From an uncultured Roseburia sp. (GTDB lineage Bacteria; Bacillota; Clostridia; Lachnospirales; Lachnospiraceae): DNA of 54,978 nt. The position numbers were made by a program, and so were the translations under genes. Of the stretch, positions 1 to 54,978 are shown piece after piece. Location: assembly GCA_947088345.1 (NCBI GenBank), contig CAMUGE010000017.1:1-54978 (forward strand), written 5' to 3'. The notes beneath the pieces are model-generated. The model was not told the origin of the DNA. It did no database searches and worked only from the letters and a program-made list of their open reading frames with translations. Within the stretch, counting starts at the first letter, position 1, and each line of letters begins with the position of its first letter.

Positions 1-138
1 AATGTGCTAAAATGCACGAAAAAGTTTATAACCACACTTGACAATATCTCTCTGATGGTATGTATTGAACTGTCCGCAAAAAATGACCGACTGGGCTTGA
101 GCAGGGAGGTGGAAAACTTTATAAGGGATGCAGTATGA
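1..138 (+). CDS. C-terminal end of an unknown protein (partial)
   Basis: A frame open from the first base of the window to a TGA at 136-138 gives 45 residues. The end, about LSREVENFIRDAV, is charged and amphipathic and reads like the C-terminus of a real protein. The next gene starts 53 bases further on with a strong ribosome binding site, so this looks like the last part of an upstream gene in the same direction. I do not recognise the family. It could also be a chance open frame of this length. Confidence 0.4.
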   Translation, partial: NVLKCTKKFITTLDNISLMVCIELSAKNDRLGLSREVENFIRDAV

Positions 139-191
139 AGTATGAAGTGATGGGAGCGGTCTGCTAGGGGCAAAGTGAGGAGGATGGAAGG

Positions 192-1019
192 ATGGATCGT
201 ATAAAAAATAACGTAAATTTACCGCTGTTGTATGAAGTAAGAAAAGATGCATTTGCAAAATCGAGGGATGCAGAGCAGACAGAGCGCTTATTTCGCATGA
301 TGCATTATGTGGATATATTAGTATGGACGGTACGGAAAGAAGGAATGCTCGCCCTGGAGGATGCGGTGAAAAAAATTCCTCTGGAAATCGGATTTGATCA
401 GGATATGCAGTATGCAGTTTCTTTGTGCGTCGATGGCGTGGAACCGGAAGACCTGATGGAAATCCTTACTGCACGGTATTGGAGAAAAAATTTGCAAGGT
501 GAAGATGCGCTGCTGTATTATATGATAATTTTATCCGTGTTAAGAATTCAGGACGGCATATCTCCTTATCGGATGGAAAATCTGCTTATGGCGTGCCTTT
601 CAGACGAGGCGGCAGGAAAATATGCGGAATATAAAAAACAGCGTCAATCTCTGACGCGAGAAAAGACGCCGATGGAGTATCTGCTAAACTCCGAGCCGAG
701 TCTTGGAGAAGGAGGAATTTTGATCGTAAAGAAATTATTGGAGAAAAGGATTGAATATAGTGATAAGAAAATTTTGAAAAGCGTTATCCGCGATGCCAAA
801 GAAAACGATTTGGTAATTTCCTTAAAAGGGCTGTCGATTTCTGCCAGACGAAAATTATTTTCCGTCATACCGGATCGTAAAGCAGAGGAATATGCGGGTG
901 ACTGCGAATCTATGGGACCTGTACGGCAGATAGATGTTATGGCGTCTATGAGCGAATTGATCTTTTTATTTGAAAAACTTGCTAAAAGCGCGGAAAGGCA
1001 GGATGAAAAACATGAGTGA
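192..1019 (+). CDS. MotA-like / FliG C-terminal-like hybrid protein, cytoplasmic
   Basis: This 275-residue protein has no signal peptide or membrane segment. Residues about 38-92 (VRKEGMLALEDAV, then VDGVEPEDLMEIL) follow the pattern of the cytoplasmic part of flagellar MotA stators. Residues about 181-258 follow the FliG C-terminal domain: LVISLKGLS, then R-K-FS, DRKAEE, ESMGPVRQIDV and a final helix, matching the ALKG, MS-RAAE and MGPVR-DV signatures of FliG. In flagella, FliG C-terminal charges interact with the MotA loop; here both halves lie in one soluble chain and no flagellar gene is nearby. Start ATG 192 follows GAGGAGG. Downstream are a frameshifted gene and an ADP-ribosylglycohydrolase. 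The family resemblance is from motif reading; the function is unknown. Confidence 0.75.
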   Translation: MDRIKNNVNLPLLYEVRKDAFAKSRDAEQTERLFRMMHYVDILVWTVRKEGMLALEDAVKKIPLEIGFDQDMQYAVSLCVDGVEPEDLMEILTARYWRKNLQGEDALLYYMIILSVLRIQDGISPYRMENLLMACLSDEAAGKYAEYKKQRQSLTREKTPMEYLLNSEPSLGEGGILIVKKLLEKRIEYSDKKILKSVIRDAKENDLVISLKGLSISARRKLFSVIPDRKAEEYAGDCESMGPVRQIDVMASMSELIFLFEKLAKSAERQDEKHE

Positions 1020-1037
1020 TGCAAAGGAGAGGTTTTC

Positions 1038-1713
1038 GTGATAGATTTCAACAGATGGATTTATGCAAAGGATATCGCAGCATGGATGGCAAAAAATGTT
1101 TCCCTTAATCTGGAAGAGCAGATTGACTGTATCTGCGCAGCGCCTCACAGGACGCTCGAAGAAAAGCTGATGGGAGTAAAGGAACTGAAATCCGAATATG
1201 ACGGAAAGGCGCTTTGTAACAGAATAGAAAATATTGAAATGGTTTTGCACCACAGCCGGTCAGCTACGGTCAGGTATACATATTTATTTGGCATTGAAAT
1301 ATTTTACCGGGGAGAAAAAGAGCGTTTTTTGCCGGATAGGATATTCCGTACAGCAAAGGAAGCGAAAGACGCAAAACTTCCTGTATGACACCTCTGATCA
1401 ATGGCTGATTTATCCGGCGCCAAAGTATAGGAATCAGACGCATGGAATTGGGTTTGTCAATTTAAGAAGCGATAAGATACCTTTTGAAAATAGTTCGGAT
1501 TTTATTTTCCCATATAAGCAGTTGATCCATGCTTATGAGGGGGAGTTAAAAGAAAATGAAATATGGCTGTCAGAATTTAGCGGCTTGGTGGAAGCAGATA
1601 AGAGCTGCATCGAAAAAATGCTGCATGACCGTGAACCGAAAAACTGCGGACATCGATCTATGGATGAAGAACGTCTTAAATATGTAAGAGAACTGGCGGA
1701 AAAACAGAGGTGA
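1038..1713 (+). pseudogene. Frameshifted gene of unknown function, between the hybrid protein and the ADP-ribosylglycohydrolase
   Basis: The first frame runs from ATG 1038 (RBS AAGGAGAGG) for 116 residues to a TGA at 1386-1388. Without a gap the frame one base ahead continues (YDTSDQWLIYPAPKYRN) to a TGA at 1711-1713, giving about 110 more residues. Joined, they make one protein of about 225 residues. The join lies around 1370-1384; removing one base, for instance one A of GCAAAACTT, restores a single frame. The N-terminus is helical and rich in Trp, Cys and acidic residues; no known domain is evident. The gene ends directly at the next start, so it sits in the same operon. Real mutation, sequencing error and +1 recoding cannot be separated here; there is no classic +1 recoding site. 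Confidence 0.65.
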
Positions 1714-1719
1714 ATGATT

Positions 1720-2664
1720 ATGGGAAAAGTTTATGATGGAATCATCGGTGTGGCGATCGGGGACGCATTGGGCGTGCCCGTTGAATTTGTATCCAGAGAG
1801 GAGCTTGCAAAATGCCCCGTTACAGGTATGCGGGGCTATGGGACACATGATCAGCCGGCGGGAACGTGGTCAGACGACACAAGCCTGACATTGGCGCTTA
1901 TGGACAGTATAACGTACAGACAGGCAATTGATTATTATGATATCATGGATAAATTTTCGCAATGGTTCCTGTATGGTGCATATACGGCAGCAGAAGAAGT
2001 CTTTGACGTGGGCGGCGCAACAAGCAGGGCGATTATGAATTTTGAGCGCGGCATAAATCCGTTAGACTGCGGAGGAGTGTCTGAGTACGAAAACGGAAAC
2101 GGTTCTTTAATGCGCATTTTACCGGCTGCGTATTATATTAAAAAAAAGGCTGGTATTTTGCCGGACAAACAGATGGATATTGTACATAACCTATCATCTC
2201 TGACACACAGACATACAATAAGTCTGATTGGGTGCGGAATCTATGTCAATGTTGCGTTAAAATTACTGTCGGGGAGTCTGGCGTTAATAGATGGAATCAG
2301 GCAGGGAATGGAAGAAGCGTTTCAATATTACAGCAGTCAAAGGTGGGAAAACATATCTGTGTATGACCGTTTAAAAAACATTGAGAGTTTTGCGGATTTG
2401 CCGGAATCGGAAATTCGAAGCAGCGGGTATATTGTTGACACACTTGAGGCAGCGATATGGTGCCTGTTAAATACCAGCGCTTTTCAGGAATGTGTCTTAA
2501 AAGCGGTCAATCTGGGGGATGATGCAGATACTGTCGGGGCAGTTGCTGGCGGGCTGGCTGGAATATACTATGGAGCGGGCAGCATTCCGCAGGAATGGCG
2601 GACCGTGATATTAAAGAGAGATTATATAGAAAAGCTATGCATGGGATTGGAAAATCTGTTGTAA
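1720..2664 (+). CDS. ADP-ribosylglycohydrolase (DraG/ARH-like)
   Basis: Members of this family remove ADP-ribose from proteins or small molecules using two magnesium ions. The metal-binding signatures are visible: DALGVPVEF near the N-terminus, GTWSDDTSLTLAL at about residues 48-60, and GDDADTVGAVAGGLAG at about residues 267-282. The length, about 314 residues, is normal. Two ATGs are possible, at 1714 and 1720; the second is preferred because the AGAGG at 1706-1710 is then spaced nine bases away and the protein begins MGKVYDGIIG as usual. It follows the frameshifted gene without a gap and likely shares its transcript. A role in reversible ADP-ribosylation together with the upstream genes is only inferred from position. 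Confidence 0.9.
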   Translation: MGKVYDGIIGVAIGDALGVPVEFVSREELAKCPVTGMRGYGTHDQPAGTWSDDTSLTLALMDSITYRQAIDYYDIMDKFSQWFLYGAYTAAEEVFDVGGATSRAIMNFERGINPLDCGGVSEYENGNGSLMRILPAAYYIKKKAGILPDKQMDIVHNLSSLTHRHTISLIGCGIYVNVALKLLSGSLALIDGIRQGMEEAFQYYSSQRWENISVYDRLKNIESFADLPESEIRSSGYIVDTLEAAIWCLLNTSAFQECVLKAVNLGDDADTVGAVAGGLAGIYYGAGSIPQEWRTVILKRDYIEKLCMGLENLL

Positions 2665-2677
2665 AAAGCAGGTTTGC

Positions 2678-2697
2678 GCAATTGCATAGGCAATTGC
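2678..2697 (+). other. Perfect intergenic hairpin between the glycohydrolase and the small membrane protein
   Basis: Two copies of the self-complementary GCAATTGC separated by ATAG can form an eight-base-pair hairpin. No T-run follows, so it is not an intrinsic terminator; it could be an operator, an RNA processing site or a structure stabilising the upstream message. Confidence 0.4.
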
Positions 2698-2719
2698 CTG
2701 TGACTAAGAAAGGGGAGAT

Positions 2720-2998
2720 ATGGAAACAATAGGTATTTTTATAAAAATAATAATCCTGCTGCTCTTGATAGCAGCAGGTCTGTATTTTATGATGTTTCCG
2801 ATTTTGTTTGATGCGGATATGAAAAATAAAACCGGAAAAGGATTCTTGAACCGATGGCTGACAGGGATTGAATTTATTTGTCTCATAGGCTGTTTTGAAC
2901 CGGATTCCGACAGCTTTTATGGGAATTTAGGATGCCTGTTTTTGGCCATGGCAGTATCTGCCATGGCTGCGTGGAAAAAGGCAAAAAACTTCATTTAG
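2720..2998 (+). CDS. Small integral membrane protein, possibly extended by a frameshift
   Basis: The 92-residue product has two or three hydrophobic helices (residues about 5-28, 48-58 and 66-84) and a basic end. Start ATG 2720 follows AAAGGGGAG. The frame ends at TAG 2996-2998, just after A_AAA_AAC at 2983-2989, which lies in the correct register for a -1 shift. A -1 shift, or one more A, would continue the protein for 42 codons (LHLENKTALGAVFAKVLSP and then a further hydrophobic helix) to TGA 3115-3117, total about 132 residues. I do not recognise the family. It follows the ADP-ribosylglycohydrolase by 55 bases and may be its membrane partner, which is speculation. Confidence 0.55.
   Translation: METIGIFIKIIILLLLIAAGLYFMMFPILFDADMKNKTGKGFLNRWLTGIEFICLIGCFEPDSDSFYGNLGCLFLAMAVSAMAAWKKAKNFI
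2983..2989 (+). other. Candidate -1 slippery heptamer A_AAA_AAC
   Basis: The heptamer is in the X_XXY_YYZ register of the 2720 frame, seven bases upstream of its TAG. Slippage would join the two frames described at 2720 and 2989. Such heptamers also arise by chance in A-rich genes, so the evidence is the register plus the protein-like continuation. Confidence 0.35.
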
Positions 2999-3117
2999 AA
3001 AACAAAACGGCTCTTGGAGCTGTTTTTGCAAAGGTTCTTTCACCCGTCAGCCTGCTGTTTATTGTCCTTATGATTGGCAGATTGGTCAGCCATTTGAAAA
3101 AAGATGGTAAAAGATGA
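2989..3117 (+). pseudogene. Out-of-frame continuation of the small membrane protein
   Basis: These 42 codons lie in the -1 frame relative to the gene before it. They encode a polar linker, a hydrophobic helix (LLFIVLMIG) and a basic tail (SHLKKDGKR), a typical end for a membrane protein. There is no good start codon or ribosome binding site of its own apart from ATG 2932 inside the previous gene. It is most simply read as the end of the 2720 gene after a one-base loss or a programmed shift. Confidence 0.4.
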
Positions 3118-3261
3118 GAATATGCACAAAGCGGCTAAACTAAGGGCGGGGCATATGATGAGGAGGAAACCGGTGAAAATCAAAAGGAAGAAAAGCAGGG
3201 CACAGAGATTTTATGGTTTAAAGTAAGACATATTGTCAATTTCGTGTAAATGGAAAAATAC

Positions 3262-3288
3262 AGGAGGGTTATGGGAAAAAAGAAGTGA
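3262..3288 (+). other. Shine-Dalgarno, ATG, A_AAA_AAG slippery heptamer and zero-frame stop in one compact block
   Basis: The order is AGGAGG 3262-3267, ATG 3271, heptamer A_AAA_AAG 3276-3282 in correct register, and zero-frame TGA 3286-3288. A_AAA_AAG is the heptamer used in E. coli dnaX, where an upstream Shine-Dalgarno-like element stimulates -1 shifting. Here the AGGAGG lies eight bases upstream of the heptamer. Function is inferred. Confidence 0.4.
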
Positions 3289-3881
3289 AAAATCGGTACG
3301 GCGTAAAAGTGGGTGATATTTTTTGCGACAAGAGGTGTACAAATGCATACTTTTTTTACAAAGTAGTTGCATTACGAGGGGAAACGCAGGTGGCTGTGCG
3401 CCGGATCGACAAAAAATGTGTTGCTTTTGATGGATATTATAAATGCATTGTGCCTTTGCCGGATGCCGAGGTGGCTCGTGTTTATATCTGCAAGGTACGA
3501 GGCGATCAGGATAAACCCTACATAGTAGTGAGGCATAGCCCCAGTCCTTTTTTTTGGACTCATTGTGCTGCTTTGGAGAGGGAAAAAACATTCATGGAAT
3601 TACATGAGAAAGATGGCTTCCCTTTTTATTTTCGAGATTATTTTCCTGAAATTGCAGAACAACTTGACCTTAAAACAGGTTCGGGCGTCTATGCAGTAGA
3701 CAAACCGTTTCAATGGCTTGACGATGACTGCCGCGCCGTGGTCCGGTATCCCGATGGACGGGAAGTGGAGACTGTTTTCCGAGAATTGATGCGTTCCGAT
3801 AAAATAACACAGCAGGTGAGGGCAAGTGAGGCCATAATGAGAAAAATTTCAGAAGAGTTGGACTGTTTAGAAAGACAATGA
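3285..3881 (+). CDS. Unknown soluble protein, start separated from its ribosome binding site by a frame break
   Basis: The 198-residue product begins (GTG numbering) with KNRYGVKVGDIF and reads as a compact mixed alpha/beta protein rich in aromatic and Cys residues, with a helical acidic C-terminus. I do not recognise the domain. GTG 3285 lies 17 bases after the AGGAGG at 3262-3267, too far. ATG 3271 is the natural start but reads only MGKKK then stop. One more A in the A6 tract, or a -1 shift on A_AAA_AAG at 3276-3282, gives MGKKEVKNRYGVKVGD and the whole protein. So the gene is either recoded at its second codon, phase variable, mutated, or mis-sequenced. Confidence 0.6.
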   Translation: MKNRYGVKVGDIFCDKRCTNAYFFYKVVALRGETQVAVRRIDKKCVAFDGYYKCIVPLPDAEVARVYICKVRGDQDKPYIVVRHSPSPFFWTHCAALEREKTFMELHEKDGFPFYFRDYFPEIAEQLDLKTGSGVYAVDKPFQWLDDDCRAVVRYPDGREVETVFRELMRSDKITQQVRASEAIMRKISEELDCLERQ

Positions 3882-4143
3882 CAAGCGTTTTTTGCCATGT
3901 CCTGCCATAAGGAACGATTGGCGCAGGATAAAGATGACAGGGAAGCCGGATTCCGTTGGGATTGGTTCGGCGGAGGAACTGGTTCGTTCGGGCGCCAGGC
4001 AGTACATAACCGTTACAAATTTAACAGGAAGAAACAAAAATGGTTGAATATAAATGGGGAGTATGGTAAAATTGGGAAAATTATATAACCATGAAACAGA
4101 GAGAAAGAGAGAAACATTTGTAAAAACGGAGGTTTACAGATAA
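3882..4143 (+). other. Intergenic stretch before pyrE with a small ORF of doubtful value
   Basis: The stretch holds a 37-codon open frame at 3934-4047 (begins MTGKPDSVGIG, ends TGRNKNG) that reads protein-like and might be a relic of a longer gene. It also holds the pyrE promoter, listed separately. An overlapping 63-codon frame at 3897-4088 has no ribosome binding site and is probably not a gene. Confidence 0.3.
4044..4072 (+). promoter_or_regulatory. Probable sigma-A promoter of the pyrE-pur run
   Basis: TTGAAT, a 17-base spacer ending in TGG, and TAAAAT (4067-4072) form a good extended -10 promoter about 70 bases upstream of pyrE. Confidence 0.6.
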
Positions 4144-4821
4144 ATGGATACTTATAAAGAAGAGTTTATCGAATTTATGGTAGAGAGCGATGTATTAAAA
4201 TTTGGCGAATTTACATTAAAAAGCGGTCGTAAATCGCCATTTTTTATGAATGCCGGCGCGTATGTGACGGGCAGCCAGCTGATGCGTTTGGGCGAATACT
4301 ATGCAAAGGCGATTCATGCCCATTATGGAGAGGATTTTGACGTGCTCTTCGGGCCGGCCTATAAAGGGATTCCGCTGAGTGTGGCAGCAACAATTGCATT
4401 TTATCAGTTGTACGGAAAGGAAATACGCTACTGCTCCAATCGCAAGGAGGTAAAAGACCACGGGGATACCGGCATTCTGTTGGGAAGCAGGTTAAACGCA
4501 GGCGACAGAGTAGTGATTATTGAGGATGTCACCACATCCGGAAAGTCAATAGAAGAGACATTCCCAATTCTGAAAGCGCAGGCGGATGTAACAGTAGTTG
4601 GGTTAATCGTGTCATTAAACCGTATGGAGAAAGGTCTTGGCGGTGTGATGGGAGCTCTTGACGAGATACATGAAAAATACGGATTTGAAACAAATGCGAT
4701 TGTAACGATGGAAGAGGTGGTGGAACATCTGTATAACCGTCCGTGCCAGGGCAGGATTGTGATTAATGATGAAATAAAAACAGCAATTGATGCATATTAT
4801 AATGAATATGGATGTAATTAG
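4144..4821 (+). CDS. pyrE: Orotate phosphoribosyltransferase
   Basis: The enzyme makes orotidine 5'-monophosphate from orotate and PRPP in pyrimidine synthesis. The PRPP-binding loop VVIIEDVTTSGKS is at about residues 123-135; GPAYKGIPLS and the KDHGDTG loop are also in place. The length, 225 residues, fits the bacterial form. The start ATG 4144 follows GGAGG at 4130-4134. Its promoter is just upstream. The last bases overlap the start of a VanZ-like gene, so the two are probably translationally coupled. No pyrimidine attenuator of the PyrR type is visible. Confidence 0.96.
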   Translation: MDTYKEEFIEFMVESDVLKFGEFTLKSGRKSPFFMNAGAYVTGSQLMRLGEYYAKAIHAHYGEDFDVLFGPAYKGIPLSVAATIAFYQLYGKEIRYCSNRKEVKDHGDTGILLGSRLNAGDRVVIIEDVTTSGKSIEETFPILKAQADVTVVGLIVSLNRMEKGLGGVMGALDEIHEKYGFETNAIVTMEEVVEHLYNRPCQGRIVINDEIKTAIDAYYNEYGCN

Positions 4822-5293
4822 CAAAAATAAACGCCGTGTGGCAATCGTACTATTTATATTATATCTTATCGTTCTGTGTTATTTTCTGTTTTTTTCAGAG
4901 AGTATGGGAAGAACATACAGTGAGCGCAGCTATCACTACAATTTGATGCCTTTAAAAGAAATCAAACGTTTTCTGAAATATTGGCGTATCCTTGGAATCG
5001 GCGCCGTTGCGATCAACCTTGTCGGGAATATTGCGGCGTTTATGCCGTTTGGTGCATTTTTGCCGTTGTTTTGGGGCAGATGCCGTAAATTATGGCGGAC
5101 AGCGCTTTACGGTTTTGAGTTCAGCCTGTTTGTGGAGACGCTGCAGCTGATCTCAAAAGTAGGCAGTTTTGATGTAGACGATATGATATTAAATACGATT
5201 GGCGCGATAGCAGGATTTTTTGCCTGCCGGGCTCTGATCCGCAGAAAGCAGGAGAGAGAAAGAAAGGAGGAGGAGCATACTGGCACGACATAG
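4802..5293 (+). CDS. VanZ-like family membrane protein
   Basis: The protein has an N-terminal membrane helix (IVLFILYLIVLCYFLFFS), the pattern NLMPLKEIKRFL, a helix with NLVGNIAAFMPFGAFLP, and the FVETLQL plus VDDMILNTIGAIAGFF segments typical of VanZ-like proteins. VanZ itself is linked to teicoplanin resistance; most relatives have no proven role. The start is uncertain: ATG 4802 or 4808, both inside the end of pyrE and both without a clear ribosome binding site, which suggests coupling to pyrE translation. The C-terminus is very basic and acidic (RRKQERERKEEE) and its coding sequence carries the ribosome binding site of the next gene. Confidence 0.85.
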   Translation: MNMDVISKNKRRVAIVLFILYLIVLCYFLFFSESMGRTYSERSYHYNLMPLKEIKRFLKYWRILGIGAVAINLVGNIAAFMPFGAFLPLFWGRCRKLWRTALYGFEFSLFVETLQLISKVGSFDVDDMILNTIGAIAGFFACRALIRRKQERERKEEEHTGTT

Positions 5294-5606
5294 AAGCGGA
5301 TATAAATTTACCGAAAAAAAACAGTCTGTGCGCGGGATTACAGCATTTCTGCTGGCGCTCGCGTCCATAGGGATCTTTGTGGCCGCAGCGTTTTATTCCT
5401 GTGGAAAAAAGGGAAACGGAAGCATGTATCTGGGGAGTGTCGGTGTTGCGGCTCTGCTGCTTGGCATGGCCGCATTTGTGCTTGCCATGTTCAGTCTGCG
5501 TGAGGAAAACTCATTTAAACTGTTTCCCTATCTTGCCTCTTTCACTTCTTTTTTTTCTGTTGGAATATGGGCCGCGCTCTATGCGGCGGGATTTCTTCTG
5601 GCATAG
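5280..5606 (+). CDS. DUF6142-like small membrane protein with probable CTG start
   Basis: The frame contains no ATG near its beginning. From GTG 5328 it gives 92 residues, but the frame stays open upstream and reads ARHRSGYKFTEKKQSVRG before the membrane helices, the basic and aromatic lead-in I expect for this family. CTG 5280 (or ATA 5277) lies nine bases after AGGAGG at 5265-5270, so initiation probably occurs there. Three hydrophobic segments follow. The gene overlaps the VanZ-like gene by 14 bases. The family assignment is from recall of similar proteins and is moderately sure; its function is unknown. Confidence 0.7.
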   Translation: MARHRSGYKFTEKKQSVRGITAFLLALASIGIFVAAAFYSCGKKGNGSMYLGSVGVAALLLGMAAFVLAMFSLREENSFKLFPYLASFTSFFSVGIWAALYAAGFLLA

Positions 5607-5621
5607 GAAAGGAAGTTGTGC

Positions 5622-7652
5622 ATGGGGTATTCAAATTATTATCAGGAATCAAATAAGGCGGCTGCAGAACGCTTTGCGCTTGCAAAAGAACGCGTCAAAG
5701 AGATTGAGAGCGAGTCTTTGAATAAAGAGCAGTATCAGGATTATTTTAACAGGACAGCGCATTTTCTGACGCAGTTAGCCGGGGTATGCGAGGCGAAAGC
5801 GGATGGAAAGTCTGCGGGGCGTTCTATTGAGCAATGCAGGCAGACAAACGAAGCGCTGTACGGACAGATCGCAGACGAAGCCGCATATGCGAAAAGTTAT
5901 GCAAATCCGGAGTACGCGAAAGAAGTTCTGGGCGAAGCGGCGGCAGGATTGTCGATGCTGCTTGCACATTTTTTTGATTGTACGGGCAGTGCGTTTCGCG
6001 GCAATAAAATGCGTATTACGATGGCGATGGAATTGTTTGTCGAATTGTACAATATGTTTGAGGATGAGGAAGAAAACGACTGTGTGAAAATTATGACAGG
6101 CGATATTTCTTCTTATTTTCATGATTACAGCGACATTTTTGAGGATGAGGCAGTACGCCGCCTGATTGATAAAAACGAAGATTTTGAACTTCAGATTGTG
6201 GAGGAGAGCGACCTGTCAGATCTTAGGTATCTGTACGCATACGGCGCATATATTGGCGATAATGAATTAAAGACCGCGGCATTTTTAAACGGACTGCCGG
6301 ACGAAGAGATCAAAAAGATTGCAGATACGATAACGGAGGGGTATCGTATTGGTTTTGAAGTAACGGGAAAAGATCTCGGTAAAAAAGAGACGGCACAGAT
6401 CCGCTATCCGATCGGCTTTGAGCGCGTCGTGCGCGAGGTGGTCGGAAACTTAAATAAAATCGGGCTTGCGCCAACGATGTCTGCGGTTTCCGTTTTTCCA
6501 AACAGGCAGTACGAGTACGATCACAGGGAAGACCGTGCGCTTTATCTGGACAAGGCCTGTATCGAGCGCGGTATTTGGGCCAGAAGAGCCTGCTTTGAGG
6601 AATATAAGAGAGAGGCGGGGGCGCATGCAGGTCCAATCGTGATTGATACGTTTGGGGAGCTGCCGTTTGCGCCGGTATCGAAACCTGCCGCAATACGTTA
6701 CAATAAAAAACAGCAGCAGCTTCGCGTCTATGAAATGTCGGCGCGTTCACAGCTGACAAACGAATATATCAAAGGGGAGGAGCGCAGTTTTACAATCATC
6801 GCTTTTCCGGTTCCGGCAATCGGTTCGGATTATGAACAGATTTTCCGCGAGACAGTGAGAATCAATACGCTTGATTATAAGCGTTACCGCGATATGCAGC
6901 AGCGGATGATTGATGTGCTGGATACGGCGAGACAAGTGCATGTAACCGGAAAAGGAGCCAATAAGACAGATCTGTGGATCAGCCTTTACCGGTTAAATAA
7001 TCCGGAGAAAGAAACGATATTTGAAAATTGTGTGGCTGACGTCAATATTCCGGTCGGAGAAATATTTACTTCCCCCGTTTTAAAAGGAACAGAGGGGAAG
7101 CTGTTTGTGAGCCAGGTTTATTTAAGCGGGCTGAACTATAAAAATTTAGAGCTTGATTTTAAAGACGGAAAGATTGTTTCCTATACCTGCGCTAATTTTG
7201 CGGATGAAGAGGAAAATAAAAGATATATCAGAGAGAATCTCTTTGCCCACCATGAAACGCTTCCGATGGGGGAATTTGCAATCGGCACGAACACGACCGC
7301 GTATCGCATGGCGCGGAAGTTTGGAATCGCCGACAAGCTGCCGATTTTAATAGCGGAAAAAACGGGGCCTCATTTTGCAGTCGGCGATACCTGTTACAGC
7401 CATGAGGAAGATCTTGCGTCCTATAATCCTGACGGGAAAGCGATTGTGGCAAGAGAAAATGAAATATCCGCACTGAGAAAAGAAGATATGGAACAGGCAT
7501 ATTTTAACTGTCATACGGATATTACGATTCCATATGACGAACTGGATAAAATAACGGCAGTGAGAGAGGACGGGACCGTGGCGGATGTGATTGCGGACGG
7601 ACATTTTGTAATAAGCGGTACGGAAGAATTAAATCTTCCATTAGACGAATAG
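5622..7652 (+). CDS. M29-family aminopeptidase with long N-terminal extension
   Basis: The C-terminal part matches the M29 (AmpS/thermophilic aminopeptidase) family, metal-dependent exopeptidases. Visible ligand motifs, in order, are PVGEIFTSP, GEFAIGTN, EKTGPHFAVGDTC and a final CHTD near the end, giving the expected Glu, Glu, His and His-x-Asp. The protein is about 676 residues, whereas typical family members are near 400; the first 250-300 residues are helical and acidic with no recognised domain. ATG 5622 is preferred over TTG 5616 by spacing from AGGAAAGGAAG. It lies between a small membrane gene and purE, with purE 18 bases downstream, so it is likely cotranscribed with the purine genes. 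Confidence 0.88.
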   Translation: MGYSNYYQESNKAAAERFALAKERVKEIESESLNKEQYQDYFNRTAHFLTQLAGVCEAKADGKSAGRSIEQCRQTNEALYGQIADEAAYAKSYANPEYAKEVLGEAAAGLSMLLAHFFDCTGSAFRGNKMRITMAMELFVELYNMFEDEEENDCVKIMTGDISSYFHDYSDIFEDEAVRRLIDKNEDFELQIVEESDLSDLRYLYAYGAYIGDNELKTAAFLNGLPDEEIKKIADTITEGYRIGFEVTGKDLGKKETAQIRYPIGFERVVREVVGNLNKIGLAPTMSAVSVFPNRQYEYDHREDRALYLDKACIERGIWARRACFEEYKREAGAHAGPIVIDTFGELPFAPVSKPAAIRYNKKQQQLRVYEMSARSQLTNEYIKGEERSFTIIAFPVPAIGSDYEQIFRETVRINTLDYKRYRDMQQRMIDVLDTARQVHVTGKGANKTDLWISLYRLNNPEKETIFENCVADVNIPVGEIFTSPVLKGTEGKLFVSQVYLSGLNYKNLELDFKDGKIVSYTCANFADEEENKRYIRENLFAHHETLPMGEFAIGTNTTAYRMARKFGIADKLPILIAEKTGPHFAVGDTCYSHEEDLASYNPDGKAIVARENEISALRKEDMEQAYFNCHTDITIPYDELDKITAVREDGTVADVIADGHFVISGTEELNLPLDE

Positions 7653-7670
7653 AAAGCAGAGGAAAAAAGT

Positions 7671-8174
7671 ATGGCAAAAGTTGGAATAGTAATGGGCAGT
7701 GATTCGGATATGCCGGTAATGGCAAAGGCAGCCGATATTTTGGAAAAACTTGGGATTTCATTTGAAATGTCTATTATCTCCGCTCACAGGGAGCCGGACG
7801 TATTTTTTGAGTATGCGAAGACGGCGGAGGAGCGGGGATTCAAAGTCATTATTGCGGGCGCCGGTATGGCGGCGCATCTTCCGGGAATGTGCGCTGCAAT
7901 CTTCCCGATGCCGGTAATCGGCATTCCGATGCACACAACTTCACTGGGAGGACGCGATTCGCTCTATTCTATTGTCCAGATGCCGACAGGCATTCCGGTT
8001 GCAACCGTTGCGATTAACGGGGGCGCAAATGCGGCGCTTCTCGCGGCAAAGATTCTTGCGGTTTCTGACGGGGATCTGCTGTCCAGATTAAAAGATTATA
8101 CAAAAGAATTAAAAGAGCAGGTCGAAGCAAAGGATGCCAGGCTGCAGGAAACAGGTTATAAAAATTATCAATAA
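7671..8174 (+). CDS. purE: N5-carboxyaminoimidazole ribonucleotide mutase
   Basis: PurE moves the carboxyl group of N5-CAIR to give CAIR in purine synthesis. GSDSDMPVM at residues 9-17 and SAHREP at about residues 39-44 are the class I active-site motifs, with the AGMAAHLPG and PVIGIPM segments following. The length of 167 residues is normal. The RBS is AGAGGAAA. It begins the purE-purM-purN-purD block. A purK is not present in the window. Confidence 0.96.
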   Translation: MAKVGIVMGSDSDMPVMAKAADILEKLGISFEMSIISAHREPDVFFEYAKTAEERGFKVIIAGAGMAAHLPGMCAAIFPMPVIGIPMHTTSLGGRDSLYSIVQMPTGIPVATVAINGGANAALLAAKILAVSDGDLLSRLKDYTKELKEQVEAKDARLQETGYKNYQ

Positions 8175-8200
8175 ATTTGACAGACGAAAAGGAGAAGAAG

Positions 8201-9226
8201 ATGGATTACAAAAATTCTGGTGTAGATATTGAGGCGGGCTATCGTTCCGTCGAACTGATCAAAAAGCATGTGCAGACAACGATGCGTCCCGAAGTGCTGA
8301 CCGGTCTTGGCGGTTTTTCCGGTGCATTTTCCATGGAAGCAATGAAGAATATGGAAAAGCCGACACTGATTTCCGGAACGGACGGCGTAGGTACAAAGTT
8401 AAAACTTGCTTTTCTTCTGGATCGTCATGATACCGTTGGCATCGACTGCGTCGCAATGTGCGTCAACGATATCGCCTGTGCCGGCGGCGAGCCGCTGTTC
8501 TTTTTGGATTATATTGCATGTGGGAAAAATTATCCGGAGAAGATCGAGCAGATTGTCAGCGGTGTTGCCGAGGGATGCAGACAGTCAAACGCAGCGTTAA
8601 TCGGCGGTGAGACAGCCGAGATGCCGGGATTTTATCCGGAAAATGAATATGACCTGGCCGGTTTTGCAGTCGGCGTTGTCGATGAAAAAGATCTTGTGAC
8701 AGGAAAGGAATTAAAAGCCGGTGATGCAGTGATCGGTATGGCTTCATCCGGCGTTCACTCGAACGGATTTTCACTTGTGCGTAAGATTTTTCCAATGGAG
8801 AAAGAAGCGCTTAACCAGTATTATGAGGAATTGGGGACGACTCTGGGCGAGGCGCTGCTTACGCCGACGAAAATATATGTAAAAGCGCTGCGCAGTCTCA
8901 GGCAGGCGGGAGTACGTGTCAAAGCGTGCAGCCATATTACAGGAGGCGGATTTTATGAGAATATTCCGCGTATGCTGCCCGAGGGGAAATGCGCAGTGAT
9001 TCACAGGGACAGTTATGAGGTTCCTGCGATCTTTCAGATGCTTCAAAAGAGCGGACAGGTGGAAGATAAAGTGATGTATAACACCTATAATATGGGAATT
9101 GGAATGGTTCTGGCAGTAGAGGAAAAGGACGCAGACGCCGCTATGGAAGCAATTCGCGCAGCCGGTGAGACGCCGTACCGAATTGGCGGGATTACAGATG
9201 GTGAGAAAGGAATCTCTTTGATTTAA
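8201..9226 (+). CDS. purM: Phosphoribosylformylglycinamidine cyclo-ligase (AIR synthetase)
   Basis: PurM closes the imidazole ring of FGAM using ATP. The family features GTDGVGTKLKLA, DCVAMCVNDI, GGETAEMPGFY and HITGGGFYENIPRM are all present, and the length of 341 residues is usual. A start at TTG 8177 is open in frame, but ATG 8201 has AAGGAG just upstream and gives the normal MDYKNSGVDIEAGY beginning. It lies 26 bases after purE and 18 bases before purN. Confidence 0.96.
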   Translation: MDYKNSGVDIEAGYRSVELIKKHVQTTMRPEVLTGLGGFSGAFSMEAMKNMEKPTLISGTDGVGTKLKLAFLLDRHDTVGIDCVAMCVNDIACAGGEPLFFLDYIACGKNYPEKIEQIVSGVAEGCRQSNAALIGGETAEMPGFYPENEYDLAGFAVGVVDEKDLVTGKELKAGDAVIGMASSGVHSNGFSLVRKIFPMEKEALNQYYEELGTTLGEALLTPTKIYVKALRSLRQAGVRVKACSHITGGGFYENIPRMLPEGKCAVIHRDSYEVPAIFQMLQKSGQVEDKVMYNTYNMGIGMVLAVEEKDADAAMEAIRAAGETPYRIGGITDGEKGISLI

Positions 9227-9244
9227 CGATAGAGGAGTGTTGGA

Positions 9245-9922
9245 ATGATAAAGCTTGCAGTTTTGGTATCCGGGGGCGGAACGAATTTACAGGCTCTGAT
9301 TGATGCATTGGATAGCGGAATTATTACAAATGCCGAAATTTCGGTTGTCATCAGCAACAATAAAAATGCCTATGCGTTAGAGAGAGCCGCTGAACATGGG
9401 ATAGATGCCGTCTGCATTTCACCGAAAGATTATGCAGAACGCGTGCTGTTTGAGGAAGCATTTCTTACCTGTTTAAATGAATACAGGCCTGATCTGATTG
9501 TTCTTGCAGGATTTCTGGTTGTATTGTGGAAAGATCTGATTCGTCAGTACAGCGGGAGAATCATTAATGTCCACCCTTCGCTCATTCCGTCTTTTTGCGG
9601 AAAGGGCTATTATGGATTAAAAGTACATGAGGCAGCGCTGGCGCGGGGGGTGAAAGTGACAGGCGCAACCGTTCATTTTGTAGATGAAGGAACTGATACA
9701 GGACCAATCATTCTGCAGAAAGCAGTTTTCGTTCAGCAGGGGGATTCGCCTCAAACCTTGCAGAAAAGGGTGATGGAGCAGGCGGAGTGGGAGATACTGC
9801 CAAAAGCGGTCAACCTGATTGCGAATAAAAAAGTTTCCGTGACAGACGGGATGGTAACAATAAAGGAAGAATGGAATGGAGAATACGATGAAAATATTGA
9901 TTGTGGGCGGCGGCGGACGTGA
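9245..9922 (+). CDS. purN: Phosphoribosylglycinamide formyltransferase
   Basis: PurN transfers a formyl group from 10-formyltetrahydrofolate to GAR. LVSGGGTNLQ near the N-terminus, the HPSLIPSFCGKGYYG loop (catalytic His within NVHPS), and VTGATVHFVDEGTDTG with the catalytic Asp are clear. The protein is 225 residues. The start ATG follows AGAGGAG. Its 3' end overlaps the start of purD by 47 bases, so the C-terminal 15 or so residues are encoded by bases shared with purD, an arrangement that suggests coupled translation. Confidence 0.95.
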   Translation: MIKLAVLVSGGGTNLQALIDALDSGIITNAEISVVISNNKNAYALERAAEHGIDAVCISPKDYAERVLFEEAFLTCLNEYRPDLIVLAGFLVVLWKDLIRQYSGRIINVHPSLIPSFCGKGYYGLKVHEAALARGVKVTGATVHFVDEGTDTGPIILQKAVFVQQGDSPQTLQKRVMEQAEWEILPKAVNLIANKKVSVTDGMVTIKEEWNGEYDENIDCGRRRT

Positions 9923-11159
9923 ACATGCCATCGCCGCAGCTGTTGCAAAAAGTCCGCGCGCAGAGAAGATTTATTGCGCGCCGGGAAATGCTGGGATTGC
10001 GTCCGTGGCGGAATGTGTGCCGATTGGCGCAATGGAGTTTGATAAACTTGTCGCATTTGCAAAAGAGAAAGAAATCGATTTTACGATTATCGGGATGGAC
10101 GATCCGCTGGCTGGCGGAATTGTCGACGTCTTTTTGGAGGCGGGATTAAAAGTATTTGGGCCGCGCAAAAATGCCGCGATTCTGGAAGGGTCGAAAGCGT
10201 TTTCCAAGGATTTGATGAAAAAATATGCAATCCCGACAGCTGCTTATGAGAATTTTACTTCACCGGATGCGGCCCTTGCGTACCTTGAGACGGCAAAAAT
10301 GCCGATTGTGCTAAAGGCAGACGGTCTTGCGCTCGGAAAAGGTGTCCTGATTTGTCATACATTAGAAGAGGCGCGCGCCGGCGTCAAAGAGATTATGCAG
10401 GACAAAAAGTTTGGAGAAGCGGGCAACGTCATGGTTGTAGAAGAATTTATGACAGGCCGCGAAGTATCCGTATTGTCGTTTGTGGACGGAAAGACAATAA
10501 AGATTATGTCCTCCGCACAGGATCACAAGCGGGCAGGGGATGGGGATACCGGATTAAATACGGGCGGTATGGGTACGTTTTCCCCGAGTCCGTTCTACAC
10601 TGAGGAAGTGGATGAATTTTGTCGAGAGCATATTTATCAGGCAACGGTAGATGCAATGGCGGCGGAGGGGCGGCCTTTTATCGGTGTGATTTTCTTTGGA
10701 CTGATGCTGACGGAGGACGGGCCGAAAGTGCTTGAATATAACGCCAGATTTGGAGACCCGGAGGCACAGGTTGTACTGCCGCGCATGAAAAACGATATTT
10801 TGGATGTGATGGAGGCGTGTGCAGACGGTACGCTTGATCGAATTGACCTGCAGTTTGAGGATAACGCTGCTGTCTGTGTGGTACTTGCCTCGGAAGGGTA
10901 TCCGGTTTCCTATGACAAAGGATATGAGATACAGGGACTTGGCTCTTTTGTGGGAAAAGATGATTACTTTTGTTTTCATGCGGGAACGAAAGCAGGAGAA
11001 AACGGCAGCATCGTTACAAACGGCGGCCGTGTGTTAGGTATCACGGCGACCGGCAAAGATTTAAAAGAAGCGAGAGAAAAGGCATATGAAGCGACCGAGT
11101 GGATTCGCTTTGAAAATAAATATATGCGCCGCGATATCGGAAAAAGCATTTTGGAATAA
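9876..11159 (+). CDS. purD: Phosphoribosylamine-glycine ligase (GAR synthetase)
   Basis: PurD is an ATP-grasp enzyme that joins glycine to phosphoribosylamine. The N-terminal KILIVGGGGREHA, the ATP-binding KADGLALGKGV, the SSAQDHKRAGDGDTGLNTGG region and VLEYNARFGDPEAQ are as expected. ATG 9876 has AGGAAG six bases upstream; ATG 9888, giving MKILIVGGGG, is the alternative and also has a GGAG. The gene overlaps purN and ends the purine block; the genes for the remaining steps lie outside the window. Confidence 0.95.
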   Translation: MENTMKILIVGGGGREHAIAAAVAKSPRAEKIYCAPGNAGIASVAECVPIGAMEFDKLVAFAKEKEIDFTIIGMDDPLAGGIVDVFLEAGLKVFGPRKNAAILEGSKAFSKDLMKKYAIPTAAYENFTSPDAALAYLETAKMPIVLKADGLALGKGVLICHTLEEARAGVKEIMQDKKFGEAGNVMVVEEFMTGREVSVLSFVDGKTIKIMSSAQDHKRAGDGDTGLNTGGMGTFSPSPFYTEEVDEFCREHIYQATVDAMAAEGRPFIGVIFFGLMLTEDGPKVLEYNARFGDPEAQVVLPRMKNDILDVMEACADGTLDRIDLQFEDNAAVCVVLASEGYPVSYDKGYEIQGLGSFVGKDDYFCFHAGTKAGENGSIVTNGGRVLGITATGKDLKEAREKAYEATEWIRFENKYMRRDIGKSILE

Positions 11160-11192
11160 TTTGTTTTTCGAGCGGTAATACGGAGGAACAGA

Positions 11193-13505
11193 TTGAAAAA
11201 TATATATGCGGCCGCATATGCCGCAACCATACTTGTACTGCTCTACTGCGTTGTGTGCGCAGCTTCCAACAAGAAAAAGATTGCATCGACAGTTCAGAAG
11301 CTTCTTGTCGCGGCGACGGTAGCAGTGGTGGCAAGTATGGCGATTCTGCCGTCGAAAAAAGAGACGGTATCTCTTATCGCCTACAGCGTCTATTTTGCCA
11401 GTATCGACTGGCTGCTCTACTATCTGCTGCAGTTTTCGGTGGAATATACCGGTCTTAATCTTAAAGAAAAAATACATAACATGAGGATTGCACTGATTCT
11501 TGGAATAGATACGGTTTCCATGCTGTTAAATATCCGGTTTTTGCATGCGTTTCGTTTAAGGTTAATTCGAATCGGCGGGACGGAACCATATTATCTGTTT
11601 GAGGCGGGTGCGTTTTACCTGATTCATCTTGTGTTGTCGTATATTCTGACGCTGTTTATTCTCATGTGCCTTGCGTACAAAATTTACAGATCCCCGGCGC
11701 TTTATCGCAAAAAATATCTGCTGGTGCTTTTTGTTTTCGTGCTGCTTGTTGTCTTGGATGCGTGTTTTGTTTTCTTAAATCACGGGATTGATACTGCGAT
11801 TCTCTTTTATGCGTTAGCCGGAATCAGCATTTACTATTTTGCGCTGATCTATGCGCCGAAAGAGTTGTTAAACAGCACGTTTTCGGAAGTTGTGCACAAT
11901 ATGACGGATGCGTTGATTTTGTTCGACCTGGAAGATAACTGTATCTATGCAAACCAGAAAGCGGAAACATATTTTGATATTCATACGGGAGAGACGCTTG
12001 TACCGAAAAACAGGTTTCTGGAATTGTTTTTGCAGCTAAAAAACAATTCACAAGGGGAGCGCAGGCTTGACGAAACGATTGTAAGCGAGGGGAGAGAATA
12101 TCACGTCAGGCTGCAGTATCACCGTATGGAGGATAAAAAAGGCTGCTATATCGGCGGATTTTTTATTGTAGCGAATCGTACCGATGAGGTAAATAAAATA
12201 CGGGGTGAATTATATCGTACATCGCATGACAATCTGACGGGCCTCTACAACAAAGAATATTTTTACCAGCAGAGCAGCAAACAGATACGACGGCATCCAA
12301 ATGTGCAGTATCTTATGGTTTGTACGGATATTCCCAGTTTCAAATTATTTCACGATCTGTTCGGGCGCAGGCGGTGCGACGAGCTGTTGATCCGGATTTC
12401 AAACAGACTGCGCGGACAAACGGGAGCCGGGACTGTTTACGGACATATTGAGGGCGGGAAATTTGCAGTGTTGATTCAAAAAGATCTATTTCAGGAAGAG
12501 TTGTTTATCAATCTTCTGGAGGGCGGCGGAGACTGTGGAAAGAGCGGTAACTGTCCGTTAGATGTTACGGTCGGCGTGTATGAAATTGACTCTCCGTTTA
12601 TCCCCGTATCCGTTATGCTGGAGAGAGCAATGATTGCGCTTGGAACAGTGCAGGGCAAAACGCCTGACGCAGGTTTTGGCGGTGCAGAAGCGGGTTCGCC
12701 GTCAGGTGTTGCCTGGTATACCGAACAGCTTCACCAGACTGTGCTTCGGGAACGCGATTTACAGGAGGAGATGGAGGGGGCGCTTTTAAACGGGCAGTTT
12801 TGTATCTATCTGCAGCCGCAGTTTTCGGCGGAAAGAAAATTGCTGGGGGCGGAGGCCCTGGCGCGTTGGGAGCATCCAAAGAAAGGATTGATACTGCCGA
12901 ATGAATTTATTCCCATTTTTGAGAAGAACGGGCTGATTGCAGAGCTTGACCGTTATGTATGGGAGCTTTCTTTTGAAAAGATCGCGGAATGGAAAAAAAG
13001 AAACGGAGAAAAGCTTTATATCTCCGTCAATATATCTCCGAAAGATTTTTATTTTATGGATGTATACCGTGTTTTTTCGGATCTGGCAGCAAAATATGCT
13101 ATTTCGCCGCATCATATCAAGATCGAGGTTACGGAGGATGTGCTGACAGGGGATGACGGCAGACGTCTTGCGGTGGTTGGACGTCTGCGCAGCGCCGGAT
13201 TTTTGATTGAGATGCATAATCCAGGAAAAGCGTACGATCTGCTGCTCACATCGGAAAAAGTCTGTATGGACGCATTGAAATACAATATGTTTTTCTTAAA
13301 GGACAGGCAGACAGGAGAACATACGGAACAAATTGTAAGAGCGATGATTGCGCTTGCGGCGCCGCTTGGAATGACAGTTGCGGCCGGCGGCGTGGAAGAT
13401 GAGGAGCAGTATCTGTTTTTAAGAGAAGCGGGCTGCGAGATTTTTCAGGGCTATTATTTTGCAAAACCGATGGAGGTAACGGAATTTGAAGAACGATTTA
13501 TGTGA
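11193..13505 (+). CDS. Membrane PAS-GGDEF-EAL protein with degenerate catalytic motifs
   Basis: The N-terminal 230 or so residues hold about seven membrane helices, the layout of a 7TM sensor input. A PAS-like segment follows (about 240-340), then a GGDEF-like domain and a C-terminal EAL-like domain. The GGDEF signature is replaced by EGGKF at 420-424. In the EAL domain E-A-L is kept at 554-556, but the DDFG metal loop reads MHNPG at 674-678, LKID reads LKYN, and AEGVE reads AGGVE. Both cyclic-di-GMP synthesis and cleavage are therefore unlikely; a receptor or scaffold role is inferred. The start is TTG 11193, spaced six bases from GGAGG. It lies 33 bases after purD and overlaps the next gene by 20. 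Confidence 0.9.
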   Translation: MKNIYAAAYAATILVLLYCVVCAASNKKKIASTVQKLLVAATVAVVASMAILPSKKETVSLIAYSVYFASIDWLLYYLLQFSVEYTGLNLKEKIHNMRIALILGIDTVSMLLNIRFLHAFRLRLIRIGGTEPYYLFEAGAFYLIHLVLSYILTLFILMCLAYKIYRSPALYRKKYLLVLFVFVLLVVLDACFVFLNHGIDTAILFYALAGISIYYFALIYAPKELLNSTFSEVVHNMTDALILFDLEDNCIYANQKAETYFDIHTGETLVPKNRFLELFLQLKNNSQGERRLDETIVSEGREYHVRLQYHRMEDKKGCYIGGFFIVANRTDEVNKIRGELYRTSHDNLTGLYNKEYFYQQSSKQIRRHPNVQYLMVCTDIPSFKLFHDLFGRRRCDELLIRISNRLRGQTGAGTVYGHIEGGKFAVLIQKDLFQEELFINLLEGGGDCGKSGNCPLDVTVGVYEIDSPFIPVSVMLERAMIALGTVQGKTPDAGFGGAEAGSPSGVAWYTEQLHQTVLRERDLQEEMEGALLNGQFCIYLQPQFSAERKLLGAEALARWEHPKKGLILPNEFIPIFEKNGLIAELDRYVWELSFEKIAEWKKRNGEKLYISVNISPKDFYFMDVYRVFSDLAAKYAISPHHIKIEVTEDVLTGDDGRRLAVVGRLRSAGFLIEMHNPGKAYDLLLTSEKVCMDALKYNMFFLKDRQTGEHTEQIVRAMIALAAPLGMTVAAGGVEDEEQYLFLREAGCEIFQGYYFAKPMEVTEFEERFM

Positions 13506-14136
13506 TAAGGGTATTATTTTTGATATGGATGGAACTCTGTGGGATTCTTCGGAACAGGTGGCGAAATCATGGAATCTTGCGATCAGGGACAGCGGCGCGG
13601 CAGATCTTGTGCTTTCGGCAGATGATATACAGCGTGTGATGGGGATGACAATGGAGGCAATAGCAGATGAACTGTTTGGCATGTTGTCGAAAGAGGACAG
13701 GATGAAGCTGCTTTCTCATTGCTGTAATGTGGAAAATGATTATCTGCGTGAAAACGGGGGCAGACTCTATGAGGGCGTGGAGGAGACGCTTGGCATTTTA
13801 AAAGAGAGTTATCCTCTGTTTATCGTGAGTAACTGCCAGTCAGGATATATTGAAGCTTTTCTGGATTATTACGGATTTGGCCAGTATTTTACGGATATTG
13901 AATGTTATGGGAACAATCTGAAACAGAAAGCGGAAAATATCCGATTGATTGTCGGGAGGAACCATCTAAAGCAAGCGGTTTATGTCGGGGATATCGAAGC
14001 GGACTATCGGGCGTCAAAGGAAGCCGGGGTTGATTTTATTCATGCGGCGTATGGATTTGGAAAGATCGGCGACCAGGTAAAGGAAGTGTCGGATTTTCGT
14101 GAACTTGCTTCCGCAGCTTTTTTTCAGGGGGAATAA
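13486..14136 (+). CDS. HAD-superfamily phosphatase (phosphoglycolate phosphatase-like)
   Basis: The four HAD motifs are visible: FDMDGTLWDSS with nucleophile Asp13 and Asp15, IVSNC for motif II, a Lys in NLKQKAEN for motif III, and YVGDIEADYRAS for motif IV. An alpha-helical cap lies between motifs I and II, as in subfamily IA. The protein is 216 residues. It begins at TTG 13486, with GGAGG about nine bases upstream inside the end of the EAL gene. The substrate cannot be read from the sequence. It is followed two bases later by the DHH phosphoesterase. Confidence 0.88.
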   Translation: MKNDLCDKGIIFDMDGTLWDSSEQVAKSWNLAIRDSGAADLVLSADDIQRVMGMTMEAIADELFGMLSKEDRMKLLSHCCNVENDYLRENGGRLYEGVEETLGILKESYPLFIVSNCQSGYIEAFLDYYGFGQYFTDIECYGNNLKQKAENIRLIVGRNHLKQAVYVGDIEADYRASKEAGVDFIHAAYGFGKIGDQVKEVSDFRELASAAFFQGE

Positions 14137-14137
14137 A

Positions 14138-15106
14138 ATGACAAAATTAGATGAGATTATAAGTCAGATCAAAAAAAAACACGTCTATATTCAGACGCAC
14201 AATTTTCCGGACCCGGATGCGATTGCAAGCGCATATGGGCTGCAGGAGCTGCTTCGCGTGCGGGGAATCGAGTCTACGATCTGTTACAGCGGACGAATCG
14301 ACCGTTACAGTACCATTAAACTGGCGGAGATTTTTTCCATAGATCTGTGTCATATTGAAAGTCTGCAGGAGAAACTAAGCGAGCAGGACGAGGTGATTCT
14401 TGTCGACTCTCAGAAAGGCAATTCCAACATCATTGATATGACAGGGGACGAGATTATCTGCATCGACCATCATCCGGAAAATGAAAAATACAGCTATCGT
14501 TTTAAAGATATACGGCCGCAGACGGGCGCCTGCGCAACAATTATCGCGTCTTATTTTTTTGAAAACAATATACCGGTCAATAAAAATATAGCGACAGTGC
14601 TGACTTATGGAATACGCATCGACACAAATAACCTCTCCAGAGGCGTTTCAAAGCAGGATATGGAAGTGATCTGCAGATTATATGAGGACTGCGACTATTC
14701 TACACTCTATATGCTGGAAAACTGCACGCTCTGTTATGAAGATCTGGTCGCATACGCGAAAGCGATCGAGAGTATTCGGATCTTTGACGAGGTGGGGTTT
14801 GCCGATGCGGGAGGGGACTGTCCGGTGACCGCGGATATTTCTGATTTTCTGCTGGCGTTAAAAGAGGTTACGTTTTCTGTTGTCTATTCCAGAAGGGAGG
14901 ACGGCTTCCGTTTTTCGGTGAGAAGCGAAAAAAAAGAGCTTGACGCCGGAAAAATTATAAATGCAGCTTTAAAAGGAATCGGATTTGGAGGAGGCCATGC
15001 GCATATGGCGGGCGGTATTGTGCCGTTTGACGGGGACGAGACGAATGAGGCGGCGCTTTGTGAGCAGATTCAGGAGAGATTTCTAAATGTGATAGGGAAG
15101 ATTTGA
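14138..15106 (+). CDS. DHH-family phosphoesterase (NrnA-like)
   Basis: DHH/DHHA1 proteins include nanoRNases and cyclic dinucleotide or pAp phosphatases. Motif I DPDAIASA, motif II DSQKGN, motif III IDHHPEN at about residue 109 and the C-terminal GFGGGHAHMAGG substrate-binding loop of the DHHA1 part are present. The length is 322 residues. ATG 14138 follows AGGGGGA with normal spacing. Coming directly after a GGDEF/EAL protein and a phosphatase, a link to nucleotide second-messenger or short RNA turnover is possible, but only by context. The ileS promoter begins within its last codons. Confidence 0.85.
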   Translation: MTKLDEIISQIKKKHVYIQTHNFPDPDAIASAYGLQELLRVRGIESTICYSGRIDRYSTIKLAEIFSIDLCHIESLQEKLSEQDEVILVDSQKGNSNIIDMTGDEIICIDHHPENEKYSYRFKDIRPQTGACATIIASYFFENNIPVNKNIATVLTYGIRIDTNNLSRGVSKQDMEVICRLYEDCDYSTLYMLENCTLCYEDLVAYAKAIESIRIFDEVGFADAGGDCPVTADISDFLLALKEVTFSVVYSRREDGFRFSVRSEKKELDAGKIINAALKGIGFGGGHAHMAGGIVPFDGDETNEAALCEQIQERFLNVIGKI

Positions 15107-15131
15107 CAGAATCCGCATTTCGCTATATACT
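15103..15131 (+). promoter_or_regulatory. Consensus sigma-A promoter of ileS
   Basis: TTGACA 15103-15108, a 17-base spacer and TATACT 15126-15131 make a strong promoter whose -35 box overlaps the stop codon of the DHH gene. The leader to ATG 15186 is only about 50 bases, too short for a T-box riboswitch. Confidence 0.75.
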
Positions 15132-15185
15132 TAATGTTATATTGCGGAAAAGTTGACAGGCAGTCAGGAAAGGTATGGTTATCAG

Positions 15186-18100
15186 ATGTACGAAAAAGTT
15201 GACACAAATCTGAATTTCGTGGACAGAGAAAAGCAGATCGCAAAATTCTGGAAAGAAAACGATATTTTTAATAAGAGTATGGAGAGCCGTAAAGGGGGCG
15301 AGACTTATACATTTTATGACGGGCCGCCTACTGCAAACGGCAAACCTCATATCGGGCATGTGCTGACACGTGTCATTAAGGATATGATACCGAGATATCA
15401 GACAATGAAAGGCAGATTTGTGCCGCGCAAGGCAGGCTGGGATACGCACGGACTGCCGGTTGAGCTTGAAGTGGAGAAGCTGCTCGGGTTAAACGGAAAA
15501 GAGCAGATTGAAGAGTTCGGAATGGAGCCTTTCATCGAGAAATGCAAGGAATCTGTATGGAAATATAAGGGAATGTGGGAAGATTTTTCCGAGACAGTCG
15601 GTTTCTGGGCGGATATGGAACATCCGTATGTCACATACGACGACAATTTCATTGAGTCGGAGTGGTGGGCGTTAAAAGAAATCTGGGATCGGAAATTACT
15701 ATATAAAGGATTTAAGATTGTGCCGTACTGTCCGCGCTGCGGTACGCCGCTCTCCAGTCAGGAGGTCGCACAGGGTTATAAAAGCGTCAAAGAGCGTTCC
15801 GCAGTCGTTCGTTTTCCCGTAAAGGGAGAGGATTCCTATTTTCTGGCATGGACTACGACGCCGTGGACGCTTCCGTCGAATGTTGCGCTCTGCGTGCATC
15901 CGGACGAATCTTACTGCAAGGTAAAAGCAGCGGACGGATTTGTTTATTATCTGGCGGAGGCGCTGCTTGATAAGGTGCTGGATGTGATTGAGCGGGAAGA
16001 AGGACAGCCGGCTTATCAGATACTGGAACAATACACCGGAAAGGAACTGGAGAGAAAAGAATATGAACCTCTGTTTTCCTTTACGGGGGAATATGTTGCA
16101 AAACAGAATAAAAAAGGTCATTATATCACATGCGACGAGTATGTCACAATGTCGGACGGTACCGGGATTGTCCATATTGCGCCGGCGTTCGGTGAGGACG
16201 ACGCACAGGTCGGCCGAAACTATGATCTGCCGTTTGTGCAGTTTGTAAACGGTAAAGGCGAGATGACGGAGGATACGCCATATGCCGGATTGTTTGTAAA
16301 AAAAGCCGATCCTGTTATTTTAAAAGATCTGGAGGCGGACGGGAAACTCTTTGACGCCCCCAAATTTGAACATGATTATCCGCATTGCTGGAGATGCGAT
16401 ACGCCGTTGATCTACTATGCGCGAGAATCGTGGTTTATCAAAATGACCGCGGTAAAAGAGGAACTGATTCAAAACAATAACACGGTCAACTGGATTCCGG
16501 AATCTATTGGAAAAGGCCGGTTTGGCGATTGGCTCGAAAATATTCAGGACTGGGGCATATCGAGGAACCGCTACTGGGGTACGCCGCTTAATATCTGGGA
16601 GTGCGTTAGCTGCGGACATCAGGAGGCGGTCGGAAGCCGCGCAGAACTTGCAAAGAAGAGCGGAAAGAGCGAGGCGGCAAAAATTGAGCTGCACAGACCC
16701 TACATTGATGAAGTGACATTTGCCTGCCCGGATTGCGGGAAAGTCATGCGGCGCGTGCCGGAGGTGATCGACTGCTGGTTTGATTCCGGCGCGATGCCGT
16801 TTGCGCAGCACCATTATCCGTTTGAAAATGAAGAATTGTTTCGGCAGCAGTTCCCGGCGCAGTTTATCTCTGAGGCGGTTGATCAGACAAGAGGCTGGTT
16901 TTATTCACTGATAGCGGAATCAACGCTTCTTTTCCACAAAGCCCCGTATGAGAATGTAATCGTGCTTGGACATGTGCAGGATGAAAACGGACAGAAAATG
17001 AGCAAATCAAAAGGCAATGCAGTCGACCCGTTTGAAGCTCTTGAAAATTATGGAGCGGATGCAATCCGCTGGTATTTCTATATCAACAGCGCGCCATGGC
17101 TTCCGAATCGCTTTCACGGCAGAGCGGTACAGGAGGGACAGCGCAAATTTTTAGGAACCCTGTGGAATACCTATGCATTTTTTGTACTATACGCAAATAT
17201 TGACTCATTTCATGCAGCGGAGCATAAGCTGGAATATGAAAAGCTTGCGGTGATGGATCAATGGCTTTTGTCAAAATTAAATACGGTGGTAAAGGAAGTC
17301 GACACGGATCTTGCAGGATACAGGATTCCGGAGGCGGCGCGCGCGCTGGACGCTTTTGTGGATGATATGAGCAACTGGTATGTCAGAAGGAGCCGTGAAC
17401 GCTTCTGGGCGAAAGGGATGGAGCAGGATAAGGTGAATGCCTATATGACGCTCTATACGGCGCTTGTCACAATCTGTAAATGTGCAGCGCCTATGATTCC
17501 GTTTATGACGGAGGAAATTTATCGCAACCTTGTCTGCTCCCTTGACGCATCTGCGCCGGAGAGTATTCATCTGTGCGATTTCCCGTCTGCCGATGAATCA
17601 ATGATAAATGCGGAATTGGAAAAGAACATGGACGAGGTCTTAAAGATTGTTGTGATGGGCCGCGCCTGCCGCAATAATGCGGCGATTAAAAACCGTCAGC
17701 CAATCGGCAGAATGTATGTCAGAGCTCCGTTTGAGCTTCCTGCCTATTTTACAGAAATTATAAAAGAGGAGCTGAATGTCAAGGAACTGTCGTTTACCGG
17801 GGATGTGAGCGCTTTTACAAATTATATTTTTAAACCGCAGCTGCGCACGGTCGGGCCCAAATACGGTAAATTTTTAGGGCAGATCCAGAAATCGCTGGCG
17901 GCGCTCGACGGAAATTCGGCAATGCAGGAATTAAAATCGAAGGGAACTCTTATTTTAAGAGACATAAATGACGATATAATATTAAGGGAGGAAGACCTGT
18001 TAATCACAATGACACAGAGCGAAGGTTATGTTACGGAGAACAATCAGGACATGACGGTTGTGCTCGATACCAATCTGACTCCGGAATTAATCGACGAGGG

Positions 18101-18365
18101 GTTTGTGAGGGAACTGATCAGCAAGATTCAAACGATGCGCAAAGAAGCCGGATTTGAGGTGACGGACAGGATTTTAGTATACAGCCGCACGGGAGAAAAG
18201 GTAAAACGGATTATGGAACAGTACGGCGATACGATAAAGACCGATGTGCTGGCCGACTGTATTACCGAGGACACAGCATTATCGGAGGGAAAAAACAACG
18301 GTATCTATGCAAAAGAGTGGAACATTAACGGGGAGACAGTTGTTTTAGGAGTACAAAACCTTTAG
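15186..18365 (+). CDS. ileS: Isoleucyl-tRNA synthetase, class 2 (eukaryote-like) type
   Basis: The enzyme charges tRNA(Ile). HIGH lies in GKPHIGHVLTR at about residue 55 and KMSKS in QKMSKSKGNAVDP at about residue 605, with the large editing domain between. Four CxxC pairs (CPRCG, CWRCD, CVSCG, CPDCG) lie in the insertions. The length of 1059 residues and the long C-terminal region with TPELIDEGFVRELISKIQ fit the second IleRS type found in many clostridia and eukaryotes, a type often tolerant of mupirocin. ATG 15186 (MYEKVDTNLNF) is chosen because GGAAAGG precedes it; an upstream TTG at 15153 is less likely. It has its own promoter and is followed by glgP after 22 bases. Confidence 0.96.
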   Translation: MYEKVDTNLNFVDREKQIAKFWKENDIFNKSMESRKGGETYTFYDGPPTANGKPHIGHVLTRVIKDMIPRYQTMKGRFVPRKAGWDTHGLPVELEVEKLLGLNGKEQIEEFGMEPFIEKCKESVWKYKGMWEDFSETVGFWADMEHPYVTYDDNFIESEWWALKEIWDRKLLYKGFKIVPYCPRCGTPLSSQEVAQGYKSVKERSAVVRFPVKGEDSYFLAWTTTPWTLPSNVALCVHPDESYCKVKAADGFVYYLAEALLDKVLDVIEREEGQPAYQILEQYTGKELERKEYEPLFSFTGEYVAKQNKKGHYITCDEYVTMSDGTGIVHIAPAFGEDDAQVGRNYDLPFVQFVNGKGEMTEDTPYAGLFVKKADPVILKDLEADGKLFDAPKFEHDYPHCWRCDTPLIYYARESWFIKMTAVKEELIQNNNTVNWIPESIGKGRFGDWLENIQDWGISRNRYWGTPLNIWECVSCGHQEAVGSRAELAKKSGKSEAAKIELHRPYIDEVTFACPDCGKVMRRVPEVIDCWFDSGAMPFAQHHYPFENEELFRQQFPAQFISEAVDQTRGWFYSLIAESTLLFHKAPYENVIVLGHVQDENGQKMSKSKGNAVDPFEALENYGADAIRWYFYINSAPWLPNRFHGRAVQEGQRKFLGTLWNTYAFFVLYANIDSFHAAEHKLEYEKLAVMDQWLLSKLNTVVKEVDTDLAGYRIPEAARALDAFVDDMSNWYVRRSRERFWAKGMEQDKVNAYMTLYTALVTICKCAAPMIPFMTEEIYRNLVCSLDASAPESIHLCDFPSADESMINAELEKNMDEVLKIVVMGRACRNNAAIKNRQPIGRMYVRAPFELPAYFTEIIKEELNVKELSFTGDVSAFTNYIFKPQLRTVGPKYGKFLGQIQKSLAALDGNSAMQELKSKGTLILRDINDDIILREEDLLITMTQSEGYVTENNQDMTVVLDTNLTPELIDEGFVRELISKIQTMRKEAGFEVTDRILVYSRTGEKVKRIMEQYGDTIKTDVLADCITEDTALSEGKNNGIYAKEWNINGETVVLGVQNL

Positions 18366-18387
18366 AGCGAGAGGAGAACACAGACCA

Positions 18388-20859
18388 ATGAACACAAATT
18401 TATTCGAGAAAGATGTATTTATCCGCAGCGTGCAGGAAAATGTCAAAAATCTCTACCGCAAGACATTGGAGGAAGCAAGCCAGCAGGAGATCTTTCAGGC
18501 AGTTTGCTATGCGGTAAAAGATGTGATTATAGACCAGTGGTTAGACACACAGCGCACGATTGACGAGGAAGACCCAAAGATCGTCTATTATATGTCAATG
18601 GAATTTTTAATGGGCCGCGCGCTGGGCAACAATCTGATCAATTTAAAGGCATATCATGATGTGAAAGACGCGTTAAACGAGATCGGTTTAAATCTTGATA
18701 CGATAGAAGATCAGGAGCCGGACCCGGCTCTTGGAAACGGCGGCCTTGGGCGTCTTGCCGCCTGCTTTATGGAGTCGCTTGCGACGCTTGGATATCCGGC
18801 GTACGGCTGCGGCATACGCTACCGTTACGGTATGTTCAAACAGCAGATTAAAAACGGATTTCAGATGGAGGCGCCGGACAACTGGCTTAAGAACGGATAT
18901 CCGTTTGAGCTGCGCAGGCCGGAGTACACGTATGAAGTGAAATTTGGCGGCTATGTGCGTGCGGATCGCGGATCGGACGGCAAGACCCGTTTTATTCACG
19001 AGGGGTATCAGTCCATTCTTGCAGTGCCCTATGACATGCCGGTGATCGGCTACGGCAACCGTATGGTTAATACATTAATGATCTGGGATGCCGAGGCGAA
19101 AGAGTGCTTTGAGCTGGATTCGTTTGACAAAGGCGATTATAAAAAGGCAGTTGAGCAGGAAAACCTTGCGCGCAACCTGGTTGAGGTGCTTTACCCGAAC
19201 GACAACCATATCGCAGGGAAAGAGCTGCGCTTAAAACAGCAGTACTTCTTTGTATCCGCAAGTGTGCAGAGAGCTCTTGCCAAATTTAAAAAGAACCATG
19301 ATGATATCGGCAAATTGCCGGAGAAGATTACATTCCAGTTAAACGATACGCATCCGACTGTAACGGTGGCCGAGCTGATGCGAATCTTAATGGACGAGGA
19401 GGGCTTAGGCTGGGAGGAAGCATGGGATATCACATCGCATACCTGCGCTTACACAAACCATACCATCATGGCCGAAGCGCTCGAAAAATGGCCGATTGAG
19501 ATATTCTCAAGACTTCTTCCGCGAATCTACCAGATTATTGAAGAGATTAACCGCCGTTTTATCCTGCAGGTACAGGCAAGTTTTCCGGGCGACAATGCCA
19601 GAATTGCCAAAATGGCGATTATTTATGACGGCCAGGTAAAAATGGCGCACCTTGCCATCGCGGCAGGTTATTCCGTGAACGGTGTGGCAAGACTTCACAC
19701 CGAGATTTTAAAGAACGAGCAGCTGCATGATTTTTACGAGCTGTTTCCGCGCAAATTTAACAATAAGACAAACGGCATTACACAGAGAAGATTTTTACTG
19801 CACGGCAACCCGCTTCTTGCCGGCTGGGTGACGGAGCACATTGGGGACGAGTGGATCACAAAGCTTTCCCATTTGGAAAAACTGGCAATCTATGCGGATG
19901 ACGAGAAAGCGCAGCAGGAATTTATGAATATCAAGTACCGCAATAAGATTCGCCTTGCAAAATATATCAAAGAGCACAATGGCATTGAGGTTGACCCGTG
20001 TTCTATATTCGATGTACAGGTAAAGCGGCTTCATGAATACAAGCGTCAGCTGTTAAATATCCTGCATATTATGTATCTGTATAATGAGTTGAAAGAACAT
20101 CCGGAAATGGAGTTTTATCCGAGGACATTTATTTTCGGCGCGAAAGCGGCGGCCGGCTACAAAATTGCCAAACTTACAATTAAGCTGATCAACAGCGTTG
20201 CAGATGTGATTAACAACGACAGCAGTATCGGAGGTAAGATCAAGGTCGTATTTATTGAGGACTATCGTGTATCCAACGCAGAATGGATTTTTGCGGCTGC
20301 AGATGTCAGCGAGCAGATTTCGACTGCAAGTAAGGAAGCTTCCGGTACCGGAAATATGAAATTTATGTTAAACGGCGCGCTGACGCTTGGAACTATGGAC
20401 GGAGCAAACGTTGAGATTGTTGAGGAAGTCGGGGAGGACAATGCGTTTATTTTCGGGTTAAGTTCCGATGAGGTCATTGCACATGAACACAATCGCGACT
20501 ATGATCCGATGCAGATTTTTAACAGCGATCAGGATATCCGGAAAGTATTGATGCAGTTGATCAACGGCTTTTACTCCGCAAACGATTCCGAGATGTTCCG
20601 CGATATTTATAATTCTCTGTTAAATACGCAGTCCACGAAATATGCGGACACTTACTTCATCTTAAAGGATTTCCGCTCTTACGCAGATGCGCAGAAACGT
20701 GTGGGCAAAGCCTACAGGGATGAGAGCGGATGGGCAAAGAGTGCGATTTTAAATGTTGCTTCTGCCGGTAAGTTTTCTTCTGACCGCACGATCTTAGAGT
20801 ATGCAGATGAGATCTGGCACTTAAAGAGCATTGAAGTAAAGAGCTCTGAGCGTAAATAA
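18388..20859 (+). CDS. glgP: Glycogen/starch/alpha-glucan phosphorylase
   Basis: The enzyme releases glucose-1-phosphate from alpha-1,4-glucans using pyridoxal phosphate. EPDPALGNGGLGRLAACF near residue 112 and SGTGNMKFMLNG with the PLP lysine near residue 658 are the family signatures; QLNDTHPT and RLHEYKRQLLN are also in place. The length of 823 residues is standard. The RBS is AGAGGAGAA, 22 bases after ileS, so both are probably on one transcript. No other glycogen gene is in the window. Confidence 0.97.
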   Translation: MNTNLFEKDVFIRSVQENVKNLYRKTLEEASQQEIFQAVCYAVKDVIIDQWLDTQRTIDEEDPKIVYYMSMEFLMGRALGNNLINLKAYHDVKDALNEIGLNLDTIEDQEPDPALGNGGLGRLAACFMESLATLGYPAYGCGIRYRYGMFKQQIKNGFQMEAPDNWLKNGYPFELRRPEYTYEVKFGGYVRADRGSDGKTRFIHEGYQSILAVPYDMPVIGYGNRMVNTLMIWDAEAKECFELDSFDKGDYKKAVEQENLARNLVEVLYPNDNHIAGKELRLKQQYFFVSASVQRALAKFKKNHDDIGKLPEKITFQLNDTHPTVTVAELMRILMDEEGLGWEEAWDITSHTCAYTNHTIMAEALEKWPIEIFSRLLPRIYQIIEEINRRFILQVQASFPGDNARIAKMAIIYDGQVKMAHLAIAAGYSVNGVARLHTEILKNEQLHDFYELFPRKFNNKTNGITQRRFLLHGNPLLAGWVTEHIGDEWITKLSHLEKLAIYADDEKAQQEFMNIKYRNKIRLAKYIKEHNGIEVDPCSIFDVQVKRLHEYKRQLLNILHIMYLYNELKEHPEMEFYPRTFIFGAKAAAGYKIAKLTIKLINSVADVINNDSSIGGKIKVVFIEDYRVSNAEWIFAAADVSEQISTASKEASGTGNMKFMLNGALTLGTMDGANVEIVEEVGEDNAFIFGLSSDEVIAHEHNRDYDPMQIFNSDQDIRKVLMQLINGFYSANDSEMFRDIYNSLLNTQSTKYADTYFILKDFRSYADAQKRVGKAYRDESGWAKSAILNVASAGKFSSDRTILEYADEIWHLKSIEVKSSERK

Positions 20860-20908
20860 ACAGCAAAGGGGAACGGGCGTTTGTGACATTTCATAAACGC
20901 CTTGCTGT
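20860..20908 (+). other. Long imperfect hairpin between glgP and the giant surface protein gene
   Basis: Outer arms ACAGCAA and TTGCTGT and inner arms GGCGTTT and AAACGCC enclose a loop, with a small asymmetry on the left arm. There is no T-run, so it is at best a weak terminator; it may limit read-through from ileS-glgP or protect an end. The RBS of the next gene lies about ten bases downstream. Confidence 0.45.
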
Positions 20909-20930
20909 GTTTGAAATTGGAGGTAAATCT

Positions 20931-23900
20931 ATGGAAGGAAAAAGGAAATTCGGGATCAGAAGAGTACTGGCATTCCTGCTTGCGTTTGCTCTGCTTGCGA
21001 CATCACTTGATTTATCTGTGGTCAGTGTTGCTGCAGCAGATGTCAGGGCAGGTCAGAATGAAGGCGCTTTTGAAAAATGGATTGACAGGGTAGACCTGCC
21101 ACAGTATGCGAAAGATTTTTACGTAAATCTGGATCGCGACACCGGAACGAACGGAAACCATGTACTGCTCAATGGTTCAAAGATTACGATTGGTAACGCC
21201 GAGGGCGTGGCTAATCCCTATATCGGATTTTCTGTCGGTGATTATATGATGGAACCGAATCAGATTGATGAGAGCAGCGACAGGGATCTGGAAATTCGTA
21301 ATAATCTTCTGATTGCCTATAAGGCGTTTTTAAAAGATCATCCGGAGATATTCTGGCTGACGGATACGCCGGAATTTGGGCTTGTATCAAGGGGACAGCA
21401 GCCGGGCGGCACATGGCAGTATATGTATTATCTGATTCTTTCTTATGTAGATCCGATTACAAATCCTTATACTGTATACACGAAAGGATATGAGCAGCCT
21501 AAGACGAGGCAGGACGAGACGGCGGAACTCGATCGGATTATCAACGGAATCAACGTATCAGGAGCGTATGAGGTCGATAAGGTCAAAGCGATACACGACT
21601 GGCTGATTACTGCCAATTTTAGTCAGACAGCTGCCGGAACATCCCAGCTGGCAGGGAAAGCAATCAGTGCAATCAAGCAGCTTACGGGGGATGATGCGCC
21701 CGGTGCAGACGCCTATGCCCAGGCCATGAAAGTCATCTGCGAAAAAAAGGGATTTCCCTGCGTACTGGTCAATGACGGCAATGGAAAGAGCTGGAATTAT
21801 GTGAAAGTAGGCAGCGGATGGTATCTTGTAGATATTGCGGCGGATAAAGCAAATACGACGGATGTAACTACGTCGGGAAATATTTCCACAAAATATTTGC
21901 TGCTTGGATCAAAGACACAGATTGACGGGGGTGAAGTCAGTACGGTATATACGCCCAATAACCTGATTGAGGGTGTTTCCTTTTCAAACGGTCCGGTCTT
22001 AAGCGCAAGCCGTTATCCTCTGCAGCCGGAGGTGATTGAGGGCGTGCTGGTTGTTCCGCCTACCCTGGGTTCCGGAACAGCAGCGGATCCCTATCAGATC
22101 GGCAGTGAGTCGGAGCTGTTCTGGTTTCGGATGCTGGTCAATGGAAACCTGACAGATCAGGCGCAGGATGCGGATGCATGCGCGGTTCTCACGGCGGATA
22201 TTGCGTTGACTGCGAAATGGACGCCGATCGGAACGAACGCAGCGCCGTTTGCAGGTACATTTGACGGAAACGGATTTACGGTTTCCGGTATGCGTGTGGA
22301 AGCGGCTGTTGACAATTACGCAGGATTTTTCGGAAAAGCAGACGGTGCGGAGATCAAGCATTTTGGGCTGACCGGCGCGTCAGTCAGCAATATAGCAGGT
22401 GCGAAGACGGGGGCGCTCTGCGGTGAACTGGCCGGAACATCCACAATAACAAACTGTTTTGCACAGATGTCGACGCCAGGTACAACAGCAGGTATTGCAC
22501 ATACTGTCTCGGCAGGTTCTTCGATTACCTACAGTTTTACAAATGCTTATAAACTGGCGGAGCAGGCAGATCCCGCCTCGACGTTTACAAATTCATATTT
22601 TGTGGCTTCCGGTAACGCCAATCAGCTGGGACAGAGCGCGCCTTTGGCATTTTTTACATCAGGGCAGATCACGTATCAGCTGAACGGCGATAAGTCGACC
22701 GGAGATCTGATCTGGCGCCAGAACGTGGATAACAGCTGGCCGAAAGACCAGTGGCCGCAGTTTAAGACAGAAGGCCATGCAATTGTCTACAAACACCAGA
22801 CTCAGGCCCGTTACTCCAATAAAAAATTTGGAGAGGTAAGAGTTGAAAACACGAATTATACGTATAATGACCACAGCGGCGGTCTCAGTGTCGCTTTGCC
22901 GGACGACTGGGAGGGCGGGCGTACGATTAGCTATCAGTATGCCAACTGGAACAGCAACAGCCCGGGATCGGCTCCGACCAGCGGATGGACAAATGTAACA
23001 AGCGGCGTGTTAAACGATACGACTTTTCCATGCAGATCCTACAGCGCCGGAGTAAATCCATCCTATGATTACTGGCTGAAAATTAAAGTGACAGGTTCAA
23101 CGAATTACAATGATATTGAACAAAACGTAGCGTTTCGGGTCAACAGAAAGCCGTTGACCAGCAGCGATATTACGATTAAAGTGATAAAACCTGCCAATGG
23201 AGAGGCATATTATACGGGCAATGCGCTGAAAATACCGGACGACATTGAGATCGAGGTTACGGATGGCAGCCAGACATTAGTGGTAGAGAAAGATTGGTTC
23301 TATACGGTTTTTGCTACCGGAGAAACCTATATTGAGGCGAAAGAGTATGATATCCAGATTATGGGGCAGGGCAATTACAATGGCACTGGTATAGCCAAAT
23401 TTCTGGTGAAACGGAAACAGGCAGATGTCAGGATTCTTGATACTTATCAGGTAAATTACACATATGGCGATACCGTCAAGGAGCCTACTGACGCCCAGAT
23501 TGTTTATACCGGAGATGCCGGTGCAACAAAAACGATTAAATGGTATAACGCCAATGATACGGACAGAAAAAATCCGCTTACCGGTATACCGTCGGATGCA
23601 GGCACCTATATTGTCCGTGTTGAGATGTCTGCGACCGGTAATTATGAAATGGCTTTCGCAGAAAAGACAGTCACAATTGCCAAAAAGACGCCTACGGTTG
23701 ACGATGTGACAGTGGAGCGGGTCGATAACTGGAACCTGATCTCCGAGTTTGACGGAAAAGAGAGAGTGGCAACTGTTACGGCGAAGAACGGTTTGAATGC
23801 GCGAATTGGTTATCGCACGAGAAGGGGAAGCACATATCTTGCGTCTCCGCCGAAGAATGCCGGGGAGTATGAGTTATGGGTAATTGTGGAAGAGGCGACA

Positions 23901-26900
23901 AATTTTGCGGCTACACAGTTTAAGGTATATGATTTTACGATTCAGAGAAAATCGTTGTCGCAAAGTATGTTTAATGCGCTTGTGGACGAATACTACAGCG
24001 CTACTCCAAGAGAACCTGCAGTTTCGATTTCGGGGGACGGTTCGTTTGCGTGTCTGACAGAGAATGATTTTACGGTTACATACCGCAACAATACAAATGT
24101 CGGCAGTGCGACTGCAGTGATTACCGGAAAAAATAACGGGAATTTTACCGGACAGATTTCACTTCCGTTCAGGATTAATCCAAAAATCTGGGCGGGTGAC
24201 GTTAAAGATTATTACGAGATACGGGGAGATAAGGTTCCGACTCCGGACGGACTCACAGGCGACAACTGGTATAAGGGAGCCGTAACGCTTTTGCCGGCAA
24301 ACGGCTATACGATATGGCTTGGAAAGGCCGGTAATGCTACGACGGGAGACGGCAGCAAGATTGAGATCAAAAGCGAAGGAATTGATCAGGAATTTACTTT
24401 CTATTTAAAAGACGCAGACGGTTATATTGTGTTTGTTCCCAATAGCGGAACGCCCAATTACAGGGAGGAGAAAGTTACGCTGTCGATTGATGCGCAGGGG
24501 CCTGTCTTTAATAATACAAGAACAGGCGGTATCACAATCTCCGGGGAGAACGGCAAGCGTTCCCCTTACCGGGTTGACCCTGGCACAACAAAGAAAACAA
24601 CGTTTTCAACCGTAGACAATCAGGAAGTTTCGGTAAGGATTGAGGCATACGACAAGCTGATCGGTCTTGATAAGATTTATTATTTTGTAGATAAAGTAAG
24701 CAGCAGCACACTGGATGAAGTGATTGAGAGCGAACTGGAGCTGAAAGATCCAACCGTACTGGAATCCAATCCGGACTGGTTTACGGAGGCTCCGTCGCTT
24801 GAAGAGGGAACGTATGCCGGATTTACCATTAACGGAGAAGGCAAATATGTTGTATATGCCTATGCGACAGATAAGTTTGGCAATAAGAGCAGCTATATCT
24901 GTTCGGCGGGTATTACGATAGATAAGACGCCGCCGGAAATCGGGTTTATTATTTCACCGACCAAGGTACAGGGGACATTAAAAGATACGTCGGCTACGAT
25001 CAGTTATTTCAACGCGACGGAAAAAGGAACGTTCTATTTTAAAGTATTGCCGAGAGAGGAAGCGGCGCCGTCCGTTGACGATATTATTGCGGCAGGTGAA
25101 GCCGGCGAAGATGGAACTGCCGGGAAAGGCGAGATGAAAGCCGGAGGCGGTAATACGTTTGAGATGACAGACCTTACGCCCAATACGGAATATCGTCTGT
25201 ATATCGCAGCTGTTGACCGTGCAGGCAATCAGATTATAACACCAAAAACCATAGATTTTAAGACTTGTAAGATTATTACAAAATTCAAGGGCGACGGGCT
25301 GCCGACTCTGGAAGGCGAATACGGCACGAAAGTAAAAGAAATGACCTTGACGCCGCCGGAGCTTGCGGACGATATGGCGCCGGATGCGGGAGGAACATGG
25401 GCAGTCTATACACATTATGTGGATGAAAATGACAATACGCCGATTATCTCTTCCGGAGAGGGCGAAACGATTTACCCGGTGGATGATGAGGACGCGCCGG
25501 CAAAACCTGATCTGGTTGCGGTATTTACACCCGATAATCAGGATCTGTATGAAACTCTGTGGGTGACGATTAAGCCGAGAGTGAACAAAAAGAAGATTAC
25601 AGTTCAGGTAGAGGATGCAAAGAAAGTATATGATACGGCAAATCCTGCTTTCACATGGAGTCTTGCAGGGGAAGATAAGCTGGTAGGAACCGATACGCCG
25701 GATGTGCTTGGCATTGTACTTGATTTTGTGCTGACCGCCAACAACGGAACGGAGGATAACCCGCATGTCGGAACTTACGATATCACCGGAACGTCGAACA
25801 GCAAAAATTACGAAGTGGAATTTTTGCCCGGTACGCTTACCGTTACTAAGGCGCAGGCAACAATTACGGTAAACAGAGAGAATTATCGCGTTACTTTCGG
25901 GGATGCGGTATTTCCGCTGGAAGATATTGAAAAGTACGGCGAGTCTGAGCTGATCTATCGCATTACGAAGAGTCAGGCATATAATCCGCAGATGGGCGAC
26001 GGGCTTTATAACGGAGAAGTGATCACTGTAGACGCACAGGGAAATGTGCGGATCGACGGTGCAGGCGAAGCGGATATTCAGGTATCCATGGCGGCTTCTA
26101 AGAACTATTTTGCAGCGGTGGGAGACAAACAGATTCATGTCTCCGTTGCCAAACATGCGCCGGTTGCCATTGATCAGGTGGAGCAGAAATATGTCTACGC
26201 TGCCGGTACAAAGGATCAGCCTGCGACGATAGAGCTGAGTCAGTTTTTGCTGAAAGATATCGGAAAGAGTATTTTTGAGATTCCCGAGAACGGTATTGCA
26301 GATACGGAAGATATCCTTGCCATGATACAAAATCCGGAGACAGAAGAGCCTGACGAGGGAGGAGACGATCAGAATCCGGATCAGGGAGGCAATGAGAACC
26401 CGGATGAGTCAGAAACCCCGGAAATCCCCGAAGAAAATCAGACAAGAGAAAGGGAAGAGCAGACGCCGGGAGGAGACGATCAGAATCCAGGCGGATCAGG
26501 AGACGATACACAGACGCCGGGAGGAGACGATCAGAATCCAGGCGGATCAAATGTGGAGGCGAAAGCGTTCGTAGGACACCGGAGCGGTAATTTATTCTAC
26601 CAGGTTAAAAAGCTTGGAGAGGATATGATCGGGACATATGCAGATATTACGGTAAATATTATTTCTGCAAACTATGAGCCGCTGACCGTAAATATCCATA
26701 TATTGATACGCGACAAAATTCAGCCATTTGAAGACAAGGAGGCCGAAGTTGACGTTGTCGATAAATCAGAGCTGACCTATGGCGTTTTACTGGGTGACGT
26801 TGCACTCAATACCGAGACGGCGCGCTTTGTTGAGGAGGGTTCCGACAACGAAGTAAAAGGAACGCTTGTCTGGAAAGAGCCGGAAACAGTACTTCAGGTT

Positions 26901-29258
26901 GGAAATGCGCAGGCGGTATGGCTGTTTACGCCTGACGACACAGAGACATATAAGCTGCTTGAGGGAACGCTGTACTTTACGGTAAATAAAGCGGTGCCGA
27001 TTGTGCAGACGCCGACGGCATCCCCGTCTCAGATTATTTATAATCCGACAACGCACCTGTCCGGGATCAGCGTAAACGGGTCAAACGGAACCTGGACCGT
27101 CGGAGGAACAGAGACGACTGTAAGAGGAACCTGGGGATGGAAAGAACCGGATACGGTTCCGACTGTAGATAAGCCGACTTATACCGCTGTATTTACACCA
27201 AAAGACACAGATAACTACGATCCGGCTGAGATTGAGACAGAAATCAGCGTAAGCAAAGCAGTTCCGTATATTGCCGCTAATCCGGACACTTCGGAGCTGA
27301 CATATGGCGATACGCTATCGAATGTGGAATTTACAGGCGGAAGCGTACAGTATAACCAAAACAGCAATATACCAGGCTTTGATACGCCGGTGCCGGGCGT
27401 GTTTGCGTGGATCGACGGTTCGATCAAACCACAGGTGCCGGACAGCAAAAAAACGCTGTATGACATTGAATTTATACCGGAAGACGAGATTAATTATGAG
27501 TCGGTTGGATTTATGATGCCTGTTACGGTAAATCCGGCGGAGAAACCGGACAATACGCCGGCGTATGATCATCAGGACGTACCTTTGGAAGTGGAATATA
27601 TTTCCCAGATTGATCTTCCGGAGAATTGGGAGTGGGATGAGAAAGAAGACTGGGCATTGAAGTCCGGTATGGAATATCATCTGACTGCAATTTATAAAGG
27701 AGAGGACGCAGGAGTCGGCAACTTTAAGATTGAGCGCGTTTCCATTACCGTGCGCCGGGCAGGCTGCGTTCATCCCAATCGGGAAGAACGAAACGTTAAG
27801 AGCACGACATGCTTTGAGGATGGTTATAGCGGAGATATTTACTGCAGCGTCTGCGGAGAGGTCATTTCTGCAGGAACGATCGTTGCATCGCCGGGGCACC
27901 AGTGGGATGCCGGAGTCGTCACACTCGAGCCGACCTGCGAAGAGGACGGAACAGCGCTCTTTACCTGTACTGTCTGTCATACGACGGAGGAGCGTGTCAA
28001 CGATCCGCGCGTGGAGAAACGCGGTCATGACTGGGAGGAGGAGCTGACAATGCTTGATCCGACCTGTACAGAAGAAGGCGCAACGTTTATCCGATGCAAA
28101 CGGTGTGATGCGGCTATGCCGGGTACGGAGATTAAAATCCCGTCGTTTGGAGGCCATATCGGCGGAACGGCAACCTGTACGCAGGAAGCAGTCTGCGAGC
28201 GGTGCGGCGAGCGTTACGGAGAAGTAGATCCCGCAAACCATCCGGAGACAGAAGTGCGCGGTGTCAGAGAGGTTTCATGCTCGCAGGAAGGATTTACCGG
28301 AGATACATTCTGTCTGGTATGTGAAAATCTTGTTGCAGCGGGCAGTGTGATTGAAAAACTTCCGCACAGGTGGATGGAACGAAGATGTATTACGCAGCCG
28401 GATTGTGTTCACCCGGGACTTGAGGTCTTAATCTGCGGTAACTGCGGAATTGAGCAGGAGGAAGTGATTGAGGCGACAGGCGTGCACAAGTGGAGCAATG
28501 TATATACAATTGACAGGCCTGTACAGGGCAGCACAGACGGAAGCAAATCATTCCACTGTACAATCTGCGACTCGATTAATCCGGAGAGTGTCGTTGTAAT
28601 TACGGCTGCGGGCGGCACCGTAAAACAGCCGACCGGCGATTATAAGGTTGTAACGCCGGGAACGAGCAAAACGCCGTCTGTTGAATATACAAAACCGGCG
28701 GATAAGAATGCGCAGAAAGTAAACATTCCGGCTGCAATTACGGTCAACGGAATATCCTATCAGGTAACATCGGTAGCGGCAAATGCATTTAAAAACAATA
28801 AAAAGATTACACAGGTAACAATTGGAAACAATGTCACAAAGATCGGAAACGGAGCGTTTTCCGGATGTACGAAACTGCAGACAGTAACGATCGGCAATAA
28901 AGTAAAGACGGTTGGAAACAATGCGTTTGACGGCTGTAAGAAATTAAAAAATGTTACGATTGGAAGCAAGGTGACGTCCATTGGCACAAAGGCATTTAAC
29001 AAGTGTACCGAGCTGACAAAGATAACGATTCCGAAAAATGTATCAAAAATCGGGAAGCAGGCGTTTAACGGCTGTGCGAAATTAAAGAACATTACGATAA
29101 AAACGACGAAATTAAAGAGCAGTAATGTTGGAAGCAGCGCATTTAAAGGCACTGCGTCGAAAGCTGTTGTGAAAGTGCCAAAGAGCAAGCTTTCCGCATA
29201 CAAAAAGCTTCTGAAATCAAAAGGAATGAGCAAGAAAGCAACTTACAAAAAAGCATGA
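20931..29258 (+). CDS. Giant secreted multidomain surface protein with BspA-type leucine-rich repeats
   Basis: This 2775-residue protein starts with a signal peptide (about 1-38, ending near SVAAADV). In order it shows: a transglutaminase-like fold at about 213-325 whose catalytic Cys and His positions are Ala259 and Lys286; a GLUG-like block at about 380-510; several MBG/YDG-like and Ig-like modules (TYNDHSGG, VNYTYGDTVK, VYDTANPAFTW); an Ig/FN3-like part with DKTPPEIGF and NTEYRLYIAAVDRAGN; an acidic Asp/Pro/Gly-rich linker at about 1803-1873; seven CxxC pairs with HxW motifs at about 2280-2550; and five or six LRR_5 repeats (ITIGNNVTKIG type) at about 2600-2750. No LPXTG signal or SLH domain is visible. 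ATG 20931 follows GGAGGT. It ends in a strong terminator. Adhesion or glycan contact is inferred. Confidence 0.93.
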   Translation: MEGKRKFGIRRVLAFLLAFALLATSLDLSVVSVAAADVRAGQNEGAFEKWIDRVDLPQYAKDFYVNLDRDTGTNGNHVLLNGSKITIGNAEGVANPYIGFSVGDYMMEPNQIDESSDRDLEIRNNLLIAYKAFLKDHPEIFWLTDTPEFGLVSRGQQPGGTWQYMYYLILSYVDPITNPYTVYTKGYEQPKTRQDETAELDRIINGINVSGAYEVDKVKAIHDWLITANFSQTAAGTSQLAGKAISAIKQLTGDDAPGADAYAQAMKVICEKKGFPCVLVNDGNGKSWNYVKVGSGWYLVDIAADKANTTDVTTSGNISTKYLLLGSKTQIDGGEVSTVYTPNNLIEGVSFSNGPVLSASRYPLQPEVIEGVLVVPPTLGSGTAADPYQIGSESELFWFRMLVNGNLTDQAQDADACAVLTADIALTAKWTPIGTNAAPFAGTFDGNGFTVSGMRVEAAVDNYAGFFGKADGAEIKHFGLTGASVSNIAGAKTGALCGELAGTSTITNCFAQMSTPGTTAGIAHTVSAGSSITYSFTNAYKLAEQADPASTFTNSYFVASGNANQLGQSAPLAFFTSGQITYQLNGDKSTGDLIWRQNVDNSWPKDQWPQFKTEGHAIVYKHQTQARYSNKKFGEVRVENTNYTYNDHSGGLSVALPDDWEGGRTISYQYANWNSNSPGSAPTSGWTNVTSGVLNDTTFPCRSYSAGVNPSYDYWLKIKVTGSTNYNDIEQNVAFRVNRKPLTSSDITIKVIKPANGEAYYTGNALKIPDDIEIEVTDGSQTLVVEKDWFYTVFATGETYIEAKEYDIQIMGQGNYNGTGIAKFLVKRKQADVRILDTYQVNYTYGDTVKEPTDAQIVYTGDAGATKTIKWYNANDTDRKNPLTGIPSDAGTYIVRVEMSATGNYEMAFAEKTVTIAKKTPTVDDVTVERVDNWNLISEFDGKERVATVTAKNGLNARIGYRTRRGSTYLASPPKNAGEYELWVIVEEATNFAATQFKVYDFTIQRKSLSQSMFNALVDEYYSATPREPAVSISGDGSFACLTENDFTVTYRNNTNVGSATAVITGKNNGNFTGQISLPFRINPKIWAGDVKDYYEIRGDKVPTPDGLTGDNWYKGAVTLLPANGYTIWLGKAGNATTGDGSKIEIKSEGIDQEFTFYLKDADGYIVFVPNSGTPNYREEKVTLSIDAQGPVFNNTRTGGITISGENGKRSPYRVDPGTTKKTTFSTVDNQEVSVRIEAYDKLIGLDKIYYFVDKVSSSTLDEVIESELELKDPTVLESNPDWFTEAPSLEEGTYAGFTINGEGKYVVYAYATDKFGNKSSYICSAGITIDKTPPEIGFIISPTKVQGTLKDTSATISYFNATEKGTFYFKVLPREEAAPSVDDIIAAGEAGEDGTAGKGEMKAGGGNTFEMTDLTPNTEYRLYIAAVDRAGNQIITPKTIDFKTCKIITKFKGDGLPTLEGEYGTKVKEMTLTPPELADDMAPDAGGTWAVYTHYVDENDNTPIISSGEGETIYPVDDEDAPAKPDLVAVFTPDNQDLYETLWVTIKPRVNKKKITVQVEDAKKVYDTANPAFTWSLAGEDKLVGTDTPDVLGIVLDFVLTANNGTEDNPHVGTYDITGTSNSKNYEVEFLPGTLTVTKAQATITVNRENYRVTFGDAVFPLEDIEKYGESELIYRITKSQAYNPQMGDGLYNGEVITVDAQGNVRIDGAGEADIQVSMAASKNYFAAVGDKQIHVSVAKHAPVAIDQVEQKYVYAAGTKDQPATIELSQFLLKDIGKSIFEIPENGIADTEDILAMIQNPETEEPDEGGDDQNPDQGGNENPDESETPEIPEENQTREREEQTPGGDDQNPGGSGDDTQTPGGDDQNPGGSNVEAKAFVGHRSGNLFYQVKKLGEDMIGTYADITVNIISANYEPLTVNIHILIRDKIQPFEDKEAEVDVVDKSELTYGVLLGDVALNTETARFVEEGSDNEVKGTLVWKEPETVLQVGNAQAVWLFTPDDTETYKLLEGTLYFTVNKAVPIVQTPTASPSQIIYNPTTHLSGISVNGSNGTWTVGGTETTVRGTWGWKEPDTVPTVDKPTYTAVFTPKDTDNYDPAEIETEISVSKAVPYIAANPDTSELTYGDTLSNVEFTGGSVQYNQNSNIPGFDTPVPGVFAWIDGSIKPQVPDSKKTLYDIEFIPEDEINYESVGFMMPVTVNPAEKPDNTPAYDHQDVPLEVEYISQIDLPENWEWDEKEDWALKSGMEYHLTAIYKGEDAGVGNFKIERVSITVRRAGCVHPNREERNVKSTTCFEDGYSGDIYCSVCGEVISAGTIVASPGHQWDAGVVTLEPTCEEDGTALFTCTVCHTTEERVNDPRVEKRGHDWEEELTMLDPTCTEEGATFIRCKRCDAAMPGTEIKIPSFGGHIGGTATCTQEAVCERCGERYGEVDPANHPETEVRGVREVSCSQEGFTGDTFCLVCENLVAAGSVIEKLPHRWMERRCITQPDCVHPGLEVLICGNCGIEQEEVIEATGVHKWSNVYTIDRPVQGSTDGSKSFHCTICDSINPESVVVITAAGGTVKQPTGDYKVVTPGTSKTPSVEYTKPADKNAQKVNIPAAITVNGISYQVTSVAANAFKNNKKITQVTIGNNVTKIGNGAFSGCTKLQTVTIGNKVKTVGNNAFDGCKKLKNVTIGSKVTSIGTKAFNKCTELTKITIPKNVSKIGKQAFNGCAKLKNITIKTTKLKSSNVGSSAFKGTASKAVVKVPKSKLSAYKKLLKSKGMSKKATYKKA
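26460..26549 (+). repeat. Tandem 39-bp repeat encoding an acidic Gly/Pro linker
   Basis: Two identical 39-base copies start at 26460 and 26511, and a shorter third match (GAGGAGACGATCAGAATCC) lies near 26358. They encode QTPGGDDQNPGGS-type sequence inside the giant surface protein. The unit spacing of 51 bases keeps the frame, so copy-number change would lengthen or shorten the linker without breaking the gene. Confidence 0.8.
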
Positions 29259-29270
29259 TCTTTTTTGGGG

Positions 29271-29298
29271 ACGGGGCGCATCTGCGCCCCGTTTTTTT
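29271..29298 (+). terminator. Intrinsic terminator after the giant surface protein gene
   Basis: ACGGGGCGCA, loop TC and TGCGCCCCGT form a ten-base-pair GC-rich stem followed by seven T. Confidence 0.92.
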
Positions 29299-29322
29299 GC
29301 GAAAAACAACATGCGGGCTGTC

Positions 29323-29350
29323 TTGACAATTCCGGGTTCAGTGGTATAAT
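29323..29350 (+). promoter_or_regulatory. Strong sigma-A promoter of kdgK
   Basis: TTGACA 29323-29328, a 16-base spacer ending in TGG, and a perfect TATAAT 29345-29350. The untranslated leader is about 57 bases. Confidence 0.85.
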
Positions 29351-29413
29351 GTTATTAAAATTTGGCATAAATTCCATTTTTTGATGTGAAAGAATTAATT
29401 AGGAGGATGAAAC

Positions 29414-30439
29414 ATGGCAAAGAAAGTCGTTACATTTGGCGAGATTATGCTTCGCCTTGCACCGGAAGGATATTACCGTTTTGTACAGGCTCCGTCTTAT
29501 GGCGCTACTTACGGCGGCGGAGAGGCAAACGTAGCAGTCTCGCTTGCAAATTACGGGCTGGACGCAAGCTTTGTAACAAAGCTTCCGGCACATGAGATCG
29601 GACAGGCAGGTGTAAATTCCTTAAGGCAGTTCGGGGTTGACACATCCGATATTGTACGCGGCGGCGACCGGGTGGGCATCTACTTTTTGGAGAAAGGCGC
29701 GAGCCAGAGACCTTCAAAGGTAATCTATGACCGTGCAGGTTCTGCAATTGCTACGGCCACAACGGCTGATTTTGATTGGGATAAAATTTTTGAGGGCGCC
29801 GACTGGTTCCACTTTACAGGTATTACGCCGGCGCTCGGCGATAACGTGGCAGCGATCTGTCTGGAGGCATGCAAAGCTGCAAAAGCAAAAGGAATTACCG
29901 TCTCCTGCGACTTAAATTACCGCAACAAACTCTGGTCAAAAGAGAAAGCCGGACAGGTTATGGGTGAGCTCTGCCAGTATGTCGATGTATGTATTTCCAA
30001 CGAGGAAGACGCAAATGATGTATTTGGCATTAAGTCCGAGGGAACAGAGGTAACTGCAGGTGAATTAAATAAAGCCGGATATAAAGAGGTGGCGCAGAAG
30101 CTGACTGAGCGTTTTGGCTTTAAGAAGGTTGCAATTACGCTTCGGACCTCCATTTCTGCAAACGATAACAGATGGGCTGCTATGCTGTATGAGAATGGCG
30201 AGAGCTATTTTTCCAAAGAATATCTGATGCATATCGTAGACCGTGTCGGCGGCGGCGACTCGTTCGGCGGCGGATTGATCTATGCATGTTTAAATGATTA
30301 TGCTCCGCAGGACACCATTGAATTTGCAGTAGCGGCAAGCTGCTTAAAACACTCGATCGAGGGAGATTTCAATCAGGTCAGTGTATCAGAAGTACAGAAA
30401 TTAGCCGGAGGAGATGCTTCCGGACGCGTACAGAGATAA
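29414..30439 (+). CDS. kdgK: 2-keto-3-deoxygluconate kinase (PfkB family)
   Basis: PfkB-type sugar kinase that most likely phosphorylates 2-keto-3-deoxygluconate in pectin, uronate or gluconate breakdown. FGEIMLRLAP at the start, YGGGEANVAVSLANYG, and the ATP/catalytic motif RVGGGDSFGGG at about residues 275-285 are family features; the usual GAGD reads GGGD. The length of 341 residues fits. ATG 29414 follows AGGAGG. It has its own promoter and terminator, so it is monocistronic. A KDPG aldolase is not in the window, and the exact substrate is inferred from the KduD-like gene 3 kb away. Confidence 0.85.
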   Translation: MAKKVVTFGEIMLRLAPEGYYRFVQAPSYGATYGGGEANVAVSLANYGLDASFVTKLPAHEIGQAGVNSLRQFGVDTSDIVRGGDRVGIYFLEKGASQRPSKVIYDRAGSAIATATTADFDWDKIFEGADWFHFTGITPALGDNVAAICLEACKAAKAKGITVSCDLNYRNKLWSKEKAGQVMGELCQYVDVCISNEEDANDVFGIKSEGTEVTAGELNKAGYKEVAQKLTERFGFKKVAITLRTSISANDNRWAAMLYENGESYFSKEYLMHIVDRVGGGDSFGGGLIYACLNDYAPQDTIEFAVAASCLKHSIEGDFNQVSVSEVQKLAGGDASGRVQR

Positions 30440-30466
30440 AAACAGTCTCTGGAAATATGGATATGG

Positions 30467-30503
30467 AAAAAGAGTCTCGTATCAATGATATGGGACTCTT
30501 TTT
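30467..30503 (+). terminator. Intrinsic terminator after kdgK
   Basis: AAAAAGAGTC pairs with GACTCTTTTT, and the inner TCGTATC/GATATGG bases extend the stem. The 3' arm ends in a T-run. Confidence 0.88.
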
Positions 30504-30598
30504 GTATAAATTTCACAAACACTGTGCGCACGCGGATTATAAAATTTGTATAAAAATTTTTGAATTTGTCCGAAATGCTGGTTTTTTTCGGTAATTTG

Positions 30599-30607
30599 TG
30601 GTAAAAT
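30599..30607 (+). promoter_or_regulatory. Possible extended -10 promoter of the CarD-like gene
   Basis: TGG followed by TAAAAT at 30602-30607; no good -35 box is seen. The 230 bases around it are AT-rich and hold no other feature I can support. Confidence 0.4.
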
Positions 30608-30695
30608 AGTATTATTCAGTTATTTGCAGGAAATCATGAAACAAGTAGTTTTATTACACAATGACCGAATTAAGTCAGAAAGGAGTGGTGGCAGT

Positions 30696-31205
30696 ATGTT
30701 TGAGATTGGAGAATATGTTGTCTATGGTTCTAAGGGTGTCTGTAAAGTTATGGATATTACACATTTGGACATGTCCGGCGCGGATCAGGAGCGGCTTTAT
30801 TATGTGTTAGCGCCGGTCGGCGATACATCCGCGAAGATTTATGCACCGACAGATAATCAGAAGACAGTAATGCGCAAGGTCATCACCAGGGAAGCGGCGC
30901 AGCAGCTGATTGAAGAGCTTCCGGAGATCGAACTTTTATGGGTGCCGAATGACAAACAACGGGAAGCGACCTATCGCGAAGCGATGAAGACCGGGGATTA
31001 CAGGTCATGGATCAGCATTGTGAAAACGTTGTATGTAAGAAAGAAAGAGCGGCTTTCACAGGGAAAAAAGATCACCGCATTGGATGAACGGTATATGAGG
31101 GTGGCGGAGAACGAGCTGTATAACGAGCTCTCCCTGACGCTTGAGATACCGAAAGAAAATATGGAACAATATATCAGGGAGAGATTGGAGTGTATCGAAA
31201 CGTAA
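30696..31205 (+). CDS. CarD-family transcription regulator
   Basis: The protein has 169 residues. The N-terminal FEIGEYVVYGSKGVCKVMDI is the RNA-polymerase-binding CarD/TRCF interaction fold, followed by a helical C-terminal domain with ELLWVPNDKQRE and the basic SWISIVKTLYVRKKER segment. CarD proteins bind the RNA polymerase beta subunit and stabilise open complexes. An upstream start at 30624 is open in frame, but ATG 30696 is chosen because AAAGGAG at 30679-30685 precedes it and the domain starts there. It is monocistronic and faces the DUF4317 gene across a shared terminator. Confidence 0.9.
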   Translation: MFEIGEYVVYGSKGVCKVMDITHLDMSGADQERLYYVLAPVGDTSAKIYAPTDNQKTVMRKVITREAAQQLIEELPEIELLWVPNDKQREATYREAMKTGDYRSWISIVKTLYVRKKERLSQGKKITALDERYMRVAENELYNELSLTLEIPKENMEQYIRERLECIET

Positions 31206-31218
31206 CAAAAGATCAGAT

Positions 31219-31280
31219 AAAAACGGGGCCGTTCCGATCTGTATGCAGGAAATAATACGGATCAAAGCGGCCCCGTTTTT
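31219..31280. terminator. Bidirectional terminator between the CarD-like and DUF4317 genes
   Basis: AAAAACGGGGCCG and CGGCCCCGTTTTT form a 13-base-pair stem with A-run and T-run on opposite sides; the loop contains a second small pairing (CCGATC with GGATC). It serves both convergent genes. Confidence 0.9.
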
Positions 31281-31308
31281 GTGTTACATTTTAATATACC
31301 GCGGCATG

Positions 31309-32565
31309 TCAAACCGTTGTGTTGACGCCGTTAACAGCCGCATGTTCGTTTTCGTCCAATGGAATAATCAGGCATTTTTGGCCGTTTATCATGTCGGAAT
31401 GGATTTGGCTGACTTTTTCCGGTTTGACGCGCAGAATCACATCATAGGTCTTAACTTCCGGTACGTCGTCCCCGTTATCTGCGTCCGTGACAGGCAGTGC
31501 CCGCGTCTCCTCAAGCTGTTGTTTTAAGGAAGCGACTTGTCCGAGCAGTTCAAGTTTTTCTTTCCGTCGTCCGTTTTGTTCCACCAGTTTGGGGTCAACC
31601 AGCTGATCGGCGTTTGGAAGTTCTTCTTCAAATGCCGTTCCGAAGCTTTTTTCAATCTTTGCGGCCTGTTCTTCGGACACCCCGCTCTCGCTTAAAATTT
31701 CCGAGATTGCGGTCTGCGTCACAATCACCGGCTGCGGTTCCTCATCGTTCGGCAGAACCGGAATCAGATCGTTTAAGTTTCCCTGGATATCCATAAAAAG
31801 CGTTCTGCTGGTTTCGTCTTCTTCCCCGATCACATCTTTTACTATATTCTGAAAAGTCAGTTTTTTTTCGGTCGCAGTCAGCCTGGGGCTGCAGCCAAGT
31901 ACATTTTCCATAAATTCCGCGTGGGGCGATTTGGTGTCGCGCGTGTAAAATAAAACGGAGTGAATATCTGCGCTGCGGTCGGTAAAGGCAGGAAAGACAA
32001 ACCCGGAGTCAGGAGCGCCGACAACCCAGTCGCGGATACGCGGTCCAATGCGGTTTTCCGCTTCGCGGTAGCCAAGCGCCGCATTGGAAAGCGTCACAGG
32101 GCAAACCGCACAGAGCAGATATTCATAGACTTCTTCGGATTCGTCGAGTTTGTTATTGTCTTTTGTCTTCGTCATTACATCGTATGCGTCATGGAAGATT
32201 AAAATCAGGTAGTTCCCAACATAATTGTAATTCTCGATGATCAGGTCGAAAAAGGCATCAAGGAGTTCTTCGCTTTTTAAAAGGCTTTGACGAAGTCCTA
32301 AAAGAAACTGCTGCTTTCCGCCGGCCGCTTCCTCCGCGGCCGGAAATTCCAGTTCCAGAAGGTTGTTGCCGAGGCTGCCGGAGAGCACTTTTTTTGTGAT
32401 TTCCAGATATTTATGTAATTCCTCGTCATCTAAGTTGAGGAATGTTTCGCCGAATTTTACGACTTTATTTCGGTCGGCATCGACATAACAGCCGCAAAGC
32501 CTTGTAAATGTTGCGGCGTCTTTTTTAAAGCGACGTTTTATTTCCTGAATTTCTTTTTTATTCAT
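31309..32565 (-). CDS. DUF4317 family protein
   Basis: This 418-residue soluble protein starts MNKKEIQEIKRRFKKDAATFTR and contains GCYVDADRNKV, SNAALGYREAENRIG and VVGAPDSGFVFPAFTDRSAD, which I recognise as the DUF4317 family common in clostridia. A coiled-coil stretch (KEKLELLGQVASLKQQLEE) precedes a C-terminal small domain. The family has no established function. The start has AAAGGAGC upstream on the - strand. It shares a terminator with the CarD-like gene and lies 36 bases downstream of araC, so it may be read through from that gene. Confidence 0.88.
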   Translation of the reverse strand: MNKKEIQEIKRRFKKDAATFTRLCGCYVDADRNKVVKFGETFLNLDDEELHKYLEITKKVLSGSLGNNLLELEFPAAEEAAGGKQQFLLGLRQSLLKSEELLDAFFDLIIENYNYVGNYLILIFHDAYDVMTKTKDNNKLDESEEVYEYLLCAVCPVTLSNAALGYREAENRIGPRIRDWVVGAPDSGFVFPAFTDRSADIHSVLFYTRDTKSPHAEFMENVLGCSPRLTATEKKLTFQNIVKDVIGEEDETSRTLFMDIQGNLNDLIPVLPNDEEPQPVIVTQTAISEILSESGVSEEQAAKIEKSFGTAFEEELPNADQLVDPKLVEQNGRRKEKLELLGQVASLKQQLEETRALPVTDADNGDDVPEVKTYDVILRVKPEKVSQIHSDMINGQKCLIIPLDENEHAAVNGVNTTV

Positions 32566-32601
32566 GGGAATAGCTCCTTTTTCTAAATTTTTTCTGAATT
32601 G

Positions 32602-33471
32602 TTAATTTTCATTTGAAATCTGGGCATACTTTTTAGGAGTGATACCGACCGCCTTTGTAAAAACTTTTAGGAAATTGCTGTAATCGCCGAAACCGCACAT
32701 TGCGCAGGTGTCGCTGACGGAATGGCCGTTTGAGAGAAGCGATTTTGCCTTTGTAATGCGTTTTGCGGAAATATACTTATTAATCGTAGTTCCGGTCGAC
32801 TTCTTAAAAATTTTGCACAGGTACGAACTGCTTAAATAAAAGTGGTCCGCGAGACTTTGGATCGTCAGGGATTCCGTCAGGTGGCGGTTGACATAGGAGA
32901 GAATATCGTCGATCTGTCCATGCCGTATGCCGGTGACTTCGGGGCGGTCAAAGTCGTGGTCGCAGTGCAGCAGAAATATACGGTTCAGGAAGATTAACAG
33001 TTCCAGAAAGATCGCCGTGTCCATAATGTCCTGTCCGTATCCATCACTGTACGAGAGTTTGTGGATATAATAGAGGAAGCGTTTCTGCTCTTCGGCGGAA
33101 AGCGAAATCTTATGGCCCAGACCGCTGCTGCGGCAGGTAAAACAATAATTTAAATCAGTCTGCTCGGTGGAAAATTTTTTCAGATAGTCCGGATAGATCG
33201 AGAGGATCACACGCTCCAAATCTGCATTGTCAATGCGGGAGAGATAATGGCTTTCATATTGGTTGATAAAAAAAATATCTCCCGGATGAAATGAATAAAA
33301 GCGGTTGTCGATCAAAAACTGTTTTCCGCCGGAAATCGAATAATAGACTTCGTAGCAGTCATGGATATGAATGTTCATCGGTTTTTCGTCGTTGTACAGA
33401 TGGGCAACAGCAAACGTCTGTGAGCGGATGCAGGCGTCGGTAGCAGATTTGCAGGAATCATATACTGTCAT
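32602..33471 (-). CDS. AraC-family transcription regulator
   Basis: The protein has 289 residues. The N-terminal half is a cupin-like sugar-binding part (MNIHIHDCYEVYYSISG, FHPGDIFFINQYESH). The last 100 residues are the double helix-turn-helix: SLADHFYLSSSYLCKIFKK, then VSDTCAMCGFGDYSNFLKVFTKAVGITPKKY. It is divergent from the KduD-like gene with a 150-base gap, so control of that gene, and perhaps of the GH35 gene, is likely. The effector is unknown; a sugar acid or related glycan product is inferred from the neighbours. Confidence 0.92.
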   Translation of the reverse strand: MTVYDSCKSATDACIRSQTFAVAHLYNDEKPMNIHIHDCYEVYYSISGGKQFLIDNRFYSFHPGDIFFINQYESHYLSRIDNADLERVILSIYPDYLKKFSTEQTDLNYCFTCRSSGLGHKISLSAEEQKRFLYYIHKLSYSDGYGQDIMDTAIFLELLIFLNRIFLLHCDHDFDRPEVTGIRHGQIDDILSYVNRHLTESLTIQSLADHFYLSSSYLCKIFKKSTGTTINKYISAKRITKAKSLLSNGHSVSDTCAMCGFGDYSNFLKVFTKAVGITPKKYAQISNEN

Positions 33472-33508
33472 ATTTTCCCCCGGTTTCCTTATTTTGTATA
33501 TGCTTTCC

Positions 33509-33537
33509 AGTATAAATCATTCGTCGAACATTTGCAA
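33509..33537 (-). promoter_or_regulatory. Promoter of the AraC-type regulator
   Basis: On the - strand, TTGCAA, 17 bases and TATACT form a good promoter reading toward araC. On the + strand the opposite gene has only a lone TATAAT at 33587-33592 without a -35 box, which fits activator-dependent expression. Confidence 0.65.
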
Positions 33538-33621
33538 GATTTTGAACAAAAACAACAAGAAAAGAGTGTTTTTTATATGTTACTATTATAATTATGAAAA
33601 AAGAAATGGAGGAACAGAACA

Positions 33622-34425
33622 ATGGGAATTTTAGACAGCTTTTCATTAAAAGGTAAAGTTGCACTTGTAACAGGTGCGTCTTACGGCATCGGTTTTGCAA
33701 TTGCCTCTGCCTATGCAGATGCAGGCGCAACCATCGTTTTTAACGATATCAAGCAGGAACTGGTGGATAAGGGGATTGCCGCTTATGCGGAATCAGGCAT
33801 TACGGCACATGGTTATGTCTGTGACGTGACGAACGAGGATCAGGTAAACGACCTTGTGAAAAAAGTAGAAGCAGAGGTTGGCGTGATTGATATTCTCGTA
33901 AATAATGCGGGCATTATCAAACGTATCCCGATGTGCGATATGTCGGCTGCAGAGTTTCGTCAGGTCATTGACGTTGACTTAAACGCACCGTTTATCGTGT
34001 CAAAGGCAGTTATTCCAAGCATGATTAAAAAAGGACACGGCAAGATTATAAATATCTGCTCTATGATGAGCGAACTCGGACGCGAGACAGTTTCCGCATA
34101 TGCTGCTGCAAAGGGCGGTTTAAAAATGCTGACAAAGAATATTGCATCCGAGTACGGCGAGTTTAATATCCAGTGTAACGGAATTGGACCGGGCTACATT
34201 GCTACGCCGCAGACGGCTCCTCTTCGTGAGGTTCAGCCGGACGGTTCCAAACATCCATTCGATCAGTTTATTATTGCAAAAACTCCGGCGGCAAGATGGG
34301 GCAACGCGGAAGATTTACAGGGACCGGCAGTATTCCTTGCTTCCGACGCTTCTGATTTCGTAAACGGACATGTTGTCTATGTAGACGGCGGAATCCTTGC
34401 ATATATCGGAAAACAGCCGGGTTAA
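33622..34425 (+). CDS. SDR oxidoreductase, gluconate 5-dehydrogenase / KduD-like
   Basis: A short-chain dehydrogenase with TGASYGIG at about residues 17-24, NNAG, and the catalytic Ser147, Tyr160 and Lys164 (SAYAAAKGG). The sequence FSLKGKVALVTGASYGIG and the IKRIPMCDM and GPGYIATPQTAPL segments match enzymes annotated as gluconate 5-dehydrogenase or 2-deoxy-D-gluconate 3-dehydrogenase. It likely interconverts keto and hydroxy forms of a sugar acid that feeds the KdgK step. ATG 33622 follows GGAGGAAC. The divergent AraC regulator is the probable activator. Which of the two substrates it uses cannot be decided. Confidence 0.85.
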   Translation: MGILDSFSLKGKVALVTGASYGIGFAIASAYADAGATIVFNDIKQELVDKGIAAYAESGITAHGYVCDVTNEDQVNDLVKKVEAEVGVIDILVNNAGIIKRIPMCDMSAAEFRQVIDVDLNAPFIVSKAVIPSMIKKGHGKIINICSMMSELGRETVSAYAAAKGGLKMLTKNIASEYGEFNIQCNGIGPGYIATPQTAPLREVQPDGSKHPFDQFIIAKTPAARWGNAEDLQGPAVFLASDASDFVNGHVVYVDGGILAYIGKQPG

Positions 34426-34426
34426 A

Positions 34427-34490
34427 GTGTGTATAGATTTTCTAAGCTGCCAGAATACGTCAGCTAAGAAAATCTGAGATACACACGGAA
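34427..34490. repeat. 64-bp hairpin repeat, copy 1
   Basis: The unit folds on itself: GTGTGTA pairs with TACACAC at the ends, AGATTTTCT with AGAAAATCT, and AGCTG with CAGCT, around loop CCAGAATACGT. It is followed by a GAATGCC/GGCATTC hairpin at about 34489-34511. It begins two bases after the KduD-like stop codon and lacks a T-run. Confidence 0.85.
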
Positions 34491-34554
34491 GAATGCCAGG
34501 AGAGGGCATTCTTCGCATTGATTGTTTGTGCCGCCGATGGCGGCATGAGCGGAA

Positions 34555-34618
34555 GTGTGTAAAGATTTTCTAAGCTGCCAGAATACGTCAGCTAAGAAAA
34601 TCTGAGATACACACGGAA
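34555..34618. repeat. 64-bp hairpin repeat, copy 2
   Basis: This copy differs from copy 1 by one base (position 8, T to A) and lies 128 bases after it. Just upstream is the perfect hairpin GCCGCC-GAT-GGCGGC at 34530-34544. No other copy was seen in the window. Confidence 0.85.
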
Positions 34619-34766
34619 TGGAGTTTCACTGAGAGGCCGCACTGATTGGCGCGCTTTCCGGGCGAAGCGAATCATTCTGTCGTTTTGTATTTTATGACGG
34701 GTATTCTCTGGAGACAGGGGATGCCCGTTTCCTTATAAAAATGGGAGAGGAAGCGAGGGACGCTTT

Positions 34767-36923
34767 ATGAGATACGGTTTTGCGCAGTACCGGCCGCCTG
34801 CCATTTTGTACGATCATCTGAATCTGGGAGGTGAGAGTCCGGATGGCGGGAAGATAGCGGTCAATAGTTTATATATTGAGAAAGACGGCGCTCCGTGGAT
34901 TGGCATCATGGGGGAAATGCATTATGTGCGCTGCAGAAGAGAGCGGTGGAGAGAATTTTTATCTAAGATGAAAGCGGGAGGAATCACTGTAGTTTCTACC
35001 TATTTGTTCTGGATCTATCATGAGGAGGAAGAGGGCGTTTATAATTTTAGCGGTGTGCGGGATGTGCGTGCATTTATATTGCTCTGTCAGGAATTGGGAC
35101 TGCAAGTTGTCATCCGAATCGGTCCATGGTGCCATGGAGAAGTAAAAAACGGCGGTTTTCCGGATTGGCTGTTACAGAAACCATATCCGCTGCGCGAGGT
35201 CAACGAGGGATTTATGGCAGTGACAAAGACATGGTATGGCGCTGTTGCAGAGCAGGTGCGAGGGCTTTATTACAAAGACGGAGGTAATATCATTGCGGTA
35301 CAGATAGAAAATGAATTTGTCGATAATGCCGATTACCTGCTTGCGTTAAAGCGTCTGGCCATACAGTGTGGGATCGATGCGCCCGTCTATACTGTAACGG
35401 GATGGAACCGTGCGTCAGGAGCCAGGATACCGGTGGATGATGTCCTGCCGCTGTTTGGCGGTTATTGTGATGCGCCCTGGGATAAGAGTCTTACAAAGCT
35501 GCCTCCGTCGTCGCACTATTTTTTTACCGGTGTGCGAAACGATTCTTCTATCGGTAAGGACCTGATTGCGGAAGGAGAAGATGAGGATGGCTGGCGGCTG
35601 CCGTATGAGCGCTATCCCCATGCGACCTGCGAGATCGGAGGAGGTCTGCAGTCGACGTATCTGCGCCGCTACCAGATCAAAGGCATGGATATCTATGCGA
35701 TGGCCTTAATTAAACTCTGCGAAGGGGCGAACCTGATCGGTTACTATATGTACTGCGGAGGTGAAAATCTGATCGGGAAAGATTCCACACTGCAGGAGAC
35801 GAAACAAAGCGGTTTCCCAAATGATTATCCGATCTTAAATTATGACTTTGAGGCGCCCCTCTCGATGTACGGAGAGATCAGAGAGCATTACCGTCTGTTA
35901 AATCTGCTGCATTTGTTTATACTGGATTTTGGAGAATCTCTGGCAAAGATGACGTTTGTTCCGGCAGAGATTATGGCTGCTCGCGACGATAGAAAGACGC
36001 TGCGCTATGGCATGCGTACAGACGGGCACAGCGGCTATATTTTTGTAAATCATTATCAGCGGCTGGATGAATTGGAGGATGTTTCCGACGTGGTGTTTGA
36101 AGCGTTTGATGTAAAATTTCCGCCGATAGCTGTAAACGGGGAGATCAGTTTTTTTCTGCCGTTTCATATGGATTTGGACGGGACAAAGCTGTTATACGCG
36201 ACGGCACAACCGCTTTGCCGTATGGAAAAGACATACTTTTTTATTGCAATACCTGGAATTAACCCGGTCTACCAGATAAACGGGGAAGAAATAACTGCAA
36301 AAACGGGCAAAGAGAACGGTTTTTGCAGGGGGGACGTTCGAATTGTAACGCTGACGATGGAAGAAGCTTTGTTTGCAAGAAAGCTGGGCGGCGCGTTTTA
36401 TATCGGAGAGCAGTGTGATCTGTATCTGCAAAACGGCGCGCTTCTGGCGGCAGAGGGAAAAGAAAAGAAAGCATTTCAGTGGAAAGAGCAGGCTTTTGCG
36501 CCGGTTTCTGCAGTAGGGCAAAAATATTGGGGAGACGGTGACAAAAGCAGGTCGTACGAGTTGGGGCATAGAGCCAAAGACATTGATTCTGCCGTACCGG
36601 AGAATGCAGGTGCGGTTTGTCTGCAAAAACTGGACGAGGCGCCGTTTGCGCCGGATTGTGAACTTATGACAGAATTTTGGTATGGCGGAAAACCAAAGCT
36701 TGTCTGGTATCGAATTAAGACGGAAGCGTCTTTTGGTTTTGTGGAAATCAATATGCCGTGCGATGTGATGCAGATTTATGCAGACGAAAGACTGGTTGCC
36801 GACGGTTTTTATCGGGGCGTATGTTTCCGCATTCCGGCACGTCTATTATATGGAAAGGAATGCTTCCTGCTGCTGTCGGAACAAAAAGACAACTGCTACA
36901 TGGAAGAAAGATCATATGGTTGA
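34767..36923 (+). CDS. Glycoside hydrolase family 35 beta-galactosidase
   Basis: GIMGEMHYVRCRRERWREF, YLFWIYHEEEEGVYNFSG and VVIRIGPWCHGEVKNGGFP are the N-terminal GH35 signatures. IAVQIENEF near residue 180 carries the acid/base Glu, and CEIGGGLQ near residue 288 probably carries the nucleophile. The C-terminal half has beta-sandwich-like segments. The length of 718 residues fits. There is no signal peptide, so it acts on imported galactosides inside the cell. The MATE gene overlaps its end by eight bases. The neighbouring AraC regulator could control it but is separated by the hairpin region. Confidence 0.9.
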   Translation: MRYGFAQYRPPAILYDHLNLGGESPDGGKIAVNSLYIEKDGAPWIGIMGEMHYVRCRRERWREFLSKMKAGGITVVSTYLFWIYHEEEEGVYNFSGVRDVRAFILLCQELGLQVVIRIGPWCHGEVKNGGFPDWLLQKPYPLREVNEGFMAVTKTWYGAVAEQVRGLYYKDGGNIIAVQIENEFVDNADYLLALKRLAIQCGIDAPVYTVTGWNRASGARIPVDDVLPLFGGYCDAPWDKSLTKLPPSSHYFFTGVRNDSSIGKDLIAEGEDEDGWRLPYERYPHATCEIGGGLQSTYLRRYQIKGMDIYAMALIKLCEGANLIGYYMYCGGENLIGKDSTLQETKQSGFPNDYPILNYDFEAPLSMYGEIREHYRLLNLLHLFILDFGESLAKMTFVPAEIMAARDDRKTLRYGMRTDGHSGYIFVNHYQRLDELEDVSDVVFEAFDVKFPPIAVNGEISFFLPFHMDLDGTKLLYATAQPLCRMEKTYFFIAIPGINPVYQINGEEITAKTGKENGFCRGDVRIVTLTMEEALFARKLGGAFYIGEQCDLYLQNGALLAAEGKEKKAFQWKEQAFAPVSAVGQKYWGDGDKSRSYELGHRAKDIDSAVPENAGAVCLQKLDEAPFAPDCELMTEFWYGGKPKLVWYRIKTEASFGFVEINMPCDVMQIYADERLVADGFYRGVCFRIPARLLYGKECFLLLSEQKDNCYMEERSYG

Positions 36924-38292
36924 TTCAAAAAAGATAGATTTATTTGAGCGGATGCCGATACCAAAGGCTGTATTTTCATTATCTGTTCCAACGGTAATCA
37001 GCTCGCTTGTTATGGTTGTCTATAACCTTGCGGATACTTATTTTGTCGGGATCTTAAACGACCCGGTACAGAATGCGGCGGTGACGCTTGCAGCGCCGGT
37101 AATCCTTGCATTCAACGCGGTGAACAACCTGTTTGGAGTCGGAAGTTCGAGTATGATGAGCCGTGCGCTCGGCAGGCGGGATTATGAGACGGCAAGACAG
37201 AGCAGCGCAGTCGGATTTTACGCGGCGCTTGTCTTTAGTCTGTTGTTTTCCGTTTTTTATACGGCGGGGCGTATGCCGCTGCTTGGTGTTTTGGGAGCGG
37301 ATTCGGAGACAATGGGCGCAACCGGCTCCTATCTGATGTGGACGGTTTCTTTCGGAGCTGCGCCTGCCATCCTGAACGTTGTTCTGGCCTATCTGGTGCG
37401 TGCGGAGGGATCATCGCTTCACGCAAGTCTGGGAACAATGAGCGGGTGTATTCTCAATATTCTGCTCGATCCGATTTTTATATTGCCATGGGGGCTTAAT
37501 CTTGGCGCAGCCGGTGCGGGTCTCGCGACATTTTTGTCAAACGGCGCGGCATGTCTTTATTTTTTTATACTGTTGTTTGTTAAGAGAAAAACGACCTGCG
37601 TCTGCATCAAGCCTTCGATGTTCACACTGAAAAAGGAAATTGTTCTGGGCATCTGCGGCGTGGGGATTCCGGCGTCCATCCAGAATCTGCTCAATGTAAC
37701 AGGTATGACAGTTTTAAATAATTTTACTGCGGTTTATGGAGCGGCTGCTGTTGCGGCGATGGGAATTGCCCAGAAAATTTATATTATTCCGATGTATATC
37801 GCCCAGGGAATTTCACAGGGCATTATGCCGCTTGTCAGCTATAATTTTGCGAGCAGGGACGGCAGCCGTGTAAAACGTACCATCTATTTTACGCTGGCGC
37901 TGCTGTTGTGCTTTATGTCGGCGTCTACGCTGATTTGTTTTTTTAGTTCGGACGCGCTTGTCGGACTGTTTATTCAGAATGAAGAAATCATAGCCTGCGG
38001 AGGACGTCTCTTAAAGGGCCTGTGCTTTGCGGCGCTGTTTTTGAGCGTTGATTTTCTTGCGGTGGGCGTATTTCAGGCCTGCGGTATGGGCAAAAAGTCG
38101 CTGCTTTTTGCAGTGCTTCGAAAAGTGGTGCTGGAAATACCGGCATTAATCGTGTTAAACCGTCTGTACCCGCTTTACGGGCTTTCCTATGCGCAGCTTG
38201 TTGCCGAGATCATTTTAGCCGCTGCTGCAGTTTTTGAATTGAGGCGGATTATAAAGAAGCTGAATAATCGTGAGGGCAGAGAAAACACGTAA
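36916..38292 (+). CDS. MATE family multidrug/metabolite exporter
   Basis: The 458-residue product has 12 predicted helices and the MATE features PIPKAVFSLSVPTVISSLVMVVYNLADTYFVG at the N-terminus and GVGSSSMMSRALGR. MATE proteins export drugs or metabolites using sodium or protons. ATG 36916 (MVDSKKIDLFERM) is the natural start; an upstream frame from 36778 lies inside the GH35 gene. The ATG overlaps the GH35 stop, so translation is coupled. Its substrate is unknown. Confidence 0.92.
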   Translation: MVDSKKIDLFERMPIPKAVFSLSVPTVISSLVMVVYNLADTYFVGILNDPVQNAAVTLAAPVILAFNAVNNLFGVGSSSMMSRALGRRDYETARQSSAVGFYAALVFSLLFSVFYTAGRMPLLGVLGADSETMGATGSYLMWTVSFGAAPAILNVVLAYLVRAEGSSLHASLGTMSGCILNILLDPIFILPWGLNLGAAGAGLATFLSNGAACLYFFILLFVKRKTTCVCIKPSMFTLKKEIVLGICGVGIPASIQNLLNVTGMTVLNNFTAVYGAAAVAAMGIAQKIYIIPMYIAQGISQGIMPLVSYNFASRDGSRVKRTIYFTLALLLCFMSASTLICFFSSDALVGLFIQNEEIIACGGRLLKGLCFAALFLSVDFLAVGVFQACGMGKKSLLFAVLRKVVLEIPALIVLNRLYPLYGLSYAQLVAEIILAAAAVFELRRIIKKLNNREGRENT

Positions 38293-38356
38293 TGCATCGT
38301 TTTCGCATATTTCGTGAAATTTTGGCGTTTCGCACATAAAGAAAATTTTTCCTGCA

Positions 38357-38370
38357 TATAGTTAACTATA
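38357..38370. promoter_or_regulatory. 14-bp perfect palindrome upstream of the TIGR04086-like gene
   Basis: TATAGTTAACTATA lies 25 bases before ATG 38396, close to where a promoter would lie. It may be an operator; no matching regulator is identifiable. Confidence 0.35.
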
Positions 38371-38395
38371 AACAACAAAAAGGCAGGGAGTCCAC

Positions 38396-38788
38396 ATGAA
38401 TTTCAAGAATAAAATGCGTGCAAGAAATGCAGCGAGCAGTATCGGAGCGTCATTGTTTGGCGCGCTGTTTTCCATGTTTATTATAAGCGGCCTGCTCCTC
38501 CTTTTACTCGCGTTCTTGCTGTACCGGTTTGAATTAAGCGAGGGAATTGTAAAAACGGGCATTATCGTGATCTATGTCCTGTCCGGTGTGGCCGGCGGAT
38601 TTTTCATGGGCAGACTGCGCAAAGAAAAGAAATTCCTGTGGGGACTTCTGGCAGGCGTGCTTTATTTTGCCATATTGTTTCTAATTTCCCTGATTGTAAA
38701 GGGCGGTTTTAATATGGACTGGATTAAACTGATGACCACATTCATCCTGTGTGCGGCGTCCGGAATGATCGGCGGAATGATCAGCTGA
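38396..38788 (+). CDS. TIGR04086-like membrane protein
   Basis: The 130-residue protein has four membrane helices: IGASLFGALFSMFIISGLLL, the helix after FELSEGIVKTG, LLAGVLYFAILFLISLIV, and a C-terminal one ending GMIGGMIS. The GGFFMGRLRKEKKFLWGLLAG loop is typical of the TIGR04086 family, usually found next to the SCIFF genes in clostridia. ATG 38396 has GGCAGGGAG upstream. It lies 121 bases before scfA. Its role is not established. Confidence 0.85.
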   Translation: MNFKNKMRARNAASSIGASLFGALFSMFIISGLLLLLLAFLLYRFELSEGIVKTGIIVIYVLSGVAGGFFMGRLRKEKKFLWGLLAGVLYFAILFLISLIVKGGFNMDWIKLMTTFILCAASGMIGGMIS

Positions 38789-38865
38789 CAAATTTTATGA
38801 AAAGTAACTGATTTTAAACGTACTTCTAAAAAAATAAAAAAATGCTTTTCTTATCGGAAATCATG

Positions 38866-38874
38866 TGATATACT
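38866..38874 (+). promoter_or_regulatory. Extended -10 promoter of scfA
   Basis: TGA followed by TATACT at 38869-38874, 36 bases before the scfA start, with an A-rich upstream stretch and only a weak -35 box (TTTCTT). Confidence 0.55.
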
Positions 38875-38909
38875 ATACGCGTTAATAAATGCGACAAAGG
38901 AGAGAGATT

Positions 38910-39050
38910 ATGAAACATGTAAAGACATTAAATACCGTGAAGTTACAGAATACAATCAAAAAAGGCGGCTGCGGCGAGTGCCAGACATCCTGCCAGTCTG
39001 CATGCAAGACGTCTTGTACGGTTGGAAACCAGAGCTGTGAAAACAAATAA
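38910..39050 (+). CDS. scfA: SCIFF peptide precursor (six cysteines in forty-five residues)
   Basis: A 46-residue peptide with cysteines at 21, 24, 28, 32, 36 and 43 and the very conserved core ECQTSCQSACKTSCTVGN. SCIFF peptides are ribosomally made and modified by a radical SAM enzyme; in Clostridium thermocellum the maturase forms a Cys-Thr thioether (ranthipeptide class), and Cys32 and Thr37 are both present here. The N-terminal MKHVKTLNTVKLQNTIKKGG is the leader. ATG 38910 follows AAAGGAGAGAG. The maturase gene lies downstream after a structured spacer. The mature role is not known. Confidence 0.95.
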   Translation: MKHVKTLNTVKLQNTIKKGGCGECQTSCQSACKTSCTVGNQSCENK

Positions 39051-39110
39051 CACAAAGTGAAATGAATATCCATGACAGACGACCGTTCGCGCAGCGTGCG
39101 GTCATTTGTA

Positions 39111-39229
39111 TGCACGGACCCGTGCAGGGAAAGTATGCCGCTAAGGCGGCGCACGGGTCGCGCGTCGGGCAGGGGAAGAAATCTTCTCTGCCCGATCACG
39201 TCGGGCGGGGGCTGCATTCTCCTGCCCGA
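39111..39229. repeat. Structured dispersed repeat between scfA and scfB (copy A)
   Basis: Three stem-loops follow one another: GACCCGTGC with GCACGGGTC around a nested GCCGC/GCGGC hairpin; TCGGGCAG with CTGCCCGA around GGAAGAAATCTTC; and TCGGGC with GCCCGA. GCACGG at 39112-39117 can also pair with CCGTGC at 39120-39125, competing with the first stem. About 87 bases of it recur at 54570. A smaller GACCG/CGGTC hairpin lies at 39081-39103. Confidence 0.75.
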
Positions 39230-39264
39230 TTGTAAATGAAGTCAGAAAGAGAGGAAATATTGTA

Positions 39265-40620
39265 GTGGTCCACCAATACAGGAATAACGGCTATAATATT
39301 GTTCTGGATGTCAACAGCGGCGCCGTACATGTTGTGGATGATGTGGCATACGAAGTCATTGCGTTGTATCAGGAGCATACCAGGGAAGAGATCCAAAAAT
39401 TATTGTCGCACAAATTTGATGCGGCTGAAATAGCAGAGACATATGAAGAGATAAAATCACTTAAAAACGAGCATTCGCTTTTTACCGAAGATGCATACGA
39501 AAATTATATTATGGATTTTGCAAAACGTCCGACCGTGGTAAAGGCTTTGTGTCTGCATATTGCGCACGACTGTAATCTCTCGTGCAGGTATTGTTTTGCA
39601 AAAGAAGGCGAGTATCAAGGGCATCGTGCGATGATGTCATTTGAAGTCGGAAAGAAAGCGCTTGATTTTCTGATTGCCAATTCCGGTGCAAGAAGAAATC
39701 TTGAGGTTGATTTCTTTGGTGGGGAGCCGCTGATGAACTGGCATACCGTAAAGAAACTGGTCGAGTATGGAAGGAGCCAGGAGGAGCGCTACCAGAAGAA
39801 ATTCCGTTTTACGCTGACAACGAACGGCGTTCTTTTAGACGACGAAGTGGCCGAATTTTGTAACCGTGAAATGAGCAATGTTGTCTTGAGTATTGACGGC
39901 AGAAAAGAAGTGCATGATCGGATGCGCCCGTTTAAAAAGGGCAGGGGAAGTTATGATTTGATCGTTCCCAAATTTTTGGAGTTTGCAAAGAGCAGAGGGC
40001 AGCAAAAATATTATGTGCGGGGGACCTATACGCACGAAAATCTGGATTTTTCAGAAGATGTGCTTCATCTGGCCGATCTTGGATTTCAGCAGATATCGGT
40101 TGAGCCGGTTGTCGCGGGTCCGAAAGAGCCCTATGCGATAGGCAAAGAAGATTTGCCGAAGCTTTTTTCGGAATATGACAGGCTTGCGGCAGAGATGATC
40201 AGACGGCATAAAGATGGAAAAGGCTTTCAGTTTTTCCATTTTATGATAGATTTGGAAGGCGGGCCATGCGTGGCGAAGCGTCTTTCCGGGTGCGGTTCCG
40301 GAACCGAGTATCTGGCGGTGACGCCGTGGGGGGATTTCTATCCCTGTCATCAGTTTGTGGGAAATGAAAAATTTCTGCTCGGAAACGTGGAAAAGGGCAT
40401 CGTAAATACAGAGCTTTGCAATCAGTTTAAATCCTGTAATGTCTATGCCAAAGAAAAATGCAGGACATGCTTTGCAAGGTTTTATTGCAGCGGCGGCTGT
40501 GCGGCAAATGCGTACAATTTTACGGAAGATATCTGCGGCGTTTATGAAATCGGGTGCGAGCTGCAGAAAAAACGGGTGGAATGTGCGATAATGTTGAAAG
40601 CGGCCATGCAGCAGGTTTAA
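39265..40620 (+). CDS. scfB: SCIFF maturase, radical SAM/SPASM thioether-forming enzyme
   Basis: The N-terminal 80 or so residues (YNIVLDVNSGAVHVVDDVAY) form the leader-binding RRE domain. The radical SAM cluster motif CNLSCRYC is at residues 103-110. The C-terminal SPASM region carries many cysteines (GCGSG, FYPCHQ, CRTCFARFYCSGGC, CGVYEIGC) for two further Fe-S clusters. The length of 451 residues fits the family. The start is GTG 39265, ten bases after GAGAGGA, giving MVHQYRNNGYN. It lies 214 bases after scfA, beyond a structured repeat that may lower its expression relative to the peptide. Confidence 0.95.
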   Translation: MVHQYRNNGYNIVLDVNSGAVHVVDDVAYEVIALYQEHTREEIQKLLSHKFDAAEIAETYEEIKSLKNEHSLFTEDAYENYIMDFAKRPTVVKALCLHIAHDCNLSCRYCFAKEGEYQGHRAMMSFEVGKKALDFLIANSGARRNLEVDFFGGEPLMNWHTVKKLVEYGRSQEERYQKKFRFTLTTNGVLLDDEVAEFCNREMSNVVLSIDGRKEVHDRMRPFKKGRGSYDLIVPKFLEFAKSRGQQKYYVRGTYTHENLDFSEDVLHLADLGFQQISVEPVVAGPKEPYAIGKEDLPKLFSEYDRLAAEMIRRHKDGKGFQFFHFMIDLEGGPCVAKRLSGCGSGTEYLAVTPWGDFYPCHQFVGNEKFLLGNVEKGIVNTELCNQFKSCNVYAKEKCRTCFARFYCSGGCAANAYNFTEDICGVYEIGCELQKKRVECAIMLKAAMQQV

Positions 40621-40650
40621 GTTTCAGCAGAAACAGAAAGGAAAAAAGAA

Positions 40651-42840
40651 ATGAAAAAGAGTAAAGCAATTGTAATTTTAGCTGTGTTTCTGGCGGCGCT
40701 GGTCGGGCTTGGCTATTATGCATCCATTATTCTTTCGTCTACCGGCATAGGCGAAACGATGAGTATTCCGCTTGGCCTTGATCTTTCCGGCGGCGTGTCG
40801 ATTACATACCAGGTAGTCGATGAAAATCCGAGTGCGGAGGATATGGACGATACAATTTTCAAGCTGCAGAAGCGTGTCGAGGGTTACAGTACCGAGACTG
40901 CTGTCTATAAGGTCGGGGACGACCGTATTGCGGTTGAGATTCCGGGTGTAACCGATGCGAATGCAATTCTGGCAGAGCTTGGAAATCCGGGTTCCCTTGA
41001 GTTTCAGATGCCGGACGGCTCCGTGTTTATGACAGGCGATCAGGTTGCCGACGCACAGGCTGCGACGGCACAGAATGAATACGGTAACAAGGAGCACATT
41101 GTGCAGCTAACGTTAACCGATGAGGGCGCTGAGATTTTTGCAAAAGTAACATCCGAAAATATCGGACAGGTACTGCCGATTGTGTATGACGGTGAAGTGA
41201 TCAGCTACCCTGAGGTACAGCGCGCGATTACCGGCGGTACGGCGCAGATTTCCGGTATGGCCTCATTTCAGGAAGCGGACGTGCTTGCAACACAGATACG
41301 TATCGGTTCTCTCTCTCTGCAGCTGCAGGAGCTGGAATCAAGCGTGGTAGGCGCGCAGCTCGGCAGCCAGGCGATTTCCACAAGCTTGACGGCGGGCGCG
41401 ATCGGTCTTTTGATCGTTATGATTTTTATGATGATAATGTATGCAGTTCCGGGCGTGGCGGCTTCCCTTGCGCTGATCGGTTATACGGAACTTGTGATTG
41501 CAACGTTATATTTGTTTGATATCACGCTGACTCTGCCCGGTATTGCAGGTATTATCCTTGGCATCGGTATGGCGGTGGATGCAAATGTTATTATTTTCGC
41601 GCGTATCCGCGAGGAGATTGCGACAGGTAAATCAGTACAGACGTCAATGAAAATCGGATTTAAGAAAGCGATGTCCGCAATTCTGGACGGGAATATTACA
41701 ACGCTTCTGGCGGCAGTCGTATTGATGTCGCTTGGGTCCGGCACGGTAAAAGGTTTTGCGTATACATTGATGATCGGTATTGTTCTCTCCATGTTTACGG
41801 CGCTTTTTGTGACGAGATGGGTGTTATATGCACTGCACGGCCTTGGACTTTCGAGTGAAAAACTCTACGGGCGTGCAAAAGAGCGTAAATCAGTTGATTT
41901 TATCGGAAAGAAAGCAATTTACTTTGCAATATCCCTGCTGCTGATTGCAGGCGGACTTGTTACGATGGCAGTACAGTCCGGTATGGGCAACGGTTCGTTA
42001 AATTATGGCCTTGATTTTATGGGCGGTACATCGACAACTGCAGATTTTGGGAAAGAATATACAATTGAACAGATAGAGAGCGAGATCGTTCCGCTGGTGG
42101 CAGGGGTTGTCGGCGACAATAATATCCAGACGAATAAAATCGAGGGGACTACACAGATTACCATAAAGACGCGCACACTGAATCTGGAAGAGCGGGACAG
42201 CATGAATGCAATGCTGAACGAAAAATTCGGTATTGAAAAAGATACGGTGCAGTCGCAGAGTATCAGCTCTACGATCAGCGGTGAGATGCGTTCCGATGCG
42301 ATTATCGCGGTTATTGTCTCGACGGTTTGTATGCTGATTTATATCTGGTTCCGATTTAAAGATATTCGTTTCGGCGCAAGTGCGATCGCTGCGCTGGTGC
42401 ATGACGTGCTTATTGTGCTCGGTGTGTATGCGGTGCTGCGTATCTCAATCGGCAATACATTTATCGCATGTATGCTGACGATTATCGGTTACTCGATTAA
42501 CGATACGATCGTTATTTTTGACCGTATCAGGGAGAACCTTGCAAAGACAAACGGCAAACAGACGCCGGAGAGTCTGAAAGCAATTGCGAATGAGAGTTTG
42601 ACGCAGACACTGTCGCGAAGCATCAATACGTCGATCACAACATTTATTATGGTATTTATGCTGTTTATCCTTGGCGTGGCGAGCATACGTGAATTTGCGC
42701 TTCCGCTGATGGCAGGTCTGATCTGCGGTTCCTATTCGTCAATCTTTATTGCGACGGAGTTGTGGTATGTGATGAAAGTACGCATCGGAAGAGACAGAGT
42801 TTCCGACGGAAAAGACAGAATTGATAAAGCTTCTAAATGA
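40651..42840 (+). CDS. secDF: Fused SecD-SecF protein translocase subunit
   Basis: The 729-residue protein joins SecD (about 1-410) and SecF (about 430-729) in one chain with about 12 membrane helices. SecD features include IPLGLDLSGGVSITYQV, LPGIAGIILGIGMAVDANV and IFARIREE; SecF features include YGLDFMGGTS and GYSINDTIVIFDRIREN. SecDF uses the proton or sodium gradient to help protein export through SecYEG. The RBS is AAAGGAAAA. It follows scfB by 30 bases, the common clostridial order. Confidence 0.96.
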   Translation: MKKSKAIVILAVFLAALVGLGYYASIILSSTGIGETMSIPLGLDLSGGVSITYQVVDENPSAEDMDDTIFKLQKRVEGYSTETAVYKVGDDRIAVEIPGVTDANAILAELGNPGSLEFQMPDGSVFMTGDQVADAQAATAQNEYGNKEHIVQLTLTDEGAEIFAKVTSENIGQVLPIVYDGEVISYPEVQRAITGGTAQISGMASFQEADVLATQIRIGSLSLQLQELESSVVGAQLGSQAISTSLTAGAIGLLIVMIFMMIMYAVPGVAASLALIGYTELVIATLYLFDITLTLPGIAGIILGIGMAVDANVIIFARIREEIATGKSVQTSMKIGFKKAMSAILDGNITTLLAAVVLMSLGSGTVKGFAYTLMIGIVLSMFTALFVTRWVLYALHGLGLSSEKLYGRAKERKSVDFIGKKAIYFAISLLLIAGGLVTMAVQSGMGNGSLNYGLDFMGGTSTTADFGKEYTIEQIESEIVPLVAGVVGDNNIQTNKIEGTTQITIKTRTLNLEERDSMNAMLNEKFGIEKDTVQSQSISSTISGEMRSDAIIAVIVSTVCMLIYIWFRFKDIRFGASAIAALVHDVLIVLGVYAVLRISIGNTFIACMLTIIGYSINDTIVIFDRIRENLAKTNGKQTPESLKAIANESLTQTLSRSINTSITTFIMVFMLFILGVASIREFALPLMAGLICGSYSSIFIATELWYVMKVRIGRDRVSDGKDRIDKASK

Positions 42841-42908
42841 GAAAGATAAGGTTTCCGGCAGCAAAAAAGCAGAACTCAATAAATAATCGGTAAGGAGGAT
42901 GTTGCAGT

Positions 42909-44147
42909 ATGTATACACTGGAGGATATCAGGGGAGTCGATCCGGAGGTGGCGCAGGCGATTACGGATGAGTTTGACCGTCAGAGCAGCCATATAGAACT
43001 GATCGCGTCCGAAAACTGGGTCAGCCCGGCCGTTATGTCGGCAATGGGCAGCGTTATGACAAACAAGTACGCGGAGGGGTATCCGGGAAAACGTTATTAC
43101 GGCGGATGCGATTGCGTCGATGTGGTGGAGGAGCTGGCAAGAGAGCGTGCGAAAGAGCTGTTTGGCTGTGAATATGTTAATGTGCAGCCGCATTCCGGCG
43201 CTCAGGCCAATATGGCGGTACAGTTTGCCATCTTAAAACCGGGCGATACGGTGATGGGCATGAACCTCGACCATGGCGGACATTTGACGCATGGAAGTCC
43301 GGTCAATTTTTCCGGGACCTATTTTAATATTGTGCCGTACGGTGTGAATGACGACGGGTTTATCGACTATGACAAAGTGATGGAAACTGCAAGGGAGTGT
43401 AAGCCCAAAATGATTATTGCAGGCGCTTCGGCCTATGCAAGGACAATTGACTTTAAGCGGTTCCGCGAAATCGCGGACGCCTGCGGCGCCGTCCTTATGG
43501 TCGATATGGCGCATATCGCGGGTCTTGTGGCTGCAGGCCTGCATCCGAGTCCGATGCCGTATGCGCATGTTGTGACGACGACCACGCATAAAACTCTGCG
43601 CGGCCCGCGCGGCGGCATGATTTTGTGCAGTCAGGAGTCGGCGGACAAATATAATTTTAACAAGGCGATTTTCCCCGGCATCCAGGGAGGGCCGCTGATG
43701 CATGTGATTGCGGCAAAGGCAGTCTGCTTTAAAGAAGCGCTGGCGCCGGAATTTAAAGTTTATCAGCAGCGGGTAATCGACAATGCACAGGCGCTCTGTG
43801 CGGGTCTGTTAAGCCGTGATATTCGTATCGTATCCGGAGGAACGGATAATCATCTGATGCTTGTTGATCTGACCAATTATGATCTGACCGGCAAAGCGGT
43901 TGAAAAATTACTGGATTCCGTCAATATTACCTGCAATAAAAATACGATTCCAAACGATCCGAAGTCTCCGTTTGTGACAAGCGGTATCCGTCTGGGAACG
44001 CCTGCCGTGACTTCGCGGGGGCTTGGCGTAGAAGACATGGATCAGATTGCGGAAGCGATTGCAGTGATGATCAAAGAGGGAGAGCCGGCGGCCGACAAAG
44101 CCAGGGCAATTGTAAAATCTCTGACCGAGAAGTACCCGTTAAAATAG
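42909..44147 (+). CDS. glyA: Serine hydroxymethyltransferase
   Basis: The enzyme converts serine and tetrahydrofolate to glycine and methylene-tetrahydrofolate, feeding one-carbon units to purine synthesis. [29 protein letters not shown] and the PLP-lysine site [14 protein letters not shown] (Lys near 227) are visible. The 412-residue length is normal. ATG 42909 follows AAGGAGG with ten bases spacing. It lies 68 bases after secDF and ends at a strong terminator. Confidence 0.97.
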
Positions 44148-44154
44148 TTTTCAG

Positions 44155-44194
44155 AAATAAAAAGCGAATCCCTGTGCGGATTCGCTTTTTATTT
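44155..44194. terminator. Perfect intrinsic terminator after glyA
   Basis: A 17-base-pair perfect stem (arms 44155-44171 and 44178-44194, core AGCGAATCC with GGATTCGCT) with loop CTGTGC and T-rich 3' arm. Confidence 0.93.
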
Positions 44195-44295
44195 CCGGGC
44201 AAAAGCCGGATTGGGTGTGGAAGCGCACCTGTCCGCTTTCTGCCAAAAACACGGTTTTTTCACATGAATTTCACAAATTTTTATGAATCTGACAC

Positions 44296-44324
44296 TGTTT
44301 ATTCGGAATAAAAGATGTTATAAT
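44296..44324 (+). promoter_or_regulatory. Promoter of the ABC exporter operon
   Basis: A perfect TATAAT at 44319-44324 with a poor -35 hexamer (TGTTTA) 17 bases upstream. The leader to the first adaptor gene is about 130 bases. Confidence 0.5.
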
Positions 44325-44351
44325 AGACAACGCAGTGTAAGAGAGATTTCT

Positions 44352-44465
44352 ATGATCGACAGAGTACGGACAGAAAATGGAAATGAAAATGGGAGACAGT
44401 ATATTTTGATCAATATTGATTCTGTTCGGAAGATACTGGGAAAGGCATGGTTGATTTATGAATAA
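44352..44465 (+). CDS. Possible 37-residue leader ORF before the exporter operon
   Basis: ATG 44352 (MIDRVRTENGNENG, ending LGKAWLIYE) lies downstream of the promoter, and its TAA at 44463-44465 overlaps the start of the adaptor gene as ATGAATAA. The ribosome binding site is weak (AAGAGAG). It could be a coupled leader peptide or a chance frame. A longer frame from 44283 includes the promoter and is not credible as a gene. Confidence 0.3.
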   Translation: MIDRVRTENGNENGRQYILINIDSVRKILGKAWLIYE

Positions 44466-46008
44466 GAAAAAAGCGGCTGTCCTGCTTGGGACGCTTGCGG
44501 TGCTTGCGGCGGCAGGCGGTGCGTGTTATTATTACTGGGATGAGATTGTAGAGCGCGTTCCTTTTTTAGATTTTTCAAAGTCAAATGATAAAGTATATGT
44601 GGAAAAAGTGGGCAGAATTATGAATCAGTATTACGGTGTCCCAAACCGCTACAACGGCGTGGTGGAGGCGCAGGATACATATGATGTCAATGTGGACACC
44701 AACAATACGATTCAGGAGGTTCTCGTCTCGGTCGGCGATCTTGTCGAGGAGGGACAGACACTGGTTTTGTACGATACGAAAGAAATTGAACTGCAGCAGC
44801 GGCAGGCGGAGCTTGAGTATGAGGGAATCCAAAACGAGATGGACAACTACAGGCGTCAGATTGCCACATTAAAGGCGGAGCGCGACAAGGTGGAGGAGTC
44901 GGAGAAGTTTTCTTATACGACGGAAATCCAGTCTCTGGAAAATAATATTGAGCAGAGCCAGTTTGACCTTGAGAGCAAGCAGCTTGAGATTGACAAGTTC
45001 AAAGAGCAGATCGAGACGTCAAGCGTGGTCAGCAAAGTCGGCGGCGTTGTGCGTGAGATCAACGAGACGGGATATGATGAGAACGGTAACGCAGTTGCGT
45101 TTATGAAAATTCAAAAAGCCGGGGGCTACCGTGTGAAAGGCAGCATTGATGAGCAGAATGTCTGGACACTGGCAGAGGGGCAGACGCTTGTGGTGCGATC
45201 CAGAGTCGATCCGGAACAGAAATGGGGCGGCACGATCTCAAAAATCGACACAGATAACACGATGTCGAACGACGACAACGTATACAGTTCGGACGGCGCG
45301 GAGTCTGCAACAAAGTATCCGTTTTATGTGGAGCTGGAATCGGAAGAGGGACTTTTGCTCGGACAGCACGTCTATATGGAACTGGACGAGGGGCAGACAG
45401 AGGAGAAAGAAGGACTCTGGCTGTACAGTTATTATATTGTTTTTGAGGAGGATGAGACGGCGGACGAGGCAGTGGATATGTCTGCTACTGAAAATATTGA
45501 GATTCCTGCGACAGAAAGTCTGGAAAGTCTGGACCCCGGAATTTTTGATACAGAGCTTGCCGAACCGGCACAGTCGAGAGCATATGTCTGGGCGGCGAAT
45601 GAGAAGAATCGTCTGGAGAAACGCTATATCGAACTCGGGCAGTACGATGCAGAACTGGATGAATATGAGATCCTCTCCGGACTTACAGAGGAAGATTATA
45701 TTGCATGGCCGATCGACGGTCTTTATGAGGGTATTGTGACAGTGACCAATGCCGATGAGGTTGATTACAGTTCGCCGCTTTATAATCCGGACGGTACGGA
45801 GGGCGGCGAGTTTTCGGAAGATTACAATATGGATGATTTTGACGGGGAGAGCGTTTATAATTTTGGCGGAGACGCGCTTCCGACAGAGATACCGTTTTAT
45901 GACGAGAGTGATATCATTCCGGAGGACAGCTTTGGGGATGACGATTTGGACGGGGATGACAGTACGGAGCCAATTGATGATATTGACAGTATGGAGGATG
46001 AGACATGA
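44458..46008 (+). CDS. Membrane-fusion adaptor protein 1 of a MacAB-like exporter, with acidic tail
   Basis: This HlyD/MacA-type adaptor (516 residues) starts with an uncleaved-looking membrane helix (AAVLLGTLAVLAAAGGACYYY). A biotinyl-lipoyl half (VSVGDLVEEGQTLVLYD), a long coiled coil at about 105-185, the second lipoyl half (VVSKVGGVVREINETG) and beta-barrel segments follow. The last 80 or so residues are strongly acidic and low in complexity, ending DDSTEPIDDIDSMEDET, unusual for such proteins. Such adaptors link a MacB-type ABC transporter to the outside in Gram-positive cells. GGAAAGG precedes ATG 44458 by about 11 bases. It overlaps the ATPase gene by four bases (ATGA). Confidence 0.88.
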   Translation: MNKKKAAVLLGTLAVLAAAGGACYYYWDEIVERVPFLDFSKSNDKVYVEKVGRIMNQYYGVPNRYNGVVEAQDTYDVNVDTNNTIQEVLVSVGDLVEEGQTLVLYDTKEIELQQRQAELEYEGIQNEMDNYRRQIATLKAERDKVEESEKFSYTTEIQSLENNIEQSQFDLESKQLEIDKFKEQIETSSVVSKVGGVVREINETGYDENGNAVAFMKIQKAGGYRVKGSIDEQNVWTLAEGQTLVVRSRVDPEQKWGGTISKIDTDNTMSNDDNVYSSDGAESATKYPFYVELESEEGLLLGQHVYMELDEGQTEEKEGLWLYSYYIVFEEDETADEAVDMSATENIEIPATESLESLDPGIFDTELAEPAQSRAYVWAANEKNRLEKRYIELGQYDAELDEYEILSGLTEEDYIAWPIDGLYEGIVTVTNADEVDYSSPLYNPDGTEGGEFSEDYNMDDFDGESVYNFGGDALPTEIPFYDESDIIPEDSFGDDDLDGDDSTEPIDDIDSMEDET

Positions 46009-46682
46009 TACTGAATCTTCAGAATATTTTTAAAAATTATCAGCAGGATAAACTGGAGGTTCCCGTATTAAAAGATGTCTGCCTGACTGTGGAAGAGGGC
46101 GAATATGTAGCGATTATGGGGCCGTCTGGCTCCGGTAAAACGACGCTGATGAATATTATCGGCTGCCTTGATAAGCCGACAAGCGGAACATATGAGCTTG
46201 CAGGCGAGGATGTGATGAAACTAAAAGACAAAGAGCTGTCGGATCTGCGTTTAAAACGGATTGGATTCGTGTTTCAGAGCTTTCATCTGATGCCGCGTGA
46301 AACAGCGGCGGAGAATGTTTCTCTGCCGCTGAGCTATGCAGGCGTTAAGAAAAAGGAGAGAAGACAGCTTGCAACGGCGGCGCTGGAACGCGTTGGCCTG
46401 GGCGATCGTATTGATTTTCGGCCGACGCAGCTCTCCGGCGGACAAAAACAGCGTGTCGCCATAGCCAGGGCCATTGTAAACAATCCGACGATTCTTCTGG
46501 CGGATGAACCGACCGGGGCCTTGGATTCCAAGTCGGGGGAACAGATTATGCAGCTGTTCCAGAAATTAAATGAAGAGGGCGTGACGGTTGTAATGATTAC
46601 GCATGATCAGAAAGTTGCGCTGCGGGCAAAGCGTATGGTGCGCATTATCGACGGTGAGATATTTGAGGGTGAAGAAGAGTGA
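46005..46682 (+). CDS. ABC transporter ATP-binding protein, MacB/LolD type
   Basis: The 225-residue ATPase has Walker A GPSGSGKTT (about 39-47), Q-loop GFVFQSFHLMP, signature LSGGQKQRVAIARA, Walker B ILLADEPTGALD and the His-loop ITHD. LDKPTSGTYELAG and LKDKELSDLRLKRIGFVFQ are typical of the MacB/LolD/FtsE group that drive mechanotransmission rather than classic transport. Overlaps of four bases with both flanking genes show one operon. It pairs with the permease at 48483. Confidence 0.95.
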   Translation: MILNLQNIFKNYQQDKLEVPVLKDVCLTVEEGEYVAIMGPSGSGKTTLMNIIGCLDKPTSGTYELAGEDVMKLKDKELSDLRLKRIGFVFQSFHLMPRETAAENVSLPLSYAGVKKKERRQLATAALERVGLGDRIDFRPTQLSGGQKQRVAIARAIVNNPTILLADEPTGALDSKSGEQIMQLFQKLNEEGVTVVMITHDQKVALRAKRMVRIIDGEIFEGEEE

Positions 46683-48469
46683 AAGCAAAAAAAGTGATAG
46701 CAATTGTGGCAACACTTGCCGTTGTCGGCGCGTCGGTGCCGGGCGGGATCTATGCATACAATGTTTACCAGAAAGACCGCATTGTGGCGGAAGTCGTAAC
46801 AGTCTCTGATATCAGCAGCGGTTACTGGGGTGACACAGAGTCAAGTTATGGAATGCTGACAAACGATTCGGCGCAGGAGATCTATCTGGACGATAACAAA
46901 ACGGTAGAGGAAGTCTATGTTAAGATGGGCGACGAGATTCAGATTGGGGACGCGCTGTTAAAATACGATACCAGAGAAGCAGAAATTGAGATTCGGCGAA
47001 AGACATTGGAACTGGATACCATCAAAAATGATATTTCGATTGCGCAGCATGAACTGAATGAGCTGCGCTCTAAAACGCCGTCCAAAGACAGTACGGCGAC
47101 TAACACGGATTATCTGGAATCCAGGATAGACGCGATCGAGCGGGAGATGGATTCGCTGCTGGAACGGCCGCAAAACGATCCCAGGGACAATCGAATCCAC
47201 AATTATGTGACGTCAGGCACCGTCCCGTTTAATGCGTCCGTGGCAGCGGGAACAGAGAAAGATCCCTATATTATTCCGTGTAATAAAAATGCTTTTGTCC
47301 TGGGAAGTTTTTTTCAGAAACTCGGCAGTACATGGAAAGGAAAATATGTGCAGTTTGTCGTTGTTAAAAAAGACCAGTACGGCAGGATGGTGACAACGGA
47401 GAAGACTGTGGCGGACGACGGAGATCCGGGCATTGAAAAGCCGGACCGGCCATCGGGAGAAGACGAGATCTCACCGTCTTCCGGAACGGCTGTTACAACA
47501 ATAAAAGGCGCTTCCACAAAGAAAGTGACTGTTCCGGTGGCGGACAGCAGTACGTCTCCGAATACAGTCACATACAGTGAATCAAACAGACCGTCTGTCT
47601 CAAGTGCGGATGAAATGTGGTATATTTTTTCCGGAGTCCAGATCGGCGCGGAATTAAAGAAACTGCAGGCCGAGCTGGAACGCCTGGAGGGAAGCGATTC
47701 CGATCAGAAAGAGACCTATACGGCGGAGGAGTTGAGGCAGGCGATCTTAGAAAAAGAGGATGAGATTAAGAAGGCGGATCTGAAACGCCGTCAGGAGGAG
47801 TTAAAGCTGCAGTCGCTGCAGAGCGCGGCGGCAAACGGGGTCGTCTATGCTACAGTGGAAGGGCATGTAAAATCAATTGCCGATCTTTCCGAGGCAGATG
47901 AAGAAAAACGGGAAAACAGGGCGTTTATGGTTGTCACAAGCGACGACGGTCTTTATGTCAAGGGGACGATCAGTGAACTGTCGCTTGATTCCGTACAACC
48001 CGGTACGGTTGTCACCGGAAATTCATGGGAATCCGGTACGACTTTTTCAGCCACGGTGACAGAAATTTCCCCGTATCCGACCGCGAATAATTCGTGGGGC
48101 GAGGGGAACCCGAATGTTTCTTATTATGAATATACGGCTTATATTGCGGACAGTTCCGCTCTGACAAACGGGGAGTATGTCGATCTGACGATTGGCGGCG
48201 AGTCTGAGGATGAGGAGGAGGAGAACAGCGATAAGATTTATATTGAAAAGGCCTATGTAAGGAAAGAGGACGGAAAGTCCTACTGTATGATTGCAGGCGA
48301 GGACGGCCGCCTGAAAAAACAGTTTGTGGTAACTGGGAAGACAATCTATGGAACGATGGTGGAGATCAAGGCGGGACTGCTGCAGACGGATCGGATTGCA
48401 TTTCCATATGGAAAGACGGCGGTAGAGGGCGCGCTTGTGAAAGACGGGTCGGACGATATATTAGAGTAG
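46679..48469 (+). CDS. Membrane-fusion adaptor protein 2 of the same exporter
   Basis: A second, different adaptor of 596 residues begins at GTG 46679, overlapping the ATPase stop. It has a signal-anchor helix (VIAIVATLAVVGASVPGGIYAY), a lipoyl half (VYVKMGDEIQIGDALLKYD), a split coiled coil, a Ser/Thr-rich central insertion at about 165-310, and the second lipoyl half (VVYATVEGHVKSIADL) with beta-barrel segments after it. An acidic patch (ESEDEEEENSD) lies before the final membrane-proximal domain. Having two unlike adaptors around one ATPase suggests a heteromeric adaptor ring; this is inferred from gene order. Confidence 0.87.
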   Translation: MKAKKVIAIVATLAVVGASVPGGIYAYNVYQKDRIVAEVVTVSDISSGYWGDTESSYGMLTNDSAQEIYLDDNKTVEEVYVKMGDEIQIGDALLKYDTREAEIEIRRKTLELDTIKNDISIAQHELNELRSKTPSKDSTATNTDYLESRIDAIEREMDSLLERPQNDPRDNRIHNYVTSGTVPFNASVAAGTEKDPYIIPCNKNAFVLGSFFQKLGSTWKGKYVQFVVVKKDQYGRMVTTEKTVADDGDPGIEKPDRPSGEDEISPSSGTAVTTIKGASTKKVTVPVADSSTSPNTVTYSESNRPSVSSADEMWYIFSGVQIGAELKKLQAELERLEGSDSDQKETYTAEELRQAILEKEDEIKKADLKRRQEELKLQSLQSAAANGVVYATVEGHVKSIADLSEADEEKRENRAFMVVTSDDGLYVKGTISELSLDSVQPGTVVTGNSWESGTTFSATVTEISPYPTANNSWGEGNPNVSYYEYTAYIADSSALTNGEYVDLTIGGESEDEEEENSDKIYIEKAYVRKEDGKSYCMIAGEDGRLKKQFVVTGKTIYGTMVEIKAGLLQTDRIAFPYGKTAVEGALVKDGSDDILE

Positions 48470-48482
48470 CAGGAGGAATGTG

Positions 48483-49733
48483 ATGATTGAAAATATAAGA
48501 TTATCGTTTCAGGGTATCTGGTCACATAAGATGCGTTCCTTTCTGACAATGCTGGGCATCATTATCGGTATTGCCGCGATTATCGCGATTGTCTCGACAA
48601 TCAAGGGTACCAACGAACAGATCAAGCAAAATCTGATCGGTTCGGGGGATAATACGGTGGAAGTCTCCCTGTATCAGGGAGAATGGACATACGATATGGA
48701 CTACAACAGCATCCCGGCCGGAGTTCCGTTGGTGACAGACGAAGTGGTGGAGATGATTCTTGATATTCCCGAAGTTGTGAATGCGTCCCGTTATCTGAAA
48801 AGACAGGATTACAGTGTTTACCGTCTGAATACTGCACTGTCCGGCGGGTTTGTGCGCGGTATTGACGAAAATTATTTTGCAACCTGCAATTATATTATGC
48901 AAAAAGGACGCGGGTTTGTAAAAGAGGATTTCAGTAAGTACCGTAAAGTGGCAATACTTGACGAGGACTCTGCAGACGCGCTGTTTCAGGGGGACGATCC
49001 TGTCGGCGGTGTCATTGAGATACGAAAAGAGCCGTATACGGTAATCGGTGTGACGACGAAAAAAAAGGCGTTTGAGCCGGTCATCAATTCGATGGAAGAT
49101 TATGAGACATACGCGGAGACAAATGCAGGTACGGTCTATATTCCGGATACGACCTGGCCGATTGTCTATCAGTATGACGAGCCGCAAAATGTGATTATCC
49201 GCGTGACAAATACGGACAGTATGACAAGCGCCGGAAAGGCCTGTGCAGATCTGCTCAACAATTATCTGACGACGAAAGATGAAACACTCAAATATAAGGC
49301 GACAGACCTGTTGGAGCAGGCTCAAAAGATCCAGGATCTGGGCAGTTCCACAAACACAATGCTGATCTGGATTGCAAGTATCTCATTGATTGTCGGAGGT
49401 ATCGGCGTAATGAATATTATGCTCGTCTCTGTGACCGAGCGTACCCAGGAGATCGGACTGAAAAAGGCGATCGGGGCGCGCAAAAACCGTATTCTCTGGC
49501 AGTTTCTGACAGAGGCGGCTGTGCTGACAAGTCTTGGCGGGCTTTTGGGCGTAATCGTCGGCATTATCCTTGCGGAACTGATCTCCTATGTTGCGGAGAT
49601 GCCGGTTGCGATCAGTATTCCCGCCGCGGTATTGTCCGTTGTCTTTTCGATGGTCATCGGTATTGTATTTGGTGTGTTTCCGTCTTACAAGGCGGCTAAC
49701 TTAAATCCGATTGATGCGCTGCGCCATGAGTGA
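48483..49733 (+). CDS. MacB/FtsX-like ABC transporter permease
   Basis: The 416-residue permease has one N-terminal helix (SFLTMLGIIIGIAAIIAIVS), a large extracellular MacB-type domain (about 45-280) and three C-terminal helices with the conserved GGIGVMNIMLVSVTERTQEIGLKKAIGARK. It ends with PSYKAANLNPIDALRHE, the usual MacB ending. ATG 48483 is preferred to GTG 48480 by spacing from AGGAGG. It forms the transporter with the ATPase and the two adaptors. Export of a peptide, lipid or antimicrobial is possible; the substrate is unknown. Confidence 0.94.
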   Translation: MIENIRLSFQGIWSHKMRSFLTMLGIIIGIAAIIAIVSTIKGTNEQIKQNLIGSGDNTVEVSLYQGEWTYDMDYNSIPAGVPLVTDEVVEMILDIPEVVNASRYLKRQDYSVYRLNTALSGGFVRGIDENYFATCNYIMQKGRGFVKEDFSKYRKVAILDEDSADALFQGDDPVGGVIEIRKEPYTVIGVTTKKKAFEPVINSMEDYETYAETNAGTVYIPDTTWPIVYQYDEPQNVIIRVTNTDSMTSAGKACADLLNNYLTTKDETLKYKATDLLEQAQKIQDLGSSTNTMLIWIASISLIVGGIGVMNIMLVSVTERTQEIGLKKAIGARKNRILWQFLTEAAVLTSLGGLLGVIVGIILAELISYVAEMPVAISIPAAVLSVVFSMVIGIVFGVFPSYKAANLNPIDALRHE

Positions 49734-50997
49734 CCGGAATATGATACAGCGAATCGTAATGTGCAAAGGCGGCGTCGAGACGCTGGATTATTTCTCGGCA
49801 GAGCTGGCAGATGCGTTTACAGAGCTCGGTTTTTCGGTTTTCTTTCATGATCTGAATCATCCGTACGAGAGCGCGAAGAACCTCTGCAGTTTTTTAAAAC
49901 AGGGAAAAGCTGCGCTTGTTACGTTTAATTTTGAGGGGCTGCAGAAAGAAAAAGGGATTTATCGGGAAAGCGACGGATATCTCTGGGATACGTACGGGGT
50001 GACATGTTATAATATTGCGGCGGATCATCCATATTATTACCATGAGCAGCTGTCTGATCTTCCAAAACAGTATTTTCATTTGAGCGTGGACCGGAATCAT
50101 CAGAATTATTTCCGTAAATTTTATCCGGAATATCGGGAAGCCGGTTTTCTGCCGCTGGCGGGTATGCCGCCCGGGCCAAAGAAGGACGGGACAGATCAAA
50201 ACAGGTGGCGCCGAAAAACTGTTTTATGCGGCGGGGCGGGCATCGAAATGCAGAATGAGGCCGTGGGTATACAGAATCGTACAGAACGTCCGATTGATGT
50301 ATTAATGGCGGGCAATTACGTGCCGCTTTCTGTCTGCGAACCGTATATACACCAGAGGGATGAGGAATATGCCGCGTTTTATCAGGGGATTTTGGATGAA
50401 CTGATCGCATGTCCGAAGTTTACCGTTGAGGAGGCGGCAATCCGGCATTGTGAGCGTGAGCTGGGGGAAATCTCATACGAACAGCTTCGGATTACGATGA
50501 ACCGTATGTTGTTTCTTGACCTTTACATCCGTAACTACTGGCGTGGACTGGCTGTAAAAACACTGGCGGAAGCGGGCATTACCGTGGATGTGGTCGGAAA
50601 AGGATGGGAGGAACTTCCCTGCAGGAGACCGGACTGCCTGCGGATCCATCCGCAGACCGATACGGAAAACTGTTTAAGGATGTTTGGGGCATCAAAGATT
50701 TCCCTCAATGTTATGCCCTGGTTTAAGGACGGCGCGCACGATCGGGTCTTCAGCTCCGTGTTAAACGGGGCGCTTTGCGTTACGGATGGGAGCCGCTATC
50801 TCTGTGAACAACTGAGAGACGGCGAGGGGGTCTGTTATTATAAGCTGGAAGAATTGTCCGATCTGCCGGCAAAAGTACAATATTATTTAGACAGGGAAAC
50901 GGCAAGGCGCACGGCGGCCGAAGCAGGCTATGAAGCAGTCATGCATTCGCACAGGTGGGATTCGCGCGTCGGGCAGCTGGCTTTGCTTCTCCCGTAG
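49726..50997 (+). CDS. CgeB-like glycosyltransferase-type protein
   Basis: The 423-residue protein resembles CgeB/YkvP spore-maturation glycosyltransferase-like proteins: an N-terminal half with FSAELADAFTELGFSVFF and NIAADHPYYYHEQL, and a C-terminal half with VDVVGKGWEELP, ISLNVMPWFKDGAHDRVFSSVLNGALCVTDGS and a closing helix ending WDSRVGQLALLLP, the glycosyltransferase group 1 layout. ATG 49726 overlaps the permease stop by eight bases; ATG 49741 is an alternative. No strong ribosome binding site is seen, so translation is likely coupled to the permease. Donor and acceptor are unknown. Confidence 0.75.
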   Translation: MSDRNMIQRIVMCKGGVETLDYFSAELADAFTELGFSVFFHDLNHPYESAKNLCSFLKQGKAALVTFNFEGLQKEKGIYRESDGYLWDTYGVTCYNIAADHPYYYHEQLSDLPKQYFHLSVDRNHQNYFRKFYPEYREAGFLPLAGMPPGPKKDGTDQNRWRRKTVLCGGAGIEMQNEAVGIQNRTERPIDVLMAGNYVPLSVCEPYIHQRDEEYAAFYQGILDELIACPKFTVEEAAIRHCERELGEISYEQLRITMNRMLFLDLYIRNYWRGLAVKTLAEAGITVDVVGKGWEELPCRRPDCLRIHPQTDTENCLRMFGASKISLNVMPWFKDGAHDRVFSSVLNGALCVTDGSRYLCEQLRDGEGVCYYKLEELSDLPAKVQYYLDRETARRTAAEAGYEAVMHSHRWDSRVGQLALLLP

Positions 50998-51177
50998 GGG
51001 CAGGCTGCAGCTGCAATGCGTTTTTTCCGGTCTGAAGGAGCCTGCTTTTTGTTCCTGCAGAGCCGGGGGACAGTGCAGCAGAGGGGACGTATTGTCAGAA
51101 AATATAATCGTAAGAGCAGCAGAACCTGTTATTTTGTACAGGTGTTGCCGCCTGAAATAGAATATGGAGGAAAAGTT

Positions 51178-52467
51178 ATGATTGATTTAAAATTTTTAAG
51201 GGAAAACCCGGATGCCGTAAAGCAGAATATCAGGCATAAGTTTCAGGAGCACAAAGTACCGCTGGTGGACGAGGTAATCGAGCTGGATGCGAAAGCGCGC
51301 AAAACACAGCAGGAGGCGGACGAGCTGCGGGCAAAACGAAACCAGCTTTCCAAAGAAATCGGCAAACTGATGGGCCAGGGAAAACGCGATGAGGCGGAAA
51401 GCATAAAAGCGCAGGTAAACGAGGGGGCAAAGAGACTTGCCCAACTGGAGGAAGAGGAAAAACAACTGCAGGAGAAAGTGACAAAGATTATGATGACAAT
51501 TCCAAACATCATTGATCCGTCTGTGCCGATCGGAAAGGATGATTCCTGCAATGTGGAGATTGAGAAGTTCGGAGAGCCGGTGGTACCGGAGTTTGAGATT
51601 CCGTACCACACGGATATTATGGAACGTTTTTCGGGCATTGATCTTGATGCGGCCGGCAGAGTGGCCGGAAACGGATTTTATTACCTGATGGGCGATATTG
51701 CAAGACTGCATTCCGCAGTGATTTCCTATGCAAGGGATTTTATGATCGGCCGCGGCTTTACCTATGTTGTGCCGCCGTTTATGATACGAAGCAGCGTTGT
51801 CACCGGTGTGATGAGCTTTGACGAGATGGATGCGATGATGTATAAAATCGAGGGGGAGGATCTCTATCTGATCGGGACAAGCGAACACTCAATGATCGGA
51901 AAATTTATTGATACAATCCAGGATGAGGAGAAACTTCCGTATACATTTACCTCATATTCGCCGTGTTTCCGGAAAGAAAAAGGCGCGCACGGCATAGAGG
52001 AGCGCGGCGTATACCGCATCCACCAGTTTGAAAAACAGGAGATGATTGTCGTCTGTAAACCCGAGGAGTCAAGGATGTGGTATGAAAGACTCTGGAAAAA
52101 TACGGTCGATCTGTTTTGCAGTCTGGATATTCCGGTGCGTACGCTGGAGTGCTGTTCCGGCGATCTTGCAGATCTGAAAGTAAAATCGTGCGATGTGGAG
52201 GCATGGTCTCCGAGACAGAAGAAGTATTTTGAGGTCGGAAGCTGTTCCAACCTGGGCGATGCGCAGGCGAGAAGACTTAAAATACGTGTCAAAGACAAGA
52301 CGGGGAAAAAATATTTTGCACATACGTTAAATAATACGGTAGCTGCGCCGCCGCGTATGCTGATCGCATTTTTGGAGAATAATTTAAACGAGGACGGAAG
52401 CGTCAATATTCCGGAAGTATTACAGCCTTATATGGGGAATGCTCTAAAGCTGGTCCCGGAGAAATAA
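51178..52467 (+). CDS. serS: Seryl-tRNA synthetase
   Basis: The enzyme charges tRNA(Ser). The N-terminal tRNA-binding coiled coil spans about 30-100 (rich in Lys, Glu and Gln). Class II motif 2 is FTSYSPCFRKEKGAHG, motif 3 regions are EVGSCSNLGDAQARR and NNTVAAPPRML. The protein has 429 residues. An upstream frame from 51016 is open, but ATG 51178 follows GGAGG and gives MIDLKFLRENPDAVKQN, the usual start. The 180-base gap upstream has no clear promoter or T-box. It ends at a strong terminator shared with the Xre gene. Confidence 0.97.
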   Translation: MIDLKFLRENPDAVKQNIRHKFQEHKVPLVDEVIELDAKARKTQQEADELRAKRNQLSKEIGKLMGQGKRDEAESIKAQVNEGAKRLAQLEEEEKQLQEKVTKIMMTIPNIIDPSVPIGKDDSCNVEIEKFGEPVVPEFEIPYHTDIMERFSGIDLDAAGRVAGNGFYYLMGDIARLHSAVISYARDFMIGRGFTYVVPPFMIRSSVVTGVMSFDEMDAMMYKIEGEDLYLIGTSEHSMIGKFIDTIQDEEKLPYTFTSYSPCFRKEKGAHGIEERGVYRIHQFEKQEMIVVCKPEESRMWYERLWKNTVDLFCSLDIPVRTLECCSGDLADLKVKSCDVEAWSPRQKKYFEVGSCSNLGDAQARRLKIRVKDKTGKKYFAHTLNNTVAAPPRMLIAFLENNLNEDGSVNIPEVLQPYMGNALKLVPEK

Positions 52468-52544
52468 GTTTTGTCAGGAAAATCCGCAAAGCGGGTATCC
52501 TGGCCGGATCAATGCCTTATGCAGGCGTAATATCAGCAATTAAG

Positions 52545-52586
52545 AAAAGAGGCTGCCGCAGCCATTTTATTGCGGCAGCCTCTTTT
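52545..52586. terminator. Bidirectional terminator between serS and the Xre gene
   Basis: A 16-base-pair stem: AAAAGAGGCTGCCGCA pairs with TGCGGCAGCCTCTTTT around a ten-base loop. Confidence 0.93.
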
Positions 52587-52606
52587 CGGCTTATACAGGA
52601 CCTTTA

Positions 52607-52981
52607 TTACACAGTCTGATGTTCTGAAACTTCTTTGTTTTTTTCCTGGCAGGTATGAATCGCGCGTACATAGTCGCGCAGGATACGTATCGCATATTCT
52701 TTGGAAGATTTGTCAAGAGAATTGATCAGTTCCAGGATTGAGTTTGTCTCAAATCCCTCTTTATTCCCACGGATGAAATAATCGGCAGAGATATTGAACG
52801 AGCTGCAGATTTTAAAAAGTGTTTTTGATGATACGCTTTTCTGGCCGTTTTCTACGGCGGCAAGGAAACTTTCTGAGATATTGCATCTTTCGCTAAAGAC
52901 GGCGCGCGTCATTTGTAGGTTCTCGCGAACTTCCCGGATACGTAATCCAACGATCAGATTAAAGTCTTTTTCCGGAAGCAC
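52607..52981 (-). CDS. Xre/Cro-type DNA-binding regulator
   Basis: The 124-residue protein has an N-terminal helix-turn-helix: VGLRIREVRENLQMTRAVF, SERCNISESFLAAVENGQ, and KTLFKICSSFNISADYFIRG, the usual Xre fold. A C-terminal helical part (LINSLDKSSKEYAIRILRDY) probably dimerises. The start is GTG, with AAAGGTG upstream. It faces a divergent promoter with palindromic ATTCTATAG sites 80-110 bases away, the likely operator. It shares the serS terminator. The inducing signal is not evident. Confidence 0.9.
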   Translation of the reverse strand: MLPEKDFNLIVGLRIREVRENLQMTRAVFSERCNISESFLAAVENGQKSVSSKTLFKICSSFNISADYFIRGNKEGFETNSILELINSLDKSSKEYAIRILRDYVRAIHTCQEKNKEVSEHQTV

Positions 52982-53057
52982 AATATCAACACCTTTCTAG
53001 CTTATTCATTGATGCGAACAGATATGTTCATAATAGCAAAATATTACAAGAGATAAC

Positions 53058-53092
53058 ATATTCTATAGAATATAACGATATATTCTATAGGG
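53058..53092. promoter_or_regulatory. Paired operator sites next to a -35 box
   Basis: ATATTCTATAGAATAT (53058-53073) is a perfect 16-base palindrome. ATTCTATAG is repeated 22 bases later (53082-53090), ending just before the -35 box, so two dimers could bind on the same DNA face. A separate GAACA-GATA-TGTTC inverted repeat lies at 53016-53029. The Xre protein is the natural candidate. Confidence 0.6.
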
Positions 53093-53120
53093 TTGACAAA
53101 TAGCGCGAAAAATGTATAAT
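53093..53120 (+). promoter_or_regulatory. Consensus promoter facing away from the Xre gene
   Basis: A perfect TTGACA 53093-53098, 16 bases, and a perfect TATAAT 53115-53120. The operator sites abut its -35 box, which fits repression. Confidence 0.85.
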
Positions 53121-53157
53121 AAAAAAAGAAAAATAGGATAAAAGTTTTATAAAAGCG

Positions 53158-53190
53158 GCGCGGAGGAGATTATGAGAAATCTCTCTGCGC
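53158..53190 (+). other. 5'-leader hairpin with a start codon in its loop
   Basis: The arm GCGCGGAGGAGATT pairs with AATCTCTCTGCGC (one G-T pair, one bulge). The loop is ATGAGA, so both GGAGGA and an ATG (53172, an 11-codon frame MRNLSAHRSDA) would be hidden when folded. It lies about 30 bases downstream of the transcription start. Confidence 0.55.
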
Positions 53191-53269
53191 ACAGGTCAGA
53201 CGCATAGTTTCATCTCTTTCGCTCAATGCAGAGCGCCAGCTTGAAAAGAAGCATCCAGCGAGGCGTATG

Positions 53270-53371
53270 ATGAAGAAAGTACAGAATAAATTGTTTGTAC
53301 CGACCATGATTGTGTCTGTCAGGATTCTGGCTTTGATTATTGTTCCTGTTATGTTCGGTTCTAATCTGTAG
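53270..53371 (+). CDS. Small hydrophobic peptide, 33 residues
   Basis: ATG 53270 (or 53267) encodes KKVQNKLFVPTMIVSVRILA and then LIIVPVMFGSNL: a basic N-terminus and one hydrophobic helix. It resembles a type I toxin, a membrane micro-protein or the surviving signal peptide of a lost gene. Upstream is only a weak GCGAGG ribosome binding site. It lies within the transcript of the Xre-facing promoter. It is too short for family recognition. Confidence 0.35.
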   Translation: MKKVQNKLFVPTMIVSVRILALIIVPVMFGSNL

Positions 53372-53420
53372 GGGCGGATGACAGGATTGATAAAATAGAA
53401 TACGGAAAGGAGGAAAAGAG

Positions 53421-54101
53421 ATGAGTTATGCAGATCGTATGTTAATCGGGGTATTCTGGAAACAGATCAAATCGTGGCTGAGCGGCATTATGAGTAGTGG
53501 AGGCGGCGGCAATTCCGGGGCAGTGGATGGAAACGGAATCGGCGGCAGCGGGGAAACAGACAGGATATCAAAACCACAGACCATCACAGTATCTTCCGTA
53601 ACAAAAACATATGGCAGTAAACCGTTTTCGCTGAAAGCAAAGACAAGCGGAAACGGAAAAATAAACTACAAATGCAGTAATAAAAAGACCGCGGTAATTT
53701 CAAAGTGCGGAAAAGTGACAGTCAAGGGATACGGAAAGTCTGTTGTCACAGTAAAAGCAAAGAAAACGCCGGAATACAGGGAAGCTGTGAAAAAAATAAC
53801 AGTTCATGTGATACCGAAAAAAGTTTCCATAACGAAAACGTATTCTCCGGAATCGAGAAAAGTTGTCTGTAATTGGAGACGCGACAGAACAGTGGACGGA
53901 TATGAAGTCTATCTTTCGCGTAAATCTGACTTTTTGTCGCAAACTTTTAAACGGGTCTTTAAATCTTCTGTAACCAATATGTCTTTGGTTGGACTGGAGA
54001 GCAATAAGACATATTATATCAGAATGCGTTCCTATAAGAAAGTTGGAGAAGAAACCTGTTATGGGATATGGAGCAAAGTAAAAAAAGTAAAGGTAAAATA
54101 G
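53421..54101 (+). CDS. Ig-like plus fibronectin III-like protein without evident signal peptide
   Basis: The 226-residue protein has a short N-terminal amphipathic part (MLIGVFWKQIKSWLSGIMSS), a Gly/Ser-rich linker, a Big-type Ig repeat at about 50-135 (ITVSSVTKTYGSKPFSLKAK, then TVKGYGKSVVTVKAK) and an FN3-like domain at about 140-226 (DGYEVYLSRK, LESNKTYYIRMRSYKKVG). Such pairs are normally at the end of large secreted proteins; a cleavable signal peptide is not seen. AAAGGAGG precedes ATG 53421 with good spacing. It may be a remnant of a longer surface protein. Confidence 0.7.
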   Translation: MSYADRMLIGVFWKQIKSWLSGIMSSGGGGNSGAVDGNGIGGSGETDRISKPQTITVSSVTKTYGSKPFSLKAKTSGNGKINYKCSNKKTAVISKCGKVTVKGYGKSVVTVKAKKTPEYREAVKKITVHVIPKKVSITKTYSPESRKVVCNWRRDRTVDGYEVYLSRKSDFLSQTFKRVFKSSVTNMSLVGLESNKTYYIRMRSYKKVGEETCYGIWSKVKKVKVK

Positions 54102-54120
54102 ACAGAGGAGAATCCTGAAT

Positions 54121-54432
54121 TTGTTTCAGAGCAGACGGCAGAACGAGCCGGTTTGTACCTGTCAGATCAGGGCGGCTTGTATTTGCCATACAGGAAAGGT
54201 GCGTGGCAACAACGAAGATAATTATTATTTTTTCGGAACATATGAGAAACTGCAGCATAATAACATGGGACGGCCAATGGAAGACAGACATACTACAGGA
54301 GAAAGTGCAGCCGCAGCCATCTTTTACGGTATGGGGGGAGAGCGTGCCGGAGAACTGGCGTCCTTTGCGGCGGCGCAGAGGCTGTCAGCAGAAGCGTTAT
54401 ATGGAATTTATCCGTCGCGGCAGGAAATATAA
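54121..54432 (+). pseudogene. Truncated PP2C-type protein phosphatase
   Basis: From TTG 54121 the 103-residue frame carries GKVRGNNEDNYYFFG, matching the PP2C metal motif near the N-terminus, and AIFYGMGGERAGELAS, where the family has DGMGG. The catalytic Asp is Tyr (codon TAC). The frame then stops, whereas an active enzyme needs about 240 residues. A short stretch near 54668 reads GENVKIICR and may be the last strand of the same domain. It looks like a decayed serine/threonine phosphatase; a genuine short protein is less likely. Confidence 0.6.
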
Positions 54433-54569
54433 TATTTGATTTGGCGTTTAAACCAAAGTGCGGCAGATGCTTCTGCACGCTTTGGGTATTTGGAAAATCA
54501 GAACGAAAGAAGTGATGCTTATTTTAGCAAAGGACGAGGGATAGATGGAAGCGAAAGGGATACTTTATA

Positions 54570-54657
54570 TGCACAGACCCGTGCAGGGGAAGTATGCCGC
54601 TTAGGCGAGCACGGGGCGCGCGGGCGAGTCGGGGAAGAAATCTTCCCTGCTCGATCG
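54570..54657. repeat. Structured dispersed repeat (copy B)
   Basis: This is the second copy of the 39111 element. Shared blocks include GACCCGTGCAGGG, AAGTATGCCGCT and GGGGAAGAAATCTTC. Both stem-loops are kept by paired changes (for example CGAG with CTCG in place of TCGGGCAG with CTGCCCGA), so the structure is conserved more than the sequence. It lies in or just after the truncated PP2C gene. Confidence 0.7.
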
Positions 54658-54855
54658 CGCCGCAGGCGGAGAAAATGTCAAAATTATTTGCCGCCACAGA
54701 GACGGACAGGATAATTGGATGAGGCAGTCGAGAGGACGTATCAGAGGAGCGGCATAATGCCGGAGCAGGCAGCCGCTTATTGGAAAGAGTTTGGAAAGAC
54801 GCCTGTATTAAGAGTTTAGCAGGCTTCTTTATTGTTAAAAACAGGAATTTTTCGG

Positions 54856-54885
54856 TTGACATATCAGCATTTAATCCCTTATAAT
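54856..54885 (+). promoter_or_regulatory. Consensus promoter near the window end
   Basis: A perfect TTGACA 54856-54861, 18 bases, and a perfect TATAAT 54880-54885, reading out of the window. Confidence 0.8.
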
Positions 54886-54956
54886 TACAATGTAAGTTGT
54901 AGATGACTGGCGTCATGAATTGTCGGAAAGTCCAGCTAATAAATGTCAATAGGAGA

Positions 54957-54978
54957 ATGAAAAAACTTTGATCTTATT
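54957..54978 (+). CDS. Start of a gene leaving the window, frame uncertain
   Basis: AGGAG 54951-54955 and ATG 54957 follow the promoter, but the frame reads MKKL then TGA. One more A in the A6 tract would give MKKTLILI, a typical signal-peptide beginning. TTG 54968 is an alternative start in that frame. Too little sequence remains to decide. Confidence 0.3.

What the first reader, a model, noticed from the sequence alone, without database searches (positions are those of the whole stretch)
192..1019. One soluble protein combines a MotA-like segment and a FliG C-terminal-like domain outside any flagellar locus
Residues about 38-92 carry the MotA cytoplasmic pattern (VRKEGMLALED, VDGVEPEDLMEIL), and about 181-258 the FliG pattern (LKG, DRKAEE, ESMGPVRQIDV). 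In motors these two parts interact across the stator-rotor gap. Here they are fused, cytoplasmic, and encoded beside an ADP-ribosylglycohydrolase. This may be an exapted motor module or a regulator.
Basis: partly seen in the sequence, partly recalled or inferred. Interest (0 to 1): 0.75.

Follow-up and report, generated by a model that had tools for sequence, protein, structure and literature searches.

The report
Soluble chimera of flagellar motor parts
Some gut bacteria encode a small soluble protein that joins the inner (cytoplasmic) parts of the flagellar stator protein MotA to the stator-touching end of the rotor protein FliG, probably to regulate their own flagellar motor; what it does has not been tested.

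Summary
Window 192-1019 encodes a 275-residue protein without a transmembrane helix, with a MotA-like part and a FliG_C domain (Pfam E 6e-10).

AlphaFold models (pLDDT 90.7; 82.6 with fusion sequences only) match flagellar MotA and FliG structures first, though at weak Foldseek E-values.

It belongs to a divergent family (about 25% identity) under purifying selection: 6 of 62 genomes of its genus, 12 of 397 sampled of its family, 7 of 38 of a second family of the order; in a class sample of 321 only the window genome passed. All 24 carrier genomes have FliG_N (the family sample: 212 of 397).

Variants carry a C-terminal FliM/FliY-like CheY-binding motif (2), an N-terminal AraC DNA-binding domain (2), or lack FliG_C.

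Best reading: a soluble motor-binding regulator (clutch, brake or adaptor) that mimics both faces of the stator-rotor contact. Binding is inferred, not shown. The ADP-ribosylglycohydrolase neighbour is not conserved.

The parts
192..1019 (+). CDS of the soluble MotA-FliG_C fusion (275 aa)
178..183 (+). AGGAGG, likely ribosome-binding site, 8 nt before the ATG
   Evidence: sequence
252..473 (+). MotA TM2-TM3 cytoplasmic loop (residues 21-94), with the equivalents of E. coli MotA R90 (R48) and E98 (E56)
504..629 (+). MotA post-TM4 cytoplasmic tail (residues about 105-146) joined directly to the loop; marginal in this protein alone, clear across the family
651..989 (+). FliG C-terminal region (residues 154-266; Pfam FliG_C 187-266), with the equivalents of K264 (K212), R281 (R229), D289 (D237), R297 (R245); the D288 position is G236
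1038..1713 (+). Linked gene, intact as 345 aa in L093 (10962-11999) and 324 aa in L006 (1978-2952); here two overlapping ORFs (1038-1388, 1234-1713), so it looks frameshifted and shortened; no Pfam match for the intact copies
1714..2664 (+). ADP-ribosylglycohydrolase; a neighbour, not conserved beside other family members

Best explanation
A soluble regulator of the flagellar motor made from the motor's own contact surfaces. Shown by computation: both cytoplasmic segments of MotA are joined without the membrane helices and followed by FliG_C; the positions that make the MotA-FliG contact in E. coli are kept in most members; the family is under purifying selection and occurs with FliG. Inferred: the MotA-like half docks on rotor FliG_C in place of a stator, and/or the FliG_C half docks on the cytoplasmic face of membrane MotA, which would uncouple or slow the motor as a clutch or brake. 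A signal (a partner gene, expression, or CheY-P through the FliM/FliY-like tail that two members carry) would set when it acts.
For: Two-block MotA match with TM3-TM4 skipped: loop in 25, tail in 17, both in order in 17 of 26 proteins, against 1, 0 and 0 of 520 shuffles at the same database size. FliG_C over the Pfam cut-off in 16 of 16 full-length fusions scanned with Pfam. Models match MotA (8ucs_C, Foldseek probability 1.00) and the FliG C domain (1qc7_B, TM-score by target 0.88, rmsd 1.4 A), also with a fusion-only alignment. In 19 members not found through the RKEG seed pattern: R90 position R in 14 and K in 2 of 19, E98 position E in 16 of 19, K264 K in 13 of 17, R281 R in 11 of 16, D289 D/E in 12 of 16, R297 R in 10 of 17. 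These residues make or aid the stator-rotor contact in E. coli (PMC6079164, one passage read). dN/dS 0.06-0.29 in six pairs. FliM/FliY-like motif in two members.
Against: No binding or motility data. No SigD-type promoter enrichment: 2 of 30 fusion genes and 14 of 335 genes of the loci score 10 or more. Neighbours are not flagellar and mostly not conserved. Distribution is patchy and sequences diverge fast. FliG contact positions are lost in about a third of members, and three members lack FliG_C. Co-occurrence with FliG may partly follow shared ancestry.
Confidence: 0.5

Rival explanations
1. Motor-state or assembly sensor that acts on gene expression: the MotA-FliG module binds free MotA or FliG (or senses the motor) and passes this to transcription, directly in AraC-fused members and through partners in stand-alone members.
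For: In L136/L143 (G565) one ORF holds an AraC-type HTH (PF12833 E 3e-19), the MotA blocks and FliG_C (E 4e-18); L139/L144 (G551) has the same ORF, cut inside FliG_C by the contig end. That pair has dN/dS 0.077. A hybrid histidine kinase with receiver domains lies just upstream of the fusion in L085.
Against: Seen in 2 of the 7 carriers of that family, both of genus g27; no DNA-binding domain in the window protein.
Confidence: 0.22
2. Exapted scaffold: the module no longer touches the motor and serves as a helical interaction platform in another pathway.
For: Non-flagellar, variable neighbourhoods including Sir2, GAF, LRR, phosphoesterase and MBL proteins; no SigD promoter signal; FliG contact positions lost in part of the family.
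Against: 24 of 24 carriers have FliG_N; MotA contact positions are mostly kept.
Confidence: 0.17
3. Decoy that protects the motor from a phage product or a rival's toxin that targets MotA or FliG.
For: Fast divergence, patchy distribution, tandem array of four paralogues in L097. Otherwise inferential.
Against: No such attacker was looked for or found. No relative was confirmed in viral contigs in three scans with two seed patterns, and no viral fold match reached E 0.001.
Confidence: 0.07
4. Decaying gene-fusion relic or mis-assembled ORF.
For: The neighbouring gene in the window looks broken.
Against: Same architecture in many genomes; dN/dS 0.06-0.29; confident fold.
Confidence: 0.02

Closest known systems
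MotA (flagellar stator subunit; e.g. 6ysf, 8ucs chain C)
   Same: TM2-TM3 loop and post-TM4 tail, including the R90 and E98 positions
   Different: No transmembrane helices, hence no ion channel; joined to FliG_C
FliG C-terminal domain (1lkv, 1qc7, 8ucs chain H)
   Same: Fold (TM-score by target 0.88) and most contact positions
   Different: No FliG_N match, so no seat in the C-ring is expected; one contact position (D288) is G here
EpsE clutch of Bacillus subtilis
   Same: Proposed to work alike: binds FliG and separates rotor from stator (PMC13432727, passage read)
   Different: EpsE is glycosyltransferase-like (PMC3000366, abstract start in a listing); no shared domain known to me
YcgR c-di-GMP brake
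   Same: A soluble protein held to touch both MotA and FliG (PMC12713396, abstract read)
   Different: PilZ-type protein (recalled); no MotA or FliG domain (recalled)
FliM/FliY N-terminal CheY-binding peptide
   Same: C-terminal motif of L003 and L080 resembles it; the role of the peptide is recalled
   Different: At the C-terminus, and absent from the window protein

Membership tests
MotA stator proteins | Cytoplasmic TM2-TM3 loop and C-terminal tail homologous to MotA | tested here: met
   two collinear blocks, i-E 4.5e-12 and 0.041 (the second marginal alone; family-wide 17 of 26, shuffles 0 of 520)
MotA stator proteins | Four transmembrane helices | tested here: not met
   no segment in the MotA range; TM3-TM4 model positions skipped
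MotA stator proteins | Curated MotA model cut-off | tested here: not met
   32.9 bits against 340
FliG | FliG_C domain | tested here: met
   PF01706 over the gathering cut-off
FliG | FliG_N and middle domain | tested here: not met
   no such match; TIGR00207 34.7 bits against 226.7
Flagellar clutch/brake proteins (EpsE-, YcgR-like by function) | Binds FliG or MotA | not testable with these tools
   contact positions kept, binding not measured
Flagellar clutch/brake proteins (EpsE-, YcgR-like by function) | Found in genomes with flagellar rotor genes | tested here: met
   FliG_N in 24 of 24 carriers
Flagellar regulon (SigD) genes | SigD-type promoter upstream | tested here: not met
   no enrichment over background; best score 8 of 12 in the 191 nt available here; consensus recalled

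The most novel reading that the evidence does not exclude
A natural family of soluble 'motor mimics': proteins that combine the cytoplasmic halves of MotA, FliG_C and, in some members, a FliM/FliY-like CheY-binding peptide or an AraC DNA-binding domain. They would read or control the flagellar motor by occupying both sides of its stator-rotor contact, in some species feeding motor state directly to transcription.
Probability: 0.3. Interest if true: 0.88.

Novelty: new variant of a known kind. Interest (0 to 1): 0.74.

Why it matters
The MotA-FliG contact is the torque-making step of the flagellar motor, and the inhibitors of it that I know (EpsE, YcgR) are built from unrelated folds. A soluble protein that carries both faces of that contact would be a new control principle and a handy probe of the interface without membranes. 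As far as sampled it is confined to one order, that of Lachnospiraceae; these are common gut commensals whose flagella matter to host immunity (recalled).

Tried and rejected
ADP-ribosylation link: rejected, since no gene of the 22 other loci clustered with the neighbour. A Sir2 gene beside the fusion in L003/L076 made an NAD theme tempting, but the other neighbours looked at differ.

SigD regulon: tested, negative (the background includes the fusion genes of those loci).

Virus-encoded relatives: three scans of viral contigs with two seed patterns gave 169, 169 and 52 pattern hits and no confirmed relative; the BFVD fold search gave nothing at E 0.001.

Single or multiple origin of the fusion: trees of the MotA part (57 rows kept of 67 with a hit) and the FliG part (66 distinct of 70 rows) are poorly resolved. 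The f5 members group with the true MotAs (98% ultrafast bootstrap), which could mean a separate origin or a long-branch effect; I do not decide.

Results and controls against my reading: the D288 position is G in the window protein; in L135 and L137 the D288, D289 and R297 positions are leucine (read by eye); in L090:4458-5273 the MotA part is not detectable. The MotA control for contact residues (R and E in 33 of 33) is circular, because 32 of the 33 MotAs came from a scan whose seed pattern contains those positions; the FliG control (41 of 41 K, R, D/E, R) is not. The shuffle control used a larger database size for shuffles than for real proteins, so I repeated it at one size; the earlier 'both collinear 15 of 26' came from a filter that left out two loop hits.

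Foldseek E-values never passed 0.001 (best 0.022 and 0.0097) although probabilities were near 1, so I rely on sequence profiles first.

Literature: none of the papers listed (3 of 3; 15 of 44; 0; 3 of 3; 12 of 61; 12 of 94) is by title or abstract start about a soluble MotA-FliG protein. I read passages of PMC6079164 and PMC13432727 and the outline with abstract of PMC12713396; the others only as listing entries. Subscription journals are mostly not held, so absence in print is not established.

Full report
Observation. The ORF at 192-1019 exists as described and starts behind a good ribosome-binding site. FliG_C is significant by Pfam (E 6.4e-10) and against solved FliG chains (E 2e-6, residues 154-268). 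The MotA match is significant in NCBIfam (E 3.1e-8). Of 39 predicted genes in the 54,978-base contig only the fusion matches genes of seven fetched loci that hold parts of flagellar clusters (that set does not hold every flagellar gene). The genome's own FliG and MotA hits are on contig C13.

What the MotA part is. True MotAs match a profile of the fusion family in two separate blocks, the TM2-TM3 loop (about MotA 77-132) and the tail after TM4 (about 222-258), with the TM3-TM4 stretch skipped. The reverse search, a HMM of 33 true MotAs against 26 family proteins, gives the same picture. At one fixed database size the loop is found at i-E 0.05 in 25, the tail in 17 and both in order in 17 of 26, against 1, 0 and 0 of 520 shuffled proteins. 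In the window protein the loop is clear (4.5e-12) and the tail marginal (0.041). Hydropathy shows no membrane helix: 1.32 here, 0.79-1.77 over the 26, 1.86-2.91 in the MotAs; 4 of the 26 have one or two windows above 1.6. So the protein is the cytoplasmic part of MotA without the membrane helices, then FliG_C.

Structure. AlphaFold2 gives an all-helical model (pLDDT 90.7, pTM 0.77). Foldseek's first 21 PDB matches are all flagellar stator (MotA) or rotor (FliG, C-ring) entries; the FliG C domain superposes at 1.4 A over 85 columns. With an alignment of fusion proteins only, the model is less confident (pLDDT 82.6, pTM 0.70) but has nearly the same helices, and the first 21 matches are again of those kinds. 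Foldseek E-values stay above 0.001 in both. A profile of 12 fusions finds 21 PDB sequences at E 0.01, all FliG (one a FliF-FliG chain), MotA or PomA, best E 2e-27 for FliG and 6e-21 for MotA.

Family and distribution. Profile searches found the family in 6 of 62 genomes of the window's genus. In the family sample the MotA-part profile at E 1e-15 hit 13 of 397 genomes; one hit (G100) is a true membrane MotA, which leaves 12. In the order sample 6 of 295 passed E 1e-32: the window genome and five of another family, f5. Within f5 it was 7 of 38 at E 1e-29, and all seven read as MotA blocks followed by a FliG_C-like stretch. In a class sample of 321, some of them of the same family and order, only the window genome passed E 1e-30. 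Thresholds are strict and the profiles lean to known members, so these are lower bounds. The eight loci with fusions (L093-L100) are all titled Lachnospiraceae, for example Lachnospiraceae bacterium A4 (L098); the other 33 match as true MotAs or, in their flanks, FliGs. That the window's genus is in Lachnospiraceae is inferred: L100 has the contig length of the G033 contig.

FliG_C. Pfam FliG_C is over its cut-off in 16 of 16 full-length fusions that I scanned with Pfam; not all family members were scanned. NCBIfam fliG matches 8 of 8 full-length fusions, weakest 6.5e-4 (L088).

Link to flagella. FliG_N, which the fusions lack, was found in 212 of 397 genomes of the family sample, including all 12 carriers (two of them, G449 and G463, with weaker hits, 1.2e-8 and 3.3e-16). 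It was found in 10 of 10 further carriers, five of the genus and five of f5, and in the last two f5 carriers: 24 of 24. For the 11 carriers drawn in the family sample besides the window genome, the chance of all being positive is 9e-4, with no correction for kinship. The base rate in f5 was not measured.

Selection and contact residues. dN/dS is 0.19, 0.08, 0.12, 0.25, 0.29 and 0.06 in six pairs; the fourth is a MotA-only pair, one partner of the sixth is MotA-only, and three dS values exceed 1. In all 26 proteins the R90 and E98 positions are R in 20 and E in 23, but part of that set was found with a pattern that includes these residues. In the 19 not so chosen they are R in 14 (K in 2) and E in 16 of 19; E98 ranks 7th and R90 26th of 267 columns for conservation. 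FliG positions are kept in about two thirds (K264 13 of 17, R281 11 of 16, D289 D/E 12 of 16, R297 10 of 17). True FliGs keep them in 41 of 41; the 33 of 33 for MotAs is circular, since 32 came from that same pattern scan. The window protein keeps all but D288. Mean pairwise identity among 16 full-length members is 26% in the MotA part and 27% in the FliG part.

Variants. L082 (147 aa), L080 (209 aa) and L089 (163 aa) lack FliG_C. L003 and L080 end in a motif like the N-terminus of FliM and FliY. A loose pattern for it hits 13 of 1115 proteins of the fetched loci: 11 at the N-terminus of proteins at the FliY-like place of Butyrivibrio flagellar loci, and these two family members at the C-terminus. 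Pfam supports the reference proteins: L115:11971-12951 is FliM, and L115:12959-14197 has CheC-like and FliMN_C domains. By BLOSUM62 score L003 (42) is the best protein of the set outside FliM/FliY, an unrelated protein of L075 follows with 38, and L080 (33) lies in the range of the FliMs, 32-36. The pattern was drawn after I had seen the two tails, and Pfam reports no match for them, so this is suggestive only. In f5, G565 and G551 carry AraC-HTH-MotA-FliG_C ORFs (the second cut by its contig end), and G641 and G700 have a MotA-only gene directly before the fusion. L097 has four paralogues in tandem; L090 and G463 have two copies each.

Neighbourhood. The window and L079 (G029) share a block of five clustered genes (window 4144-8174), and the fusion with the linked gene lies near it in both. 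The linked gene is intact in L093 and L006 and looks broken in the window. Other neighbours differ: Sir2, GAF, hybrid histidine kinase, GDSL lipase, HAD, phosphoesterase, MBL, LRR; two of these, the phosphoesterase and the MBL protein, recur in three loci each. No SigD promoter enrichment.

Mechanism. Shown by computation: composition, fold, selection, co-occurrence. Inferred: that the MotA half meets rotor FliG and the FliG half meets MotA, and that the result is a clutch, brake or adaptor. The AraC and FliM/FliY-like variants favour a regulatory rather than a structural role. Known proteins that act at the same contact are EpsE (binds FliG and separates rotor from stator; PMC13432727 passage) and YcgR (proposed to bind MotA, then be delivered to FliG; PMC12713396 abstract). 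By the membership tests it is neither a MotA (no membrane helices) nor a FliG (no N or middle domain match), but it may work like a clutch.

Verdict. A real, conserved chimera family that I did not find described in the searches named; its function is inferred at about even odds.

Noticed in passing
window 1038-1713: The gene after the fusion looks frameshifted and internally shortened against intact homologues in L093 (10962-11999) and L006 (1978-2952).
   Followed up: partly
L136 1060-2235 / L143 7303-8478; L139 / L144 1-969: AraC-type DNA-binding domain fused to the MotA-FliG_C module in one ORF in two genomes of another family.
   Followed up: partly
L003 C-terminus; L080 8314-8943 C-terminus: FliM/FliY N-terminal (CheY-binding) motif-like sequence at the C-terminus of two family members.
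   Followed up: partly
L097 4993-10322: Four tandem paralogues of the fusion; BspA-type LRR proteins lie before the first and between the first and second.
   Followed up: partly
G024:C47, G043:C14, G007:C25, G039:C2, G025:C62: Extra MotA-like ORFs (267-384 aa) on contigs other than those of the FliG hits in the same genomes; possibly second stators.
   Followed up: no
window 5616-7652: 678-aa protein whose C-terminal part matches peptidase M29 (E 9e-16), with a long N-terminal region without a Pfam match.
   Followed up: no
window 20883-29258: Very large predicted protein (2791 aa) in the same contig.
   Followed up: no
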